Of a DNA stretch of 64,000 nt, positions 1 to 64,000 are shown one piece after another; position 1 is the first letter of the stretch, and each line of letters begins with the position of its first letter. The notes beneath the pieces are model-generated. The model ran no database searches. It was not told the DNA's origin and saw only the letters and a list, made by a program, of their open reading frames with translations. This DNA is from Aquipseudomonas alcaligenes MRY13-0052 (GTDB taxonomy: Bacteria; Pseudomonadota; Gammaproteobacteria; Pseudomonadales; Pseudomonadaceae). A program made the translations under genes and the position numbers. The stretch lies in assembly GCA_000474255.1 (NCBI GenBank), contig BATO01000005.1, positions 62,001 to 126,000 of the forward strand, written 5' to 3'.

Positions 1-401
1 TGAAAGACGGGGCTGAAGTAGCGGTACTCGCCCTCGGCGATGTACTGCTTGGCACGAGCGGTCAGCTCGACCTGGGCGAACAGCCCCTCGCCCTCGCGCC
101 ATTCCAGGGAGCGGAAGAAGCCTGCGGCCGGAGCGGGCTGGCCGTTCTCCTCCTTCCACAGGGTCTGGTGTTCGTAGTCGACCACCGGCGGGGTCTTCTT
201 CTGCTGGAAGCGCTGCACCACCGCCGAGGCGATCGCCGCGTTGATGTTCCAGCCAGGGACCTTCAGCTCTCGGCCGTCACGCGGCAGGAACCGACCTGCA
301 GGAGTCACCTGCAGGGTGATGACGTTGCCCTCGGCGGGCGCCTGCAGTTCGAAGCTGCAGGCGGCGAGAGCGATGGCGGCGGTAAGGCGTTGTTTGTTCA
401 T
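1..401 (-). CDS. Mu gpI-like phage head maturation protease (partial)
   Basis: N-terminal 133 residues of a Mu I-type protease; the rest lies beyond the window edge. In Mu the I gene product processes and releases the scaffold during prohead maturation, and a shorter internal product acts as scaffold. The family pattern is visible at about residues 28-43: a QVTPAG stretch, then RDGRELKVPGW, then an Asn-Ile-Asn-Ala run, followed by VDYEHQTLW around residue 74. The ATG at 401 fits family N-termini but has no clear Shine-Dalgarno, because a 17-bp dyad (402-418) lies directly against it. A putative late promoter (431-452) lies just upstream, so the gene probably opens the second late operon. Confidence 0.8.
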   Translation of the reverse strand, partial: MNKQRLTAAIALAACSFELQAPAEGNVITLQVTPAGRFLPRDGRELKVPGWNINAAIASAVVQRFQQKKTPPVVDYEHQTLWKEENGQPAPAAGFFRSLEWREGEGLFAQVELTARAKQYIAEGEYRYFSPVF

Positions 402-418
402 GGCGCCACAGTGGCGCC
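402..418 (-). other. Inverted repeat abutting the gene I start codon
   Basis: Seven-base arms GGCGCCA and TGGCGCC are separated by CAG and end immediately before the ATG of the protease gene. In the transcript this would be a hairpin occupying the ribosome-binding position. It could restrain translation or bind a regulator; no function is shown. Confidence 0.5.
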
Positions 419-430
419 TGGAAGGAGCTG

Positions 431-452
431 AGTATTTTGGAAGGGGCGAAAA
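431..452 (-). promoter_or_regulatory. Putative late promoter element, copy 1 (before gene I)
   Basis: A 22-bp element is identical to 9420-9441. On the transcribed strand it begins TTTTCGCCCCTTCC and ends AAAATACT. It lies about 30 bp before the gene I start, the position of the Mu PI late promoter. The AATACT end could serve as a -10 and the C-rich part as the site of the Mor/C-family activator encoded at 21446-21811. This reading rests on position and identity of the two copies only. Confidence 0.55.
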
Positions 453-611
453 TCGTTCGCCGGGGGCAGGATCGTCGAATCAGGGGAAACTCACCTCAGG
501 CGGCGAGCCGGAACACAGCCAGGTCGATTTATAAACGCCGTAGCCGCGTTGATCGATGTACGGCGTGAACCACCGCAGCAGGAAACGCCCTTAGGGGCCT
601 TCCTGAGGCGC

Positions 612-1187
612 TCAGGAGCGAAGGCCGGAAAGTGCCCGTTCGAGGTGCTTGTCGGCGATCGCGAGCAGCTCGTCGTCGTCCTGGGTGCTGGTACCCAGCC
701 AGGGGCGTGCAGGGATCTTGATGGTGTACGGGCCCAGAGTCACCCACTGGGAGAAATTGGCCCGGCGCTTGTTGACGAACCGAGGGCCAACCTCGCCGCT
801 CTTGGCGTCGTGATTGAAATAGGCCTGCTGGCTACGCGCCGCGACCTGGATCTCGCCACCGAACTGTTGGATGGCCGCATAGATGCGGTTCGAGCCAACT
901 GCCAGCTCGGTGTCGCTGACCTGGTAGCGCAGGGTGTTCTTCAGGTAGCCATCGAGCACCAGGATCTTGTCCTGGTTCTTGCGTTTGCGCTTCTGGTACG
1001 ACGGCGACAGGGGCTGCCATGGCGTGCCATCCGGTGCGCTCTGGCTCTCGAAGCGAGCATCCAGGGCGATCAGCATGTACTCGCCCATGTCGCGGAACAT
1101 CGCCTGCGGGTTCTGCAGGATGTCCAAGGCGGATTGGAGAGCCTGCAGCACCTGGGCGCTGCTGTACTCAAGTGAGACTCCAGACAT
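612..1187 (-). CDS. Mu gpG-like virion morphogenesis protein
   Basis: 191 residues matching the phage virion morphogenesis family (Mu gpG type; Phage_tail_S), a late protein of head or head-tail assembly. Recognisable parts are the central PDGTPWQPLSPSYQKRK stretch around residues 52-68, ILVLDGYLKNTLRY around 75-88 and IYAAIQQFGGEI around 102-113, all typical of the family. It follows the gpF gene in the leftward late operon, but the two are separated by an oppositely oriented HEPN gene. No strong terminator follows; 453-611 holds only weak dyads before the next promoter element. Confidence 0.82.
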   Translation of the reverse strand: MSGVSLEYSSAQVLQALQSALDILQNPQAMFRDMGEYMLIALDARFESQSAPDGTPWQPLSPSYQKRKRKNQDKILVLDGYLKNTLRYQVSDTELAVGSNRIYAAIQQFGGEIQVAARSQQAYFNHDAKSGEVGPRFVNKRRANFSQWVTLGPYTIKIPARPWLGTSTQDDDELLAIADKHLERALSGLRS

Positions 1188-1281
1188 AGCGACTCCTGTA
1201 CTATCTCAAATGATCGAGTGGGGAGCTTGCACACTCGTAAAACACTATGCGATTGGGCTTTGACTACTAGGGAGAGCGGCC

Positions 1282-1971
1282 ATGGCTAAGAAGATTGCTG
1301 TTGATCATGTTCGAGATGACTTCATCAAACAGATTGAATCGGCCCGCAAACTGGTCAACTCGGTACATGCCTTACCACGGAAATCTCCAAAGGCTCCGGG
1401 CATTCACCCAACACATGTGCAGCAGGTCGCTGAGCTTGCCTTCATGGGACTTGTGGCTTCGTGGGAGGAGTTTCTGGAGCGGACCTTGGTCCGATACATC
1501 GCAAATGCGACCACCGGTAACGGCTACCAGCCGACAGCAAAGGTGGGTTACGTCAACACTCTCAGTGACGGCTACATCGTTCTCTCACAAAATCCAAGCT
1601 ACGACCCTGCCAAGCACTACCTAAAGGTTACGGAGTACAAGTGGGTTGTAAAAACGGCGAGCTTCCTGTTCTCCGCTCATCCATATGGCTGCATCACAAA
1701 CAACCTGCAGTTGCTCAAGAATGCTGTTGCTATTCGAAACCGCGTAGCACATGCCTCGGAGAAGTGCCGGCAGGACTTTGTAGCAACAGCCAAAGAATTT
1801 AAGTCTGCCAATCCGCAGGCTGCGGTCCTACCGCAGGGCTTCACACCTGGAAAACTGCTATTCGAGCATGTCCAGCGCATTTTCCCTCAGCCGGACATCC
1901 AGGCTCAGCTCACTCACTTTGAGGCCTATGCGCGGTTGTATACCAAATTGGCAAGTCAAATCGTTCCTTGA
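1282..1971 (+). CDS. HEPN-type putative ribonuclease, inserted phage cargo
   Basis: 229 residues, mostly alpha-helical, with an R-x4-H motif in IRNRVAHASE (Arg152, Asn153, His157), the signature of HEPN domains such as the RiboL-PSP/MAE_28990 group. Many HEPN proteins are RNases in toxin, abortive-infection or RNA-repair systems; that this one cuts RNA is inference. It has its own Shine-Dalgarno (GGGAG, 1270-1274) and points against the late operon between gpG and gpF. Its stop overlaps the gpF 3' end by 16 bp. Base composition is clearly richer in A and T than the flanking head genes, indicating separate acquisition. No obvious antitoxin gene sits beside it. Likely roles are superinfection exclusion or defence of the lysogen. 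Confidence 0.7.
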   Translation: MAKKIAVDHVRDDFIKQIESARKLVNSVHALPRKSPKAPGIHPTHVQQVAELAFMGLVASWEEFLERTLVRYIANATTGNGYQPTAKVGYVNTLSDGYIVLSQNPSYDPAKHYLKVTEYKWVVKTASFLFSAHPYGCITNNLQLLKNAVAIRNRVAHASEKCRQDFVATAKEFKSANPQAAVLPQGFTPGKLLFEHVQRIFPQPDIQAQLTHFEAYARLYTKLASQIVP

Positions 1972-3215
1972 CGTTGGTACAAGCGGACACCCTGGCGGTA
2001 TTTCGACAGCGGCAGCTCGCCACCTTGCCTCGTCGTTGCTATGGCCGCCCAGCCGTAAGCGTCAACCTCGACCACCACCTGCACCGGTGCCGGCTCGCCC
2101 TTCACCAGCAGGTTCGCCAGGTACCGCCGCCGAACAACGGCCTTCTTCAGCGACTCCACCCAGTCCAGGCGCACCCAAACCTCGGCTGGGCGACGCAGCG
2201 TTTCAGCCGCCAGCAGCAGCCATTTCTTCGCCAGCCCGGGCTGTTGCACCACCAGCTCGCCGCTGGCCGGGCTAATGAACATCTCGCGGCCGATCACCAG
2301 GCGCTGGCCGACCACGTCCTGGAACACCGCAGGCTGTTCCAGCGTGGCGCCCAGGGGCTGCAGGAAACGCTGCACAGCGGTGGCATCGGATACATCCTCT
2401 GGCAACAGCTGGCTGGCAGGTACCGGGCGCGGTGCCGGCAGAGGGTCGTCGGGCAACCTGTTAGGTAGTCCAGGTGCAAGCGGTGCGGGGGGCGTGGGGC
2501 CGCTGTCGCGGGGTTGCGGTATCGCGCTGTCGAGCCTGGCCTGCCCGGGCAAGTACTCAAAGCCTGGGTCGACGCCCAGCGGCACCTGAACCACGCGTGG
2601 GCCGTCCGGGCTGTTCTGGCCGATGGTGCGCGTCTGCCAGATGATCGGCGGCGCCTGGTCCGGGCCTGACTTGCCCATGCGCCGCAGGTCATCCTCGCTG
2701 AGTGCCCGAACACTGCACTGGCAGCCCCAGGCGTTGATCGGGAAGTGGTACTGCCACCACGGGTCATCCCAGCGCAGCACCATGCCGTTCCAGGCCAGGT
2801 GTTCCTCGCGTGGGTGCTCGACAGCGTCGCTGTGCAGGTACTGCCAGTACGGGCGGTCCTCGCGCACGGCCATGAGCTGCTCGTAGCGCCCCGCCATGTA
2901 GCTGCTGCGCATGTTGGTCTCGTAGATCACCCGGCTGCGCCAGTTGCGGCCGCCCCGGTAGCTCCAGCCGTACTTGGCGACGATGCGGTCGAAGTCCCTG
3001 CGGAACTCCTCCAGGGTAGTGCCATCAGCGATCGCCTTTTCCACCGCCTGGCGGAAGTCCTGCACCAGGTCGTCACGGTTGGCGCCCGCGACCACGAACG
3101 CGTAGTCGTGTTCGCGGGTGTAGATGTCCGTCCAGGCGTTGGTGGGCAGGTTCAGCTTGCGCCGGAAGAACTGGTTCTGCTCGGCGAACGGCAGCGAGGT
3201 CGCACTAAGCGCCAC
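1956..3215 (-). CDS. Mu gpF-like minor head protein with C-terminal PBECR nuclease-like domain
   Basis: About 419 residues from a GTG start that overlaps the portal stop codon and follows an AGGAG; upstream codons in frame lie inside the portal gene and look non-coding. The N-terminal half is the Mu F-like head morphogenesis domain, with YETNMRSSYMAGRYEQL and a Cys-Gln-Cys near INAWGCQCSVRAL. A proline-rich linker leads to a C-terminal domain (roughly residues 300-419) resembling the phage Barnase/EndoU/colicin E5-D/RelE-like PBECR2 domain: FISPASGELVV, LLAAETLRRPAEVWVRLDW, RRRYLANLL, then a strand-rich end. Such domains are known on polyvalent phage proteins. It is thus both a capsid-associated protein and perhaps an injected effector. 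Confidence 0.83.
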   Translation of the reverse strand: MALSATSLPFAEQNQFFRRKLNLPTNAWTDIYTREHDYAFVVAGANRDDLVQDFRQAVEKAIADGTTLEEFRRDFDRIVAKYGWSYRGGRNWRSRVIYETNMRSSYMAGRYEQLMAVREDRPYWQYLHSDAVEHPREEHLAWNGMVLRWDDPWWQYHFPINAWGCQCSVRALSEDDLRRMGKSGPDQAPPIIWQTRTIGQNSPDGPRVVQVPLGVDPGFEYLPGQARLDSAIPQPRDSGPTPPAPLAPGLPNRLPDDPLPAPRPVPASQLLPEDVSDATAVQRFLQPLGATLEQPAVFQDVVGQRLVIGREMFISPASGELVVQQPGLAKKWLLLAAETLRRPAEVWVRLDWVESLKKAVVRRRYLANLLVKGEPAPVQVVVEVDAYGWAAIATTRQGGELPLSKYRQGVRLYQRQGTI

Positions 3216-4773
3216 GGGCGATCTCCTGCAGGATCTCGGTCCGGCCCTGCAGGGCGGCAGCGGCCAGAGCCTGTGCCATGGCGTCCGCATACTGCTCCAG
3301 GCTCATGTCGGGCAGCAGCTGCTCCAGGCCGTCGCGGATCTCGTCCAAGGACGCAGCACTCTGCACCAGGTCGCGGATGCGAGTGATCCACTGATCGGTG
3401 GCCGGGCGCAGATCGTCGTCCAGCTGGTCCGCAGCGGTAGCCGGTGGCTTCACCTGCGCAGTAGCCACCGCACGCACAGGCTCCATTGCAGCAATTGGCT
3501 GGTTAACCGGCTCGGCCACGGCCGCAAGCACGTCCTCACCTTCTGTAGGCTCGGGGATCGCCAGACGTTGCTGGGCCCAGGACCTGGGGATCTTTAAGCC
3601 GAGCTTCACCAGGGGCGGCAACGCCGTGGCATAGGCGGCCAGGTCTTCCGGCTCCTGAGTATCGAAGACCAGTCGCGGGCAACGGGCCCAGCTGTCAGCC
3701 AGGCCGTTGAGCACGGCGATCGGGAAGACCAGGTCGCGGCTGAGGGACTTGGCCACCATCTTGGCGTCGCCGTCCCGCAGGTCCTTGCGCACCTCGTTGT
3801 GCACGTTGCCCAGCGCGTTGGTGCTGCTCTTGCCATCGGCCTGGCTGGTCAGGGTACCGCCGAGGATCGCCTTGGACTGAGTGCGCTCACACCAGTCCAT
3901 CATCAGCTGGAAGGCCGCCGGGTCGCCCTGGGCGGCGTTGAGGAACTCCAGCTCCATGCCGATCGGGATGATTCCGGCGGCGTTGTGCCCCAACGCGGCC
4001 AGTGCGCGCAGCAGCGTCAGCTTCTCCTTCTCGGTGGCACCGGTCGGGTATTTGCCCACGCGCATGGGGATGCCGTAGATCTCCAGGAACTCGGCCAGGT
4101 CGCCCACGGAGTAGTTCTTGAACAGGTAGGGCCAGACCAACACGCGAAACAACCCCGCGCGCTCCAGGTACCCACTCTTGGCCTTGTGGACGTGGGTGAT
4201 CCAGGTGAGTGGCTGCAGCGGTATCCCATCCATGGCCCCGCGCAGGCGGATCTCCTGGCGCTGTCCCCGAGGGAGCTGGAACCAGGACTGGGGGCGATGA
4301 GTGATCGCCTTCGGCAGCCAGACGCCGTCGTTGCGCTGCCAGCCATCGAACTCCTGGCAGCTGAAGCCCTTGCCGATCGCGTCGGTGGTGTCGAACAGCA
4401 CCTCCTCGAAGTCGTCCAGGCCCTGCATAAGCTGGAACAGCGTGGCGGCGGCAGCCTTCTCCTTCGCCGTGGCGTTGTCAGGCGGCACGATGTCCCAGTC
4501 CAGCTGGGCGACAGCACGGCGGCGCTTCGACATCTCGGCGTAGATGTGGCCGTCCTTCTCCTCCATGTCCTCGTACAGCTCGCACTGGGCGACGATGTCG
4601 CCGTGCTCGGCCGCATCCAGGATCGCGGCCAGCTTGGACGGCGTCAGGCCACGTGAGGGGTGACCGGCGACCTCATGATGGAGGCTGGCGAGGTGGGCGG
4701 TCTGCGGCTCACGGATCTCGCTGAGCTGCAACGGTTGGCCATCGAGACCAACGATTCGAGTGGAAGTCACCAT
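3205..4773 (-). CDS. Portal protein, DUF935 / Mu gp29 family
   Basis: 522 residues of the DUF935 portal family, which forms the ring through which DNA is packaged and ejected. Seen directly: EMSKRRRAVAQLDWDIVPP (about residues 81-99), GFSCQEFDGW, a core KNYSVGDLAEFLEIYGIPMRVGKYP around 219-243, and the IIPIGMELEFL segment. The length agrees with Mu gp29. The start overlaps the terminase stop by seven bases and the stop overlaps the gpF start, so the packaging genes are translationally coupled. The last 100 residues are low-complexity and acidic, as in relatives. Confidence 0.9.
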   Translation of the reverse strand: MVTSTRIVGLDGQPLQLSEIREPQTAHLASLHHEVAGHPSRGLTPSKLAAILDAAEHGDIVAQCELYEDMEEKDGHIYAEMSKRRRAVAQLDWDIVPPDNATAKEKAAAATLFQLMQGLDDFEEVLFDTTDAIGKGFSCQEFDGWQRNDGVWLPKAITHRPQSWFQLPRGQRQEIRLRGAMDGIPLQPLTWITHVHKAKSGYLERAGLFRVLVWPYLFKNYSVGDLAEFLEIYGIPMRVGKYPTGATEKEKLTLLRALAALGHNAAGIIPIGMELEFLNAAQGDPAAFQLMMDWCERTQSKAILGGTLTSQADGKSSTNALGNVHNEVRKDLRDGDAKMVAKSLSRDLVFPIAVLNGLADSWARCPRLVFDTQEPEDLAAYATALPPLVKLGLKIPRSWAQQRLAIPEPTEGEDVLAAVAEPVNQPIAAMEPVRAVATAQVKPPATAADQLDDDLRPATDQWITRIRDLVQSAASLDEIRDGLEQLLPDMSLEQYADAMAQALAAAALQGRTEILQEIARGA

Positions 4774-6431
4774 GCGGAAGGCTCCGGTAGATCGATGTCG
4801 TGGTCATGGTTCTGGACGTTGTCGTAGCCGCGGCTATGGCGAGGCAGAGCCGTGAAATCGATTTCACCGCCGGACATGTAGGTGGCGCGGACAGCCATGA
4901 CCAAGGAAACGGCGCTGTCACCGTGGCGCTTGCCCTTGCCGCCGGCCGACTCCAGGTCCTTGGTGCGCCCCTTGTCGATTACCGGGACGCCTTTCTCGAC
5001 GACGATCGATAGCAGATCGTCCAGTTGGGTCTGGTGGCGCGGAATCTCCAGGTTGAACGCCTCGAATTCCCCCTTCAGCTTCGGCATCCACAGCGCGTAC
5101 CAGGCGAGGTTCAGATTCACCTGGTCGACCATGCCGGCGCCGTACCTCAGTGCTGCTTGTTCAGCCAGGTAGCCGCCGTTGCCGGTGGCGTCGAACGCCA
5201 GGCCGCGCAGACGCGGCAGGCGATCGCAGATGAAAAACATGATGTCGCGCTGGGCCTCATAGGTGAGGTTCCGCAGCTCGACCTGGAAAGGAACACGCTT
5301 GCGCAGCGCCGGCGACGTGGCCAAGGGCGTGAAGACGGTGAGGTCGCCGCGCCGTGCGAAGTCCTCCCCGAAGGTGTGGGTGTTCTGGTCGCTGAGACGT
5401 TTTAGCTCGGGCGCCAGGTGCTCCTCGCAGAAGGCCCGGATCTCGGCCACGCGCATCTCCGGCGTCCAGCTCTCGAAACCCGCTGGCGCCGTGTAGCGGT
5501 ATATGCGGATTGAATGGTCCGCCACCATCGCCTGCTCGATGAGCACTCGGGACAGGTAGGCCCCGCCGGACTTCTTCGGGACGCAGCCGTACTCCTCGTC
5601 GGCCGACTCGATGTTGGGGGCGTTCTTGTAGAGGCCATCGCGCCACTTCTGCTCGGCTTCTGGCGTCCAGGTCTGCCCGGTGACGTAGCAGATTCGCCGG
5701 TACAGCCCCTCTGCGATCGCCTGGTCCAGGCTGATAGTGTGGATGCTGTACTCCTTGCGACCCTCGCGGGCGTCCTGGATGTACGTGTTGAAGGCGTTGT
5801 CCACGCCGTTGTGGGTGCTAATCAGGCGGACCTTGTTGCCCCACATGGTGAGCGCCAAGGCCGCCTTGAGCAGCTCCTCCAGGGACTCATGGAACGCCGC
5901 CTCATCGATCACGACATCGCCCTGCAGGCCGCGCAGGTTGCTGGGCCGGCTGCTCAGCGCCTGGATTTTCCGCCCGGTCTTAGGGAAGCGGATCATGTAG
6001 GTGAGGATCTCTTCCTTCTTGCCCTCGTCCCAGAACGTCTGCTCGTAGACGTCGGCCTCGGCCAGCTGGTTGAAGGCGCGCGCGAACAGCGCACAGGCAG
6101 CGATGTACTCCAGCGCCATCTCCTGCTTGCTGCCCACGTAGAAGGTGTTACAGCCGCCCCGTTTGCGGGGCTTGGCGGCGTTGATCACGTTGCGCCCAGC
6201 CTCGGCCCAGGTCAGACCGGTGCGGCGCGATTTCTCCGCGATCATGATCGGGCTCTGGTCCTCGAACCAGCGCTGCTGGTACGGCAGGAACACGGCCTCG
6301 TTGGCCGGCTGTGCCTCGGATATCTCCTGGGGCACCTCGACGCCGTGCAGCGCCATCTCCACGGCCAGGTCGATCTTCCGGGGCGCACTGGTGGCCGTGA
6401 GGGGCTTCGAGGGAGCTGCTGCGTTCTTCAC
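4767..6431 (-). CDS. Terminase large subunit, Mu gp28 type
   Basis: 554 residues. This is the motor ATPase and headful nuclease that packages phage DNA. The ATPase domain has a Walker A variant EKSRRTGLTW (about 66-75), typical of the Mu gp28 group, and a Walker B VVIDEA (173-178). The nuclease half carries acidic residues in GEDFARRGDLTVF (Asp357), LAFDATGNGG (Asp414) and KRHGDSAVSL (Asp505), consistent with an RNase H-like fold. ATG overlaps the small-subunit stop (ATGA). Complete, with no frameshift visible. Confidence 0.93.
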   Translation of the reverse strand: MKNAAAPSKPLTATSAPRKIDLAVEMALHGVEVPQEISEAQPANEAVFLPYQQRWFEDQSPIMIAEKSRRTGLTWAEAGRNVINAAKPRKRGGCNTFYVGSKQEMALEYIAACALFARAFNQLAEADVYEQTFWDEGKKEEILTYMIRFPKTGRKIQALSSRPSNLRGLQGDVVIDEAAFHESLEELLKAALALTMWGNKVRLISTHNGVDNAFNTYIQDAREGRKEYSIHTISLDQAIAEGLYRRICYVTGQTWTPEAEQKWRDGLYKNAPNIESADEEYGCVPKKSGGAYLSRVLIEQAMVADHSIRIYRYTAPAGFESWTPEMRVAEIRAFCEEHLAPELKRLSDQNTHTFGEDFARRGDLTVFTPLATSPALRKRVPFQVELRNLTYEAQRDIMFFICDRLPRLRGLAFDATGNGGYLAEQAALRYGAGMVDQVNLNLAWYALWMPKLKGEFEAFNLEIPRHQTQLDDLLSIVVEKGVPVIDKGRTKDLESAGGKGKRHGDSAVSLVMAVRATYMSGGEIDFTALPRHSRGYDNVQNHDHDIDLPEPSAW

Positions 6432-6979
6432 GAGGCTTTACCCAACAGGATGTCGCGGATCTTGTTTTCGAGCTGCTCGCTCATGCCGTCACTACCGCGC
6501 ATCTCTTCCAGGCGCTGTTCCTGCTCCTGGATCAGCTTCTCGCGCGCCTCGCGCTCGATCTGGCGCCGCTCCTCCCGGCTCACCTTGCGCGCCTGCAGGA
6601 CGTCCTTGGCAGCCCGTGCCAGCTTGCGTACGTCGTCGACGGTGGTCTCCTCGTCCACCTGGGCGCCCATGGCGGCGTGGGTGGTGAGGGTGGTGATGGA
6701 CTGGACCATCAGCGCGCCGGCGCGGTCGTCGGGGTTCTCCCCCAGCTCTTCGACCAGGAGCTGCGCCATGGCCTGCTGTTCGCGCAGCCGCTTGGCCATT
6801 TCGTCGAAGCTCTGCCGGTAGCGCCCGATCGCCGAACGGCTGGGGCGCTCCTCGGATGGGAAGGTCGCCTCAAGGTCCTGGATCAGCTCGTCCAGGGTGA
6901 GGCGGTTCTCGCGCAGGCGGCGCTCGATGTGCGAGCGCACACCCGGGGCGAGCTTCTCGATACTGGACTTGCGCCCCAT
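6428..6979 (-). CDS. Terminase small subunit, DUF3486 / Mu gp27 family
   Basis: 183 residues from the ATG at 6979 (MGRKSSIEKL), the usual start of the family; longer in-frame extensions run into the upstream gene. An N-terminal HTH region (LPPGVR-type KLAPGVRSHIERRL, then LTLDELIQDLEATFPSEERPSRSAIGRYRQ) would bind phage DNA. A long charged coiled coil near the C-terminus (SREERRQIEREAREKLIQ and neighbours) would oligomerise. It is preceded by one base by the gp26-like stop and overlaps the large subunit by four bases. Confidence 0.87.
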   Translation of the reverse strand: MGRKSSIEKLAPGVRSHIERRLRENRLTLDELIQDLEATFPSEERPSRSAIGRYRQSFDEMAKRLREQQAMAQLLVEELGENPDDRAGALMVQSITTLTTHAAMGAQVDEETTVDDVRKLARAAKDVLQARKVSREERRQIEREAREKLIQEQEQRLEEMRGSDGMSEQLENKIRDILLGKAS

Positions 6980-6980
6980 G

Positions 6981-7280
6981 TCAGGCCCCCGGGCGCTTGA
7001 CGCCATCAACGCGCGCCCGGCCGGCGACGACATCGCTACCACGCTCGGTGAGCTTGGCCAGCAGCACGGAGCCGCTGTCGATCTCGTCGATAGTGACCAG
7101 CTGCTGCTCCTGCAGCCAGCGCAGCTCGGTCTTCACCTGGTCGCGGCTCGGCTCATGCCCCCACTGCTGGAGAACGGTATGCAACACCGAGCTGTTGGCC
7201 CGGTAGCCAGGCATCTCATCCAGGATGCGCAGGATCACCAGGCGGCGGTCTGCGCTCAGAAACTCCGCGTATTTGCTCAT
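6981..7280 (-). CDS. Winged-helix protein, Mu gp26 / VpaChn25_0724 family
   Basis: 99 residues with a compact winged-helix profile: RRLVILRILDEMPGYRANSSVLHTVL, a second helix pair EPSRDQVKTELRWLQEQQLV and a beta wing ending VLLAKLTERGSDVV. It matches the small proteins found between gp25 and the terminase in Mu-like phages. The role is not established; an accessory packaging or regulatory DNA-binding function is inferred. The stop is one base from the small terminase start and the start overlaps the DUF2730 stop. Confidence 0.75.
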   Translation of the reverse strand: MSKYAEFLSADRRLVILRILDEMPGYRANSSVLHTVLQQWGHEPSRDQVKTELRWLQEQQLVTIDEIDSGSVLLAKLTERGSDVVAGRARVDGVKRPGA

Positions 7281-7597
7281 CAGGCCCTCGCGTTCAGCAG
7301 GTAGTCGTTGATCCGGTCAACGGATCGGGTCAAAGGGTCGAGCGAGCGGGCCACCCCCTCCAGCTCCGCCTTGATCGCCTTCATGTCGCCGGCCAGCTCG
7401 GCCAGCTGCTGGCTGTCGGGGAGGTGCGCGATCTGCTGCTCCAGGATCGTGATCCTGGAGTCCTGCTTGTTCAGCCGCTCCTCCAGGGCGCGGGCATCGG
7501 CCTTGGAGGAAGCCTTGCGAGCGGCACCCATGGAGAACATGCCCACCAGCACGGTGAATACGAACTGACCGCCACGGAGGAGCGTGTCGAAATCCAT
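7280..7597 (-). CDS. DUF2730 protein, Mu gp25 family
   Basis: About 105 residues from ATG at 7597, which overlaps the spanin stop; a TTG one codon upstream is an alternative. A short hydrophobic helix at residues 10-25 (FVFTVLVGMFSMGAA) is followed by a long coiled coil through ALEERLNKQDSRITILEQQI to the C-terminus. This architecture is the DUF2730/gp25 family of Mu-like phages. It is membrane-anchored by prediction. Its place between the lysis genes and the terminase is conserved in Mu; the function is unknown. Confidence 0.78.
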   Translation of the reverse strand: MDFDTLLRGGQFVFTVLVGMFSMGAARKASSKADARALEERLNKQDSRITILEQQIAHLPDSQQLAELAGDMKAIKAELEGVARSLDPLTRSVDRINDYLLNARA

Positions 7598-8217
7598 CAA
7601 GGGGTTTCCTTTTGCAGATCAATCAGCGCGTTCAGATGCGCCAGGTTGGTGAGGGACCAAGCGCCGTAGTCGCGGGCATGGGCCAGGATGTCAGCGGCGC
7701 TGACCCCACTCTCCAGTAGTTCGGCATCAGCCCCGGGGGCGGGCCAGGCCGCTTCATCAGTGCCGGAGGTGGCGCGGCATGCGGCTGGGGCAGGCACACC
7801 GGCTCCGAGGGCGAGGTTGTAGTCGCGCAGCCAGCCGCAAGTGACAACGAAGCGAGGAGCAGGCACAGCGGCAGCGCCCGGCATGGGGCGGTATTGAGTC
7901 GAGACATGGGTGATTCGCTCCGAGAGTTGGCTCGTGAGGGCCGCGATCTGGTCCTGGGCGTTGAGCAGGACCTCCTCGGCCTGGTTGGCGCGGGCAACCT
8001 GTTGGCGGTACCGCACCAGGGCCTCGGCCGCGACCAGGGCACGCGCCTCTGCGTGTGCCTGGTTCACCTGGGCGAGGACCACCGCGCCACGCGCCGCCTC
8101 GGCCGACTCGCCTTGCGTCTTGCCCTTCGAGAAGGCCAGCAGGACGGTGATGGCCCACACGAACAGGACGATCACCACCAGGTTGCGGCGCAGACGTTCC
8201 ATGACCAGGCCTAGCAT
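7597..8217 (-). CDS. Rz-like inner-membrane spanin
   Basis: 206 residues. A single N-terminal membrane helix (LVVIVLFVWAITVLLAF, about 13-29) is followed by an alanine-rich coiled coil (roughly 36-105) and a periplasmic tail. This is the i-spanin layout: with its lipoprotein partner it disrupts the outer membrane after endolysin action. The partner Rz1 gene is nested wholly inside it in another frame. ATG overlaps the endolysin stop and lies just after the stop of the nested 60-residue gene, suggesting coupling. ATG codons at 8217 or 8202 could both serve. Confidence 0.8.
   Translation of the reverse strand: MLGLVMERLRRNLVVIVLFVWAITVLLAFSKGKTQGESAEAARGAVVLAQVNQAHAEARALVAAEALVRYRQQVARANQAEEVLLNAQDQIAALTSQLSERITHVSTQYRPMPGAAAVPAPRFVVTCGWLRDYNLALGAGVPAPAACRATSGTDEAAWPAPGADAELLESGVSAADILAHARDYGAWSLTNLAHLNALIDLQKETP
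7632..7907 (-). CDS. Rz1-like outer-membrane lipoprotein spanin nested in Rz
   Basis: 91 residues in the alternative frame inside the Rz gene. It begins MSRLNTAPCRALPLCLLL, has a lipobox LAAGC (Cys27) and a proline-rich mature chain (PQPHAAPPPALMKRPGPPP), all standard for Rz1 o-spanins. Complete nesting in Rz is a known arrangement in lambda-like phages. The two proteins should meet in the periplasm to fuse inner and outer membranes at lysis. Confidence is high because signal, lipobox, proline content and context agree. Confidence 0.82.
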   Translation of the reverse strand: MSRLNTAPCRALPLCLLLASLSLAAGCATTTSPSEPVCLPQPHAAPPPALMKRPGPPPGLMPNYWRVGSAPLTSWPMPATTALGPSPTWRI

Positions 8218-9032
8218 TTCAGCGCTTCCGGTACTTGCGAGGCGGCCGGTACCGGCGCGGAACCGAGCCGGGGCGATCGCGGGGGAGGTGCGAGCAGTAC
8301 AGCTCCGCCTCGCTGAACCAGTTGAGGGACGAGGCTTTCGTTGAGGAGGCCGGCGTCGCCAGTAGCGTCGCCAGGGACAGCAGCAGCGTGGTGCGGATCA
8401 TGGCTGGACCTCCCAGCACAGGCGCCAGTGCCCCAGCCTGCAGCTGAGTACAGCGGCTCCCAGCGCAGCAGGATGAAGCGGGGGTAGTTGCGGTTCTCGC
8501 GGAAGTTCGAGACGGAGCGGCCCGCGTTGAACCGCTCCACTGCATCGAACCAGGCCAGCTTGTCGGCCCCCTGAGCCGAGGCCAGCGACCGGTCGCGGAT
8601 TACCCACCCCTGGCCGCCGTTGTAGGCGGATAGGACGAATGCCCAGCGATCGCAGTCGCTGGAGGCCTGGTTTCGTGTGTAGAGCCAGCGGTCGTAGGCG
8701 ACCATCGCGCGCAGTGCCCAGCCCGGGTTGTAGGGCTGAGCCGGGCCGAGGGCGTCCGGGTACACCTCCGCCATCCAGGCGGAGGTGGCAGGCATGAACT
8801 GAGCGAGGCCCTCGGCGCCCACCGGGGAGCGGGCGTTATGGCGCCAGCGGCTCTCCTGGTGGACCTGGCCAGCCAGCGTGGCGATGGGGGCATCGAGACC
8901 CCATTCGAGATGGGCGGCACGCACCAGGGTGCGGCGGTACTGCTCGGCGTCGCGGGGGATCTGGTCGGCGGCATGCGCCATTGCCACCCCGATCAATGCA
9001 ACGCCCAGGGCTCCAATCGACAGGACGCGCAT
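8211..9032 (-). CDS. Lytic transglycosylase-type endolysin with an unusual C-terminal extension
   Basis: 273 residues. An N-terminal signal or signal-anchor (1-21, ending AMAHA) is followed by an SLT-type lysozyme-like domain: catalytic Glu60 in QVHQESRW, GLAQFMP (75-81) and AYNGG (136-140). The domain finishes near residue 206 (SAAGWGTGACAG). The last 67 residues show no domain and lie over a separate gene in another frame whose codon usage is far better; the tail therefore looks like read-through past a lost stop. It cleaves murein in the periplasm after holin triggering. Holin is immediately upstream and Rz/Rz1 downstream. Confidence 0.85.
   Translation of the reverse strand: MRVLSIGALGVALIGVAMAHAADQIPRDAEQYRRTLVRAAHLEWGLDAPIATLAGQVHQESRWRHNARSPVGAEGLAQFMPATSAWMAEVYPDALGPAQPYNPGWALRAMVAYDRWLYTRNQASSDCDRWAFVLSAYNGGQGWVIRDRSLASAQGADKLAWFDAVERFNAGRSVSNFRENRNYPRFILLRWEPLYSAAGWGTGACAGRSSHDPHHAAAVPGDATGDAGLLNESLVPQLVQRGGAVLLAPPPRSPRLGSAPVPAASQVPEALKC
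8219..8401 (-). CDS. Small secreted cationic protein, overprinted by the endolysin tail
   Basis: 60 residues, MIRTTLLLSLATLLATPASS and onward, with a signal peptide (cleavage near residue 20) and a strongly basic end (PRRYRPPRKYRKR). A strong Shine-Dalgarno GGGAGG lies seven bases before the ATG. Nearly every codon ends in G or C in this frame, whereas the overlapping endolysin frame does not show this, so I take this as the older coding frame. The stop TGA is followed by the Rz ATG after two bases. No family recognised; the lysis cassette position suggests an envelope or lysis role. Confidence 0.65.
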   Translation of the reverse strand: MIRTTLLLSLATLLATPASSTKASSLNWFSEAELYCSHLPRDRPGSVPRRYRPPRKYRKR

Positions 9033-9033
9033 G

Positions 9034-9330
9034 TCAGAGCCCCAGGGTCAGGCCGAGGATGCACGCCATCACGATCAGCGCGCGGCGGATCCAAGAGCCC
9101 ACGATGCGCATGGGGACGTTGCACTCGCCGGGGCGGGCATCCACCAGGAACAGGGAGCGGTCGATCCAGTAGCCCAGGACAGCGCCCAGGGTGACCAGGC
9201 CGGCCTTGTAGACGACGACCTGGAGCTGCTCCGGTCGGACCGTAGCGAGGATCAGCAGCAGAATCAGGGTGATGATGGTGAAGGCCGACATGCGCGGGAT
9301 GCGCCGGCGGATGTACTGGGATCGGGACAT
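9034..9330 (-). CDS. Phage holin, three membrane segments
   Basis: 98 residues from an ATG with GGAG six bases upstream. Three hydrophobic segments are visible: FTIITLILLLILATV (about 16-30), a second around VYKAGLVTLGAVLGYWID (38-57) and RALIVMACILGLTLGL at the C-terminus. It resembles the small putative holins of Mu-like Pseudomonas phages. It would form inner-membrane lesions that set lysis timing. It is the first gene after the putative late promoter at 9420-9441 and its stop is next to the endolysin start. Confidence 0.78.
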   Translation of the reverse strand: MSRSQYIRRRIPRMSAFTIITLILLLILATVRPEQLQVVVYKAGLVTLGAVLGYWIDRSLFLVDARPGECNVPMRIVGSWIRRALIVMACILGLTLGL

Positions 9331-9366
9331 GATGCGCTCCGTGGGTGGCCATCCTTGGCCTGGCTG

Positions 9367-9397
9367 TCGTTCCAACCTGCGAGTGCAGGTGGAACGA
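9367..9397 (-). other. Leader hairpin between the putative late promoter and holin
   Basis: Arms TCGTTCC-A-ACCTGC and GCAGGT-GGAACGA form a 13-bp stem with one bulged base and a GAGT loop. No U-tract follows, so it is not a standard terminator. It should fold in the 5' leader of the lysis transcript and could stabilise the message or delay lysis gene expression. Confidence 0.55.
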
Positions 9398-9419
9398 TCA
9401 TCACCACGGGAGCGAGGGA

Positions 9420-9441
9420 AGTATTTTGGAAGGGGCGAAAA
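9420..9441 (-). promoter_or_regulatory. Putative late promoter element, copy 2 (before the lysis genes)
   Basis: Identical over 22 bp to 431-452 while flanking bases differ. It lies about 90 bp before the holin start, the position of the Mu Plys late promoter. Together the two copies match the two Mu late-promoter positions that fall in this window. The Mor/C-family protein at 21446-21811 is the natural candidate activator. Confidence 0.6.
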
Positions 9442-9472
9442 CAGCTGCTCTCCGGCAGCTTCCGCCGTCAGA

Positions 9473-10183
9473 TCATTGGGGGTTCTGGGTCTGGAACCAG
9501 CGATCAACGAGTTGGCGAACGATTCCCAGAGCTTCGTCGTAGGTGATGGGATTTGAAATGGGATCGCGGTTTCGCTTGGCGTGCCTTGCGGCGTGGACTC
9601 CCAGGAGGTGGACGCTATTTGCAGTCCCTGTGATTCGAGATACTGCCGCCTTGAATCCCCACGCCTTCAGTGACGCTCCATTCTCCTCCAGGATCTCTAT
9701 GATTTTGCACAGAGCTCCCCAGTCGTCTCCGTCCAAGGCCGCCAAAAGCTGCAGCATCTCTGAAGCAGCTCGGCTCGCATCGGCGATTGCCATGTAGTTC
9801 AGAGGCTTAGGCTTCTCGGCTTCGATCTGTGTACCGTCCGCCCGCCAAGATGTTACGCGGACCCATCCAGAAATCCCCACGGCACCATTAGCAAAGCCGT
9901 GGTTGAACTGAACACGACGCCCATCATCGAGCTCTTGGAAGATCCCACTAACGCTAAATCGACCGGCTATGCCATGCATCTGTGCAAGGCCGTTTGCGTG
10001 GTTGATGTACTGCTGGGAGATCCTGAGGATTTCGCCTGAGTTATCGATGGTTGGGAATTCGTCTAGCCGAAGAATGAAACCATGAGAACTGTTTTCGACC
10101 TTGAGGAGGGTTATCTCAAGCAACCGAGTACATAGGCCAAGGTTGCCATTCCAATCGAGCCTAACCTCCCACTGCGCCGACAT
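9473..10183 (-). CDS. Unknown phage cargo protein, 236 residues
   Basis: I do not recognise the family. The first half alternates beta strands (QWEVRLDWNGNLGLCTRLLE, IAGRFSVSGIFQELDDGRRV, ISGWVRVTSWRAD). The second half is helical, with MAIADASRAASEMLQLLAAL near residues 130-149. There is no signal peptide or membrane segment, so it is probably cytoplasmic. Composition is richer in A and T than the lysis and head genes. It is the last of four cargo genes downstream of the repressor and ends 32 bp before the late promoter element, so it could be expressed from the prophage. Confidence 0.65.
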   Translation of the reverse strand: MSAQWEVRLDWNGNLGLCTRLLEITLLKVENSSHGFILRLDEFPTIDNSGEILRISQQYINHANGLAQMHGIAGRFSVSGIFQELDDGRRVQFNHGFANGAVGISGWVRVTSWRADGTQIEAEKPKPLNYMAIADASRAASEMLQLLAALDGDDWGALCKIIEILEENGASLKAWGFKAAVSRITGTANSVHLLGVHAARHAKRNRDPISNPITYDEALGIVRQLVDRWFQTQNPQ

Positions 10184-10218
10184 CTCAGAACTCCTCTAAC
10201 CAGCAATGGCTGCAACCC

Positions 10219-10734
10219 TTAAGGACTCAACACCACTTGCCGGCTCTCTCCGCCGCGAACAGATACGGACTGCATTAACCCGCCGCCCTGAGGGGCTCCA
10301 GCGACAACCCACACTATTTGGCTAGTGATGAAGAAGTCACCGTCAGCAACGTCGTTGAAGGAGAAGTTTCCTTGCGCATCGCAGAGCGTGGTGCGGGTGA
10401 GCTGAAGGTAGTCTGGGTGGTCGGGTGTGAAGGCGATCTGATTGAAGACCGGGTTGTAGCCACGCGTGGTATTTCCGTAAAGAGCCCGTATTCGCTCACT
10501 CGCATATGCCGTTTTGGGAATGAGCCGAACCTCTAGCCCTGCGCATGTAACCACGCCACCGCCATTCTGGCGAATCAGCGCACTACCACTGACGATGTTC
10601 ACACCAGGACGGTTTAGCTCCTGCGCATTTTCCCTGTCGAAGCTGCTGGTCAATTGGACTTGCTTTGGACCAACCGCGCATCCCGCAACTGTGATGTAGG
10701 CCATTGCTGCTGCTACTGCTACGAATCCCTTCAT
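10219..10734 (-). CDS. Phage-encoded lipoprotein, beta-rich
   Basis: 171 residues with a lipoprotein signal; lipobox VAGC gives Cys19. The mature part contains GGGVVTCAGLEVRLIPKTAYA and LCDAQGNFSFNDVADGDFFI, resembling carboxypeptidase-regulatory-like (prealbumin-type) beta folds often seen in envelope lipoproteins. It lies 24 bp downstream of another lipoprotein gene in the repressor-linked cargo block. Surface lipoproteins expressed by prophages often block receptor use by related phages; that role here is inference. Confidence 0.68.
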   Translation of the reverse strand: MKGFVAVAAAMAYITVAGCAVGPKQVQLTSSFDRENAQELNRPGVNIVSGSALIRQNGGGVVTCAGLEVRLIPKTAYASERIRALYGNTTRGYNPVFNQIAFTPDHPDYLQLTRTTLCDAQGNFSFNDVADGDFFITSQIVWVVAGAPQGGGLMQSVSVRGGESRQVVLSP

Positions 10735-10758
10735 CTATTGCTCCAGCGGACTTGCCTG

Positions 10759-11127
10759 TTAGTTGGTGTGGTAGTAACTATCCGGCCCATTGATCAGGCG
10801 TTGCCGATCACGATCTGGCAACGATATGCCGTTGTACTGAACGAGTTGCAAGAATCTCCCATCAGCTGAGAACAGCAAACCAACCTGCTTGAGGCCGGAG
10901 TTGCCAGTCACTCCGTTCGCCGTGATATGGCGCCAGTACGCAACCGACGAGCCGTTCTGAGTAGCTACCACCTGTTCGGCCGGAGCACCCAGAAGCGCCT
11001 CAGCTTCCTCGAAAGTTGTTTTTCCAGGCTCGAACTTCGCCAGATTTTGTTCCTTAAAACCATTACCTGCACTGGCGCAGCCTACGAGTAATGCCAGCAT
11101 TGCACCGATTGCGAAGAGTCCTTTCAT
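10759..11127 (-). CDS. Small lipoprotein, SmpA/BamE-like fold
   Basis: 122 residues from ATG 11127, chosen because AGGAAGG lies just upstream and the sequence then reads as a lipoprotein signal with lipobox LVGC (Cys17). The mature chain has the SmpA/OmlA-like pattern: FEPGKTTFEEAEALLGAPAE, a tryptophan strand (VAYWRHI) and a final strand pair (GLLFSADGRFLQLVQYNG). Proteins of this fold sit on the inner face of the outer membrane. Second gene after the repressor-linked membrane protein. Likely lysogenic conversion cargo; the target is unknown. Confidence 0.7.
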   Translation of the reverse strand: MKGLFAIGAMLALLVGCASAGNGFKEQNLAKFEPGKTTFEEAEALLGAPAEQVVATQNGSSVAYWRHITANGVTGNSGLKQVGLLFSADGRFLQLVQYNGISLPDRDRQRLINGPDSYYHTN

Positions 11128-11230
11128 TTGCCTTCCTCTTAGAAAGTCTTGCCCATCATGAAGCCCAGCACGGCATGTGGCCTGGACGCCCAAAGCGAGC
11201 TGCTGACCGAAACTTTTTGCCTGGTATCAC

Positions 11231-11578
11231 TCAGTGCCTACGTAGCCATTCCAGGATCACGTGGTACAGCAAATAAATGAAAAATACGATTGCTGCCCCT
11301 GCCACCACACTCTCAACAAGTAGCTCAATACTCGCAGTAGCTCCATGCCGGGTTCGGAACTGGAGATAGACACCAGTCATAATGAATATCGACCATCCCC
11401 ACAGCCTGAGCCTGTCATCGGCTTCTTTGCGCTGCAGTTCTTCGGAGCAGTGACGGCACATATCCCGGTGTTCTTCGATGAGCCTAACCTCACAGATTGG
11501 GCAGGGTCGCGGCCCCCTGTTTTCGATGTAGTCCCTACCAGCAACCCTGTTGCCATTTCCATTCACATGGATCGACAT
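11231..11578 (-). CDS. Membrane protein with zinc ribbon and N-terminal GNR-AGRD motif
   Basis: 115 residues. The N-terminus (MSIHVNGNGNRVAGRDYIEN) contains a motif also found at the C-terminus of the adjacent repressor. Then come two Cys pairs (CPIC and CRHC, residues 26-44) that look like a zinc ribbon, followed by two hydrophobic segments (about 61-75 and 88-108). The N-terminal part would be cytoplasmic, tethered to the inner membrane. It directly follows the repressor gene on the same strand, so co-expression in the lysogen is likely. Function unknown; a link to repressor activity is a hypothesis. Confidence 0.68.
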   Translation of the reverse strand: MSIHVNGNGNRVAGRDYIENRGPRPCPICEVRLIEEHRDMCRHCSEELQRKEADDRLRLWGWSIFIMTGVYLQFRTRHGATASIELLVESVVAGAAIVFFIYLLYHVILEWLRRH

Positions 11579-11614
11579 CCACCCGCTCCTTAGCGAACTA
11601 CTGCCTGGGCGCAG

Positions 11615-12043
11615 TCAGCCCTTCTCGTGAAAATCCCTTCCCGCCGTACGGTTGCCAGATCCAGTAACTGAAACTGCAGCAGCCTTGCCATCTCCGTTGC
11701 CTGCTTCCCCCAGTAGCAACGAAGCCAGGAGCTGCTTCTTGCTCGCAGCACTCAACGCTCGATAGCCGTCCAGCACGAGTTGTTCGTCAGCTGGCAAATC
11801 GTGTGACGTCGCACGATTTGAGTCCCAGCGCTCACCTGTTACTACGTAGATCAAATCTACGCCAACGGTGGAAATTCCAGCTAAAAGCTCAACGGGACAC
11901 TTCTGTCTTCCTGCAACCACGTCCTTCAGTCTCTGCGGGCCAGACTCTCCTGCTGCGCGAGATGCAGCCGCAAGACTCAACCCAAGCCGATCAATTTCTT
12001 CGCGCAAGCGAACGTGTACTTCATCTACCGAATCGATTGACAT
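11615..12043 (-). CDS. Phage repressor with CI-type helix-turn-helix, no peptidase domain
   Basis: 142 residues. The N-terminal half is a CI-like HTH domain (VRLREEIDRLGLSLAAASRA, then RLKDVVAGRQKCPVELLAG, then GVDLIYVVTGERW). A short helical linker (about 80-105) leads to a C-terminal tail VSVTGSGNRTAGRDFHEKG. There is no S24 autocleavage domain, so induction is unlikely to be the LexA-type reaction. It starts at the edge of the operator region and is divergent from the Ner-like gene, as in Mu-like control regions. It should repress the early promoter and keep lysogeny. Confidence 0.78.
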   Translation of the reverse strand: MSIDSVDEVHVRLREEIDRLGLSLAAASRAAGESGPQRLKDVVAGRQKCPVELLAGISTVGVDLIYVVTGERWDSNRATSHDLPADEQLVLDGYRALSAASKKQLLASLLLGEAGNGDGKAAAVSVTGSGNRTAGRDFHEKG

Positions 12044-12084
12044 GGTGGAATATTTCTACCAATATTTATGTCGCATACATAAAT
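12037..12084 (+). promoter_or_regulatory. Early promoter and operator dyads between repressor and ner-like genes
   Basis: TTGACA at 12037-12042 is a perfect -35; weak -10 candidates (CAATAT or AATATT) follow 17-18 bp later. Between them lies an imperfect dyad at 12044-12060 (GGTGGAA and TTCTACC arms). A second, perfect dyad at 12064-12084 has eight-base arms ATTTATGT and ACATAAAT around CGCAT. Both are placed to block the rightward early promoter and the leftward repressor transcript. The first arm overlaps the repressor start region. Confidence 0.6.
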
Positions 12085-12111
12085 CATCTTTGCATCACAG
12101 GAGCCACCGAC

Positions 12112-12318
12112 ATGGCCACTGCAAACAAAGCCCTAACAGCTGACCAGGTGAAAGAACGCTTTCGCCAAGCCGGCAAAACCATCACGGCCTGGGCCGTGGA
12201 GAACGGGTACACCCGGAACGAGGTGTACCGCGTGCTCAACGGTCAAGCCAAAGCGCATTACGGCAAGGCTCACGACATCGCCGTAAAGCTTGGCCTCAAA
12301 GACCAAGCCGCCGCCTGA
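12112..12318 (+). CDS. Ner/Cro-like DNA-binding protein
   Basis: 68 residues with an HTH centred on TITAWAVENGYTRNEVYRVL (residues 24-43), then a basic stretch KAHYGKAHDIAVKLGL. AGGAG precedes the ATG by eight bases. It is first in the rightward early operon and divergent from the repressor, the position of Mu ner, whose product shuts down early and repressor transcription during lytic growth. Assignment to that role is by position and size. Confidence 0.75.
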   Translation: MATANKALTADQVKERFRQAGKTITAWAVENGYTRNEVYRVLNGQAKAHYGKAHDIAVKLGLKDQAAA

Positions 12319-12329
12319 GGACTCAGACC

Positions 12330-12848
12330 ATGTCCGAATCGCAGCTCGCCCTGGAAGAGGTCGTACTGACCCCCCATCCGCTCGACGCCTGGCGTGGCGC
12401 CCTTGAAGCCCTGATCGCATGTGCACCTGGTTCGGATTTCGACGTCGCCTGGCACCTCGCCGACGTTGCTCGGAACCTCCACATCGCTCCGCTCAACCTT
12501 GAGGTTGGGCATATCGAGGCGAAGCTCATCAATCGCCTATTGCTGCTCAGTGCCGGCCGCCAGGCCGGGGTCAAGCTGGAAGCTGCGCGCAATCGCTTAG
12601 GCCTCCTGCAGGTTGCCCCTGTCCTCGGCGAGCCTGACGAGCGCTTTCGAGTTGGTCCGCCAGCCAGCCAAGAGCTCGCTGTCCTTCCTCATCCACTGCC
12701 GCGTCAGCCCAGCTCACGTCACGCAGCGCCTGGTCAAGCCGCTGAGGCTCAAGGCAACCCTGGGTTTCCAGCATCGCAGCCAGATACAGCCACGCCTGTG
12801 CCAGAGCGTTCACCTGAGCCTTCAGCTCCTCAATCCGATCGGTCATAG
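12330..12848 (+). CDS. Unknown early protein; C-terminal half doubtful
   Basis: 172 codons. The first 90 or so residues (LDAWRGALEALIACAPGSDF, HLADVARNLHIAPLNLEVGH) look genuinely coding. After about position 12600 the frame becomes Pro/Ser/Gln-rich with poor codon choice and looks like the antisense of a leftward gene at 12571-12846. Either the protein has an unstructured tail or a former stop was lost. No family recognised. It lies 12 bp after the Ner-like gene. Confidence 0.5.
   Translation: MSESQLALEEVVLTPHPLDAWRGALEALIACAPGSDFDVAWHLADVARNLHIAPLNLEVGHIEAKLINRLLLLSAGRQAGVKLEAARNRLGLLQVAPVLGEPDERFRVGPPASQELAVLPHPLPRQPSSRHAAPGQAAEAQGNPGFPASQPDTATPVPERSPEPSAPQSDRS
12571..12846 (-). CDS. Possible small coiled-coil protein, antisense within the early operon
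   Basis: 91 residues, MTDRIEELKAQVNALAQAWL at the start, with leucine-heptad character and a second helix around DVSWADAAVDEEGQRALGWL. GGAAGG lies about nine bases before the ATG. Codon choice favours this frame over the overlapping rightward one. A 13-bp palindrome (12877-12889, TTCCA and TGGAA arms) lies upstream and could be an operator. It faces against early transcription, which would fit expression in the lysogen. No family recognised. Confidence 0.45.
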   Translation of the reverse strand: MTDRIEELKAQVNALAQAWLYLAAMLETQGCLEPQRLDQALRDVSWADAAVDEEGQRALGWLADQLESARQARRGQGQPAGGLSDCAQLPA

Positions 12849-12957
12849 CAATGTGCCTTCCAGCGAATGTACCTGATTCCATTGTGGAAATTGAAACGGT
12901 TTTGCCTAGGAGCAAACGCCATTTTTGTTTGGTGGTCGCTCTGGAAGGAGCCAGCCA

Positions 12958-13440
12958 ATGAAGCGCCGTAATTGGAAGAACCTCCAGTCCAACTCCCTGC
13001 GCGACGCCATGGAGCTGTGCAAGGAGTTCGCCCGCATCGAGCGGAATCTCTCGGTCGATCGCATATCGGAACAGATGGGGCAGGCAGACCGCTTCACCCT
13101 CTACAAGTGGCTCTCCACCGGGCGCATGCCGGCTGTGCTGATCCCGGCCTACGAAGCGGCCTGTGGCTGCAACTTCGTGACCCGCTGGCTCGCCGGTGCG
13201 GCCGGCAAGTTGCTCATCGATATCCCGACCGGTCGGAAATGCACCGGCCAGGACATCCAGAACCTGCAGCAGCAGCTGCTCACCGCGACCGGTGCGCTGA
13301 TGTCCTTCCACAACGGCCAGATGGACGCTGACGAGGTCCTTGCCGCCGTTCGCACCGCGATGGAAGGCCTGGGCTGGCACCACAACAACGTCGCACAGCA
13401 CATCCAACCCCAGCTCGAACTCGGAGGCTCCGATGAGTAA
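12958..13440 (+). CDS. Early regulator-like protein of Mu-like phages
   Basis: 160 residues from an ATG with GGAAGGAG upstream (12943-12950). It begins MKRRNWKNLQSNSLRDAMEL, has a helical segment LSVDRISEQMGQADRFTLYKWL typical of HTH domains and then GRMPAVLIPAYEAACGCNFV. I recall this pattern in early regions of Mu-like phages of several Gammaproteobacteria, where it is annotated as a CII-like or hypothetical regulator. Conserved KLLIDIPTGR follows. It overlaps the next start by eight bases. A DNA-binding role is likely, but the target is unknown. Confidence 0.6.
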   Translation: MKRRNWKNLQSNSLRDAMELCKEFARIERNLSVDRISEQMGQADRFTLYKWLSTGRMPAVLIPAYEAACGCNFVTRWLAGAAGKLLIDIPTGRKCTGQDIQNLQQQLLTATGALMSFHNGQMDADEVLAAVRTAMEGLGWHHNNVAQHIQPQLELGGSDE

Positions 13441-13663
13441 GGCCCAGCAGGTCTACGACAACACATTCAAGGACTACGGCAATCCCCGCAGCGATGAGTA
13501 CAAGGCCGGGTGCCTCTACATCCTGCATCGCAAGTTGGACGGGACCGACCGCCAGCTCTGCCCGTACTCGATTCCCAGCGCGCAGGCCGACGCCTGGCTG
13601 GCCGGTTGCGAGTACGGCCTCATCCTCGCCAAGAACGAACTCACCTCGGGAGCAGCGGCATGA
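13433..13663 (+). CDS. Small unknown early protein, 76 residues
   Basis: Starts at an ATG inside the end of the preceding gene with GGAGG just upstream. The chain has conserved-looking aromatic and Cys positions (QVYDNTFKDYGNPRSDEYKA, then GCLYILHRKLDG, and a central SAQADAWLAGCEYGLILAK). No domain recognised. Its stop overlaps the ATG of the winged-helix gene (ATGA), so it is part of the coupled early operon. Confidence 0.6.
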   Translation: MSKAQQVYDNTFKDYGNPRSDEYKAGCLYILHRKLDGTDRQLCPYSIPSAQADAWLAGCEYGLILAKNELTSGAAA

Positions 13664-13971
13664 GCGCCCCGACTCGCATCTCCGAAGCCGGCGTCCGCGT
13701 GCTGAGGGTGCTGAAGGCCCTTCGCGGGCAGACCCTCAATGGCATCTCCAATGGCGAGCTGGCCCGCGCCCTGGGCGAGAGCCCTTCGAACATCAACCGC
13801 TACCTCAACACGCTGATCGCCGAGGGGATGGCGGTCCAGCTCGACACCGGACGCTTCGCGCTGAGCGTTTCGGTCCTGCAGATCGCGCAGGCCCACGCCG
13901 AGGAGATGGCCCGCGCGCAGAACCGTATCAACGAAATCAACCAACGCGTGCTGGCAGGGGCCAGCCGCTGA
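13660..13971 (+). CDS. Winged-helix (IclR/MarR-like) early regulator
   Basis: 103 residues. The first 65 form a winged helix: GVRVLRVLKALRGQTLNGIS, recognition region ELARALGESPSNINRYLNTL, then a beta wing MAVQLDTGRFALS. The remainder is one charged helix. The fold resembles IclR N-terminal domains. It probably modulates early or transposition genes. The ATG overlaps the previous stop and a 16-bp gap follows. Confidence 0.7.
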   Translation: MSAPTRISEAGVRVLRVLKALRGQTLNGISNGELARALGESPSNINRYLNTLIAEGMAVQLDTGRFALSVSVLQIAQAHAEEMARAQNRINEINQRVLAGASR

Positions 13972-13987
13972 CCACAAGGAGCGTCAC

Positions 13988-14269
13988 ATGGACTACCTGA
14001 AGCTGGCAGCCAAGCTGCTCGAACACGAAACCAAGCGCAGCGCGCCTTTCCATCAAGGCCTCGCTGCAGTGCTGCAAAACCGCGTTGACGAAACACCCGT
14101 CACCAGCCCCTACGCGGAGGGCACCGTCGAAGACGATGCCTTCTTCGCTGGCCGCATGCGGGCGCATACCGAGTTCCGGAACCTGCTGATCGAGAACAAC
14201 GGCGATAAACCCAGTGCCATCGCTCGCCTGCAGCAGCTTGTAGGTGAGCCGGATCGGAGGGTTGCCTGA
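13988..14269 (+). CDS. Unknown early protein, 93 residues
   Basis: Mostly helical: MDYLKLAAKLLEHETKRSAP, FHQGLAAVLQNRVDE, then EDDAFFAGRMRAHTEFRNLL. No motif or membrane segment is visible and the family is not recognised. An AAGGAGCG sequence precedes the ATG. The TGA stop overlaps the ATG of the DUF3102 gene. Confidence 0.6.
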   Translation: MDYLKLAAKLLEHETKRSAPFHQGLAAVLQNRVDETPVTSPYAEGTVEDDAFFAGRMRAHTEFRNLLIENNGDKPSAIARLQQLVGEPDRRVA

Positions 14270-15234
14270 TGTCGAGACCCAACAAGGACGGAAACGTAGA
14301 AGAAGCACTCAAGGGCGTTGCGTCCCGCGGCCGCAAGGCAGTACAGACCGCGCAGTTGGCCCAAGATGCACCTCTCGACGGGGCGCTCCTCACGCAGAAC
14401 CAGAATCTGGCAGCCCAACACAGCCTGGAAGTCCTGACAGCCTTTGGCGACGGACAGCCCTATGACCGTCTCCGCTACCTGGAACGGGCCCGTTTTCACA
14501 TGGCCCGCAGCGCTGAGGAAGCACTGGCCGTGGGGCGGTGTTTGATCGTAATTAAGGAGAGCGAACCCCATGGGGAATGGCTCGGAATCCTTGAGCAACT
14601 AGGAATCGAGCAAAGCCTTGCGCGACGTATGGCCCAGGCCGCGTTGAAGTTCTCAGGGGTCGACGCCCCCACGCAACTGATCGAAGCCGCGAAGTCCAAG
14701 TCGAAGCTGTTCGAGCTGATGGTCCTGGATGACGACGAACTCCAGGCCCTCAGCGATGGGGGCACCGTCGCAGGCCTCCAACTCGACGACATTGATCGGA
14801 TGCCTGTCAGCCAGCTCCGCGCTGCTCTGCGCGACGCCCGTGAGGACAAGAAGGCTCACGGCCAGATGCTGGCCGAAAAGAACGCCCGAATTGACTCCCT
14901 CACCACGAAGCTGGAGAAAGCGAACCGACAGGTTCAGGCGATGAGCCCTGACCAGCGCGCCCAATCGTTGCGCCAGGAGGTTGCTTCCATCGCTTTCGAG
15001 TCGGAGGCGGGCATCACAGGGCGCCTGCGTGAAGGCTTCAACAAGCTGCTGGAGCACACGGAAGAGCACGGCGGTGACCATCGCACCTTTATGGCCAGTG
15101 CGCTCCACCAGCTAGAGGCGATGATCGCCGCCCTGCGTGAGGAGTTCCACCTGCCCACGCAGGCCCTGGAGGGCCGCCCGGAATGGATGGACTCCGACCC
15201 CGACACGCTCCCGCTCAACTCGGCGGGAGCCTGA
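14269..15234 (+). CDS. DUF3102-type early protein
   Basis: 321 residues. The DUF3102-like segment covers about 70-135: ARFHMARSAEEALAVGRCLI, HGEWLGILEQLGIEQSLARR, MAQAALKFSG. A middle part (residues 150-230) becomes coiled coil (AEKNARIDSLTTKLEKANRQ). Proteins of this family occur before the transposase in D3112/B3-type phages and resemble ParB-associated or DNA-binding adaptors, but the role is not established. It is followed four bases later by transposase A. Confidence 0.7.
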   Translation: MSRPNKDGNVEEALKGVASRGRKAVQTAQLAQDAPLDGALLTQNQNLAAQHSLEVLTAFGDGQPYDRLRYLERARFHMARSAEEALAVGRCLIVIKESEPHGEWLGILEQLGIEQSLARRMAQAALKFSGVDAPTQLIEAAKSKSKLFELMVLDDDELQALSDGGTVAGLQLDDIDRMPVSQLRAALRDAREDKKAHGQMLAEKNARIDSLTTKLEKANRQVQAMSPDQRAQSLRQEVASIAFESEAGITGRLREGFNKLLEHTEEHGGDHRTFMASALHQLEAMIAALREEFHLPTQALEGRPEWMDSDPDTLPLNSAGA

Positions 15235-15238
15235 CCCC

Positions 15239-17014
15239 ATGAGCGCCGTGATCACTCAACGTCTCGTTGCACTGGACCACGCCCTGCAGTCTGCAGGGCG
15301 TGGTCAGCGGGTGCAGCTGTGCGAGGCGGCGGCGCGCGAGCTGGGTCTGAGCCTGGCCACCGTCTACCGCAAACTGGAGGAAGTCTCCGTGGCCACCACC
15401 ACCCGTAAACGGCGCTCCGATGCCGGCTCCAGCTCGCTGACCCGTGAGGAGGCGCTGACCATCAGCGCCGCCCTCATGGAGTCCGCGCGCCGCAACGAGA
15501 AGCGGCTCTATTCCCTGGGCGATGCCGTGGAGGCGCTGCGCGCCAGCGGCATGGTCCGCGCCGAGCACGTCGACCCGCGTAGCGGCGAGATCCGCCCGCT
15601 GTCGCTCAGCAGCATCGGCCGCGCCCTGCATGCCTACCGGTTGCACCCCGACCAGCTGCTGGCGCCAGCACCGGTCACTGAGCTGGCCAGCCTGCACCCG
15701 AACCACGTCTGGCAGATCGACGCCTCGCTGTGCGTCCTCTACTACCTGAAGCCCGGCCCCGATCCCCGCGCCAATGGCCTGCGGGTGATGGAGTCCGCCG
15801 AATTCTACAAGAACAAGCCGAAGAACCTGGCCCGCGTCGCCGCCGACAGGGTTTGGTCCTATGAGATCACCGACCACACCAGCTCCTGGATCTACGTCGA
15901 CTACGTGATGGGCGCCGAAAGCGGCGAAAACCTCTGCGACGTGCTGATCCGCGCCATGCAGGAGCGCGGTGGCGCCGACATGCTCCACGGCGTGCCCCGC
16001 ATCCTGATGATGGACCCCGGCTCGGCGAACACCTCCGCCATGGCCCGCAACCTGTGCCGCTCGCTGCGGATCGAGGTCATCGTCCACGCACCAGGTGCGG
16101 CCCGCGTCACCGGCCAGGTGGAGAATGCCCGGAACATCATCGAACGGAAGTTCGAGTCGGGCCTGCGGTTCCAGCCGGTTGCCGATCTCGCTGAGTTGAA
16201 CGAGATGGCGCGCAAGTGGAGGGCGCACTTCAACGCGACGGCCGTGCACTCCCGGCACGGCAAGACCCGCACCGGGCTATGGATGAGCATCCTGCAGGAG
16301 CAGCTCATCAAGGCGCCCAGCGTCGAGGTATGCCGCGAGCTGGCGGTAGCGGAGCCGGAAACCCGCCAGGTCAGCCCGAAGCTGCGTGTGAGCTTCCAGG
16401 GCAAGGAGTACGACGTCTCGTCGGTACCGGGCGTGATGGTCAAGGACAAGGTCCTGGTGACCCGCAACCCCTGGCGCAGCGATGCCGCCCAGGTGGTGGC
16501 CATCGGCACCGATGGGCACGAGACCTTCTATGTGGTCCCGGTCGTGGAGCGCAACGAGCTGGGCTTCGACGTCAACGCGCCGGTGATCGGCGAGGCGTTC
16601 CGCCGCCAGGCCGACACGCCTGCACAGCTGGCCCGCAAGGAAGCCGCCAGGCTGGCCATGGGCGCCGAGACGGACGCGGAGGTCGACGAGGCTCGCAAGA
16701 AAAAGGCGACCCCCTTCGGTGGCCAGCTCCAACCGTTCAAGCACATCGACGACACGGACCTGCCGGCGTTCATGCCGCGCAAGGGCACCCAGCACGTCCT
16801 GGTGGCCCCCACCGTCGAGATCCCACCGCTCAACCACATCGAGGCCGCCAAGCAGCTGCGGGCGCGCCTGGGTGATGCCTGGACCGCTGACTCCATGTCC
16901 TGGCTCAAGAAGACCTATCCCAACGGCGTGCCGGAGGAGCAGCTCGACGCCATCACCCAACAGTTGCGCACGCCAGCCCGGCCGGGCCTGCGCGTTGTAG
17001 GAGGTAACTCGTAA
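15239..17014 (+). CDS. Mu A-type DDE transposase (A subunit)
   Basis: 591 residues. It catalyses strand transfer for integration and replicative transposition. An N-terminal HTH region (LCEAAARELGLSLATVYRKL) is followed by the integrase core with HVWQIDAS (Asp161), LMMDPGSAN (Asp259) and GQVENARNIIERK (Glu295): a D,D-35-E triad. A beta-barrel Mu transposase C-terminal domain follows (about 370-470), then a basic tail that would contact the B ATPase. Start at ATG 15239 with GGGAG upstream. Stop TAA overlaps the B-subunit ATG. Complete and apparently functional. Confidence 0.93.
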   Translation: MSAVITQRLVALDHALQSAGRGQRVQLCEAAARELGLSLATVYRKLEEVSVATTTRKRRSDAGSSSLTREEALTISAALMESARRNEKRLYSLGDAVEALRASGMVRAEHVDPRSGEIRPLSLSSIGRALHAYRLHPDQLLAPAPVTELASLHPNHVWQIDASLCVLYYLKPGPDPRANGLRVMESAEFYKNKPKNLARVAADRVWSYEITDHTSSWIYVDYVMGAESGENLCDVLIRAMQERGGADMLHGVPRILMMDPGSANTSAMARNLCRSLRIEVIVHAPGAARVTGQVENARNIIERKFESGLRFQPVADLAELNEMARKWRAHFNATAVHSRHGKTRTGLWMSILQEQLIKAPSVEVCRELAVAEPETRQVSPKLRVSFQGKEYDVSSVPGVMVKDKVLVTRNPWRSDAAQVVAIGTDGHETFYVVPVVERNELGFDVNAPVIGEAFRRQADTPAQLARKEAARLAMGAETDAEVDEARKKKATPFGGQLQPFKHIDDTDLPAFMPRKGTQHVLVAPTVEIPPLNHIEAAKQLRARLGDAWTADSMSWLKKTYPNGVPEEQLDAITQQLRTPARPGLRVVGGNS

Positions 17015-18192
17015 TGCTGAAGCTCAAGGAGGTGCTGGCCAGCATCAAGAAGACCCAGGCAGACCTCGCCGAGGCCCTGGAACTCAGCCCGGCAACGATC
17101 GCCCAGCTGATCAACCACGAGCAGTGGCCGAAGTCGCTGAACCAGCAGCAGCTGGCTTGGCGCATAGCCGAATTTCTGATGGTCAACGGCGCGATGTTCG
17201 ATGACGCGCGCCAGGCCTTCGAAGTAGTGGGGTCCCCGCGCGCCAACGCGGAGACCCCTGCATCCCCGACCGAAAACGATCAAGAAAACGACCAGGAGTG
17301 CCCCAACATGCTAATGGCGAAACAACCCCTACTACCAGCGACCCGTATGGCGTTCGGCCTGTTCCGGGACCCCTTCGACGATCTGCAGAGCGCTGAAGAC
17401 ATGTTCATCAGCCCGGACATCCGCTACGTCCGCGAGAGCATGTATCAGGTAGCCCGGCACGATGGCTTCCTCGCCGTAATCGGGGAGTCCGGTGCGGGCA
17501 AGTCCACGCTGCGCCGCGACCTGTGCCAGCGCCTGGAGTCCGAGGGCGCGCCGGTAATCGTCATCGAACCTTACGTGCTGGCCATGGAGGACAACGACAT
17601 CAAGGGCAAGACCCTGAAGTCGACCCACATCGCTGAATCGATCATGGCAGCGGTAGCCCCTCTGGATAAACCGAAGTCGTCGCCCGAGGCTCGGTTTGCC
17701 CAGCTGCACAAGGCACTCAAGACCAGCCATGCGGCGGGTTACCGGCATGTCCTCGTTATCGAGGAGGCGCACAGCTTGCCGGTCCCCACCATCAAGCAGC
17801 TCAAACGTCTGCGCGAGCTGGAGAACGGCTTCACCAAGCTGGTAAGCATCATCCTCATCGGCCAGCCCGAGCTGTTGGTGAAGCTGAGCCCGCGCAATGG
17901 CGAGGTGCGGGAGGTGGTACAGCGTATCGAGATCGCCCAGCTCGAACCTGTAGCGGTCGGCTCCGTACAACAGCACCTGGAGTTCCGTTTCAAGCGCGTC
18001 AACAAGCACCTGCAGGAGGTCATAAGCCCGTGCGGCGTGCAGGCCGTCATCGACCGTCTGAGCACCAGCGGTAAGGACAAGTCGAGCCAGCTGTATCCGC
18101 TGGCGATCGGCAACCTAGTAGCCGCCGCTATGAACCTCGCTACGAAGATCGGCGAGTCGGTGGTCACCGCCGACGTCGTGAAGGGGGTGTGA
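17014..18192 (+). CDS. MuB-type transposition ATPase (B subunit)
   Basis: 392 residues. An N-terminal HTH (ASIKKTQADLAEALELSPAT) is followed by an AAA+ domain: Walker A GESGAGKST (157-165) and Walker B HVLVIEEAH (245-253). The C-terminal helices resemble MuB. It binds target DNA, stimulates transposase A and gives target immunity. It is translationally coupled to A by a TAATG overlap. A linker at 75-100 (PASPTENDQENDQE) is flexible. Confidence 0.9.
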   Translation: MLKLKEVLASIKKTQADLAEALELSPATIAQLINHEQWPKSLNQQQLAWRIAEFLMVNGAMFDDARQAFEVVGSPRANAETPASPTENDQENDQECPNMLMAKQPLLPATRMAFGLFRDPFDDLQSAEDMFISPDIRYVRESMYQVARHDGFLAVIGESGAGKSTLRRDLCQRLESEGAPVIVIEPYVLAMEDNDIKGKTLKSTHIAESIMAAVAPLDKPKSSPEARFAQLHKALKTSHAAGYRHVLVIEEAHSLPVPTIKQLKRLRELENGFTKLVSIILIGQPELLVKLSPRNGEVREVVQRIEIAQLEPVAVGSVQQHLEFRFKRVNKHLQEVISPCGVQAVIDRLSTSGKDKSSQLYPLAIGNLVAAAMNLATKIGESVVTADVVKGV

Positions 18193-18193
18193 C

Positions 18194-18541
18194 ATGTTGC
18201 ATCTCGTAATCCCCCAGCCGAAGCCTGCAGCCGCCTCGGAGCCTGTAGCAGCTACCCCTCCCACCTGCAGCGTTCTGACCCCCGAACTGGCGCTGACCCT
18301 GCAGGTCTTCAACAGCATGAGGCGCGAGCTGCGTGCGGCCGGCATCCAGGTAGGGACGGAGGTGGTACTGGACCTCACCCTATTCATCACCGCTGAAAGC
18401 TCGGACCGTTTCGCGGAGCTGTACCAGAAGGAGTGGCACAGCCCCAGGAAGGTCCCCAAGGACGGCTATTTCATCAACAGCGTGAAGCTGCGTGGTGTGA
18501 AAGTCGCGTGGTTGACCCCGGCCAGGGAGGTCAAGCCATGA
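18194..18541 (+). CDS. Unknown early protein, 115 residues
   Basis: An N-terminal Pro/Ala-rich stretch is followed by a small alpha/beta region (LTPELALTLQVFNSMRRELR, VGTEVVLDLTLFITAES, DGYFINSVKLRGVKVAWLTP). No family recognised. The start is one base after the B-subunit stop and the stop overlaps the following ATG, so it belongs to the transposition operon. Confidence 0.6.
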   Translation: MLHLVIPQPKPAAASEPVAATPPTCSVLTPELALTLQVFNSMRRELRAAGIQVGTEVVLDLTLFITAESSDRFAELYQKEWHSPRKVPKDGYFINSVKLRGVKVAWLTPAREVKP

Positions 18542-18891
18542 GCAACGCGACGAAGCCTTACGCATTCCACCTCAACGCCCAGCAACTAGCTCATCGCCTC
18601 GGAACCGTGGCTCGGCACCTCGAACGCGAGGCACCGGACGTACCGCTGTTCGTCCTGGTAGAGGGGAAGCGGATTCCACTGCTCAGCTCCGACTTCCAGA
18701 TCGATGACGACGGCACGTTCCTGTTCGCGGCACTTCCTGAACAGAAGCCAGAGCAGCTGACTCGACTGGTGCACCTACTGCGCCGGACCCAGCCATACGT
18801 CGGCCGTGCCGCGAGCGTTGGCGCGCAACAGTTGAGCACCGAGATCTCGGAAGTACTTGCTCAGGCAGCAGAGGAACAAAGCCATGGCTGA
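18538..18891 (+). CDS. Unknown early protein, 117 residues
   Basis: Contains FHLNAQQLAHRLGTVARHLE, a short strand region (PLFVLVEGKRIPLLSSDFQI) and a C-terminal helix pair. Nothing identifies a function. ATG overlaps the previous TGA and the last eight bases overlap the DUF3164 gene, consistent with a coupled operon. Confidence 0.6.
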   Translation: MSNATKPYAFHLNAQQLAHRLGTVARHLEREAPDVPLFVLVEGKRIPLLSSDFQIDDDGTFLFAALPEQKPEQLTRLVHLLRRTQPYVGRAASVGAQQLSTEISEVLAQAAEEQSHG

Positions 18892-19516
18892 CGTCCAAAA
18901 CACCCCCGTCCTGATTCCTCTTGGTTTCGTCATGAACGCCTCAGGGCACCTGGTGCCCGAGCACCAGGTGCGAGAGCACGACAAGCTCCGCGATGGCATC
19001 GCGCGTGAGCTGGCTGAGGAGGCTGTGCACCTGAGCGCCGCGTTGGCCAAGTTCAAGAGCAAGGCCCTGGGCGACATCGACGATCTGATCGCTATCTGCG
19101 CCGAGAAATACGGCGTCACGCTGGGCGGCAAGAAAGGCAACGCCTCGATCACAACCTACGACGGTGCGTTCAAGGTCGAGCGCTGTGTCGCCGACCGAAT
19201 TGCTTTCACCGAGGAGATCCTCGCCGCCAAGGAGCTGATCGACAAGTGCATCCGCAAATGGAGCGTGGGTGCCAACCAGCACCTCCGCGTCCTGGTCGAT
19301 CGTGCCTTCAGCGCTGGTCGCAACGGCCAGATCAAGACCAACGACGTGCTCGGCCTGCTACGCATGGAGATCGACGACGTCGACTGGAAGACCGCCATGG
19401 AGGCGTTGAAGGACGCAATCCAGGTCAACGGCCAGGCGGTCTACGTCCGCGTGTATCGGCGTGAGGGCGACTCCGACCGCTACGTCCCCGTAAACCTCAA
19501 CATCGCGGTGGTGTGA
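18884..19516 (+). CDS. DUF3164 protein
   Basis: 210 residues of the DUF3164 family, found in the early regions of Mu-like phages between transposase B and gemA. Recognisable parts are FVMNASGHLVPEHQVREHDK near the start, the core NASITTYDGAFKVERCVADR (about 87-106), then a C-terminal half with LRVLVDRAFSAGRNGQIKTN and a pair of strands (VNGQAVYVRVYRR). The function is unknown; a role in phage replication is inferred from position only. Confidence 0.8.
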   Translation: MADVQNTPVLIPLGFVMNASGHLVPEHQVREHDKLRDGIARELAEEAVHLSAALAKFKSKALGDIDDLIAICAEKYGVTLGGKKGNASITTYDGAFKVERCVADRIAFTEEILAAKELIDKCIRKWSVGANQHLRVLVDRAFSAGRNGQIKTNDVLGLLRMEIDDVDWKTAMEALKDAIQVNGQAVYVRVYRREGDSDRYVPVNLNIAVV

Positions 19517-19517
19517 C

Positions 19518-20207
19518 ATGAACCAGGATCGCATCCTCGACAAGATTAAGAAGTGCCTGGAAATGGCTAAGGGCAAGGGTTCGAACCCCAACGAGGCCGA
19601 GATCGCACTCCGTCAGGCTCACAAGCTGATGGAGTCCTACAACCTGGAGATGGGCGACGTCCTGGCCAGCATGGCCGGCGAAGCCAAAGTGCCTGCTGGA
19701 TCTGACGGTGAGCCGCCAGCCTGGCGGACTCGCCTGGCTGGCGTCTGTGGTGACGCATTCGGTACGCACATGATCATCACGATGAACTGGATAGAGCCGG
19801 CCTGGTTCAAGTTCGTAGGCTGTGGAGCGGCGCCGGAACTCTCCGGCTACGCGTACCAGGTGCTGGAGCGCCAGCTCCAGAAAGCCCGTAGAGACTTCCT
19901 GGCCACGCAGAAGCGTTGCAAGCGGTCGACCAAGGTCGCGCGGGGGGACGCCTTTGCCCATGGCTGGATTGATGCCGTGTACCTCAAGGTGCAGGACTTC
20001 GCGGGGATCGAAGACAGCATCGCGGAAGCTATCCAGGCCTACATGGCTAAGCACTATCCGAACCTGGGCACGGCCAAGATGAAACGCCGCAAGCTCAAGG
20101 GGCGCGATGAAGGGGCCAGCGTCGCTGGCTATCAAGCTGGTAAGAGTGCCCAGCTTCACCAGGGTATTGGCCACCAACCAGTCGCCCGACTGACTCAGGG
20201 AGGCTGA
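19518..20207 (+). CDS. DUF2786 protein
   Basis: 229 residues. The DUF2786 motif is at the N-terminus: ILDKIKKCLEMAKGKGSNPN, then EAEIALRQAHKLMESYNLEM. A middle region (GYAYQVLERQLQKARRDFLA, KVARGDAFAHGWIDAVYLKV) follows the pattern of phage members. Function unknown. It starts directly after the DUF3164 stop. Confidence 0.8.
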   Translation: MNQDRILDKIKKCLEMAKGKGSNPNEAEIALRQAHKLMESYNLEMGDVLASMAGEAKVPAGSDGEPPAWRTRLAGVCGDAFGTHMIITMNWIEPAWFKFVGCGAAPELSGYAYQVLERQLQKARRDFLATQKRCKRSTKVARGDAFAHGWIDAVYLKVQDFAGIEDSIAEAIQAYMAKHYPNLGTAKMKRRKLKGRDEGASVAGYQAGKSAQLHQGIGHQPVARLTQGG

Positions 20208-20208
20208 C

Positions 20209-20433
20209 ATGGGGAACCTCGAATGCACCACCAGGTACTACATGGGCACCTACCAGACCAACACCGTGCGTGGCCAGCGCGCGAGCTGCAGCCACTCGGA
20301 GAAAGAGGCCGCGCGTCACCTGGGCGTCAAGCTGTTCGGCGAGCAGCTCGATCACGTCGAGCGCATCGACTCCAAGCCTGGGGATGCGAATGGCACCAGC
20401 CGCTGGCTTATCGTCAGCCGGGAGGTGGAGTGA
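20209..20433 (+). CDS. Small unknown early protein, 74 residues
   Basis: A small alpha/beta chain: CTTRYYMGTYQTNTVRGQRA, a helix with SEKEAARHLGVKLFGEQL and a terminal strand SRWLIVSREVE. No family assigned. GGGAGG lies just upstream of the preceding stop and the TGA overlaps the next ATG. Confidence 0.6.
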   Translation: MGNLECTTRYYMGTYQTNTVRGQRASCSHSEKEAARHLGVKLFGEQLDHVERIDSKPGDANGTSRWLIVSREVE

Positions 20434-20873
20434 TGGGACATCCAACCTTCCATCAGGCGCCGTCCAAGGACCTGACCAAGGCGCAGGAGCGACAAGCCCA
20501 GCTGGACGCGCAGATCGAGGCATTCCTGGCCAAGGGCGGAGAGATAAAGGCCTACGACACCTTGCGTCGCCCGATCGAGCAAGGCGAGCTGGGCAAGTTC
20601 TCCACCAAACCGCGCCCGCTGGCACCGGCGGCGTCCCCGGTCGAAGTGCCGGAACCTCAGCATCTAGCCCCGCAACTGGTGGTCGAACCGCAACCGGCCG
20701 AGAACCCTCCGCTGGAGGCGGAGCCTGCAGTTGCCGAGGTGGTTATTGCGGCGATTCCCGCGCCGCGCGTGAAACCAGTCAATACCCATAGCGCGCTGAA
20801 ACAACTGCAGCGGGAAGCCGCCGCGATCAAGCGTCGCTTGGCAGCGCTTGGTAGCAGGGGTGAACGCGTATGA
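20433..20873 (+). CDS. Unknown early protein, 146 residues
   Basis: Basic N-terminus with a helix (LTKAQERQAQLDAQIEAFLA), a long Pro/Ala/Glu-rich disordered centre (about 55-115) and a C-terminal helix with basic residues (LKQLQREAAAIKRRLAALG). The layout suggests a small nucleic-acid-associated or adaptor protein, but no family is recognised. Overlaps gemA by four bases. Confidence 0.6.
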   Translation: MGHPTFHQAPSKDLTKAQERQAQLDAQIEAFLAKGGEIKAYDTLRRPIEQGELGKFSTKPRPLAPAASPVEVPEPQHLAPQLVVEPQPAENPPLEAEPAVAEVVIAAIPAPRVKPVNTHSALKQLQREAAAIKRRLAALGSRGERV

Positions 20874-21436
20874 CCATTTCCCGCGCAGTGCTCAGCAAGA
20901 TCCACATCGCTAGACAGCAACTGGATATGGACGACGACAGCTATAGAAAGCTGCTGGCCCGGGTGGCGGGGGTTCGATCCGCCAAGGACCTGAACGTCAG
21001 GACCGCCGAACGCGTCCTGCAGGAGCTTAAAACGCTGGGGTGGAAGCCTGCGCCCAGCAAGCGAGCCCAGGGCAAGCCACACAACCTGGAGAAGATGCCC
21101 GCCGAAGCGAAGGTAGTGGAGGCGCAACTGGCCGACATGAAGCTGCCGTGGAGCTACGCGGACAAGATCGCCACTCGGATGTTTCGCATCGGCAAATTCG
21201 CGTGGCTCAACAAGCCCGACCAGGTGCAATCCGTGCTCGCGGCGCTGCATGTGGAGCAGGAGAAGCGCCAACTGCTCGCGGAGGTGGAACACCTATGCCA
21301 GCGCCTTAGCATTGAGCATCCAGAACAGGTAGCGGGTTTGGAACAGCTACCGAAGGGGTGGAAGCGACAACGTCCAATCCTCAAGGCGCTGGTGGATGCA
21401 CTCAACGCTGTGATCTGCACGCGAGAGGCCGGGTAA
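20870..21436 (+). CDS. gemA: GemA regulatory protein (Mu gp16, DUF1018)
   Basis: 188 residues matching the Mu GemA/DUF1018 family. The N-terminal signature IHIARQQLDMDDDSYRKLLA and VRSAKDLNVRTAERVLQELK is clear. The second half carries MKLPWSYADKIATRMFRIGK and a terminal helix. In Mu, GemA (gp16) modulates host gene expression and DNA topology during lysogeny and induction. It is placed immediately before mor, as in Mu. Confidence 0.85.
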   Translation: MTISRAVLSKIHIARQQLDMDDDSYRKLLARVAGVRSAKDLNVRTAERVLQELKTLGWKPAPSKRAQGKPHNLEKMPAEAKVVEAQLADMKLPWSYADKIATRMFRIGKFAWLNKPDQVQSVLAALHVEQEKRQLLAEVEHLCQRLSIEHPEQVAGLEQLPKGWKRQRPILKALVDALNAVICTREAG

Positions 21437-21445
21437 GGGGGGACT

Positions 21446-21811
21446 ATGAAACAGGGATCGATCTTGGCGGAGACCCGCCACGAGCTGCTGGAAGACATCG
21501 CCGCCCACACGGCAACGGTGCTCATCGAGCATGGCGTAGAGGTGTCCCTGGCCGAACAGGCCGGGGGCGCGGTCGCCGACCACCTCGCCACCCAGTGGCG
21601 TGGCGCCACTCTCTATATCCCTGCCGACTATCGCCACCAGGTCACCAAGCGAGATCTGCAGATCCTGGCCGAGTTCAACGGCCGGAACCACCACATGCTC
21701 GCTAGGAAGTACGGCCTGACGGCAAGCTCCATATATAAGCTGCTGAAGCGTGTCCAGGAGCGGAAGTTCGATCGCGACCAGGGCAAACTCGACCTCGGCG
21801 ACGGCCTGTAA
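21446..21811 (+). CDS. mor: Mor/C-family transcription activator
   Basis: 121 residues. The Mor/C family is recognised from the dimerisation helix region (AEQAGGAVADHLATQWRGAT), the central strand LYIPADYRH and the C-terminal HTH (RDLQILAEFNGRNHHMLARK, then YGLTASSIYKLLKRVQERKF). In Mu, Mor turns on the middle promoter and its homologue C the late promoters. Only one such gene is visible here, so it may do both jobs, acting on the 22-bp elements at 431-452 and 9420-9441. It is the last gene before the phage end. Confidence 0.85.
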   Translation: MKQGSILAETRHELLEDIAAHTATVLIEHGVEVSLAEQAGGAVADHLATQWRGATLYIPADYRHQVTKRDLQILAEFNGRNHHMLARKYGLTASSIYKLLKRVQERKFDRDQGKLDLGDGL

Positions 21812-21859
21812 CATCGGGCCGTCGTTCTTTCACCTGCGGCAACACCTTTCCAATACCCG

Positions 21860-21914
21860 TCCCGCTAAATCCCCGCGCCTCCCCCTATATCCCACATTTA
21901 TCTCGCTTACCCCC
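21860..21914. repeat. Three phased direct repeats near the phage end, candidate transposase sites
   Basis: TCCCGCTAAATCCC (21860-21873), TCCCCCTATATCCC (21880-21893) and TCTCGCTTACCCCC (21901-21914) are spaced 20 and 21 bp, about two helical turns. The first two match at 12 of 14 positions; the first and third at 10 of 14. Clusters of transposase-binding sites lie inside each end of Mu-like phages, so this is a plausible end-binding array. It lies in the non-coding stretch after mor. Confidence 0.5.
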
Positions 21915-22015
21915 TGTGGTATTTCTCACACCCTCTCACCAGCGCAGCCCCGGAAGAACCCTCCCCTCCCTCCGCCGCGCAGCCGCCCCAGGCGCAGGGC
22001 AGTTCGGAACACCCA

Positions 22016-22044
22016 TGAAAAAGGCCGGCGATCGCCGGCCTTTT
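22016..22044 (-). terminator. Rho-independent terminator of the mscS-like gene
   Basis: Perfect stem GGCCGGCG/CGCCGGCC with an AT centre at 22023-22040, flanked on the transcribed strand by a run of five T. It lies 17 bp beyond the mscS stop and marks unambiguous host sequence on this side of the prophage. Confidence 0.85.
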
Positions 22045-22060
22045 CCGTTGCAGCAGGACC

Positions 22061-22891
22061 TCAGGTGGTCGTGGGCACCACCTGCACCATGCGCGGGGGC
22101 TGGGCGAGCTGTACGCCGGCCTCCTGCAGCTTGTCACGCACCGACTCGTTGAGCATGAAGATCACGCCCCAGTAGTCGGCGTTGGACGTCCACATGCGCA
22201 GCGACAGGTTGATCGAGGTATCCCCCAGTGCGGAGACCACCACCACCGGTGCCGGGTCCTTTTGCACGCGTGGATCCTCGGCCAGCTTGAGCAGCACCTC
22301 GCGGGCCTTGGCCAGGTCGCTGGCGTAGTCGACCTTGACGTCGTAGAGCACCTGCCGGGTGGGCTGGTTCGAGTAGTTGGTGATGATGCCGTTGGACAGC
22401 GCGCCGTTGGGCACGATGACCGTCTTGTTGTCCCCGGTGCGCAGCACGGTGTGGAAGATCTGGATGTGGTCCACCGAGCCCATCACGCCCTGGGCCTCGA
22501 TGAAATCACCGGCCTTGAACGGGCGGAACAGGAGGATCAGCACGCCGCCGGCGAAGTTCGCCAGGCTGCCCTGGAGCGCCAGGCCGATGGCCAGGCCGGC
22601 CGCACCGATGGCGGCGATGAAGGAAGTGGTTTCGATGCCGATCATCGAGGCCACGCTGACCAGCAGCAGCACCTTGAGGATCATGTTGGCGAGGCTGCCG
22701 ATGAAGCTGTGCAGGGTCCGGTCCACCCGGCGCAGCGCAAGCAGGTTGCTGACGCGATCGGTCACGCGGTTGATCAGCCACCAGCCGATCAGCAGGGTGA
22801 ACAGCGCCAGGGTGAGCTTGCCGCTGTATTCGAGGATGATCGGCAGCCACCCCTCCGATCGGCGGATCAATTCGTCGACGGTTATATCCAC
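22061..22891 (-). CDS. MscS-family small-conductance mechanosensitive channel
   Basis: 276 residues from the GTG at 22891, chosen because AGGAG is seven bases upstream; GTG 22897 is an alternative but too close to that site. Three N-terminal membrane helices, the third the pore helix rich in Gly/Ala (SFIAAIGAAGLAIGLALQGS), are followed by the cytoplasmic beta and alpha/beta cage domains (NYSNQPTRQVLYDVKVDY). It releases solutes on hypo-osmotic shock. The prophage lies just downstream of its terminator. Confidence 0.88.
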   Translation of the reverse strand: MDITVDELIRRSEGWLPIILEYSGKLTLALFTLLIGWWLINRVTDRVSNLLALRRVDRTLHSFIGSLANMILKVLLLVSVASMIGIETTSFIAAIGAAGLAIGLALQGSLANFAGGVLILLFRPFKAGDFIEAQGVMGSVDHIQIFHTVLRTGDNKTVIVPNGALSNGIITNYSNQPTRQVLYDVKVDYASDLAKAREVLLKLAEDPRVQKDPAPVVVVSALGDTSINLSLRMWTSNADYWGVIFMLNESVRDKLQEAGVQLAQPPRMVQVVPTTT

Positions 22892-23011
22892 ACGCACTCT
22901 CCTTTCTTGCCTTCACTGAAACGAAACCGCCATGGACGAAGCCATGGCGGTAAAGTCGCTGACCTTGCATTTTGCGACGCAGGTCAGCGGCGAAGGTTCA
23001 AAAAAGCAGTG

Positions 23012-23491
23012 TCAGTCGCGGAAGTTGGTGTACTGCAGCGGGAAGTCCAGGGGCTCGGCACGCAGCACAGCAATGGCTTCCTGCAGGTCGTCGCGCTTCT
23101 TGCCGGTGACACGCACCTGCTCGCCCTGGATCGCAGCCTGGACCTTGAGCTTGCGCTCCTTGATCAGCGCGACGATCTTCTTCGCCAGCTCCTTCTCGAT
23201 GCCTTCGCGGAAGGTCACTTCCTGCTTGACCACCTTGCCGGAGGCGAAGTGATCCTTGATCTCCATGCAGTGGATATCGATCTTGCGCTTGATCAGATTG
23301 CTGCGCAGGATGTCGAGCATCTGCTCGAGCATGAAGTCGGCTTCGGCGGTCAGGGTGACGGCTTTGTCCTTGCTCTCGAAGCTGCACTTGCCGCGCAGGT
23401 CGAAGCGGCGATCCAGTTCCTTGATCGCGTTGTCCACCGCGTTGGTGAGCTCGTGTTTGTCCAGCTCGGACACCACGTCGAACGATGGCAT
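23012..23491 (-). CDS. yajQ: YajQ-family nucleotide-binding protein
   Basis: 159 residues starting [20 protein letters not shown], the family signature; the longer upstream frame is rejected because GGAGG is six or seven bases before this ATG. Two alpha/beta repeats ([40 protein letters not shown]) form the YajQ fold. Homologues bind cyclic di-GMP in Xanthomonas and Pseudomonas and affect virulence; ATP/GTP and tRNA binding are also reported for relatives. Single gene with its own promoter. Confidence 0.93.
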
Positions 23492-23568
23492 GGGATTCCT
23501 CCAGATAGACGGCGCGACCCACATCACGTAAGGAAGGCGCCTGGCTTGACGGTAAAAAAAGCGGGCCC

Positions 23569-23574
23569 ATTATA
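23569..23574 (-). promoter_or_regulatory. -10 element of the yajQ promoter
   Basis: On the transcribed strand the sequence is a perfect TATAAT, about 78 bases before the yajQ ATG. The -35 region (AAAATA at the best spacing) is poor. A T-rich run follows in the leader. Confidence 0.55.
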
Positions 23575-23718
23575 ACTGAGCAATGGGTACCTATTTTTGC
23601 AGGATTGCATGGCAGCGACGCATTCAGCTCTAACAGGCGGACGCAAAACCTGCTGAAATAGGCACTGATAGCACCAAGCCAGTATCGCCAACCTTCGTCA
23701 CTTCCTTGTGAGCCTGCC

Positions 23719-25589
<1,871 letters not shown>

Positions 25590-25634
25590 CCCCGCGCTAC
25601 CCTGCCGACAGCCCAACCGCCTGGATTCCGCCCC

Positions 25635-27647
<2,013 letters not shown>

Positions 27648-27648
27648 T

Positions 27649-28224
27649 ATGGGCAACCGCCTTTCGAAGATCTACACCCGCACCGGCGACAAGGGTGAAA
27701 CCGGCCTTTCCGGCAACCGCCGCGTGCCCAAGGACCACCCGCGCATCGAGGCCATAGGCGAGGTGGACTCGCTCAACAGCCAGCTCGGCCTGCTGCTGGC
27801 GCAACTGACCGAGCAGCACGGCGCCTGCCCGGGGCTGGGTGAGGTGAGCGAGGTGCTTGCGCCCTGCCAGCACCGCCTGTTCGACCTCGGCGGCGAACTG
27901 TCGATGCCTGAATACCAGGTGCTGGAGGAAGGCGAGGTGCAACGCCTGGAGGCGGCCATCGACCTGTGGAACGAAGAGCTGGGGCCGCTGAAGAACTTCA
28001 TCCTCCCCGGCGGCTCGGCCCTGGTGGCCCAGGCCCATGTCTGCCGCTCCGCTGCCCGCAGCGCCGAACGCCGCGCCCAGACGCTCAACGCCGAAGAAGC
28101 CCTGCGCGGTGAACTGCTGGCCTACCTCAACCGCCTCTCCGACCTGCTCTTCGTCGCCGCACGGTTGATCGCACGGCGGCAGGGCGTCGATGAAGTGTTG
28201 TGGCAGGCGGCGACGCGGGGCTGA
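27649..28224 (+). CDS. PduO-type ATP:cob(I)alamin adenosyltransferase
   Basis: 191 residues from ATG 27649, one base after the kinase stop. Family motifs: IYTRTGDKGETGLSG near the N-terminus, AIGEVDSLNSQLGLLLAQ, FILPGGSALVAQAHVCRSAA with RSAERR, and LNRLSDLLFVAARL. It transfers adenosyl from ATP to cob(I)alamin to make coenzyme B12. Its stop codon touches a heptanucleotide tandem repeat. Confidence 0.93.
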   Translation: MGNRLSKIYTRTGDKGETGLSGNRRVPKDHPRIEAIGEVDSLNSQLGLLLAQLTEQHGACPGLGEVSEVLAPCQHRLFDLGGELSMPEYQVLEEGEVQRLEAAIDLWNEELGPLKNFILPGGSALVAQAHVCRSAARSAERRAQTLNAEEALRGELLAYLNRLSDLLFVAARLIARRQGVDEVLWQAATRG

Positions 28225-28307
28225 GCTGGAAGCTGGAAGCTGGAAGCTGGAAGCTGGAAGCTGGAAGCTGGAAGCTGGAAGCTGGAAGCTGGAAGCTGGA
28301 AGCTGGA
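28224..28307. repeat. Tandem heptanucleotide array, 12 copies of AGCTGGA
   Basis: Twelve perfect 7-bp copies begin in the adenosyltransferase stop codon (the A of TGA). Heptamer arrays of related sequence are frequent in Pseudomonas intergenic regions. The perfect copies make this a likely length-variable site. A second array of GCTTCAG units follows at 28488. Confidence 0.95.
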
Positions 28308-28389
28308 AAAGCCTGGGGGATCGACGGAAACCGTCAACCCTCGGGTTTATTTATTTCCTCACCCCTGACATACCCGGGAAAGCCCGAAC

Positions 28390-28475
28390 GTAGGGTGGAC
28401 CACGCTTCACCGGTCCACCGCAGCGGAGCCCGGATCGGCACCGCCGGTGGATGCAAAAAGCAGCACCCACCCTAC
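28390..28475. repeat. Pseudomonas-type intergenic element with GTAGGGTGG ends
   Basis: Terminal inverted arms GTAGGGTGG (28390-28398) and CCACCCTAC (28467-28475) enclose a second dyad, GGTGGACC and GGTCCACC, at about 28395-28418. Elements with these ends are scattered between genes of many Pseudomonas. It can fold into a large cruciform or RNA hairpin and could end transcription between the converging genes. Confidence 0.65.
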
Positions 28476-28487
28476 ACGCAACCCCCC

Positions 28488-28515
28488 GCTTCAGGCTTCA
28501 GGCTTCAGGCTTCAA
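28488..28515. repeat. Second heptanucleotide array, GCTTCAG units
   Basis: Three full GCTTCAG units and one diverged copy overlap the stop codon of the Nudix/ThiE gene. Like the AGCTGGA array it ends exactly at a gene terminus. Confidence 0.85.
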
Positions 28516-29459
28516 TCTTTAGTGGGCCAAAACGCCCTGATCCCCGCCACGCCCTGGGCGCCGGTCTGCCAGGCGCGCTGGAGGTCGTCCGGGCCGACGC
28601 CACCGAGTAGGAACACCGGCTTGTTGAAACGCCGGATCATCTCCTGGGCGGTTTCCCAGCCCAGCGGCTGGGCGTCGGGATGGGTCTGGGTGGCCTGCAG
28701 CGGCGACAGGGTGACGAAGTCCACGCCCATCTCGGTGGCCAGTTCCAGCTCTTCCGCGCTGTGGCAGGACGCAGCCAGCCAGCGCTCCTTGGGGAACGGA
28801 CGGCCGCGGGGCGCATAGCGGCGCAACTGGTCGGCGGTGAGGTGCCAGCCGGCGGCAGGGAAGTCCCCCAGCCATTCCAGCGGGCCCTTGAGCATCAACT
28901 GGGCGCGACGGGCGCAAAGGCCCTGGATGTCTACCGCCAGGTCGCGGTACTGGGCATCGAACATGTTCGGCGCACGCAGCTGGATCAGGCGCGTGCCCTT
29001 GGCCAATGCGGCGCGAACGCCTTGCAGCAGCTCCTGGGGCTCCAGTTCGTCCGGCGTGATGAGGTAGCGATCGGGCAGGCGCGCCGCCGCCAGGATCGGC
29101 TGGTTGGCGGCAGGGAATTCGTAGTCGGACAGCTCCTGCTCGGTGGCCCAGGCCAGGGGCTGGCCTTCGGCGCCATGGGGCTCGCCCGTGAAGGCAGAGA
29201 CCTCCCAGACATCCAGCAGCACCTGCTTGTCGGGGTAGTCGTGGTGCACCTGGATCAGCGGCCGCGCCGAGCTGACGCGAATGCCCAGTTCCTCCTCGAG
29301 CTCCCGCGACAGGGCGACCTGAACGGCTTCGCCCTCCTCCACCTTGCCGCCCGGGAACTCCCACAGGCCGCCCTGGTGCTTGTCGTCCGGCCGGCGTGCG
29401 ATCAGCACCCGGCCGTCGGCGCCACGGATGACCGCAGCCGCCACGTGCACTCGCTTCAT
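28512..29459 (-). CDS. Nudix hydrolase fused to a thiamine-phosphate synthase-like domain
   Basis: 315 residues. The N-terminal MutT-like Nudix domain (1-130) has the complete Nudix box from Gly37 to Gly59 (GGKVEEGE then RELEEELG), suited to removing 8-oxo-dGTP. The C-terminal ThiE-like TIM barrel (about 135-315) carries RLIQLRAPNMFDAQYRDLAV, LAASCHSAEELELATEMGVD and LLGGVGPDDLQRAW. This two-domain protein is usual in Pseudomonas (PA4400). Thiamine-phosphate synthase activity is uncertain for the family. ATG at 29459 is preferred over upstream codons that lie inside the GST gene. Confidence 0.9.
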   Translation of the reverse strand: MKRVHVAAAVIRGADGRVLIARRPDDKHQGGLWEFPGGKVEEGEAVQVALSRELEEELGIRVSSARPLIQVHHDYPDKQVLLDVWEVSAFTGEPHGAEGQPLAWATEQELSDYEFPAANQPILAAARLPDRYLITPDELEPQELLQGVRAALAKGTRLIQLRAPNMFDAQYRDLAVDIQGLCARRAQLMLKGPLEWLGDFPAAGWHLTADQLRRYAPRGRPFPKERWLAASCHSAEELELATEMGVDFVTLSPLQATQTHPDAQPLGWETAQEMIRRFNKPVFLLGGVGPDDLQRAWQTGAQGVAGIRAFWPTKD

Positions 29460-30097
29460 TCGATGATCTCCGTTTCCTGCAGGGCGGCCTGGTACCAACG
29501 CTGGAACGCGGGCCACTGGTAGAGGGTGTCGACATAGGCCGCGGCTTCGGCGGGAAGCTCCACGGCGTAGCTGCGCAGGCGGCTGGCCACCGGCGCGTAG
29601 AAGGCATCGGCGATGCTGGCATGGCCGAACAGGTAGGGGCCGTCCTGGCCGAAGCGGCGGCGGCAGTCGGACCAGATGGCGCAGACGCGGCGGATGTCCT
29701 CAGCGGCCTCTTCCGGAATGCCATCGAGCGCCTGGTTGCGCTTCAGGTCCATGGGCATGTGGCTGCGCAGGGCGACGAAGCCGCTGTGCATCTCGGCACA
29801 GATGGAGCGGGCATGGGCACGGGCCGCCTGGCCGAAGGGCCAGAGGTGGGCTTCGGGGAAACGCTCGGCGAGGTATTCGGCGATGGCCAGGGAATCCCAG
29901 ATGACGCCGTCGGCTTCGGTTTCCAGTACCGGTACCTTGGCTGTGGGCGAACGCGCCAGCAGGCGTTTGTGGCTATCGGCGGCGTAGAGCGGGATACGCA
30001 GTTCCTCGTAGGGGGCGCCGGTCAGCTCCATGGCCAGCCAGCCGCGCAACGACCAGGAGGAGTAGTTCTTGTTGCCGATAACCAGGGTGAGTGCCAT
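29456..30097 (-). CDS. Glutathione S-transferase family protein
   Basis: 213 residues. Thioredoxin-like N-terminal domain beginning LTLVIGNKNYSSWSLRGWLA with Ser in the active-site position, AKVPVLETEADGVIWDSLAI typical of GSH binding, then an all-helical domain with FGHASIADAFYAPVASRL. Substrate unknown. The stop overlaps the start of the Nudix/ThiE gene, so the two are co-transcribed. Confidence 0.9.
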   Translation of the reverse strand: MALTLVIGNKNYSSWSLRGWLAMELTGAPYEELRIPLYAADSHKRLLARSPTAKVPVLETEADGVIWDSLAIAEYLAERFPEAHLWPFGQAARAHARSICAEMHSGFVALRSHMPMDLKRNQALDGIPEEAAEDIRRVCAIWSDCRRRFGQDGPYLFGHASIADAFYAPVASRLRSYAVELPAEAAAYVDTLYQWPAFQRWYQAALQETEIIE

Positions 30098-30224
30098 GCG
30101 TTTCTCCTTGAGCCCGATGGTTTGTCCAGGCGGGTCGATGGACCTTAAAAGGCGCATGCGGGGATGGCAAATTCCCATTGCTCATGGGGCCATGAACGCC
30201 GGGAATGCCAGGGACGAGTATCAG

Positions 30225-30252
30225 CGCAGCCGCAGGCGAACCTGCGGCTGCG
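30225..30252 (-). terminator. Strong stem-loop after argJ, terminator-like without U-tract
   Basis: A 12-bp perfect stem CGCAGCCGCAGG/CCTGCGGCTGCG closes a tetraloop that reads UUCG on the argJ transcript. It lies seven bases beyond the argJ stop. With no U-run it may protect the mRNA end or act with Rho. Confidence 0.6.
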
Positions 30253-30258
30253 TCGGGC

Positions 30259-31476
30259 TCAGGTGCGGTATTCCGCGTTGATCTTGACGTACTCGTGGGA
30301 CAGGTCGGTGGTCCAGATGGTTTCGCTGCAACCGCCACGACCCAGCTCGATACGGATGCCGATCTCTTCGCGGGCCATCACGGCGGCGCCCTGGTCCTCG
30401 GTGTAGGTGGCCGCGCGGCCGCCCTTGCTGGCGATGCAGACATCACCGAGGAACACGTCGATCTTGCTCACGTCCAGCTGCGGTACGCCCGCACGGCCGA
30501 CGGCGGCGAGGATGCGCCCCCAGTTCGGGTCGGAGGCGAACAGCGCGGTCTTGATCAGCGGCGAGTGGGCCACGGCGTAGGCGACGTCCAGGCACTCCTG
30601 GTAGGTACCGCCGCCGTTCACCTGCACGGTGACGAACTTGGTGGCGCCTTCACCGTCACGGACGATGGCCTGAGCCACTTCCATGGAGACTTCCAGCACG
30701 GCCTGCTTGAGCGCGGCGAACAGCTCGCCGCTGGCCTGGGTCACTTCCGGCAGTGCGGCCTGGCCGGTGGCGACCAGCATGCAGCAGTCGTTGGTGGAGG
30801 TGTCGCCATCGATGGTGATGCGGTTGAAGGACTTGTTGGCGGCATCGCGCAGCAGGTCCTGCAGCACACCCTGGGCGACCTTGGCGTCGGTGGCGATGTA
30901 GCCGAGCATGGTGGCCATGTTGGGCTTGATCATGCCGGCGCCCTTGCTGATGCCGGTGACGGTAACGGTGACGCCGTCGTGCACGAACTGGCGGCTGGCA
31001 CCCTTGGGCAGAGTGTCAGTGGTCATGATGCCGGTGGCGGCAGCAGCCCAGTTGCCTTCGGCGAGGTCGGCCAGGGCATCGCCCAGGGCGGCTTCGATCT
31101 TCTCGACCGGCAGCGGCTCGCCGATCACACCGGTGGAGAACGGCAGCACGGCGGTGGCATCGACGCCCGCCAGCTCCGCCAGGCGCGCACAGGTGCGCTC
31201 GGCGGCGGCGAGACCCGGCTCGCCGGTGCCGGCGTTGGCATTGCCGGTGTTGGTCAGGAAGTAGCGCACGGGACCGAGGACGCGCTTCTTGGAGAGGATC
31301 ACCGGCGCTGCGCAGAAGGCGTTGAGGGTGAACACGCCGGCTACAGTGGAGCCTTCGGCGCAGCGCATGACCACTACGTCCTTGCGGCCTGGGCGCTTGA
31401 TGCCGGCAGAGGCGATGCCGAGTTCGAAACCGGGAACCGGGTGCAGGGTGGGCAGGGGGCCGAGACCAACAGCCAT
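30259..31476 (-). CDS. argJ: Bifunctional ornithine acetyltransferase / N-acetylglutamate synthase
   Basis: 405 residues. Motifs: [12 protein letters not shown] (74-85), the autoproteolysis site [10 protein letters not shown] with nucleophile Thr152, and [13 protein letters not shown] in the beta chain. The precursor cleaves itself into alpha and beta chains, which transfer acetyl from N-acetylornithine to glutamate in arginine synthesis. It lies 126 bp downstream of secA with no clear terminator between. Confidence 0.95.
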
Positions 31477-31602
31477 GGAAGCGCTCCTTGTCGTGTCGTC
31501 AGGTGAAGCGGCGGTGCCGGAGCGCCACCGTTCTGGGGATGTCGAGTTGAAAACGCCGCGAGCGGCTGAGCCGGTCGCGGCGTGGGGAACTACAGCTTAG
31601 CC

Positions 31603-34338
<2,736 letters not shown>

Positions 34339-34455
34339 ATCGACAGGATCTTCCACATATATGGATGGGGGGCGGCCCCGGAGTCGCCCACGCAGCCTTC
34401 ATGGCTGCTTGCGAAGGGGGCATTCTACCCGGATTCGTTGTAGAGAAAAGTAGCG

Positions 34456-35382
34456 TTACTCCGCTGCTGCGGAACGAGCTATATAGAGGGCCGGGTTGAC
34501 CACCTCACCGCCCCGGGTGACCTCGAAATGCACGTGGGCACCGGTGGATCGGCCACTGCTGCCGACTTCGGCGATGGCCTGGCCACGCTGCACCAGATCA
34601 CCGACCTGCACCAGGTTCTTCTTGTTGTGTGCATAGAGGGTGCGATAGCCATCGGCATGGCTGATCTCGACCATGTTGCCGTAGCCGGTCTTGCGCCCGG
34701 ACCAGGTGACGACACCCGCCCCGACGGCCAATACATCGCTGCCAGCCTTGGCGGCGAAGTCCACGCCCTTGTGCCGGCTCAAACGCCCCGTGAGGGGATC
34801 GGTGCGCACGCCGAAAGGCGAGGAGATGTAGCCCTGCAACACCGGGCGCCCGGCCAGGTGCTCAGCCGCACTGATGCGCCGTTCGCCCAGCAGTTGCTCG
34901 AGGACTTCCAGCTGCTGCTCGCGGCTTTCGAGGCGTTCGGTGAGGCTGTCCAGCACATCCATGAAGGGCGGGGCCTGGTAGGCGGGCGCGTCGAGGGGGT
35001 CTTCCGGGCCACCCTGGCCGACATTGAGGGAGAAGTCGAACTCGCTGGAGTCCAGCTCAGCCAGTTCGGCGACACGCTCGCCCAGCGCATCGAGCCGGGT
35101 GAGGCGGGCCTGGAGATCAGCGATATGCGCACCAAAAGCGTCCAGCTGGCGCTGGGCATCGGCCCGCGCCTGGCTCACCTGGCTGCGCTGCTCGTCGAGC
35201 GCGAGGGTCATCTGCTGGCTGTCTTCGGCGCTGGGCGCGGCCGGTTTGATCCAGGCGCCCAGGGCGACCCCCGATGCGAGAACCAGCGCCAGCAGCACGC
35301 CGCCGAGCGCCAGGAGAACGCGCAGGTCGAGGCTCAGCGAACGCGCTGCCCCATGCCTGCGGCTCAGAAGAATGATGTGCAT
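34456..35382 (-). CDS. Membrane-anchored M23 (LytM-type) metallopeptidase
   Basis: 308 residues. Membrane helix at about 22-43, periplasmic coiled coil (60-110 and 145-170), then the M23 domain with zinc ligands His204 and Asp208 in RHKGVDFA and His285 in GAHVHFEV; all catalytic positions are present, so it is probably an active murein endopeptidase rather than a degenerate activator. Located between secA and lpxC as in other Pseudomonas (PA4404 position). Divergent from the DUF721 gene. Confidence 0.9.
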   Translation of the reverse strand: MHIILLSRRHGAARSLSLDLRVLLALGGVLLALVLASGVALGAWIKPAAPSAEDSQQMTLALDEQRSQVSQARADAQRQLDAFGAHIADLQARLTRLDALGERVAELAELDSSEFDFSLNVGQGGPEDPLDAPAYQAPPFMDVLDSLTERLESREQQLEVLEQLLGERRISAAEHLAGRPVLQGYISSPFGVRTDPLTGRLSRHKGVDFAAKAGSDVLAVGAGVVTWSGRKTGYGNMVEISHADGYRTLYAHNKKNLVQVGDLVQRGQAIAEVGSSGRSTGAHVHFEVTRGGEVVNPALYIARSAAAE

Positions 35383-35461
35383 GACTTCCCCAATTGATCG
35401 AGCATTACCCGGTGCAGCCTTCTGCTACCATGGCCACTCTGTATTCTTCAGGCGTCCTGCC

Positions 35462-35923
35462 ATGTCTTTTCGTCCCTTGCCGGCCCGGTCCCCCGCCGCA
35501 CTGCTGCGTGAGGAAAAACCGCTCAAGGCCCTGTTCAACCAGGCCCAGCGCATCGACCATCTACAGCATCTGCTGGAAAGCCAACTGCAACCTGCAGCGC
35601 GCGAGCATTGCCGTGTCGCCTCGTGGCGAGAGGGCTGCCTGATGCTGATCATCAGCGACGGCCATTGGGCTACGCGCCTGCGCTACCAGCAACGTCGACT
35701 GCAGCGCCAGCTTCAGGCACTCGGAGAGTTCGCGACCTTAACGAAAATCATCTTCAAGGTGCAACCTCCCCAAGGCTCGGCACGTGCACCAGGCCGCACC
35801 ATCGAACTGTCGGCCTTCGCCGCGGAAAGCATCCAGGCAACCGCCGAAGGCATCGAAGACCCGAAGCTGCGCGCCGCCCTGGAGCGCCTTGCCGAACGCG
35901 GCCGCAAAAACCGCGACGACTGA
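35462..35923 (+). CDS. dciA: DUF721 protein, DciA-type helicase loader
   Basis: 153 residues. The DUF721 core (LQHLLESQLQPAAREHCRVA, SWREGCLMLIISDGHWATRL, RYQQRRLQRQL) is the KH-like DciA domain, followed by a strand region and a charged helical tail. DciA is the ancestral loader of the replicative helicase DnaB in bacteria lacking DnaC/DnaI, and this locus carries it in pseudomonads. ATG at 35462. It is the only rightward gene in this neighbourhood. Confidence 0.8.
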   Translation: MSFRPLPARSPAALLREEKPLKALFNQAQRIDHLQHLLESQLQPAAREHCRVASWREGCLMLIISDGHWATRLRYQQRRLQRQLQALGEFATLTKIIFKVQPPQGSARAPGRTIELSAFAAESIQATAEGIEDPKLRAALERLAERGRKNRDD

Positions 35924-35968
35924 TCCTCCGCGACAATCCGCCGCTCTGCCCTCCCCTTTTTCCAGCAC

Positions 35969-35998
35969 AAAAAAAGAGGCCACCCAATGGGTGGCCTC
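35969..35998 (-). terminator. Rho-independent terminator of the lpxC (dcw) transcript
   Basis: Stem GAGGCCACCC/GGGTGGCCTC with a three-base loop, followed on the transcribed strand by seven T. It lies 23 bp beyond the lpxC stop. It may also weakly end the converging dciA transcript. Confidence 0.9.
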
Positions 35999-36021
35999 CA
36001 AAGAAAGGAAAGAGGTATTGC

Positions 36022-36933
36022 TTACACGGCCGCTACCGGGCGCATGTAGGAGATGGGTGCGGTCTTGGCGTCTTCGAAGGTGACCACTTCCCAGGCATCC
36101 TTGTCGGCGATCAGTGCACGCAGCAGGCGATTGTTGAGTGCATGACCGGACTTGTAGCCACGGAACTCGCCGATGAGGCTGTTGCCGAGCAGGTAGAGGT
36201 CGCCGATGGCATCGAGGATCTTGTGCTTGACGAATTCGTCCTCGTAACGGAGGCCGTCTTCGTTCAATACGCTGTCCTCGTCAACCACGATGGCGTTCTC
36301 GACACTGCCGCCCAGGGCCAGATTGTGCGAGCGAAGGAATTCCAGATCACGCACGAAACCGAAGGTACGGGCGCGGCTGACTTCCTTGACGAAGGTGGTG
36401 CTGGAAAAATCGACAGACGCTTTCTGAGTGCGACCGTTGACCACCGGGTGGTCGAAGTCGATCTCGAAAGTGACCTTGAAACCATCGAACGGTACGAAGG
36501 TGGCGCGCTTGTCGCCATCCTGCACGCTCACTTCACGTTTGATGCGAATGAAGCGCTTGGCTGCGTCCTGTTCCTCGAGGCCAGCGGACTGGATGAGGAA
36601 TACGAACGGACCGGCGCTGCCATCCATGATCGGTACTTCGGCTGCGGACAGCTCGACATAGGCGTTGTCGATGCCCAGGCCAGCCATGGCCGAGAGCAGG
36701 TGCTCGACCGTGCCGACCTTGACGTCGCCATTGAAAAGGTTGGTGGACATGGTGGTCTCACCGACGTTTTCGGCATAGGCGGCGATCTGGACGACGGGGT
36801 CCAGGTCGGTACGGCAGAACACGATGCCGGTATCCACAGGGGCGGGCTTGAGGGTCAGGTAGACCTTTTCCCCGGAATGCAGCCCTACGCCTGTGGCTCG
36901 GATGACGTTCTTTAAAGTGCGTTGTTTGATCAT
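36022..36933 (-). CDS. lpxC: UDP-3-O-acyl-N-acetylglucosamine deacetylase LpxC
   Basis: 303 residues starting [20 protein letters not shown]. Zinc ligands appear in [11 protein letters not shown] (His near 78), and in the C-terminal [20 protein letters not shown] (His and Asp near 237-241) with GHALNN (His near 264). It commits lipid A synthesis by deacetylating UDP-3-O-acyl-GlcNAc. Amount is controlled by FtsH proteolysis in enterics. It follows ftsZ by 112 bp and has its own promoter candidate. Confidence 0.97.
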
Positions 36934-36985
36934 GGCAGTGGCCGCTTTCGCGCTAGTTGCGAACAGTTTTCAACAATGGCCGGGG

Positions 36986-36991
36986 ATGATA
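36986..36991 (-). promoter_or_regulatory. Extended -10 element of an lpxC promoter
   Basis: On the transcribed strand TGCTATCAT forms an extended -10, about 53 bases before the lpxC ATG in the 112-bp gap after ftsZ. The -35 region is weak, as expected for extended -10 promoters. It would uncouple lpxC from the division genes. Confidence 0.5.
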
Positions 36992-37045
36992 GCAGAACCG
37001 GCCTTTGCTGAACACCAATCACAGACATAGCGTCGATAAACTTCA

Positions 37046-38233
37046 TCAATCGGCCTGACGACGCAGGAAGGCCGGAATGTCCAGGTAATCCAGGTCATCC
37101 TGGGGGTTCATCTTGGCGGCGGTTGCGGCGCTGCCATGAGCCTGGTTGCGCATGACGGTCGGACGGTCCAGGTCACGGTAGTTGACCGACGGCTGTTCAG
37201 CGCGCTGCTGTGCCGGGGCGGCCACGGCGGCGGTGGACTGAACGGTGTTGTCGACGACCTTGACCGGTTTTTCCAGGCGCGCGCCCAGACCGGTGGCGAC
37301 CACGGTGACGTGCAGCTCGTCGCGCATGTCCGGATCGATCACGGTGCCCACCTTGACGGTGGCGTGTTCGGAAGCGAACTGCTCGATGATGTTGCCGACA
37401 TCGGAGTACTCACCCAGGGACAGGTCGGGACCGGCGGTGATGTTGACCAGGATGCCGCGGGCGCCCTGCAGGTTGACGTCATCCAGCAACGGGTTGCGGA
37501 TGGCTTCCTCGGTGGCTTCACGGGCGCGATTCGGACCGCTGGCGCAGCCGGTACCCATCATCGCCATGCCCATTTCGCTCATCACGGTCTTCACGTCGGC
37601 GAAGTCGACGTTGATCATGCCGGGACGCTTGATGATGTCGGAGATACCGCGAACGGCACCGGCCAGCACGTCATCCGCCTTGGAGAACGCGGACAGCAGG
37701 CTCGCGTCCTTGCCGAGGATGGTCAGCAGCTTCTCGTTGGGGATGGTGATCAGCGAGTCGACGCTTTCCGACAGCGCGCGGATGCCCTCATCGGCGATCT
37801 GCATGCGCTTGCGGCCTTCGAACGGGAACGGACGGGTCACCACCGCAACGGTGAGGATGCCCATGTCCTTGGCCACTTCAGCGATGATCGGCGCCGCACC
37901 GGTACCGGTACCGCCACCCATGCCGGTGGTGATGAAGACCATGTCGGTGCCTTGCAGCACTTCGGCGATGCGCTCGCGGTCTTCCAGGGCGGCCTGGCGG
38001 CCGATTTCCGGATTGGCACCTGCGCCCAGACCCTTGGTAACGCCTGGGCCGAGTTGCAGGACGGTGCGCGCACCGACGTTCTTCAGAGCCTGGGCATCGG
38101 TGTTGGCGCAGATGAACTCGACGCCTTCGATGTTGCTCTTGGCCATGTGATTGACCGCGTTACCGCCGCCACCACCTACGCCGATTACCTTGATCACCGC
38201 GGTTTGCGGGACGTTATCTACGAGTTCGAACAT
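37046..38233 (-). CDS. ftsZ: Cell division GTPase FtsZ
   Basis: 395 residues. Tubulin signature GGGTGTG (106-112), N-terminal GVGGGGGNAVNHM, T7-loop region and a C-terminal tail ending DDLDYLDIPAFLRRQAD, which binds FtsA and ZipA. It forms the Z ring at midcell. It ends the classical dcw cluster before lpxC. The linker (about 320-370) is low-complexity. Confidence 0.98.
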   Translation of the reverse strand: MFELVDNVPQTAVIKVIGVGGGGGNAVNHMAKSNIEGVEFICANTDAQALKNVGARTVLQLGPGVTKGLGAGANPEIGRQAALEDRERIAEVLQGTDMVFITTGMGGGTGTGAAPIIAEVAKDMGILTVAVVTRPFPFEGRKRMQIADEGIRALSESVDSLITIPNEKLLTILGKDASLLSAFSKADDVLAGAVRGISDIIKRPGMINVDFADVKTVMSEMGMAMMGTGCASGPNRAREATEEAIRNPLLDDVNLQGARGILVNITAGPDLSLGEYSDVGNIIEQFASEHATVKVGTVIDPDMRDELHVTVVATGLGARLEKPVKVVDNTVQSTAAVAAPAQQRAEQPSVNYRDLDRPTVMRNQAHGSAATAAKMNPQDDLDYLDIPAFLRRQAD

Positions 38234-38280
38234 TTCCCCTCTCCTTCCTTTTCTAGTTGTATCGCCTACTGCAAAACTCT

Positions 38281-39531
38281 TTAGAAGTTGCCCTGGACCC
38301 AGCGCTTGAGCCGTTCCAGAACAGGTGTCTTGGGTTCGTCACTGAAGCTGCCCAGACCGCCGGACATCGAAATGCCGTCGGACTGCTTCTGCAGGCCGTA
38401 CATGAGCAGGCCAACGCCGGTCGAGTAGATCGGGTTGCGCACCACGTCGCTCAGCCCCTTGACGCTATGCGGCACGCCCAGGCGCACCGGCATGTGGAAA
38501 ATCTCTTCGGCGAGTTCGACCGCGCCCTCCATCTTCGCGGTACCGCCGGTCAGGACGATGCCCGCCGGGATCAGGTCCTCGTAGCCGCTGCGGCGCAGCT
38601 CGGCCTGGATCAGGGTGAAGAGCTCGTCGTAACGTGGCTCGACCACTTCGGCCAGTGCCTGGCGCGAGAGTTCCCGCGGCGGGCGGTCACCGACGCTCGG
38701 CACCTTGATGGTTTCGCCGGCACCGGCCAGCTTGGCCAGGGCACAGGCGTAGCGGATCTTGATCTCTTCGGCGTACTGGGTGGGCGTACGCAAGGCCATG
38801 GCGATGTCGTTGGTCACCTGGTCGCCGGCGATCGGGATCACCGCGGTATGACGGATCGCGCCCTCGGTGAAGATGGCGATGTCGGTGGTGCCGCCGCCGA
38901 TGTCCACCAGGCACACGCCCAGCTCCTTCTCGTCGTCGGTGAGCACCGAGTAGGCCGAGGCCAGCTGCTCGAGGATGATGTCGTCCACCTCCAGGCCGCA
39001 GCGGCGCACGCACTTCTCGATGTTCTGCGCCGCGTTCACCGCGCAGGTCACCACATGCACCTTGGCTTCCAGGCGCACGCCTGACATGCCCAGGGGCTCG
39101 CGCACCCCTTCCTGGTTATCGATCACGTAGTCCTGGGCCAGGGTGTGCAGCACCCGTTGGTCAGCCGGGATGGCAACGGCCTGAGCGGCGTCGAGCACGC
39201 GCTCGATGTCCGCCGGGCTCACCTCGCGATCACGGATCGCCACGATGCCGTGGGAGTTCAGGCTGCGGATGTGATTGCCGGCCACGCCGACGAAGGCCGA
39301 GTGGATGCGGCAGCCCGCCATCATCTGCGCCTCTTCCACCGCGCGCTGGATGGACTGCACGGTGGACTCGATGTTCACCACCACGCCCTTCTTCAGGCCG
39401 CGGGAGGGATGGGTGCCGATCCCGACGATCTCCAGCTGGCCGTCGGCCGCGATCTCGCCCACCAGCGCCACCACCTTGGAGGTGCCGATATCCAGGCCGA
39501 CGATCATCTTGCCGCTCTGCACGCTTGCCAT
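38281..39531 (-). CDS. ftsA: Cell division protein FtsA
   Basis: 416 residues from ATG 39531 (MASVQSGKMIVGLDIGTSKV). Actin-fold ATPase signatures: GLDIGTSKVVALVG, CLVDIGGGTTDIAIF and GIVLTGGTAKMEG; the C-terminal amphipathic membrane helix is KTPVLERLKRWVQGNF. It anchors FtsZ to the membrane. It begins 16 bp after the ftsQ stop. Confidence 0.97.
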   Translation of the reverse strand: MASVQSGKMIVGLDIGTSKVVALVGEIAADGQLEIVGIGTHPSRGLKKGVVVNIESTVQSIQRAVEEAQMMAGCRIHSAFVGVAGNHIRSLNSHGIVAIRDREVSPADIERVLDAAQAVAIPADQRVLHTLAQDYVIDNQEGVREPLGMSGVRLEAKVHVVTCAVNAAQNIEKCVRRCGLEVDDIILEQLASAYSVLTDDEKELGVCLVDIGGGTTDIAIFTEGAIRHTAVIPIAGDQVTNDIAMALRTPTQYAEEIKIRYACALAKLAGAGETIKVPSVGDRPPRELSRQALAEVVEPRYDELFTLIQAELRRSGYEDLIPAGIVLTGGTAKMEGAVELAEEIFHMPVRLGVPHSVKGLSDVVRNPIYSTGVGLLMYGLQKQSDGISMSGGLGSFSDEPKTPVLERLKRWVQGNF

Positions 39532-39547
39532 GGTTCTAACCTTCTCC

Positions 39548-40411
39548 TCAATTCGCACGGCTGGCTACGGCCGCCGCGGGTGCCTCTACCGGGGTTCGCC
39601 ACGCTACCGCCAAGCCGTTGGGGTAACGCAGGTCGACGCGCTCGATGTTGGCGATCTGTTCTTTGAGCGTCTTCTCGTAGATCGAGATGAAGCGACGCAT
39701 CTTTTCCACCAGATGATCCCTACCCAGGAGGATCTCCACGCCCTGTCCGGTGGACAGGAACCAGCTGCCGCGCTCGCGCAGCTCCAGTCGGGTGATGGAG
39801 AACCCGAGCGGGCGCAACATCTGGCTGAGCATCTGGTACTGCTGCATCACCTGTTCCTGGGCGCGCTGGGGCCCCCACAGCTGCGGCAGTTGTTCGTAAT
39901 GGGCCAGTTCACGCGGGGTGAAGGCCTGGCCCTGGTTGTTCAGCAGTGCCTCGTCGCCCCAGCGGGCGATCGGCAGTTGTTCTTCAAGGCGGATCATCAC
40001 CTGATCCGGCCATACCCGGCGCACCTCGGCGTGGGCGATCCAGGGCATCTGCTCCAGCTCGCTGCGCATGCCGGCCAGGTCGATGCTGAAGAAGCTCGCC
40101 GCGATGTACGGGGCGATGCGCTGCTGCACCGCCTGCTGGCTGATGTAGCTCAGGTCGCCCTGCACGTTGATCTTGGCGATGGGGCGATCCGCATAGGGCA
40201 GCAACCGCTGCGCCGCTTCATAGGCACCGAACCCCAGCACCACCAGCACCACCGGCCAGACCAGGCGTTTGAACACGCTGAAGTTCGGCTTGGGCAGGCG
40301 GGTGCTGAGCGGCTCCTTGGCCACCATCCGGCTGGCACCACGCGGCACCGGCTTGCGCTGGGGAGCGCGGCCGATGGCGGGTTGCGGATGACGGATCGCG
40401 GCGCCACGCAT
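39548..40411 (-). CDS. ftsQ: Cell division protein FtsQ
   Basis: 287 residues. A basic cytoplasmic N-terminus (about 1-45) precedes one membrane helix ([17 protein letters not shown]), then a POTRA domain ([40 protein letters not shown]) and the beta domain. It links early and late divisome proteins with FtsB and FtsL. It starts four bases after the ddlB stop. Confidence 0.95.
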
Positions 40412-40415
40412 GTGC

Positions 40416-42809
<2,394 letters not shown>

Positions 42810-42817
<8 letters not shown>

Positions 42818-43880
42818 GGGCCACCTCCAGGCAGATATCGACCACGCTGCGGGTGGCATCGGGCTTGGCCAGACTGCGGGCGATAGCGCCCATGGCCTTG
42901 AGTCGTTCGGGTTGCATCAGTACCTCGGTCAACCGCGCGGCGAGTGTGGCCGCGTCGGTGGCATGTTGCGGGAGAAGGAAGGCCGCGCCCTCCTTCGCCA
43001 GGTAATCGGCATTGCGCGACTGGTGATCGTCGATCGCATGGGGCAGCGGCACCAGGAAGGACGGCAACCCGGCGGCGGCGAGCTCGCTGACGGTCAGCGC
43101 GCCGGAGCGGCAGATGACCAGATCGGCCCAGGCATAGGCCCGCGCCATATCCTTGATGAAGGGTGCGACCTCCGCTTCGACACCGGCTTCGCGATAACGC
43201 TCCGCGGTGACTCCATCGTGATTCTTGCCGGCCTGGTGGAACACCTGCGGGCGCAGCTCGGCGGGCAGCAAGGCAACGGCTGCCGGCAGCAATTTGTTCA
43301 ACGGCTCGGCGCCCAGGCTGCCACCCAGCACCAGCAGGCGCGGCGTGCGGCCGGCCAGGGCATCGCGCGGAGTTTCCAGGAACAGCTCTTCGCGCACCGG
43401 GTTGCCGGTGGTACGGCGCTTGTCGCTGGTGCCGAAGGTGTCGGGGAAGGCTTCGCACACGCGGCTGGCGAAGGGCGCCAGGCTGCGGTTGGCGGTGCCG
43501 GCGACGGCGTTCTGCTCGTGGATCACCAGCGGTACGCCGGCCAGGCGCGCGGCCAGGCCGCCGGGGCCGGTCACGTAACCGCCCATGCCCAGTACGCAGA
43601 CGGGCTTCAGCTCGCTTACCACACGGCGCGCCTGGAACAGCGAGCGCACCAGGGCGAAGGGCGCCTTGAGCAGGGATTTCACCCCCTTGCCACGCAGGCC
43701 GGTGACCTGGATCAGGTGCAGCGGCAGGCCGGCCTGGGGCACCAGGTCATTCTCGATGCCGCGCGGGGTACCCAGCCAGTGCACGCTGTAGCCGCGGGAC
43801 TGGAACTCACGGGCGCAGGCCAGGGCGGGGAACACATGCCCACCGGTGCCGCCTGCCATGATCAATACGTTGCCACTCAT
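42810..43880 (-). CDS. murG: Lipid II synthase MurG (GlcNAc transferase)
   Basis: 356 residues, GT28 family with two Rossmann-like domains: [20 protein letters not shown] at the start, [40 protein letters not shown], and [20 protein letters not shown] in the donor domain. It transfers GlcNAc to lipid I on the inner face of the membrane. It overlaps ftsW by four bases. Confidence 0.97.
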
Positions 43881-45085
43881 GGGCGCACCTCTTCTTCGAG
43901 GAAGTCGCTCTCGACGAACTCGATGTCTTCATTGCCCAGATGGGTCCGGCTCTCCCATTCGATCCGCAGCAGCAGCGCGAGGCAGACGCAGCAGATCACC
44001 AGGGAGCTGCCGCCGTAGCTGAGGAACGGCAGGGTCAGGCCCTTGGTCGGCAGCAGGCCTACGTTCACGCCGATGTTGATCAGCACCTGGCCGATCCACT
44101 GGAAGGCCAGGCCATAGGCCACATAGGCCGAGAAATACTGGCGCGCGCGCTCGGCGCACAGGCCGATGTGCAGCGCGCGCACGCTGACGAACACGAACAG
44201 GCCGACCGTCGCCAGTGCGCCGACCATGCCCAGCTCCTCCGCCAACACGGCAAAGACGAAGTCGGTGTGCGCCTCGGGCAGGTAGAACTGCTTCTGGATG
44301 CTGTTGCCCAGGCCGACGCCGAACCATTCGCCACGGCCGAAGGCGATCAGCGCCTGGCTCAACTGGTAGCCGGCGCCGTACTGGTCGGCCCAGGGGTCGA
44401 TGAAGTTGGTCAGACGCTGCATCCGGTAACTCTGGCTGGTCATCACCAGTATCCCGGCCCCCAGTACCGCACCGACCAGCGGTACGAAGCGCACCAGGTT
44501 GATGCCGCCGAGGAACAGCATGGCGATGCACGAGCCCACCAGCACGACGGTGGCGCCGAAGTCCGGCTCCGCCAGCAGCAGCACGGCGATGGGGCCGAGC
44601 ACCAGCATGGGCTTGATGAAACCGGTGAGCTTCTCGCGCACTTCATCCTGGCGACGCACCAGGTAGCCGGCGATGAACATCACGGTGAACAGCTTGGCCA
44701 GTTCGGACGGCTGCAGGTTGAACAGGCCGAAGCCGATCCAGCGCTTGGCACCGTTGACCTCGCGACCGATGCCCGGCAGCAGCACCAGGATCAGCAGCAC
44801 GAAGGCGAGCAGCATCAGGCGCGCGCCATGGCGCTGCCAGAAGCTCATGGGCACCTGCAGGGTAATGATGCAGGCGACCCCGCCGATGGCCAGGTAGATC
44901 AGATGGCGGATGGAGTGATAAAGCGGATTGCCGGACAGCGCTGCCGCCACCTCGGACGACGCCGAGGTGATCATCACCAGGCCCAGGCCGAGCAGCGCCA
45001 GGCAACCCGCGAGCAGCGGGAAGTCCAGGTCGATGCCACGGCGACTGCGCAGTGGCGACTGCAGGGCGAACAGGCGGGCCAGCAT
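43877..45085 (-). CDS. ftsW: SEDS peptidoglycan polymerase FtsW
   Basis: 402 residues from ATG 45085, overlapping the murD stop (TGATG). About ten membrane helices; the SEDS hallmarks are present: VNGAKRWIGFGLFNLQPSEL, LLAEPDFGATVVL with the essential Asp, and GVNVGLLPTKGLTLPFLSYG. It polymerises septal glycan together with FtsI. Confidence 0.97.
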   Translation of the reverse strand: MLARLFALQSPLRSRRGIDLDFPLLAGCLALLGLGLVMITSASSEVAAALSGNPLYHSIRHLIYLAIGGVACIITLQVPMSFWQRHGARLMLLAFVLLILVLLPGIGREVNGAKRWIGFGLFNLQPSELAKLFTVMFIAGYLVRRQDEVREKLTGFIKPMLVLGPIAVLLLAEPDFGATVVLVGSCIAMLFLGGINLVRFVPLVGAVLGAGILVMTSQSYRMQRLTNFIDPWADQYGAGYQLSQALIAFGRGEWFGVGLGNSIQKQFYLPEAHTDFVFAVLAEELGMVGALATVGLFVFVSVRALHIGLCAERARQYFSAYVAYGLAFQWIGQVLINIGVNVGLLPTKGLTLPFLSYGGSSLVICCVCLALLLRIEWESRTHLGNEDIEFVESDFLEEEVRP

Positions 45086-46431
45086 CAGGCAAGACCCTCC
45101 GCAGCCTGGGCGAACAGGCGCCCGCGTTCTTCGAAGTTCTTGAACATGTCGAGACTGGCACAGGCGGGCGACAGCAGCACGGCGTCCCCTTCCTGGGCGA
45201 GTTCGGCGCAACGGCTCACGGCCTCATCCAGGGTGCGCACCCGTACCAGCGGCAATGCATCGCCCAGGACAGAGGCGATCTGCTCGGCATCACGCCCCAG
45301 CAGCACCACGGCACGGCAGAAGCGCGCAACGGGCTCGCGCATGCTGGAGAAGTCGGCGCCCTTGCCATCGCCGCCGGCGATCAGCACCAGCTTGCCATCG
45401 ATGTCGGCGCCCAGCCCTTCGATCGCCGCCAAAGCGGCGCCGACGTTGGTGGCCTTGGAGTCGTCGTAATACGCCACGCCGTTGCGCTCGCGTACCCACT
45501 GGCAGCGATGGGCCAGGCCGGTGAAGGTCTTCAGGGTTTCCAGCATCGGCTCCATGGGCAGCCCCACGGCATGGCCGAGGGCCAGGGCCGCCAGGGCATT
45601 GGCCTGGTTGTGGGCGCCACGGATCTTCAGCTCGCGCACGGGCAGCAGCTTGTCGAACTGGAAGGCCAGGTATTTCTCGCCGCCCTCCTCGACCAGGCCG
45701 AAGCCCTTGAAGTCGGGTTTGTTCAGGCCGAAGGTCCAGCACGGCAGTTGGTCGGCCACCAGCGGCCGGGACAACGCGTCGCCACGATTGACCACGACCT
45801 GCCGGGCACCGCGGAAGATGCGATGCTTGGCCAGGTGATAGGCCTGCATGTCGGCGTAGCGGTCCATATGGTCTTCGCTGACATTGAGCACCGTGGCCAC
45901 CTCGGCATTGAGCCGATCGGTGGTTTCCAGCTGGAAGCTGGACAGCTCCATGACATACAGGTCGATGTCGTCGGCCAGCAGATCCAGCGCCGGAGTGCCC
46001 AGGTTGCCGCCAACGGCGACCTTGCGCCCGGCCGCCAGCGCCATCTCGCCCACCAGGGTGGTGACGGTGCTCTTGGCATTGGAACCGCTGATGGCGACGA
46101 TCGGCGCCTTGGCGTAGCGGGCGAACAGTTCGATATCACCAGACAGCTTGACGCCGCGCTTGGCCGCTTCCTGCAACGCCGGGGTGGCCAGGGCCAGGCC
46201 GGGGCTCACGTAAAGCTCGCTGGCACGGCTGAGGAAGTCCACGTCCAGTTCGCCGCAACGCACTTCCACGCCCGAGTACTGGGCACGCAGGGTGGCCAGC
46301 TCGGGCGGATTCTCGCGCGTGTCGGCCACGGCGAAACGCACGCCCTGGCGCGCCAGGAAGCGCACCAGGGACATGCCGCTCTTGCCGAGGCCGACAACGA
46401 TGCGGAACTGGTCGGAAGCGATCAGGCTCAT
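45085..46431 (-). CDS. murD: UDP-N-acetylmuramoyl-L-alanine--D-glutamate ligase
   Basis: 448 residues. IVVGLGKSGMSLVRFLARQG binds UDP; the ATP loop is IVAISGSNAKSTVTTLVGEM, with Asn-Ala-Lys instead of the commoner Thr-Asn-Gly-Lys, as in pseudomonads; later YYDDSKATNVGAALAAIEGL and VLLSPACASLDMFKNFEERG. It adds D-Glu to the stem peptide. It starts seven bases after mraY stops. Confidence 0.96.
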   Translation of the reverse strand: MSLIASDQFRIVVGLGKSGMSLVRFLARQGVRFAVADTRENPPELATLRAQYSGVEVRCGELDVDFLSRASELYVSPGLALATPALQEAAKRGVKLSGDIELFARYAKAPIVAISGSNAKSTVTTLVGEMALAAGRKVAVGGNLGTPALDLLADDIDLYVMELSSFQLETTDRLNAEVATVLNVSEDHMDRYADMQAYHLAKHRIFRGARQVVVNRGDALSRPLVADQLPCWTFGLNKPDFKGFGLVEEGGEKYLAFQFDKLLPVRELKIRGAHNQANALAALALGHAVGLPMEPMLETLKTFTGLAHRCQWVRERNGVAYYDDSKATNVGAALAAIEGLGADIDGKLVLIAGGDGKGADFSSMREPVARFCRAVVLLGRDAEQIASVLGDALPLVRVRTLDEAVSRCAELAQEGDAVLLSPACASLDMFKNFEERGRLFAQAAEGLA

Positions 46432-46438
46432 GGTCTCC

Positions 46439-47520
46439 TCAACGCAGCTTCAAGGTGGCGAGGCCGATCAGCACGAGGATCACGGTAATGATCCAGAAGC
46501 GCACGATCACGCGGGGCTCGGGCCAGCCTTTCAGTTCGAAGTGGTGGTGGATAGGGGCCATGCGGAATACACGACGGCCGGTCAGCTTGAACGAGGCGAC
46601 CTGGATCATCACGGACAGGGTCTCCATGACGAACACGCCGCCCATGATGAACAGCACCACTTCCTGGCGCACGATCACGGCGATGGTGCCCAGGGCGGCG
46701 CCCAGCGCCAGGGCGCCGACGTCACCCATGAAGACCTGGGCCGGGTAGGTGTTGAACCAGAGGAAGCCGAGGCCGGCACCGACCAGGGCGGCGCAGAACA
46801 CGATAAGCTCGCCCGCACCCGGCACGTAGGGGATGAACAGGTATTCGGCGAATTTGATGTTGCCCGACAGGTAGCAGAAGATCCCCAGCGCGCCGCCGAC
46901 CATCACGGTCGGCATGATCGCCAGGCCGTCCAGGCCGTCGGTCAGGTTCACCGCGTTGCTCGAGCCGACGATCACGAAATAGGTCAGCACGATGAAGCCC
47001 GCGCCCAGCGGGATACCAACGTCCTTGATCAGCGGCAGGATCAGGGTGGTCTCCACCGGGCTGGTGGCGGTCATATAAAGGAAGACCGCCGCACCGATGC
47101 CGAATACCGATTGCCAGAAGTATTTCCAGCGGCTCGGCAGGCCACGGGAGTTCTTCTCGATCACCTTGCGGTAGTCATCCACCCAGCCGATGGCGCCGAA
47201 CAGCAGGGTCACACCGAGGACCACCCAGACATAGCGGTTGGACAGGTCGGCCCAGAGCAGCGTGCTGATACCGATGGCGGTGAGGATCAACGCGCCGCCC
47301 ATGGTCGGAGTACCGGACTTGGAGAGGTGCGATTGCGGCCCGTCGTTGCGCACGGACTGGCCGATCTGGCGCACCTGCAGGGTGCGGATCATCCAGGGTC
47401 CGAGGCACAGCGACAGCGACAGCGCCGTGAGGACGCCGAGAATCCCGCGCAGGGTCAGGTACTGGAACACCCGAACCCCTTGTAGAACTGTTGCAGGTAC
47501 TCAGCGAGCAGCAGCAGCAT
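46439..47520 (-). CDS. mraY: Phospho-N-acetylmuramoyl-pentapeptide transferase, apparent frameshift at codon 17/18
   Basis: The expected ATG is at 47520 and reads [17 protein letters not shown], then the frame breaks in a three-base G run (47470-47472 on the plus strand as CCC); adding one G would restore [12 protein letters not shown] and the rest of a normal 360-residue MraY. From a GTG at 47470 an intact 343-codon frame runs to the stop. Catalytic features are intact: [45 protein letters not shown] and [13 protein letters not shown]. It makes lipid I and is essential, so a sequencing or assembly error is most likely. Ten membrane helices. Confidence 0.9.
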
Positions 47521-47522
47521 GA

Positions 47523-48887
47523 TTAGTGAGCCTCCCCCGTTCCGCAGATGGCCGCGACGATCTTCTCCATCGCCGCGCTGCGAGAACCTTTGATCAGAAT
47601 TGTTGTGTTGGCGTCCTGCTCGTCGACCAGGGCCTGGATAAGGCTGGACTGATCAGCGAAATGGCGCCCATCGTCGCCGAACGCGGCGACGGCGTGCGCC
47701 ATCTGAGGACCGACTGCATAGAGCGCGCTGACCTTGCCCCGCGCGTGGAGACCCACGTCGCGATGACCCTGTTCGGCCCATTCCCCCAGCTCGCCCATGT
47801 CCCCGAGCACCAGAACGGTACGCCCAGGAAAACCGGCGAGTATATCAACGGCCGCGATCATCGAAGCCGGGTTGGCGTTGTAGCTGTCATCGATCACGCG
47901 CATACCGCTGGGCGCCAACTGCGCTACGGTGCGGCCCTTGACCGGTTGCAGGTTCTGCAGCCCCTCGCGGATACCGACCAGCGGTACGCCCAGGGCATGG
48001 GCAGCGGCAGCAGCGGCCAGGGCATTGGCGACGTTGTGCAGGCCCAGCAGGTTGAGCTGGATGTTCGCTTCCCCAGCCACGCCCTTGAGCGTGAAGGCCA
48101 TGCAGCCACGGGCATCGCGGACGATGGATTCGGCACGCAGGTCGGCATCCTCAGCCTTGAGGCCAAAGCTCAGCACCTGGCGAGCGCCATTGCGCTGGCA
48201 CCAGGTTTCGAAGGCCTTGTCATCGCGGTTGAGCACGGCAACGCCATCGGCAGCCAGGCCTTCGAGGATCTCGCCCTTGGCCAGGACGATCTTCTCCGGC
48301 CCACCGAACTCGCCGACATGGGCGGTACCGGCGTTGTTGATGATGGCCACCTGGGGCCGGGTCAGGCCGACGGTGTAGGCGATTTCGCCGACTCGCGAGG
48401 CACCCAGTTCGATCACGGCGCTACGATGTTCCGGCGCCAGTTCGAGCAAGGTGAGCGGTGCACCCAGGTCGTTGTTCAGGTTGCCACGGGTCGCCAGGAC
48501 CGGGCCCTGGGTACGCAGGATGCTGGCGAGCATCTCCTTGACCGTGGTCTTGCCACTGGAACCGGTCACCGCTGCCACCTTGCCGGTGAACGCGTCACGA
48601 TTGAGCGCGCCGAGCTGGCCGAGCGCTACGCGGGTATCACCGACCAGCAACTGTGGCAAGGGCGCACCCGGAATCTCTCGCTGAACGAGCGCCGCGATAG
48701 CGCCCTTGCTGGCCACGTCCGCCAGGTAGTCGTGCCCATCGAAATTCGGACCGACCAGCGCGATGAACAGCTGGCCGGGCTCGACGCGCCGGCTGTCGGT
48801 GGTCACTGCCGAGAATGCAGCATCAGCACCGATCAGCCGGGCGTGCAAAGGCGTCTGCAGAGCGGAGAGGCGCATGGGCTCAAGCAT
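47523..48887 (-). CDS. murF: UDP-N-acetylmuramoyl-tripeptide--D-Ala-D-Ala ligase
   Basis: 454 residues from ATG 48887, which overlaps the murE stop by eight bases. SAVTTDSRRVEPGQLFIALV at the N-terminus, ATP loop VAAVTGSSGKTTVKEMLASI, IELGASRVGEIAYTVGLTRP and DDSYNANPASMIAAVDILAG. It completes the UDP-MurNAc-pentapeptide. Confidence 0.97.
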   Translation of the reverse strand: MLEPMRLSALQTPLHARLIGADAAFSAVTTDSRRVEPGQLFIALVGPNFDGHDYLADVASKGAIAALVQREIPGAPLPQLLVGDTRVALGQLGALNRDAFTGKVAAVTGSSGKTTVKEMLASILRTQGPVLATRGNLNNDLGAPLTLLELAPEHRSAVIELGASRVGEIAYTVGLTRPQVAIINNAGTAHVGEFGGPEKIVLAKGEILEGLAADGVAVLNRDDKAFETWCQRNGARQVLSFGLKAEDADLRAESIVRDARGCMAFTLKGVAGEANIQLNLLGLHNVANALAAAAAAHALGVPLVGIREGLQNLQPVKGRTVAQLAPSGMRVIDDSYNANPASMIAAVDILAGFPGRTVLVLGDMGELGEWAEQGHRDVGLHARGKVSALYAVGPQMAHAVAAFGDDGRHFADQSSLIQALVDEQDANTTILIKGSRSAAMEKIVAAICGTGEAH

Positions 48888-50342
48888 GGCTCGCCCCCCA
48901 GGCGCCCAGGGCGGCCTCGGCTTCCTGCAGATCGGAGAACGGCAGGCGTTCGCCGTTGATTTCCTGGTAATCCTCATGGCCTTTGCCCGCCAGCAGCACG
49001 ACGTCGTCGCGCCCCGCATTGGCGATCAAACGGGCAATGGCGGCACCGCGTCCGTGCACGAACTCGGCCTTGGCGGCGTCAGCGAAACCAGGGCGGATGT
49101 CGTCGAAGATCTGCGCGGGGTCTTCGCTGCGCGGGTTGTCGTCGGTGACCAGCACATGGTCAGCCAGGCGTTCGGCCAGGCCCGCCATCAGCGGGCGCTT
49201 GCCGCGATCGCGATCACCACCGCAGCCGAACAGGCACAGCAGGCGGCCACGGGCATGGGGGCGCAAGGCTTCGAGGACTTTTTCCAGCGCATCGGGCGTG
49301 TGTGCGTAATCCACCACCACCAGCGGCTTGTCGCCGCCACCCAGGCGTTGCATGCGGCCGACGGGCCCTTGCAGGCCAGGCAGCGCACGGAGGATTTCAT
49401 CCAGCGGGTAGCCCATGCCCAACAGGGCACCGACAACCGCCAGCAGGTTGCTCAGGTTGAAGCGGCCCAGCAACGGACTGCGCAGCAAGCCTTCGCCCTG
49501 AGGCGTCACAAGGCTGGCACGCACACCGTCATCATCGAAGTGGGCTTCACGGCAATAGATGAAGGCCGACGCATCTTCCTGGCTGTAGCCGATGAGACGC
49601 GATTCATGCTCGCGCGATGCCAGTTCGCGACCGAACGCATCGTCGAGGTTGATCACCCGGCAGCGCAGTTGCGGCCAGTCGAACAGCCGGGCCTTGGCGG
49701 CGCCATAGGCTTCCATCGAGCCGTGGTAGTCGAGATGGTCACGGGACAGGTTGGTGAACACGGCGATATCGAAGGCGAGCGCGGCGACACGGCCCTGCTC
49801 CAGCCCATGGGACGATACTTCCATTGCCACCGCGCGGGCACCGGCCTGCTTGAGGTTGGCCAGGGTCGCCTGCACCGCCAGGGGATCGGGCGTGGTGTGG
49901 CGGCCGCTTTCCAGTTCGCCGTGGAAGCCGGTACCCAGGGTGCCGACGATGCCGCAACGCTCACCGAGCAGGTCGAGGGCCTGGGCGATCAACTGGCTGA
50001 CGCTGGTCTTGCCGTTTGTACCGGTAACGCCGACCAGGTTCAGACCACGGCTGGGCTCGCCATAGAAGCGCCCGGCGATGGCCGAGAGCTGCCCGGCCAG
50101 GCCCTTGATGGCGACCAGTTCGGCGCCGCTGGCGTCGATGGCCGCAGCCCCTTCGGATTCATAGGCGACGGCAGTGGCGCCACGTGCGATGGCGTCGGCG
50201 ATGTGGGCACGGCCGTCCTGCTGGATGCCCGGTACCGCCAGGAACAGATCGCCCGGGCGCACCTTACGGCTGTCCAGGGTCAGTTCACGGATGAGGGTGG
50301 CGCTTTCGGCCTGGGGCAACAATTGATTCAGTGGCATGGGCA

Positions 50343-50343
<1 letters not shown>
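48880..50343 (-). CDS. murE: UDP-MurNAc-L-Ala-D-Glu--meso-diaminopimelate ligase
   Basis: 487 residues from ATG 50343, overlapping the ftsI stop. LVGVTGTNGKTSVSQLIAQA is the ATP loop; TTPDPLAVQATLANL and MEVSSHGLEQGRVAALAFDI follow; DDNPRSEDPAQIFDDI carries the DNPR motif that selects meso-diaminopimelate. ATG 50337 is an alternative two codons in. Confidence 0.96.
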
Positions 50344-53306
<2,963 letters not shown>

Positions 53307-53310
<4 letters not shown>

Positions 53311-53762
53311 AGGATAAGGTCACGCAGTTCGTCCGGCAGACCGCCGGGTTGTTTGATTGCCATGAGGTCCGCGTCGGAAATCGCGTTCCAGGCGTCTTCG
53401 TCCCATATCTGGAACTTGTTCAACTGGCCGACCAGCATTGCCTTCTTGTCCAGGCCCGCGTACTCGCGCAAGCGCGGCGGGACGAGGAAACGACCGTTAC
53501 CGTCCAACTCGAGGTCGACGGCGTTACCGATCAAGAGGCGTTGCAACCGGCGGGTTTCTTCACGCAGGGACGGCAGCTCACGAAGCTTGGCTTCGATGAG
53601 CTCCCACTCGGGCAGCGGATAAAGGGTCAAGCAGCGGTCCACGGCGTCGATCGTGACGATCAACTGCCCATCACAACGCGAAAAAAGCTCATCCCGATAC
53701 CGGCTCGGCATCGCGATGCGCCCTTTGGCGTCGAGACTGATGGCATTTGCTCCGCGAAACAC
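53307..53762 (-). CDS. mraZ: Transcriptional regulator MraZ
   Basis: 151 residues with two SpoVT/AbrB-like halves: [20 protein letters not shown] with RYRDEL, and [20 protein letters not shown]. It forms a ring that binds repeated GTGGG-type boxes and represses the dcw promoter. Three such boxes lie just upstream at 53801-53830, so autoregulation is expected. Confidence 0.96.
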
Positions 53763-53800
53763 GGCTGCGTTTCCCCTTTTTTAGGCTTCCCGTACCAATT

Positions 53801-53866
53801 GATCCCACTTCGTCCCACTTTGCACCACTTCCGCACACTATAGAAATGCGCGCGCCCCACCGTCAA
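53801..53866 (-). promoter_or_regulatory. dcw (mraZ) promoter with three MraZ boxes
   Basis: On the transcribed strand TTGACG (53861-53866) and TATAGT (53837-53842) are separated by 18 bp. Just downstream are three 10-bp units, AAGTGGTGCA, AAGTGGGACG and AAGTGGGATC (53830 to 53801). Their 10-bp period fits MraZ ring binding, and they cover the expected transcription start. The rest of 53867-54100 holds no gene; a 25-bp tandem repeat is listed separately. Confidence 0.8.
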
Positions 53867-54021
53867 GGCAGGCAAAGACGGAAAATTCCTTACAGGACGG
53901 AGATTTAGCGAGCTTTGGGGAGGGGCAAGAAGAGATATTGCAGCGGATTTCAGGCACAAAAATGAAGCACACCAGAACGCTGGAGCGCGAACTTAAAGTA
54001 ATTTCTCAAGAGTAAGATTTT

Positions 54022-54071
54022 TTCGGTATTTCAGACGTGGTGCAAATTCGGTATTTCGGACGCGGGGCAAA
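54022..54071. repeat. Tandem 25-bp duplication between mraZ and rnpB
   Basis: Two adjacent 25-bp units begin TTCGGTATTTC and end GCAAA, matching at 22 of 25 positions. They lie about 30 bp beyond the 3' end of rnpB and upstream of the mraZ promoter. Function unknown; they may mark an old duplication at the rnpB 3' end. Confidence 0.85.
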
Positions 54072-54100
54072 GAAGGGAATGAAGCGGAAGTGGGAAAAAG

Positions 54101-54462
54101 TGGAGAGTCGATCTGTAAGCCGGGTTCTGTCGTGGACAGTCATTCATCTACGGCTGCCATCACTGACAGCCTTTAGCAACCTACCCGAATCCGACGCGGG
54201 CCGCGCCAAGGATTCCTATTTGGTCTTGCTCCGAGTGGGGTTTACCTAGCCACGAACTGTTGCCAGCCGTGCGGTGCGCTCTTACCGCACCTTTTCACCC
54301 TTACCGGCGCTTGCGCGCTTAGGCGGTTATTTTCTGTGGCACTTTCCGTAGGCTTTCGCCTCCCAGGCGTTACCTGGCACTCTGCCCTATGGAGCCCGGA
54401 CTTTCCTCCCTCTCAAAATCGCGAACGAAATGAGACAGCGACTGTCCGATCGACTCTCCGCC
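54101..54462 (-). ncRNA. rnpB: RNase P RNA (bacterial class A)
   Basis: About 360 nt. The transcribed strand contains the class A hallmarks GAGGAAAGTCCGGGCTCC (P4 region) near the 5' end, and near the 3' end the P4 partner within GAACCCGGCTTACAGATC. Terminal GAGAGTCGATC and GATCGACTCTC pair as P1. It is the catalytic subunit that matures tRNA 5' ends. Ends are approximate. Same position between rsmI and mraZ as in P. aeruginosa. Confidence 0.95.
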
Positions 54463-54497
54463 GCCAAGGGTAGCGGCAGGCCAGCATAAGAACAAGC

Positions 54498-55370
54498 TCA
54501 AGAATCGCTTTGACGCTCCAGGGCGGCCTGGTAAAGCAGGTTCTTGCGCACCCCGGTGATCTCCGCAGCCAGCGCCGCAGCTCGCTTCAAGGGAAGTTCT
54601 CCCAGCAGCAGATCGAGCACACGCAGCGCCTCGCCACTGATCGCATCCTCGCCCTCCGGCTCCTGCCAACCGGCCACCAGCAGCACACATTCACCGCGCT
54701 GCTGGTTGGAATCGGCAGCCACCCAGTCACGCAACGCCGAGAGCGGGGAGCCCTTGAGCGTTTCGAAGGTCTTGGTCAGCTCCCTCGCCAAAACTGCCGG
54801 GCGCTCCTCACCGAAGACCGTGACCATATCTTCCAGGCACTCGAGCAGACGATGGGGCGCCTCGTAGAAGATCAAGGTACGCGGCTCTTCCTTCACTCGC
54901 TCCAGACGGGAGCGACGTCCCACTGCCTTGGCAGGAAGAAAGCCTTCGAAGATGAAGCGATCGGATGGCAGCCCCGCCGCCGATAGCGCGGCAATGAGCG
55001 CACTGGGACCGGGCACCGGGACAACCGTGATCCCTGCGGCCCGCACCTGGCGCACCAGGTGATAGCCGGGGTCGGAAATCAACGGTGTGCCCGCATCGGA
55101 GATCAGCGCCACATCTTCGCCCGCCTGCAGGCGCGCCAGGAAACGCCCGCCCTCCTCTCGCTCGTTGTGATCGTGGCAAGCCGCCAGAGGCGTACTGATA
55201 CCGAAATGCTGCAGCAGACGAACGGAATGACGGGTGTCTTCGGCAGCGATAAGCGCCACATCGCGCAGCACCCGCAGGGCACGGGTACTGATGTCGTCGA
55301 GGTTGCCGATCGGCGTAGCCACCACATAGAGCTTGCCCAAGGTGACAGCAGAGCCTGGGGAAACGGTCAC
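54498..55370 (-). CDS. rsmI: 16S rRNA (cytidine1402-2'-O)-methyltransferase
   Basis: 290 residues from a GTG at 55370 with GAGG eight bases upstream; earlier in-frame codons would overlap the divergent lpoA leader. Motifs: [60 protein letters not shown] and IFYEAPHRL. It methylates the same nucleotide as RsmH, whose gene lies beyond rnpB. Divergent from lpoA. Confidence 0.94.
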
Positions 55371-55492
55371 AAGACACCTCGGAATTGACTTAAAGGCGCG
55401 CATTGTAGCCCGTTTCTGACCTCCAACATCGCACCCCAGGCGGGCCTTGGGTACAATCCCCCGCTTCTTTGATCGAGTACCGGGATCGTTAA

Positions 55493-57300
55493 ATGATCGC
55501 TTGCCTGCGCCCGCTTTCCGCACTCTGCCTCGCCGGCCTGCTGGCCGCCTGCGGCAGTTCGCCCACCTCCAGCCTCGGCGAACTGCCCCGCACGCCTCAG
55601 GCCAGCATCGAGCAGATGCTTCAGCAAGCGAACGACAGCAAGCCCGAGCAAGCGGCCTCGCTGCGCCTCTCCGCTGCCGACCTGGCATACAAGCAGCAAG
55701 ATATCGGCCGCTCGGCACGCATTCTCGAGCAGGTCCAGCTCGACGGCCTCAAGCCCGCCCAGCAGGTATTCGCCAGCACGCTTGCCGCCGAACTGGCCAT
55801 GGCACGCAACCAGCCGAAAAGCGCACTCAAGGCCCTGAGCCACCCCAGCCTAGAGCGCCTGGGTGAACTGCCGGTCGAACAGCAGACCCGCACCCAACTG
55901 GTTCGCGCCCGCGCCCTGGAGGCCGATGGCCAGAACCTCGCGGCAGCCCGTGAGCGCGTATTCATCGCCCCGCTGCTCAATGGCGAAGCCGAGAAGACCA
56001 ACCATGAAGCCATCTGGACGCTGGTCTCCAACCTGCCGGCCGATCAGCTCCAGGCGGGCGGCGACGCCGACCTCGCGGGCTGGATGGAACTGGCCCGTGT
56101 AACCAAAGGCGCCGGCACCCTGGAACAACAGCAGGCCGCCATCGAGTCCTGGCGCACCCAGCACCCCCAGCACCCGGCCGCCGAAGCACTGCCGGCACCG
56201 CTGGCGAAACTGAAGGAACTGGCCAATCAGCCCCTGACCAAGATCGCCCTCCTCCTGCCCCAGGAAGGCCCTCTTGCCTCCGTCGCCCGCGCCCTGCGCG
56301 ACGGTTTCCTCGCCGCCCACTATCAAGCCCAGCAGGCCGGCCAGAACCCTCCGGCCATCCAGTTGTATGACAGCTCGCACCTCAGCTCCCTGGACGACTT
56401 CTATCGCCAGGCCCAAGCAGATGGCGTGCAACTGGTGGTTGGCCCGCTGGAGAAGCCCCTGGTCAAGCAGATGAGCGACCGCGAGCAGCTGCCCATCACC
56501 ACCCTGGCCCTGAACTACAGCGACGCCGGCCAGGAAGGCCCCGCTCAATTGTTCCAGTTCGGTCTCGCCGCCGAGGATGAAGCCCGCGAAGTGGCACGCC
56601 GCGCCTGGGGTGACGGCATGCGCCGCGCCGTGGCACTGGTGCCTCGCGGCGAATGGGGCGATCGCGTACTCAACGCCTTCCGCCAGAGCTGGGAGCAGTC
56701 CGGTGGCAGCCTGATCGCCGCCGAACATGTCGACCAACCGGTCGAACTCGCCCAGCAGATCGCCGACCTGTTCCAGCTGCGCCAGAGCGAATCGCGTGCC
56801 AAGCGCCTGCAAGGCGCACTGGGCACACAGGTTGCCGCCCAGCCCTCTCGCCGCCAGGACGTCGACTTCATCTTCCTCGCCGCCACCCCGCAACAGGCCC
56901 AGCAGATCAAGCCGACCCTGGCCTTCCAATACGCGGGGGATGTGCCGGTGTATGCGACCTCCCACCTGTTCACCGGCAGCAACAACCAGGCGCAGTACCT
57001 GGACCTGAACGGCATCCGTTTCTGCGAAACCCCCTGGCTGCTGAACAGCAACGACCCGCTGCGTCAGGAGGTCGATCGCCAGTGGCCGCAAGCAGGTGGC
57101 AGCCTGGGCCGCCTTTACGCAATGGGCGTGGACGCCTATCGACTGGCTCCTCGCCTGAACCAGCTCAAGGCGCTTCCGGAAAGCCGCGTTGACGGCCTCT
57201 CCGGCAGCCTCAGCCTCAACCCCGCACAGCGTGTCGAGCGCCAGCTGCCCTGGGCCGAATTCCGTGACGGCCAGGTCCTGCGACTCCCCGACAGCGATTC

Positions 57301-57304
<4 letters not shown>
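55493..57304 (+). CDS. lpoA: Outer-membrane lipoprotein LpoA, PBP1A activator
   Basis: 603 residues. Lipoprotein signal with lipobox LLAAC (Cys20). The N-terminal TPR-like helical domain (about 30-240) is followed by a periplasmic-binding-protein-like domain starting [20 protein letters not shown]. It reaches through the murein to stimulate PBP1A. The stop overlaps the yraN start by four bases. Confidence 0.93.
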
Positions 57305-58818
<1,514 letters not shown>

Positions 58819-58832
58819 CCGAACAGCGCGCA

Positions 58833-58865
58833 CAAAAAAGGCGATCCAACCGGATCGCCTTTTTA
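58833..58865. terminator. Bidirectional terminator between dolP-like and sspB genes
   Basis: Stem GGCGATCC/GGATCGCC with AACC loop, flanked by six A on one side and five T on the other. It serves both converging genes; it touches the sspB stop. Confidence 0.92.
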
Positions 58866-59288
58866 TTATTTCACCACCTTGAGGCTGGGACGCCCACTGG
58901 GTCGCGGAGAACCACTCGACGGGTCGCCGCCGGACGGGCCGTCATCTTCCGGCCCCTGATCGTCCTCATCCACCACCGGAGGCTCCAGGTCGAAGACCAT
59001 GCCCTGGCCGTTCTCCCGGGCATAGATGGCCATGATCGCCGCTGCCGGAATGTAGAGGTTGTGGGCAACACCACCGAAACGCCCCTCGAAACTCACCGCG
59101 TCGTTATCCATGTGCAGGTGACGCACCGCACTGGGAGAGACATTGAGCACGATCTGGCCATCGTTGGCGTAGCCGGCCGGCACCTGGACGCCGGCGAACT
59201 CGGCATTCACCAGCAGATGGGGCGTGCAGTTGTTGTCGACGATCCACTCATAGAGCGCACGGACCAGATAGGGACGACTGGAGTTCAT
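58866..59288 (-). CDS. sspB: ClpXP adaptor SspB
   Basis: 140 residues. Folded domain with RPYLVRALYEWIVDNNCTPH, VLNVSPSAVRHLHMDNDAVS and SFEGRFGGVAHNLYIPAAAI, then an acidic, flexible tail ending in the ClpX-binding module PSLKVVK. It delivers ssrA-tagged peptides to ClpXP. It starts 13 bp after sspA. Confidence 0.95.
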   Translation of the reverse strand: MNSSRPYLVRALYEWIVDNNCTPHLLVNAEFAGVQVPAGYANDGQIVLNVSPSAVRHLHMDNDAVSFEGRFGGVAHNLYIPAAAIMAIYARENGQGMVFDLEPPVVDEDDQGPEDDGPSGGDPSSGSPRPSGRPSLKVVK

Positions 59289-59301
59289 CAAGGGCTCCTT
59301 A

Positions 59302-59919
59302 TCAGCGCATGTCGTGCTCGACTGCCGACAGGCTGGCCTGGAAGCCATCGCGTGCGAAGAGGCGCTCCATGTAATCCAGCAATGGCTTGGCAGGACGAGG
59401 CAATTCGATTCCCAGGACCGGCAGGCGCCAGAGAATCGGCAACAGGCAGCAGTCTACAAGACTGAGGTCTTCGCTGAGGAAAAAGGGTTTGTCGGCGAAC
59501 AGCGGCGATACACCGGTGAGACTCTCACGCAGCTCCTTGCGAGCGACCGCCTTGACGGCCTCCTTCACCCGCGGATCGAGAATCTGATCCACAAGGCTGC
59601 ACCAATCACGCTGCACACGGTGCATCAGCAGCCGCGTATTACCCCTTGCTACCGGGTAGACCGGCATCAGCGGCGGGTGGGGGTAGCGCTCTTCGAGGTA
59701 CTCCATCACCACAGTCGGCTCATAGAGTGCGAGGTCACGATCGACCAGGGTCGGCACGCTGCCGTATGGATTGACCTCGGCGAGCTTGGGCGGGCAACGG
59801 CCCGGCTCGACATCGATTATGTCCGCAGCGACACCCTTCTCGGCGAGCACGATGCGTACACGATGGGAATAGTGGCCTGCGGGGTCGGAGTAACAGGCCA
59901 ACCTGTTGGTTACGGCCAT
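59302..59919 (-). CDS. sspA: Stringent starvation protein A (RNA polymerase-associated)
   Basis: 205 residues, GST fold without GSH-type catalysis: [40 protein letters not shown], and the SspA-typical proline-histidine segment [20 protein letters not shown], which contacts RNA polymerase and sigma70. It is transcribed with sspB. Confidence 0.94.
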
Positions 59920-60007
59920 GGTGCCCTCCTCGCTTGAAGTTATGCAGTAGTAGAAAAACGCGCGCGCCCATTAAGGGCGCGCGAGTATACAACGGTGACG
60001 CGGGGTA

Positions 60008-60790
60008 TCAGTGCACGTCTTTCCAGTATTCACGCTTCAGCAGATAGGCGAATACGAAGAAGAAGGCCAGATACAGCAGAACGTAGGTGCCGATACGCTG
60101 CATGTGCAGCTTGTTCGGGTCCGCAGAGTAAGCCAGGAAGGTCACCAGGTTCTGAACCTTCACATCGAACTCGGCTTCGCTCAGCTTGCCGGTCTTCGGC
60201 ACGATGGTCAGCTGATCACAGGCTTCGTGGGTGATGGGGGCCCCAGTCAGCGGGTCATACTGCTTCTTGCCGCCTTCGACAGCCTGGACCTGCTTGCAAC
60301 CCACGACCTGGCGACCTTGCAGGCCGACCAGCACGTTAGGCATGCCGACGTTCGGGAAGATCTTGTTGTTCACGCCCCAGGGACGCGCCGGATCTTCATA
60401 GAAGTTGCGCAGGTAGCTGTACAGCCAGTCGGTACCACGAACACGGGCGACCAGGGTCAGGTCCGGCGGCGCGGCGCCGAACCAGGTCTTGGCATCGCTC
60501 GGCTTCATGCCGATCTGCATGTGGTCGCCAATCTTGGCGCCAGTCAGAACCAGGTTCTGCATCATCAACTCTTCAGGAATGCCCAGGTCCTTGGCCACGC
60601 GCTCATAGCGCTGGAACTTGGCACTGTGGCAGCCCATGCAGTAGTTGGCGAAGGTACGAGCACCGTCTTGCAGTGCAGCCTTGTCGGTCAGGTCGATATC
60701 GACATGATCCAGCTCTACATCATGGCCACCGGCGGCGAAGGTCAAGGCCGGCAGCGCAGCGATAACAAATGCAGCAAATAGCTTTTTCAT
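60008..60790 (-). CDS. petC: Cytochrome c1 of the bc1 complex
   Basis: 260 residues. Signal peptide to about Ala20, haem site CMGCH (51-55), a Met ligand candidate in the GMKPSD or PNVGMPNVL segments, and a C-terminal anchor (YVLLYLAFFFVFAYLLKREY). Accepts electrons from the Rieske protein. ATG overlaps the petB stop. Confidence 0.96.
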   Translation of the reverse strand: MKKLFAAFVIAALPALTFAAGGHDVELDHVDIDLTDKAALQDGARTFANYCMGCHSAKFQRYERVAKDLGIPEELMMQNLVLTGAKIGDHMQIGMKPSDAKTWFGAAPPDLTLVARVRGTDWLYSYLRNFYEDPARPWGVNNKIFPNVGMPNVLVGLQGRQVVGCKQVQAVEGGKKQYDPLTGAPITHEACDQLTIVPKTGKLSEAEFDVKVQNLVTFLAYSADPNKLHMQRIGTYVLLYLAFFFVFAYLLKREYWKDVH

Positions 60791-62001
60791 CAGCCTGTCA
60801 CCCTTTCCGGAACCGGTTTGGTTTTTTCCATCCTGGTGTAGAAGGGCATCAGGATGAAGTACGCGAAGTACAGGATGGTGCACACCTGCGACAGCAGCGT
60901 ACGGCCCGGGGTCGGCGCGAGAACACCCAGCACGCCGAGGATGACGAAGGACACGCAGAAGATCAGCAGCCAGACCTTGCTCAGCCAGCCTTTGTAGCGC
61001 ATCGATTTGACGGGGCTGCGATCCAGCCACGGCAGCACGAAGAGCACGGCGATGGCGGCGCCCATGGCGATAACGCCCATCAGCTTGTCCGGAACGGCAC
61101 GGAGAATCGCGTAGAACGGGGTGAAGTACCACACCGGTGCGATGTGCTCAGGCGTCTTGAACGGGTTGGCCTGTTCGAAGTTCGGCTTCTCGAGGAAGTA
61201 ACCGCCCATCTCCGGGAAGAAGAACACCACGAAGCAGAACACGAAGAGGAACACCACCACACCGACGATGTCTTTCACGCTGTAGTAGGGGTGGAAGGCG
61301 ATGCCGTCGAGCGGAATGCCGTTCTCATCCTTCAGCTTCTTGATGTCCACGCCGTCGGGGTTGTTCGAACCCACTTCGTGCAGGGCCAGGATGTGCAGCA
61401 CGACCAGACCGAGGATCACGATCGGCAGCGCAATCACATGCAGCGCGAAGAAGCGGTTCAGGGTGATGCCGGAGATCAGGTAGTCACCACGGATCCACTG
61501 GGTCAGGTCGCCGCCGATCACCGGAATGGCGCCGAACAGCGAGATGATCACCTGGGCACCCCAGTAGGACATCTGGCCCCAGGGCAGCAGGTAGCCCATG
61601 AAGGCCTCAGCCATCAGGGCGAGGTAGATCAGCATGCCGAAGATCCACACCAGCTCGCGCGGCTTCTGGTAGGAGCCGTAGAGCAGACCGCGGAACATGT
61701 GCATGTAGACCACGATGAAGAACGCCGAGGCGCCGGTGGAGTGCAGGTAGCGAATGATCGCCCCGTACTCGACGTCGCGCATGATGTACTCGACGGACGC
61801 GAAGGCCTCTTCAGCGGACGGGGTGAAGCTCATGGTCAGCCAGATACCGGTGAGGATCTGGTTCACCAGGACCAGCAGGGCCAGGGAGCCGAAGAAATAG
61901 AAGAAGTTGAAGTTCTTCGGAGCGTAGTACTTGCTCAGATGGTCTTCCCACATCTTGGTCGCGGGGAAGCGCGCATCGATCCATTCCATGAATTTGCTCA
62001 T
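60790..62001 (-). CDS. petB: Cytochrome b of the bc1 complex
   Basis: 403 residues, full-length cytochrome b. Haem-ligand His pairs lie in the second and fourth helices (IRYLHSTGASAFFIVVYMHM; RFFALHVIALPIVILGLVVL), PEWY-type quinol site here as HIAPVWYFTPFYAILRAVPD. Holds both quinone sites. Overlaps petA stop and petC start. Confidence 0.97.
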   Translation of the reverse strand: MSKFMEWIDARFPATKMWEDHLSKYYAPKNFNFFYFFGSLALLVLVNQILTGIWLTMSFTPSAEEAFASVEYIMRDVEYGAIIRYLHSTGASAFFIVVYMHMFRGLLYGSYQKPRELVWIFGMLIYLALMAEAFMGYLLPWGQMSYWGAQVIISLFGAIPVIGGDLTQWIRGDYLISGITLNRFFALHVIALPIVILGLVVLHILALHEVGSNNPDGVDIKKLKDENGIPLDGIAFHPYYSVKDIVGVVVFLFVFCFVVFFFPEMGGYFLEKPNFEQANPFKTPEHIAPVWYFTPFYAILRAVPDKLMGVIAMGAAIAVLFVLPWLDRSPVKSMRYKGWLSKVWLLIFCVSFVILGVLGVLAPTPGRTLLSQVCTILYFAYFILMPFYTRMEKTKPVPERVTG

Positions 62002-62594
62002 TAGGCCTTCTCCTGGTCCACACCGATGACGATGACATCATCCGACTCGTAGGAGTGGGGCGGCACCGGCAGGTTCAAGGGAGCAGGCTGCGCCTTGTAG
62101 ACGCGGCCGGCGAGGTCGTAGCGAGAACCGTGGCAGGGGCAGAAGTAACCGCCCACCCACTCGGCACCCAGGTCGGCCGGCGCGACTTCCGGACGGAAGG
62201 AGGGCGAGCAGCCGAGGTGGGTGCAGAGACCGACCAGCACCAGAATTTCCGGCTTGATCGCACGGTTGTGCGGATCGACGTAGGTCGGCTGCACGGACGC
62301 TTCGGACTTGGGATCAGCCATGCGCTCATCGATCTTGCCCAGGTTGCCGAGAATCTCCTCGGTACGGCGAACGATGAACACCGGCTGGCCGCGCCACTCA
62401 GCAATCATCTGCTGACCCGCTTCGACCTTGCTGATATTCACCTTCACCGGTGCCCCTGCGGCCTTGGCCTTCGCACTGGGCTGCCATGACCCCACAAACG
62501 GGATCGCAGCGCCCACCGCTCCTGCAGCACCCACCACGGATGTGGCTGCTACGAGGAAGCGACGCCGGCCTGCATTCACGCCGTCATTGCTCAT
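62001..62594 (-). CDS. petA: Rieske iron-sulfur protein of the bc1 complex
   Basis: 197 residues. Twin-arginine signal GRRRFLVAATSVVG at the N-terminus acting as membrane anchor; cluster ligands in CTHLGC (about 133-138) and CPCHGS (about 153-158). It moves electrons from quinol to cytochrome c1. First gene of the petABC operon. Confidence 0.97.
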   Translation of the reverse strand: MSNDGVNAGRRRFLVAATSVVGAAGAVGAAIPFVGSWQPSAKAKAAGAPVKVNISKVEAGQQMIAEWRGQPVFIVRRTEEILGNLGKIDERMADPKSEASVQPTYVDPHNRAIKPEILVLVGLCTHLGCSPSFRPEVAPADLGAEWVGGYFCPCHGSRYDLAGRVYKAQPAPLNLPVPPHSYESDDVIVIGVDQEKA

Positions 62595-62794
62595 TCAGTC
62601 GTCTCCCATCAGCTTTTGTGGCCTGTTGTTCAGGCCTCTACTAAGTAAAAATCGAGCCGCGCAAAAAATTCGCCAAATGGTAAAGAAAACCCCCTCTCCT
62701 GACAAGGTAATAGCCAGATACAAAACGGCTGAAAGCCTTGAGAGATAAGGGTTACGCGCATGCGACAAGCTGTCGCAGGGCATTTTCGCGGGCA

Positions 62795-62834
62795 TAAAAA
62801 AACGCCCAGATCCACAAGGGCCTGGGCGTTTTTC
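62795..62834. terminator. Terminator after rpsI
   Basis: Stem AACGCCCAG/CTGGGCGTT with a 12-base loop; A-run on one side and T-run on the other allow function on both strands. It closes the rplM-rpsI operon 12 bp after the rpsI stop. A small dyad TGCGACA/TGTCGCA lies next to it at 62761-62777. Confidence 0.9.
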
Positions 62835-62845
62835 GAAGCGTTGTA

Positions 62846-63238
62846 TTAACGCTTGGAGTACTGCGGACGCTTACGCGCTTTACGCAGACCGACCTTCTTA
62901 CGCTCGACTTCGCGGGCATCGCGAGTCACGTAGCCGGCTTTACGCAGCGGGCTGCGCAGGGCTTCGTCGTAGTTGATCAGGGCACGGGTGATACCGTGAC
63001 GGATCGCACCAGCCTGACCGCTGACACCACCACCGAGAACGGTGACGTAGATGTCGAACTTCTCGACGGTCTCGGTCAGCTCCAGCGGCTGACGCACGAC
63101 CATGCGAGCGGTCTCACGGCCAAAGAACTGATCCAGGCTGCGGTTGTTGATGGAAATCTTGCCAGTACCCGGACGCAGGAAAACGCGTGCGGTTGCAGTC
63201 TTACGACGGCCAGTGCCGTAGTTTTGAGTCGCCGACAT
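62846..63238 (-). CDS. rpsI: 30S ribosomal protein S9
   Basis: 130 residues ending in the invariant basic tail [16 protein letters not shown] that reaches the P site; [20 protein letters not shown] at the start. Same operon as rplM, 14 bp apart. Confidence 0.99.
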
Positions 63239-63252
63239 AATGAACTATCCCG

Positions 63253-63681
63253 TTAAATCTTCAGTTCTTGGGGCTGCTGAGCGGTGTGCGGGTGAGCAGA
63301 ACCCTTGTACACCTTCAGCTTGCGATACATGTCGCGACCCAGCGGGTTCTTCGGCAGCATGCCTTTGACCGCGGTCTCGATCACGCGCTCAGGGGCCTTG
63401 GCAATCAGCTTCTCGAAGTTGATTTCCTTGATGCCGCCCGGGAAGCCGGAGTGCGAGTAGTACATCTTGTCGGTAGTCTTGGCACCGGTCACACGTACCT
63501 GCTCGGCGTTGATAACGACGATGTAGTCGCCGGTATCAACGTGCGGGGTGTATTCCGGCTTGTGCTTGCCGCGCAGACGGCTAGCAATTTCGGTGGCCAG
63601 ACGACCCAGGGTCTGACCGGCAGCGTCGACGACATACCAGTCGCGCTTAACAGTTTCCGGTTTTGCAGTAAAAGTCTTCAT
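63253..63681 (-). CDS. rplM: 50S ribosomal protein L13
   Basis: 142 residues: [60 protein letters not shown]. An early assembly protein of the large subunit. First gene of the rplM-rpsI operon. Confidence 0.99.
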
Positions 63682-63825
63682 TCGCTATAGCCTCAGGGGC
63701 CGCCCTGAAAATAAGACGGCGGATCTTACTGAATAGTGCTCGCCCTGGCAACACAGGGCAGCCGGAAACAGACGCTATCGGGGGCTCGGGTCAGCGCGTC
63801 CGCACACGGCAAGGGGTTTCGGCGG

Positions 63826-63878
63826 GCTAGGCATCCCCACCTTCTTTCTTCGCGAGCTAGGCATCCCCGCAAAGAAAG
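63826..63878. repeat. Direct repeat and dyad in the rplM leader
   Basis: GCTAGGCATCCCC occurs at 63826-63838 and again at 63856-63868. The second copy lies inside a dyad with arms CTTTCTT (63844-63850) and AAGAAAG (63872-63878). It falls in the 5' leader of the rplM-rpsI mRNA; it may be a regulatory stem or only a short duplication. Confidence 0.6.
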
Positions 63879-63885
63879 CCGCGGA

Positions 63886-63913
63886 ATTATGCCGATTGCA
63901 CAGAAAATTTCAA
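63886..63913 (-). promoter_or_regulatory. rplM-rpsI promoter
   Basis: On the transcribed strand TTGAAA and CATAAT are separated by 16 bp, each one mismatch from the sigma70 consensus. The leader to rplM is about 200 nt, long enough for regulation. Confidence 0.7.
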
Positions 63914-63953
63914 CCTGATTTGATAGCAATCTTTGCCAATAGAGGAACGTTGC

Positions 63954-64000
63954 ATGGAATTCCGCCAGCTCGGCAACACCGATATCAAGGTCAGCAGCCT
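63954..64000 (+). CDS. Aldo/keto reductase (start only, cut by window edge)
   Basis: Fifteen codons: MEFRQLGNTDIKVSS and a following Leu, the standard N-terminus of Tas/YajO-type NADP-dependent aldo/keto reductases. AGAGGA lies 7 bp before the ATG. In P. aeruginosa the gene beyond rplM is an oxidoreductase of this kind. Confidence 0.75.
   Translation, partial: MEFRQLGNTDIKVSS

Follow-up and report, generated by a model that had tools for sequence, protein, structure and literature searches.

A HEPN-fold gene between gpF and gpG, set against the head operon of a Mu-like prophage in Aquipseudomonas alcaligenes

The 64,000-nucleotide stretch of Aquipseudomonas alcaligenes MRY13-0052 DNA analyzed here (the window) contains a Mu-like prophage with transposase, transposition protein, endolysin, terminase, and portal genes, and this prophage is the setting of a gene whose product almost certainly has a HEPN fold, as judged from fold comparison. 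The gene lies between gpF and gpG and is transcribed against the late operon (Table 1). We propose that it specifies a stand-alone HEPN RNase that defends the lysogen and is lowered by late antisense transcription at induction, an explanation that, taken as a whole, we regard as evenly poised between right and wrong. Under this proposal, the prophage would have acquired the RNase gene as a cassette, and plus-strand expression in the lysogen would yield a protein that presumably does no harm before infection by a competing phage. The protein would then cut RNA and the infection would stop. Upon the prophage's own induction, minus-strand late transcription through the gene would lower its expression, so that the prophage could grow.

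Table 1 Features of the predicted HEPN gene and its surroundings in the window
Feature	Position	Strand	Evidence
Gene for predicted HEPN-fold protein, 229 aa, start ATG	1282..1971	+	ORF list, Pfam, fold, alignment
Codons of R152-N-R-V-A-H157 (HEPN R-x4-H motif)	1735..1752	+	Sequence and 13-sequence alignment
AGGGAG, probable ribosome-binding site for the HEPN gene	1269..1274	+	Read from sequence
Cassette leader, degenerate past its first part	1189..1281	+	Comparison with the F-G RNA element
Overlap of the convergent HEPN and gpF genes at their 3' ends, 16 bp	1956..1971		ORF coordinates
gpG, virion morphogenesis/Neck1 (PF05069, phrog_26)	612..1187	-	Pfam, PHROGs
gpF-like minor head protein (PF04233)	1956..3290	-	Pfam, PHROGs
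Portal protein, late operon	3205..4773	-	Pfam, PHROGs
Terminase large subunit, late operon	4767..6431	-	Gene identification

Results

Fold, motif, and family of the protein

The closest solved folds to the window protein were those of HEPN toxins, HEPN/MNT (HepT/MntA). In an alignment of 13 sequences that includes the window protein, R152, N153, A156, and H157 are invariant (13/13), and six of the ten invariant residues make up I151-R152-N153-x2-A156-H157-x-S159. A reading made from the sequence only had proposed a HEPN-type effector with an R-x4-H motif at Arg152/His157; the motif is present, and both the predicted fold and the conservation of Arg and His in all 13 sequences support the assignment. 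The protein is likely to be an active RNase.

Family databases placed the protein less firmly. Its sole Pfam match was PF18735 (HEPN_RiboL-PSP), at 14.1 bits and E 0.044 against a gathering cut-off of 28.4 bits, and six of nine family members touched this profile at E ≤ 1 (best E 0.004). The RiboL-PSP-HEPN family named in the sequence-only reading is thus the nearest one in Pfam, but the match stays under its gathering score, and unmodified membership of this family was rejected, or at least lowered. The window protein has no L-PSP fusion. An operon of RiboL-PSP-HEPN with ParB is described in a survey (PMC3710099), and no ParB-type gene lies beside the window gene. PADLOC and PHROGs gave no match at E ≤ 1, NCBIfam gave one unrelated sub-threshold row, and a sequence profile search of the PDB returned no HEPN; HepS of the Gifsy-1 prophage (PDB 9oij, 9oik) was likewise without a sequence match in the profile search.

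In the HEPN/MNT system, MntA is described as modifying the Tyr at position H+2, in the motif RX4HXY (PMC7641770). The corresponding residue is Ser159 in 13/13 aligned sequences, and neither an MNT gene nor another antitoxin-like gene was found beside the window gene, which is flanked by gpG and gpF, both phage morphogenesis genes. HEPN/MNT membership was rejected on these two grounds, and the earlier claim that no antitoxin partner is visible holds. They also weigh against a rival explanation, which we consider unlikely, namely that the protein is a toxin with an unlinked or RNA antitoxin, kept for prophage stability rather than for defense. The toxin folds nearest to the window protein speak for this rival; AbiF reportedly has an RNA antitoxin.

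Insertion into the gpF-gpG junction

The coordinates bore out a plus-strand ORF against minus-strand gpG and gpF, including the overlap with the gpF 3' end. Its GC content is 0.519 (GC3 0.585), compared with 0.676 for gpF (GC3 0.840) and 0.625 for gpG, so that the A/T-rich composition noted earlier stands as a GC below that of the surroundings but not as A/T richness in absolute terms. The C terminus of the window gpF carries a PBECR2 nuclease-like domain (PF18810, E 5.5e-20).

We took 77 viral contigs with a gpF relative and placed both gpF and gpG in 73 of them, dropping four. The gap between the two genes (F-G gap) was ≤3 bp, with overlaps counted in, in 47 contigs, 90 to 115 bp in 19, and ≥150 bp in seven. 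In the closest contig (L051), whose gpF and gpG DNA is 93% and 94% identical to that of the window, the gap is 1 bp, which constitutes an empty site; the gap is also 1 bp in Pseudomonas phages JBD25 and Ps56. Homology between L051 and the window stops in gpF at ...TTGTACCA and picks up again at the gpG start codon. Judging from this comparison, the HEPN gene is an insertion into the gpF-gpG junction, and the insert appears to have replaced the last gpF codons and supplied gpG with a ribosome-binding site. The lower GC and the empty site in L051 together support the earlier suggestion that the gene was acquired. In phage D3112, anti-CRISPR genes occupy the next junction along, between gpG and the protease gene.

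Distribution and selection

The gene is rare. With the window's own genome counted in each case, it occurred in 1 of 18 genomes of the genus (a same-species genome, G008, is without it), 2 of 398 of the family, 4 of 369 of the class, and 2 of 398 of the phylum; the class count includes L016, a weak match with four stops that was left out of use. Named phage records held no homologue at E ≤ 1e-5, nor at E ≤ 10, and plasmids held none. A viral scan gave none with a single protein query and three with an alignment query; L010 to L012 are homologues from IMG/VR. The other homologues are a Pseudomonas capeferrum copy 75% identical to the window protein (L002), one from Pseudomonas sp. (L003), three from other proteobacterial records (L004, L005, L006), L007/L008 (G202), and L014, and there are two remote relatives (L015, L019).

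Between the window and P. capeferrum copies, pN is 0.171 (17.1% of nonsynonymous sites differ) and pS is 0.824 (82.4% of synonymous sites), and from this difference the protein is judged to be under purifying selection. Because there are ten full-length homologues elsewhere, together with the purifying selection and the empty site in L051, the ORF is, on sequence grounds, more than a chance ORF. A neutral moron gene without current function in this prophage would fit the patchy distribution; the intact ORF, the conserved catalytic motif, the pN and pS values, and an antisense placement in three phage contexts make this reading very unlikely.

Genomic contexts of the relatives

Phage structural genes adjoin 5 of the 11 full-length copies, always on the opposite strand; three of these five are mutually related copies from the viral collection, and the neighbors of the other six (L002, L004, L005, L006, L007/L008, L014) were read by eye and partly scanned. 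Besides the window copy, which runs against the head operon, the copies in L010, L011, and L012 lie inside phage operons that are transcribed in the opposite direction. These three represent another tailed-phage type, which no other window ORF matched. In L010, where the minus strand encodes capsid, decoration, phrog_7787, phrog_6367, tail terminator, tail proteins, and tail chaperone, the HEPN gene lies antisense between phrog_6367 and the tail terminator. The copy in L012 has phrog_6367 on one side and, by eye, an ORF resembling the L010 tail terminator on the other, and that in L011 has a tail terminator on one side, with a portal gene farther off. In L003, the gene is convergent with an adjoining phage lipoprotein and tail assembly protein.

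Several neighbors were recorded in their own right. The HEPN strand of L011 encodes a Xre/MbcA-RES pair and an AAA_15/AbiEii-type ATPase (2174-3290, +; 4303-6030, +), and that of L012 an HsdM (4769-7198, +), opposite to the phage structural genes. The neighbor of the P. capeferrum copy (L002:2191-3027, +; 278 aa) contains LRNALHH, which is R-x4-H-like, and its product had no Pfam match at E ≤ 0.1.

A GmrSD_N gene (PF03235) shares locus and strand with the remote relative in L015 (1947-3038, -) and in L019, which suggests a two-gene system and is in line with the ParB operon described for RiboL-PSP-HEPN (PMC3710099), GmrSD_N being ParB-like. Partners thus exist in the wider family, as a toxin with a separate antitoxin would lead one to expect; among close relatives, however, the Pfam-scanned neighbors (window, L002, L003, L011, L012) included no GmrSD_N.

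A structured RNA element in the F-G gaps of related phages

The F-G gaps of related phages contain an element antisense to the late genes (examples are L041:5076-5180, -; L026:1394-1498, +; and L048:9471-9575, -). A 19-base pattern from this element occurred in 15 viral contigs, a set that includes near-copies, and in 15/15 it lay between gpF and gpG. An alignment of 18 sequences, 17 of them distinct (A3), supports a predicted stem P1, a hairpin P2, and a terminator-like hairpin P3 with T-rich sequence after it, together with a probable 6-bp kissing interaction between the P2 and P3 loops. In A3, 98.8% of 425 cells are paired, a percentage that leans toward the structure because the structure was drawn from the same sequences, and both sides changed in 12 of 25 pairs. 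On four measures, not one of 500 shuffles attained the observed value, and on the fifth (further pair types) eight of them attained it; pairing in slid versions was 32.5 to 43.8%. Of the six pairs of the kissing helix, in which one cell is unpaired, two carry its support: one changes in 3 of 17 sequences (one lineage), the other in a single sequence. G-T cells outnumber A-C cells 24 to 1, and this asymmetry, even with 13 of the 24 coming from one pair, speaks for the antisense strand being the RNA.

A covariance model of the element (R1) matched 22 of 95 loci, all at the F-G junction and all antisense. Fourteen matches were strong (94-123 bits) and belong to training sequences or the same phages; the other eight were weaker (23-28 bits, E 1.7e-5 to 5e-4). 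The best R1 match in the window's own genome scored 29.7 bits (E 6.2e-5) and was rejected as an RNA element, as it reads as an ordinary strong terminator; since the eight weaker junction matches score below it, it counts against the model. The junction matches are little independent support for the RNA. Rfam at a relaxed threshold, over 11 and then 10 loci, gave no match at the junction, and named phage records contained no such RNA at E ≤ 0.01. A TATACT/TACTAT/TACAAT box was seen by eye 5' of the element. A promoter is only suggested, because in most of these phages the box overlaps the gpG ribosome-binding region of the other strand.

Some of the junctions carry cargo. Behind the element, L022 has a 108-aa antisense ORF (1166-1489, +), with a homologous ORF in L045 and no match for its protein in named phage records; a 93-aa antisense ORF occupies the slot in L071 (3257-3535, -), and a sense-strand ORF that in L065 and L096. 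It is conceivable, if doubtful, that the Mu-like gpF-gpG junction is a control slot against the late operon. An antisense kissing-loop RNA, equipped with a promoter and terminator of its own, would be transcribed in the lysogen, interchangeable cargo (HEPN, 108-aa, 93-aa) would form lysogeny-only units switched off by late transcription, and unrelated phages would have converged on an antisense HEPN gene beside neck or tail-terminator genes. We lowered this reading because no independent strong R1 match was found and because two contigs have sense-strand cargo.

Leader of the HEPN cassette

The leader of the window gene starts like the F-G element, with TGATCGAGTG at 1211-1220 and the hairpin arms CGAGTG (1215-1220) and CACTCG (1232-1237). 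Comparison with first-order Markov resamples gave 3/2000 for the whole leader and 40/2000 without the gpG ribosome-binding part. A full copy of the element was not adopted, as R1 gave no match and the second resample result is weak. The leader of the P. capeferrum copy resembles the element (R1 E 0.042; 0/2000 resamples); of the 12 sources scanned with R1, it alone reached E < 1, the window gave no match, and the other ten were no better than E 2.3. We have moderate confidence, from these likenesses, that the HEPN cassette shares history with the F-G slot.

Two rival explanations bear on this leader. The structured P. capeferrum leader would suit a toxin held by an RNA antitoxin, but no structured leader common to the 11 folded upstream regions was seen by eye. 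A family-wide upstream RNA antitoxin was not adopted, since L002 was the one suggestive case among the folded and R1-scanned regions. A cis-acting role, in which plus-strand transcription of the cassette would dampen leaky gpF, gpG, and late expression in the lysogen and the protein would be secondary, draws on related phages in which this junction holds an antisense structured RNA but no cargo gene. We hold it to be highly improbable, given the purifying selection on the protein, the presence of the family away from recognized phage genes, and the degenerate window leader.

Discussion

Prophage HEPN or defense genes set against a phage operon have published precedents in Tha and Tai, and the window gene combines a feature of each. 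Tha is described as a HEPN RNase of Staphylococcus aureus prophages that carries R-x4-H, is tail-activated, defends lysogens, and is off at induction (PMC11087260). By description, Tha and the window share a prophage HEPN protein with this motif (RNSIMH in Tha-1, RNRVAH in the window) and an antisense arrangement (PMC11087260). However, Tha-1 is given there as 301 aa, with an N-terminal part without a recognized domain, compared with 229 aa for the window protein, and it belongs to the cI operon, with the antisense gene ith encoding its inhibitor, whereas the window gene faces the late operon. No inhibitor or counter-defense gene was recognized among the neighbors of the window gene.

Tai of phi80 supplies the placement. 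It is described as a defense gene against the late operon whose expression falls when the late activator Q is made, and the Tai/Ati noncontiguous operon resembles the window in having a defense-type gene transcribed against late genes (PMC11364771). Tai has a counter-defense gene in its operon; it blocks tail formation and is not called HEPN in the part of that paper describing it (PMC11364771).

Of the parts of our proposal, a role of the HEPN gene in phage defense appears reasonably probable from the analysis. A switch by late transcription, which the sequence-only reading had also proposed, is more tentative, and we would put it slightly on the doubtful side; the published precedent of Tai, placed in the same way, and a site scan of 1100-2100 that found no terminator-like site make it plausible. 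Late read-through into the gene is, on that scan, not blocked by any obvious terminator. The scan found no promoter-like site for the gene in the same interval.

Our searches of the open-licence literature turned up no paper that describes this HEPN family, its position in a Mu-like head operon, or its repeated occurrence against the genes of other phages. With this gene, the few prophage genes against phage operons that have a published defense role are joined by a stand-alone HEPN family that has no match in PADLOC or PHROGs and scores below the Pfam cut-off. Different phage types carry the same family antisense to structural genes, which suggests selection for this orientation; if so, a simple case with one gene becomes available for testing how prophages avoid their own immune genes.

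Related phages offer a separate lead that can be tested, the structured RNA of their F-G junction. Self-cleaving ribozymes are described near Mu-like phage genes (PMC10085705). Six distant Mu-like phages (L101, L103, L106, L107, L123, L124) have other F-G gaps, which neither R1 nor Rfam recognizes and which are 91 to 113 bp long and, by eye, rich in hairpins.
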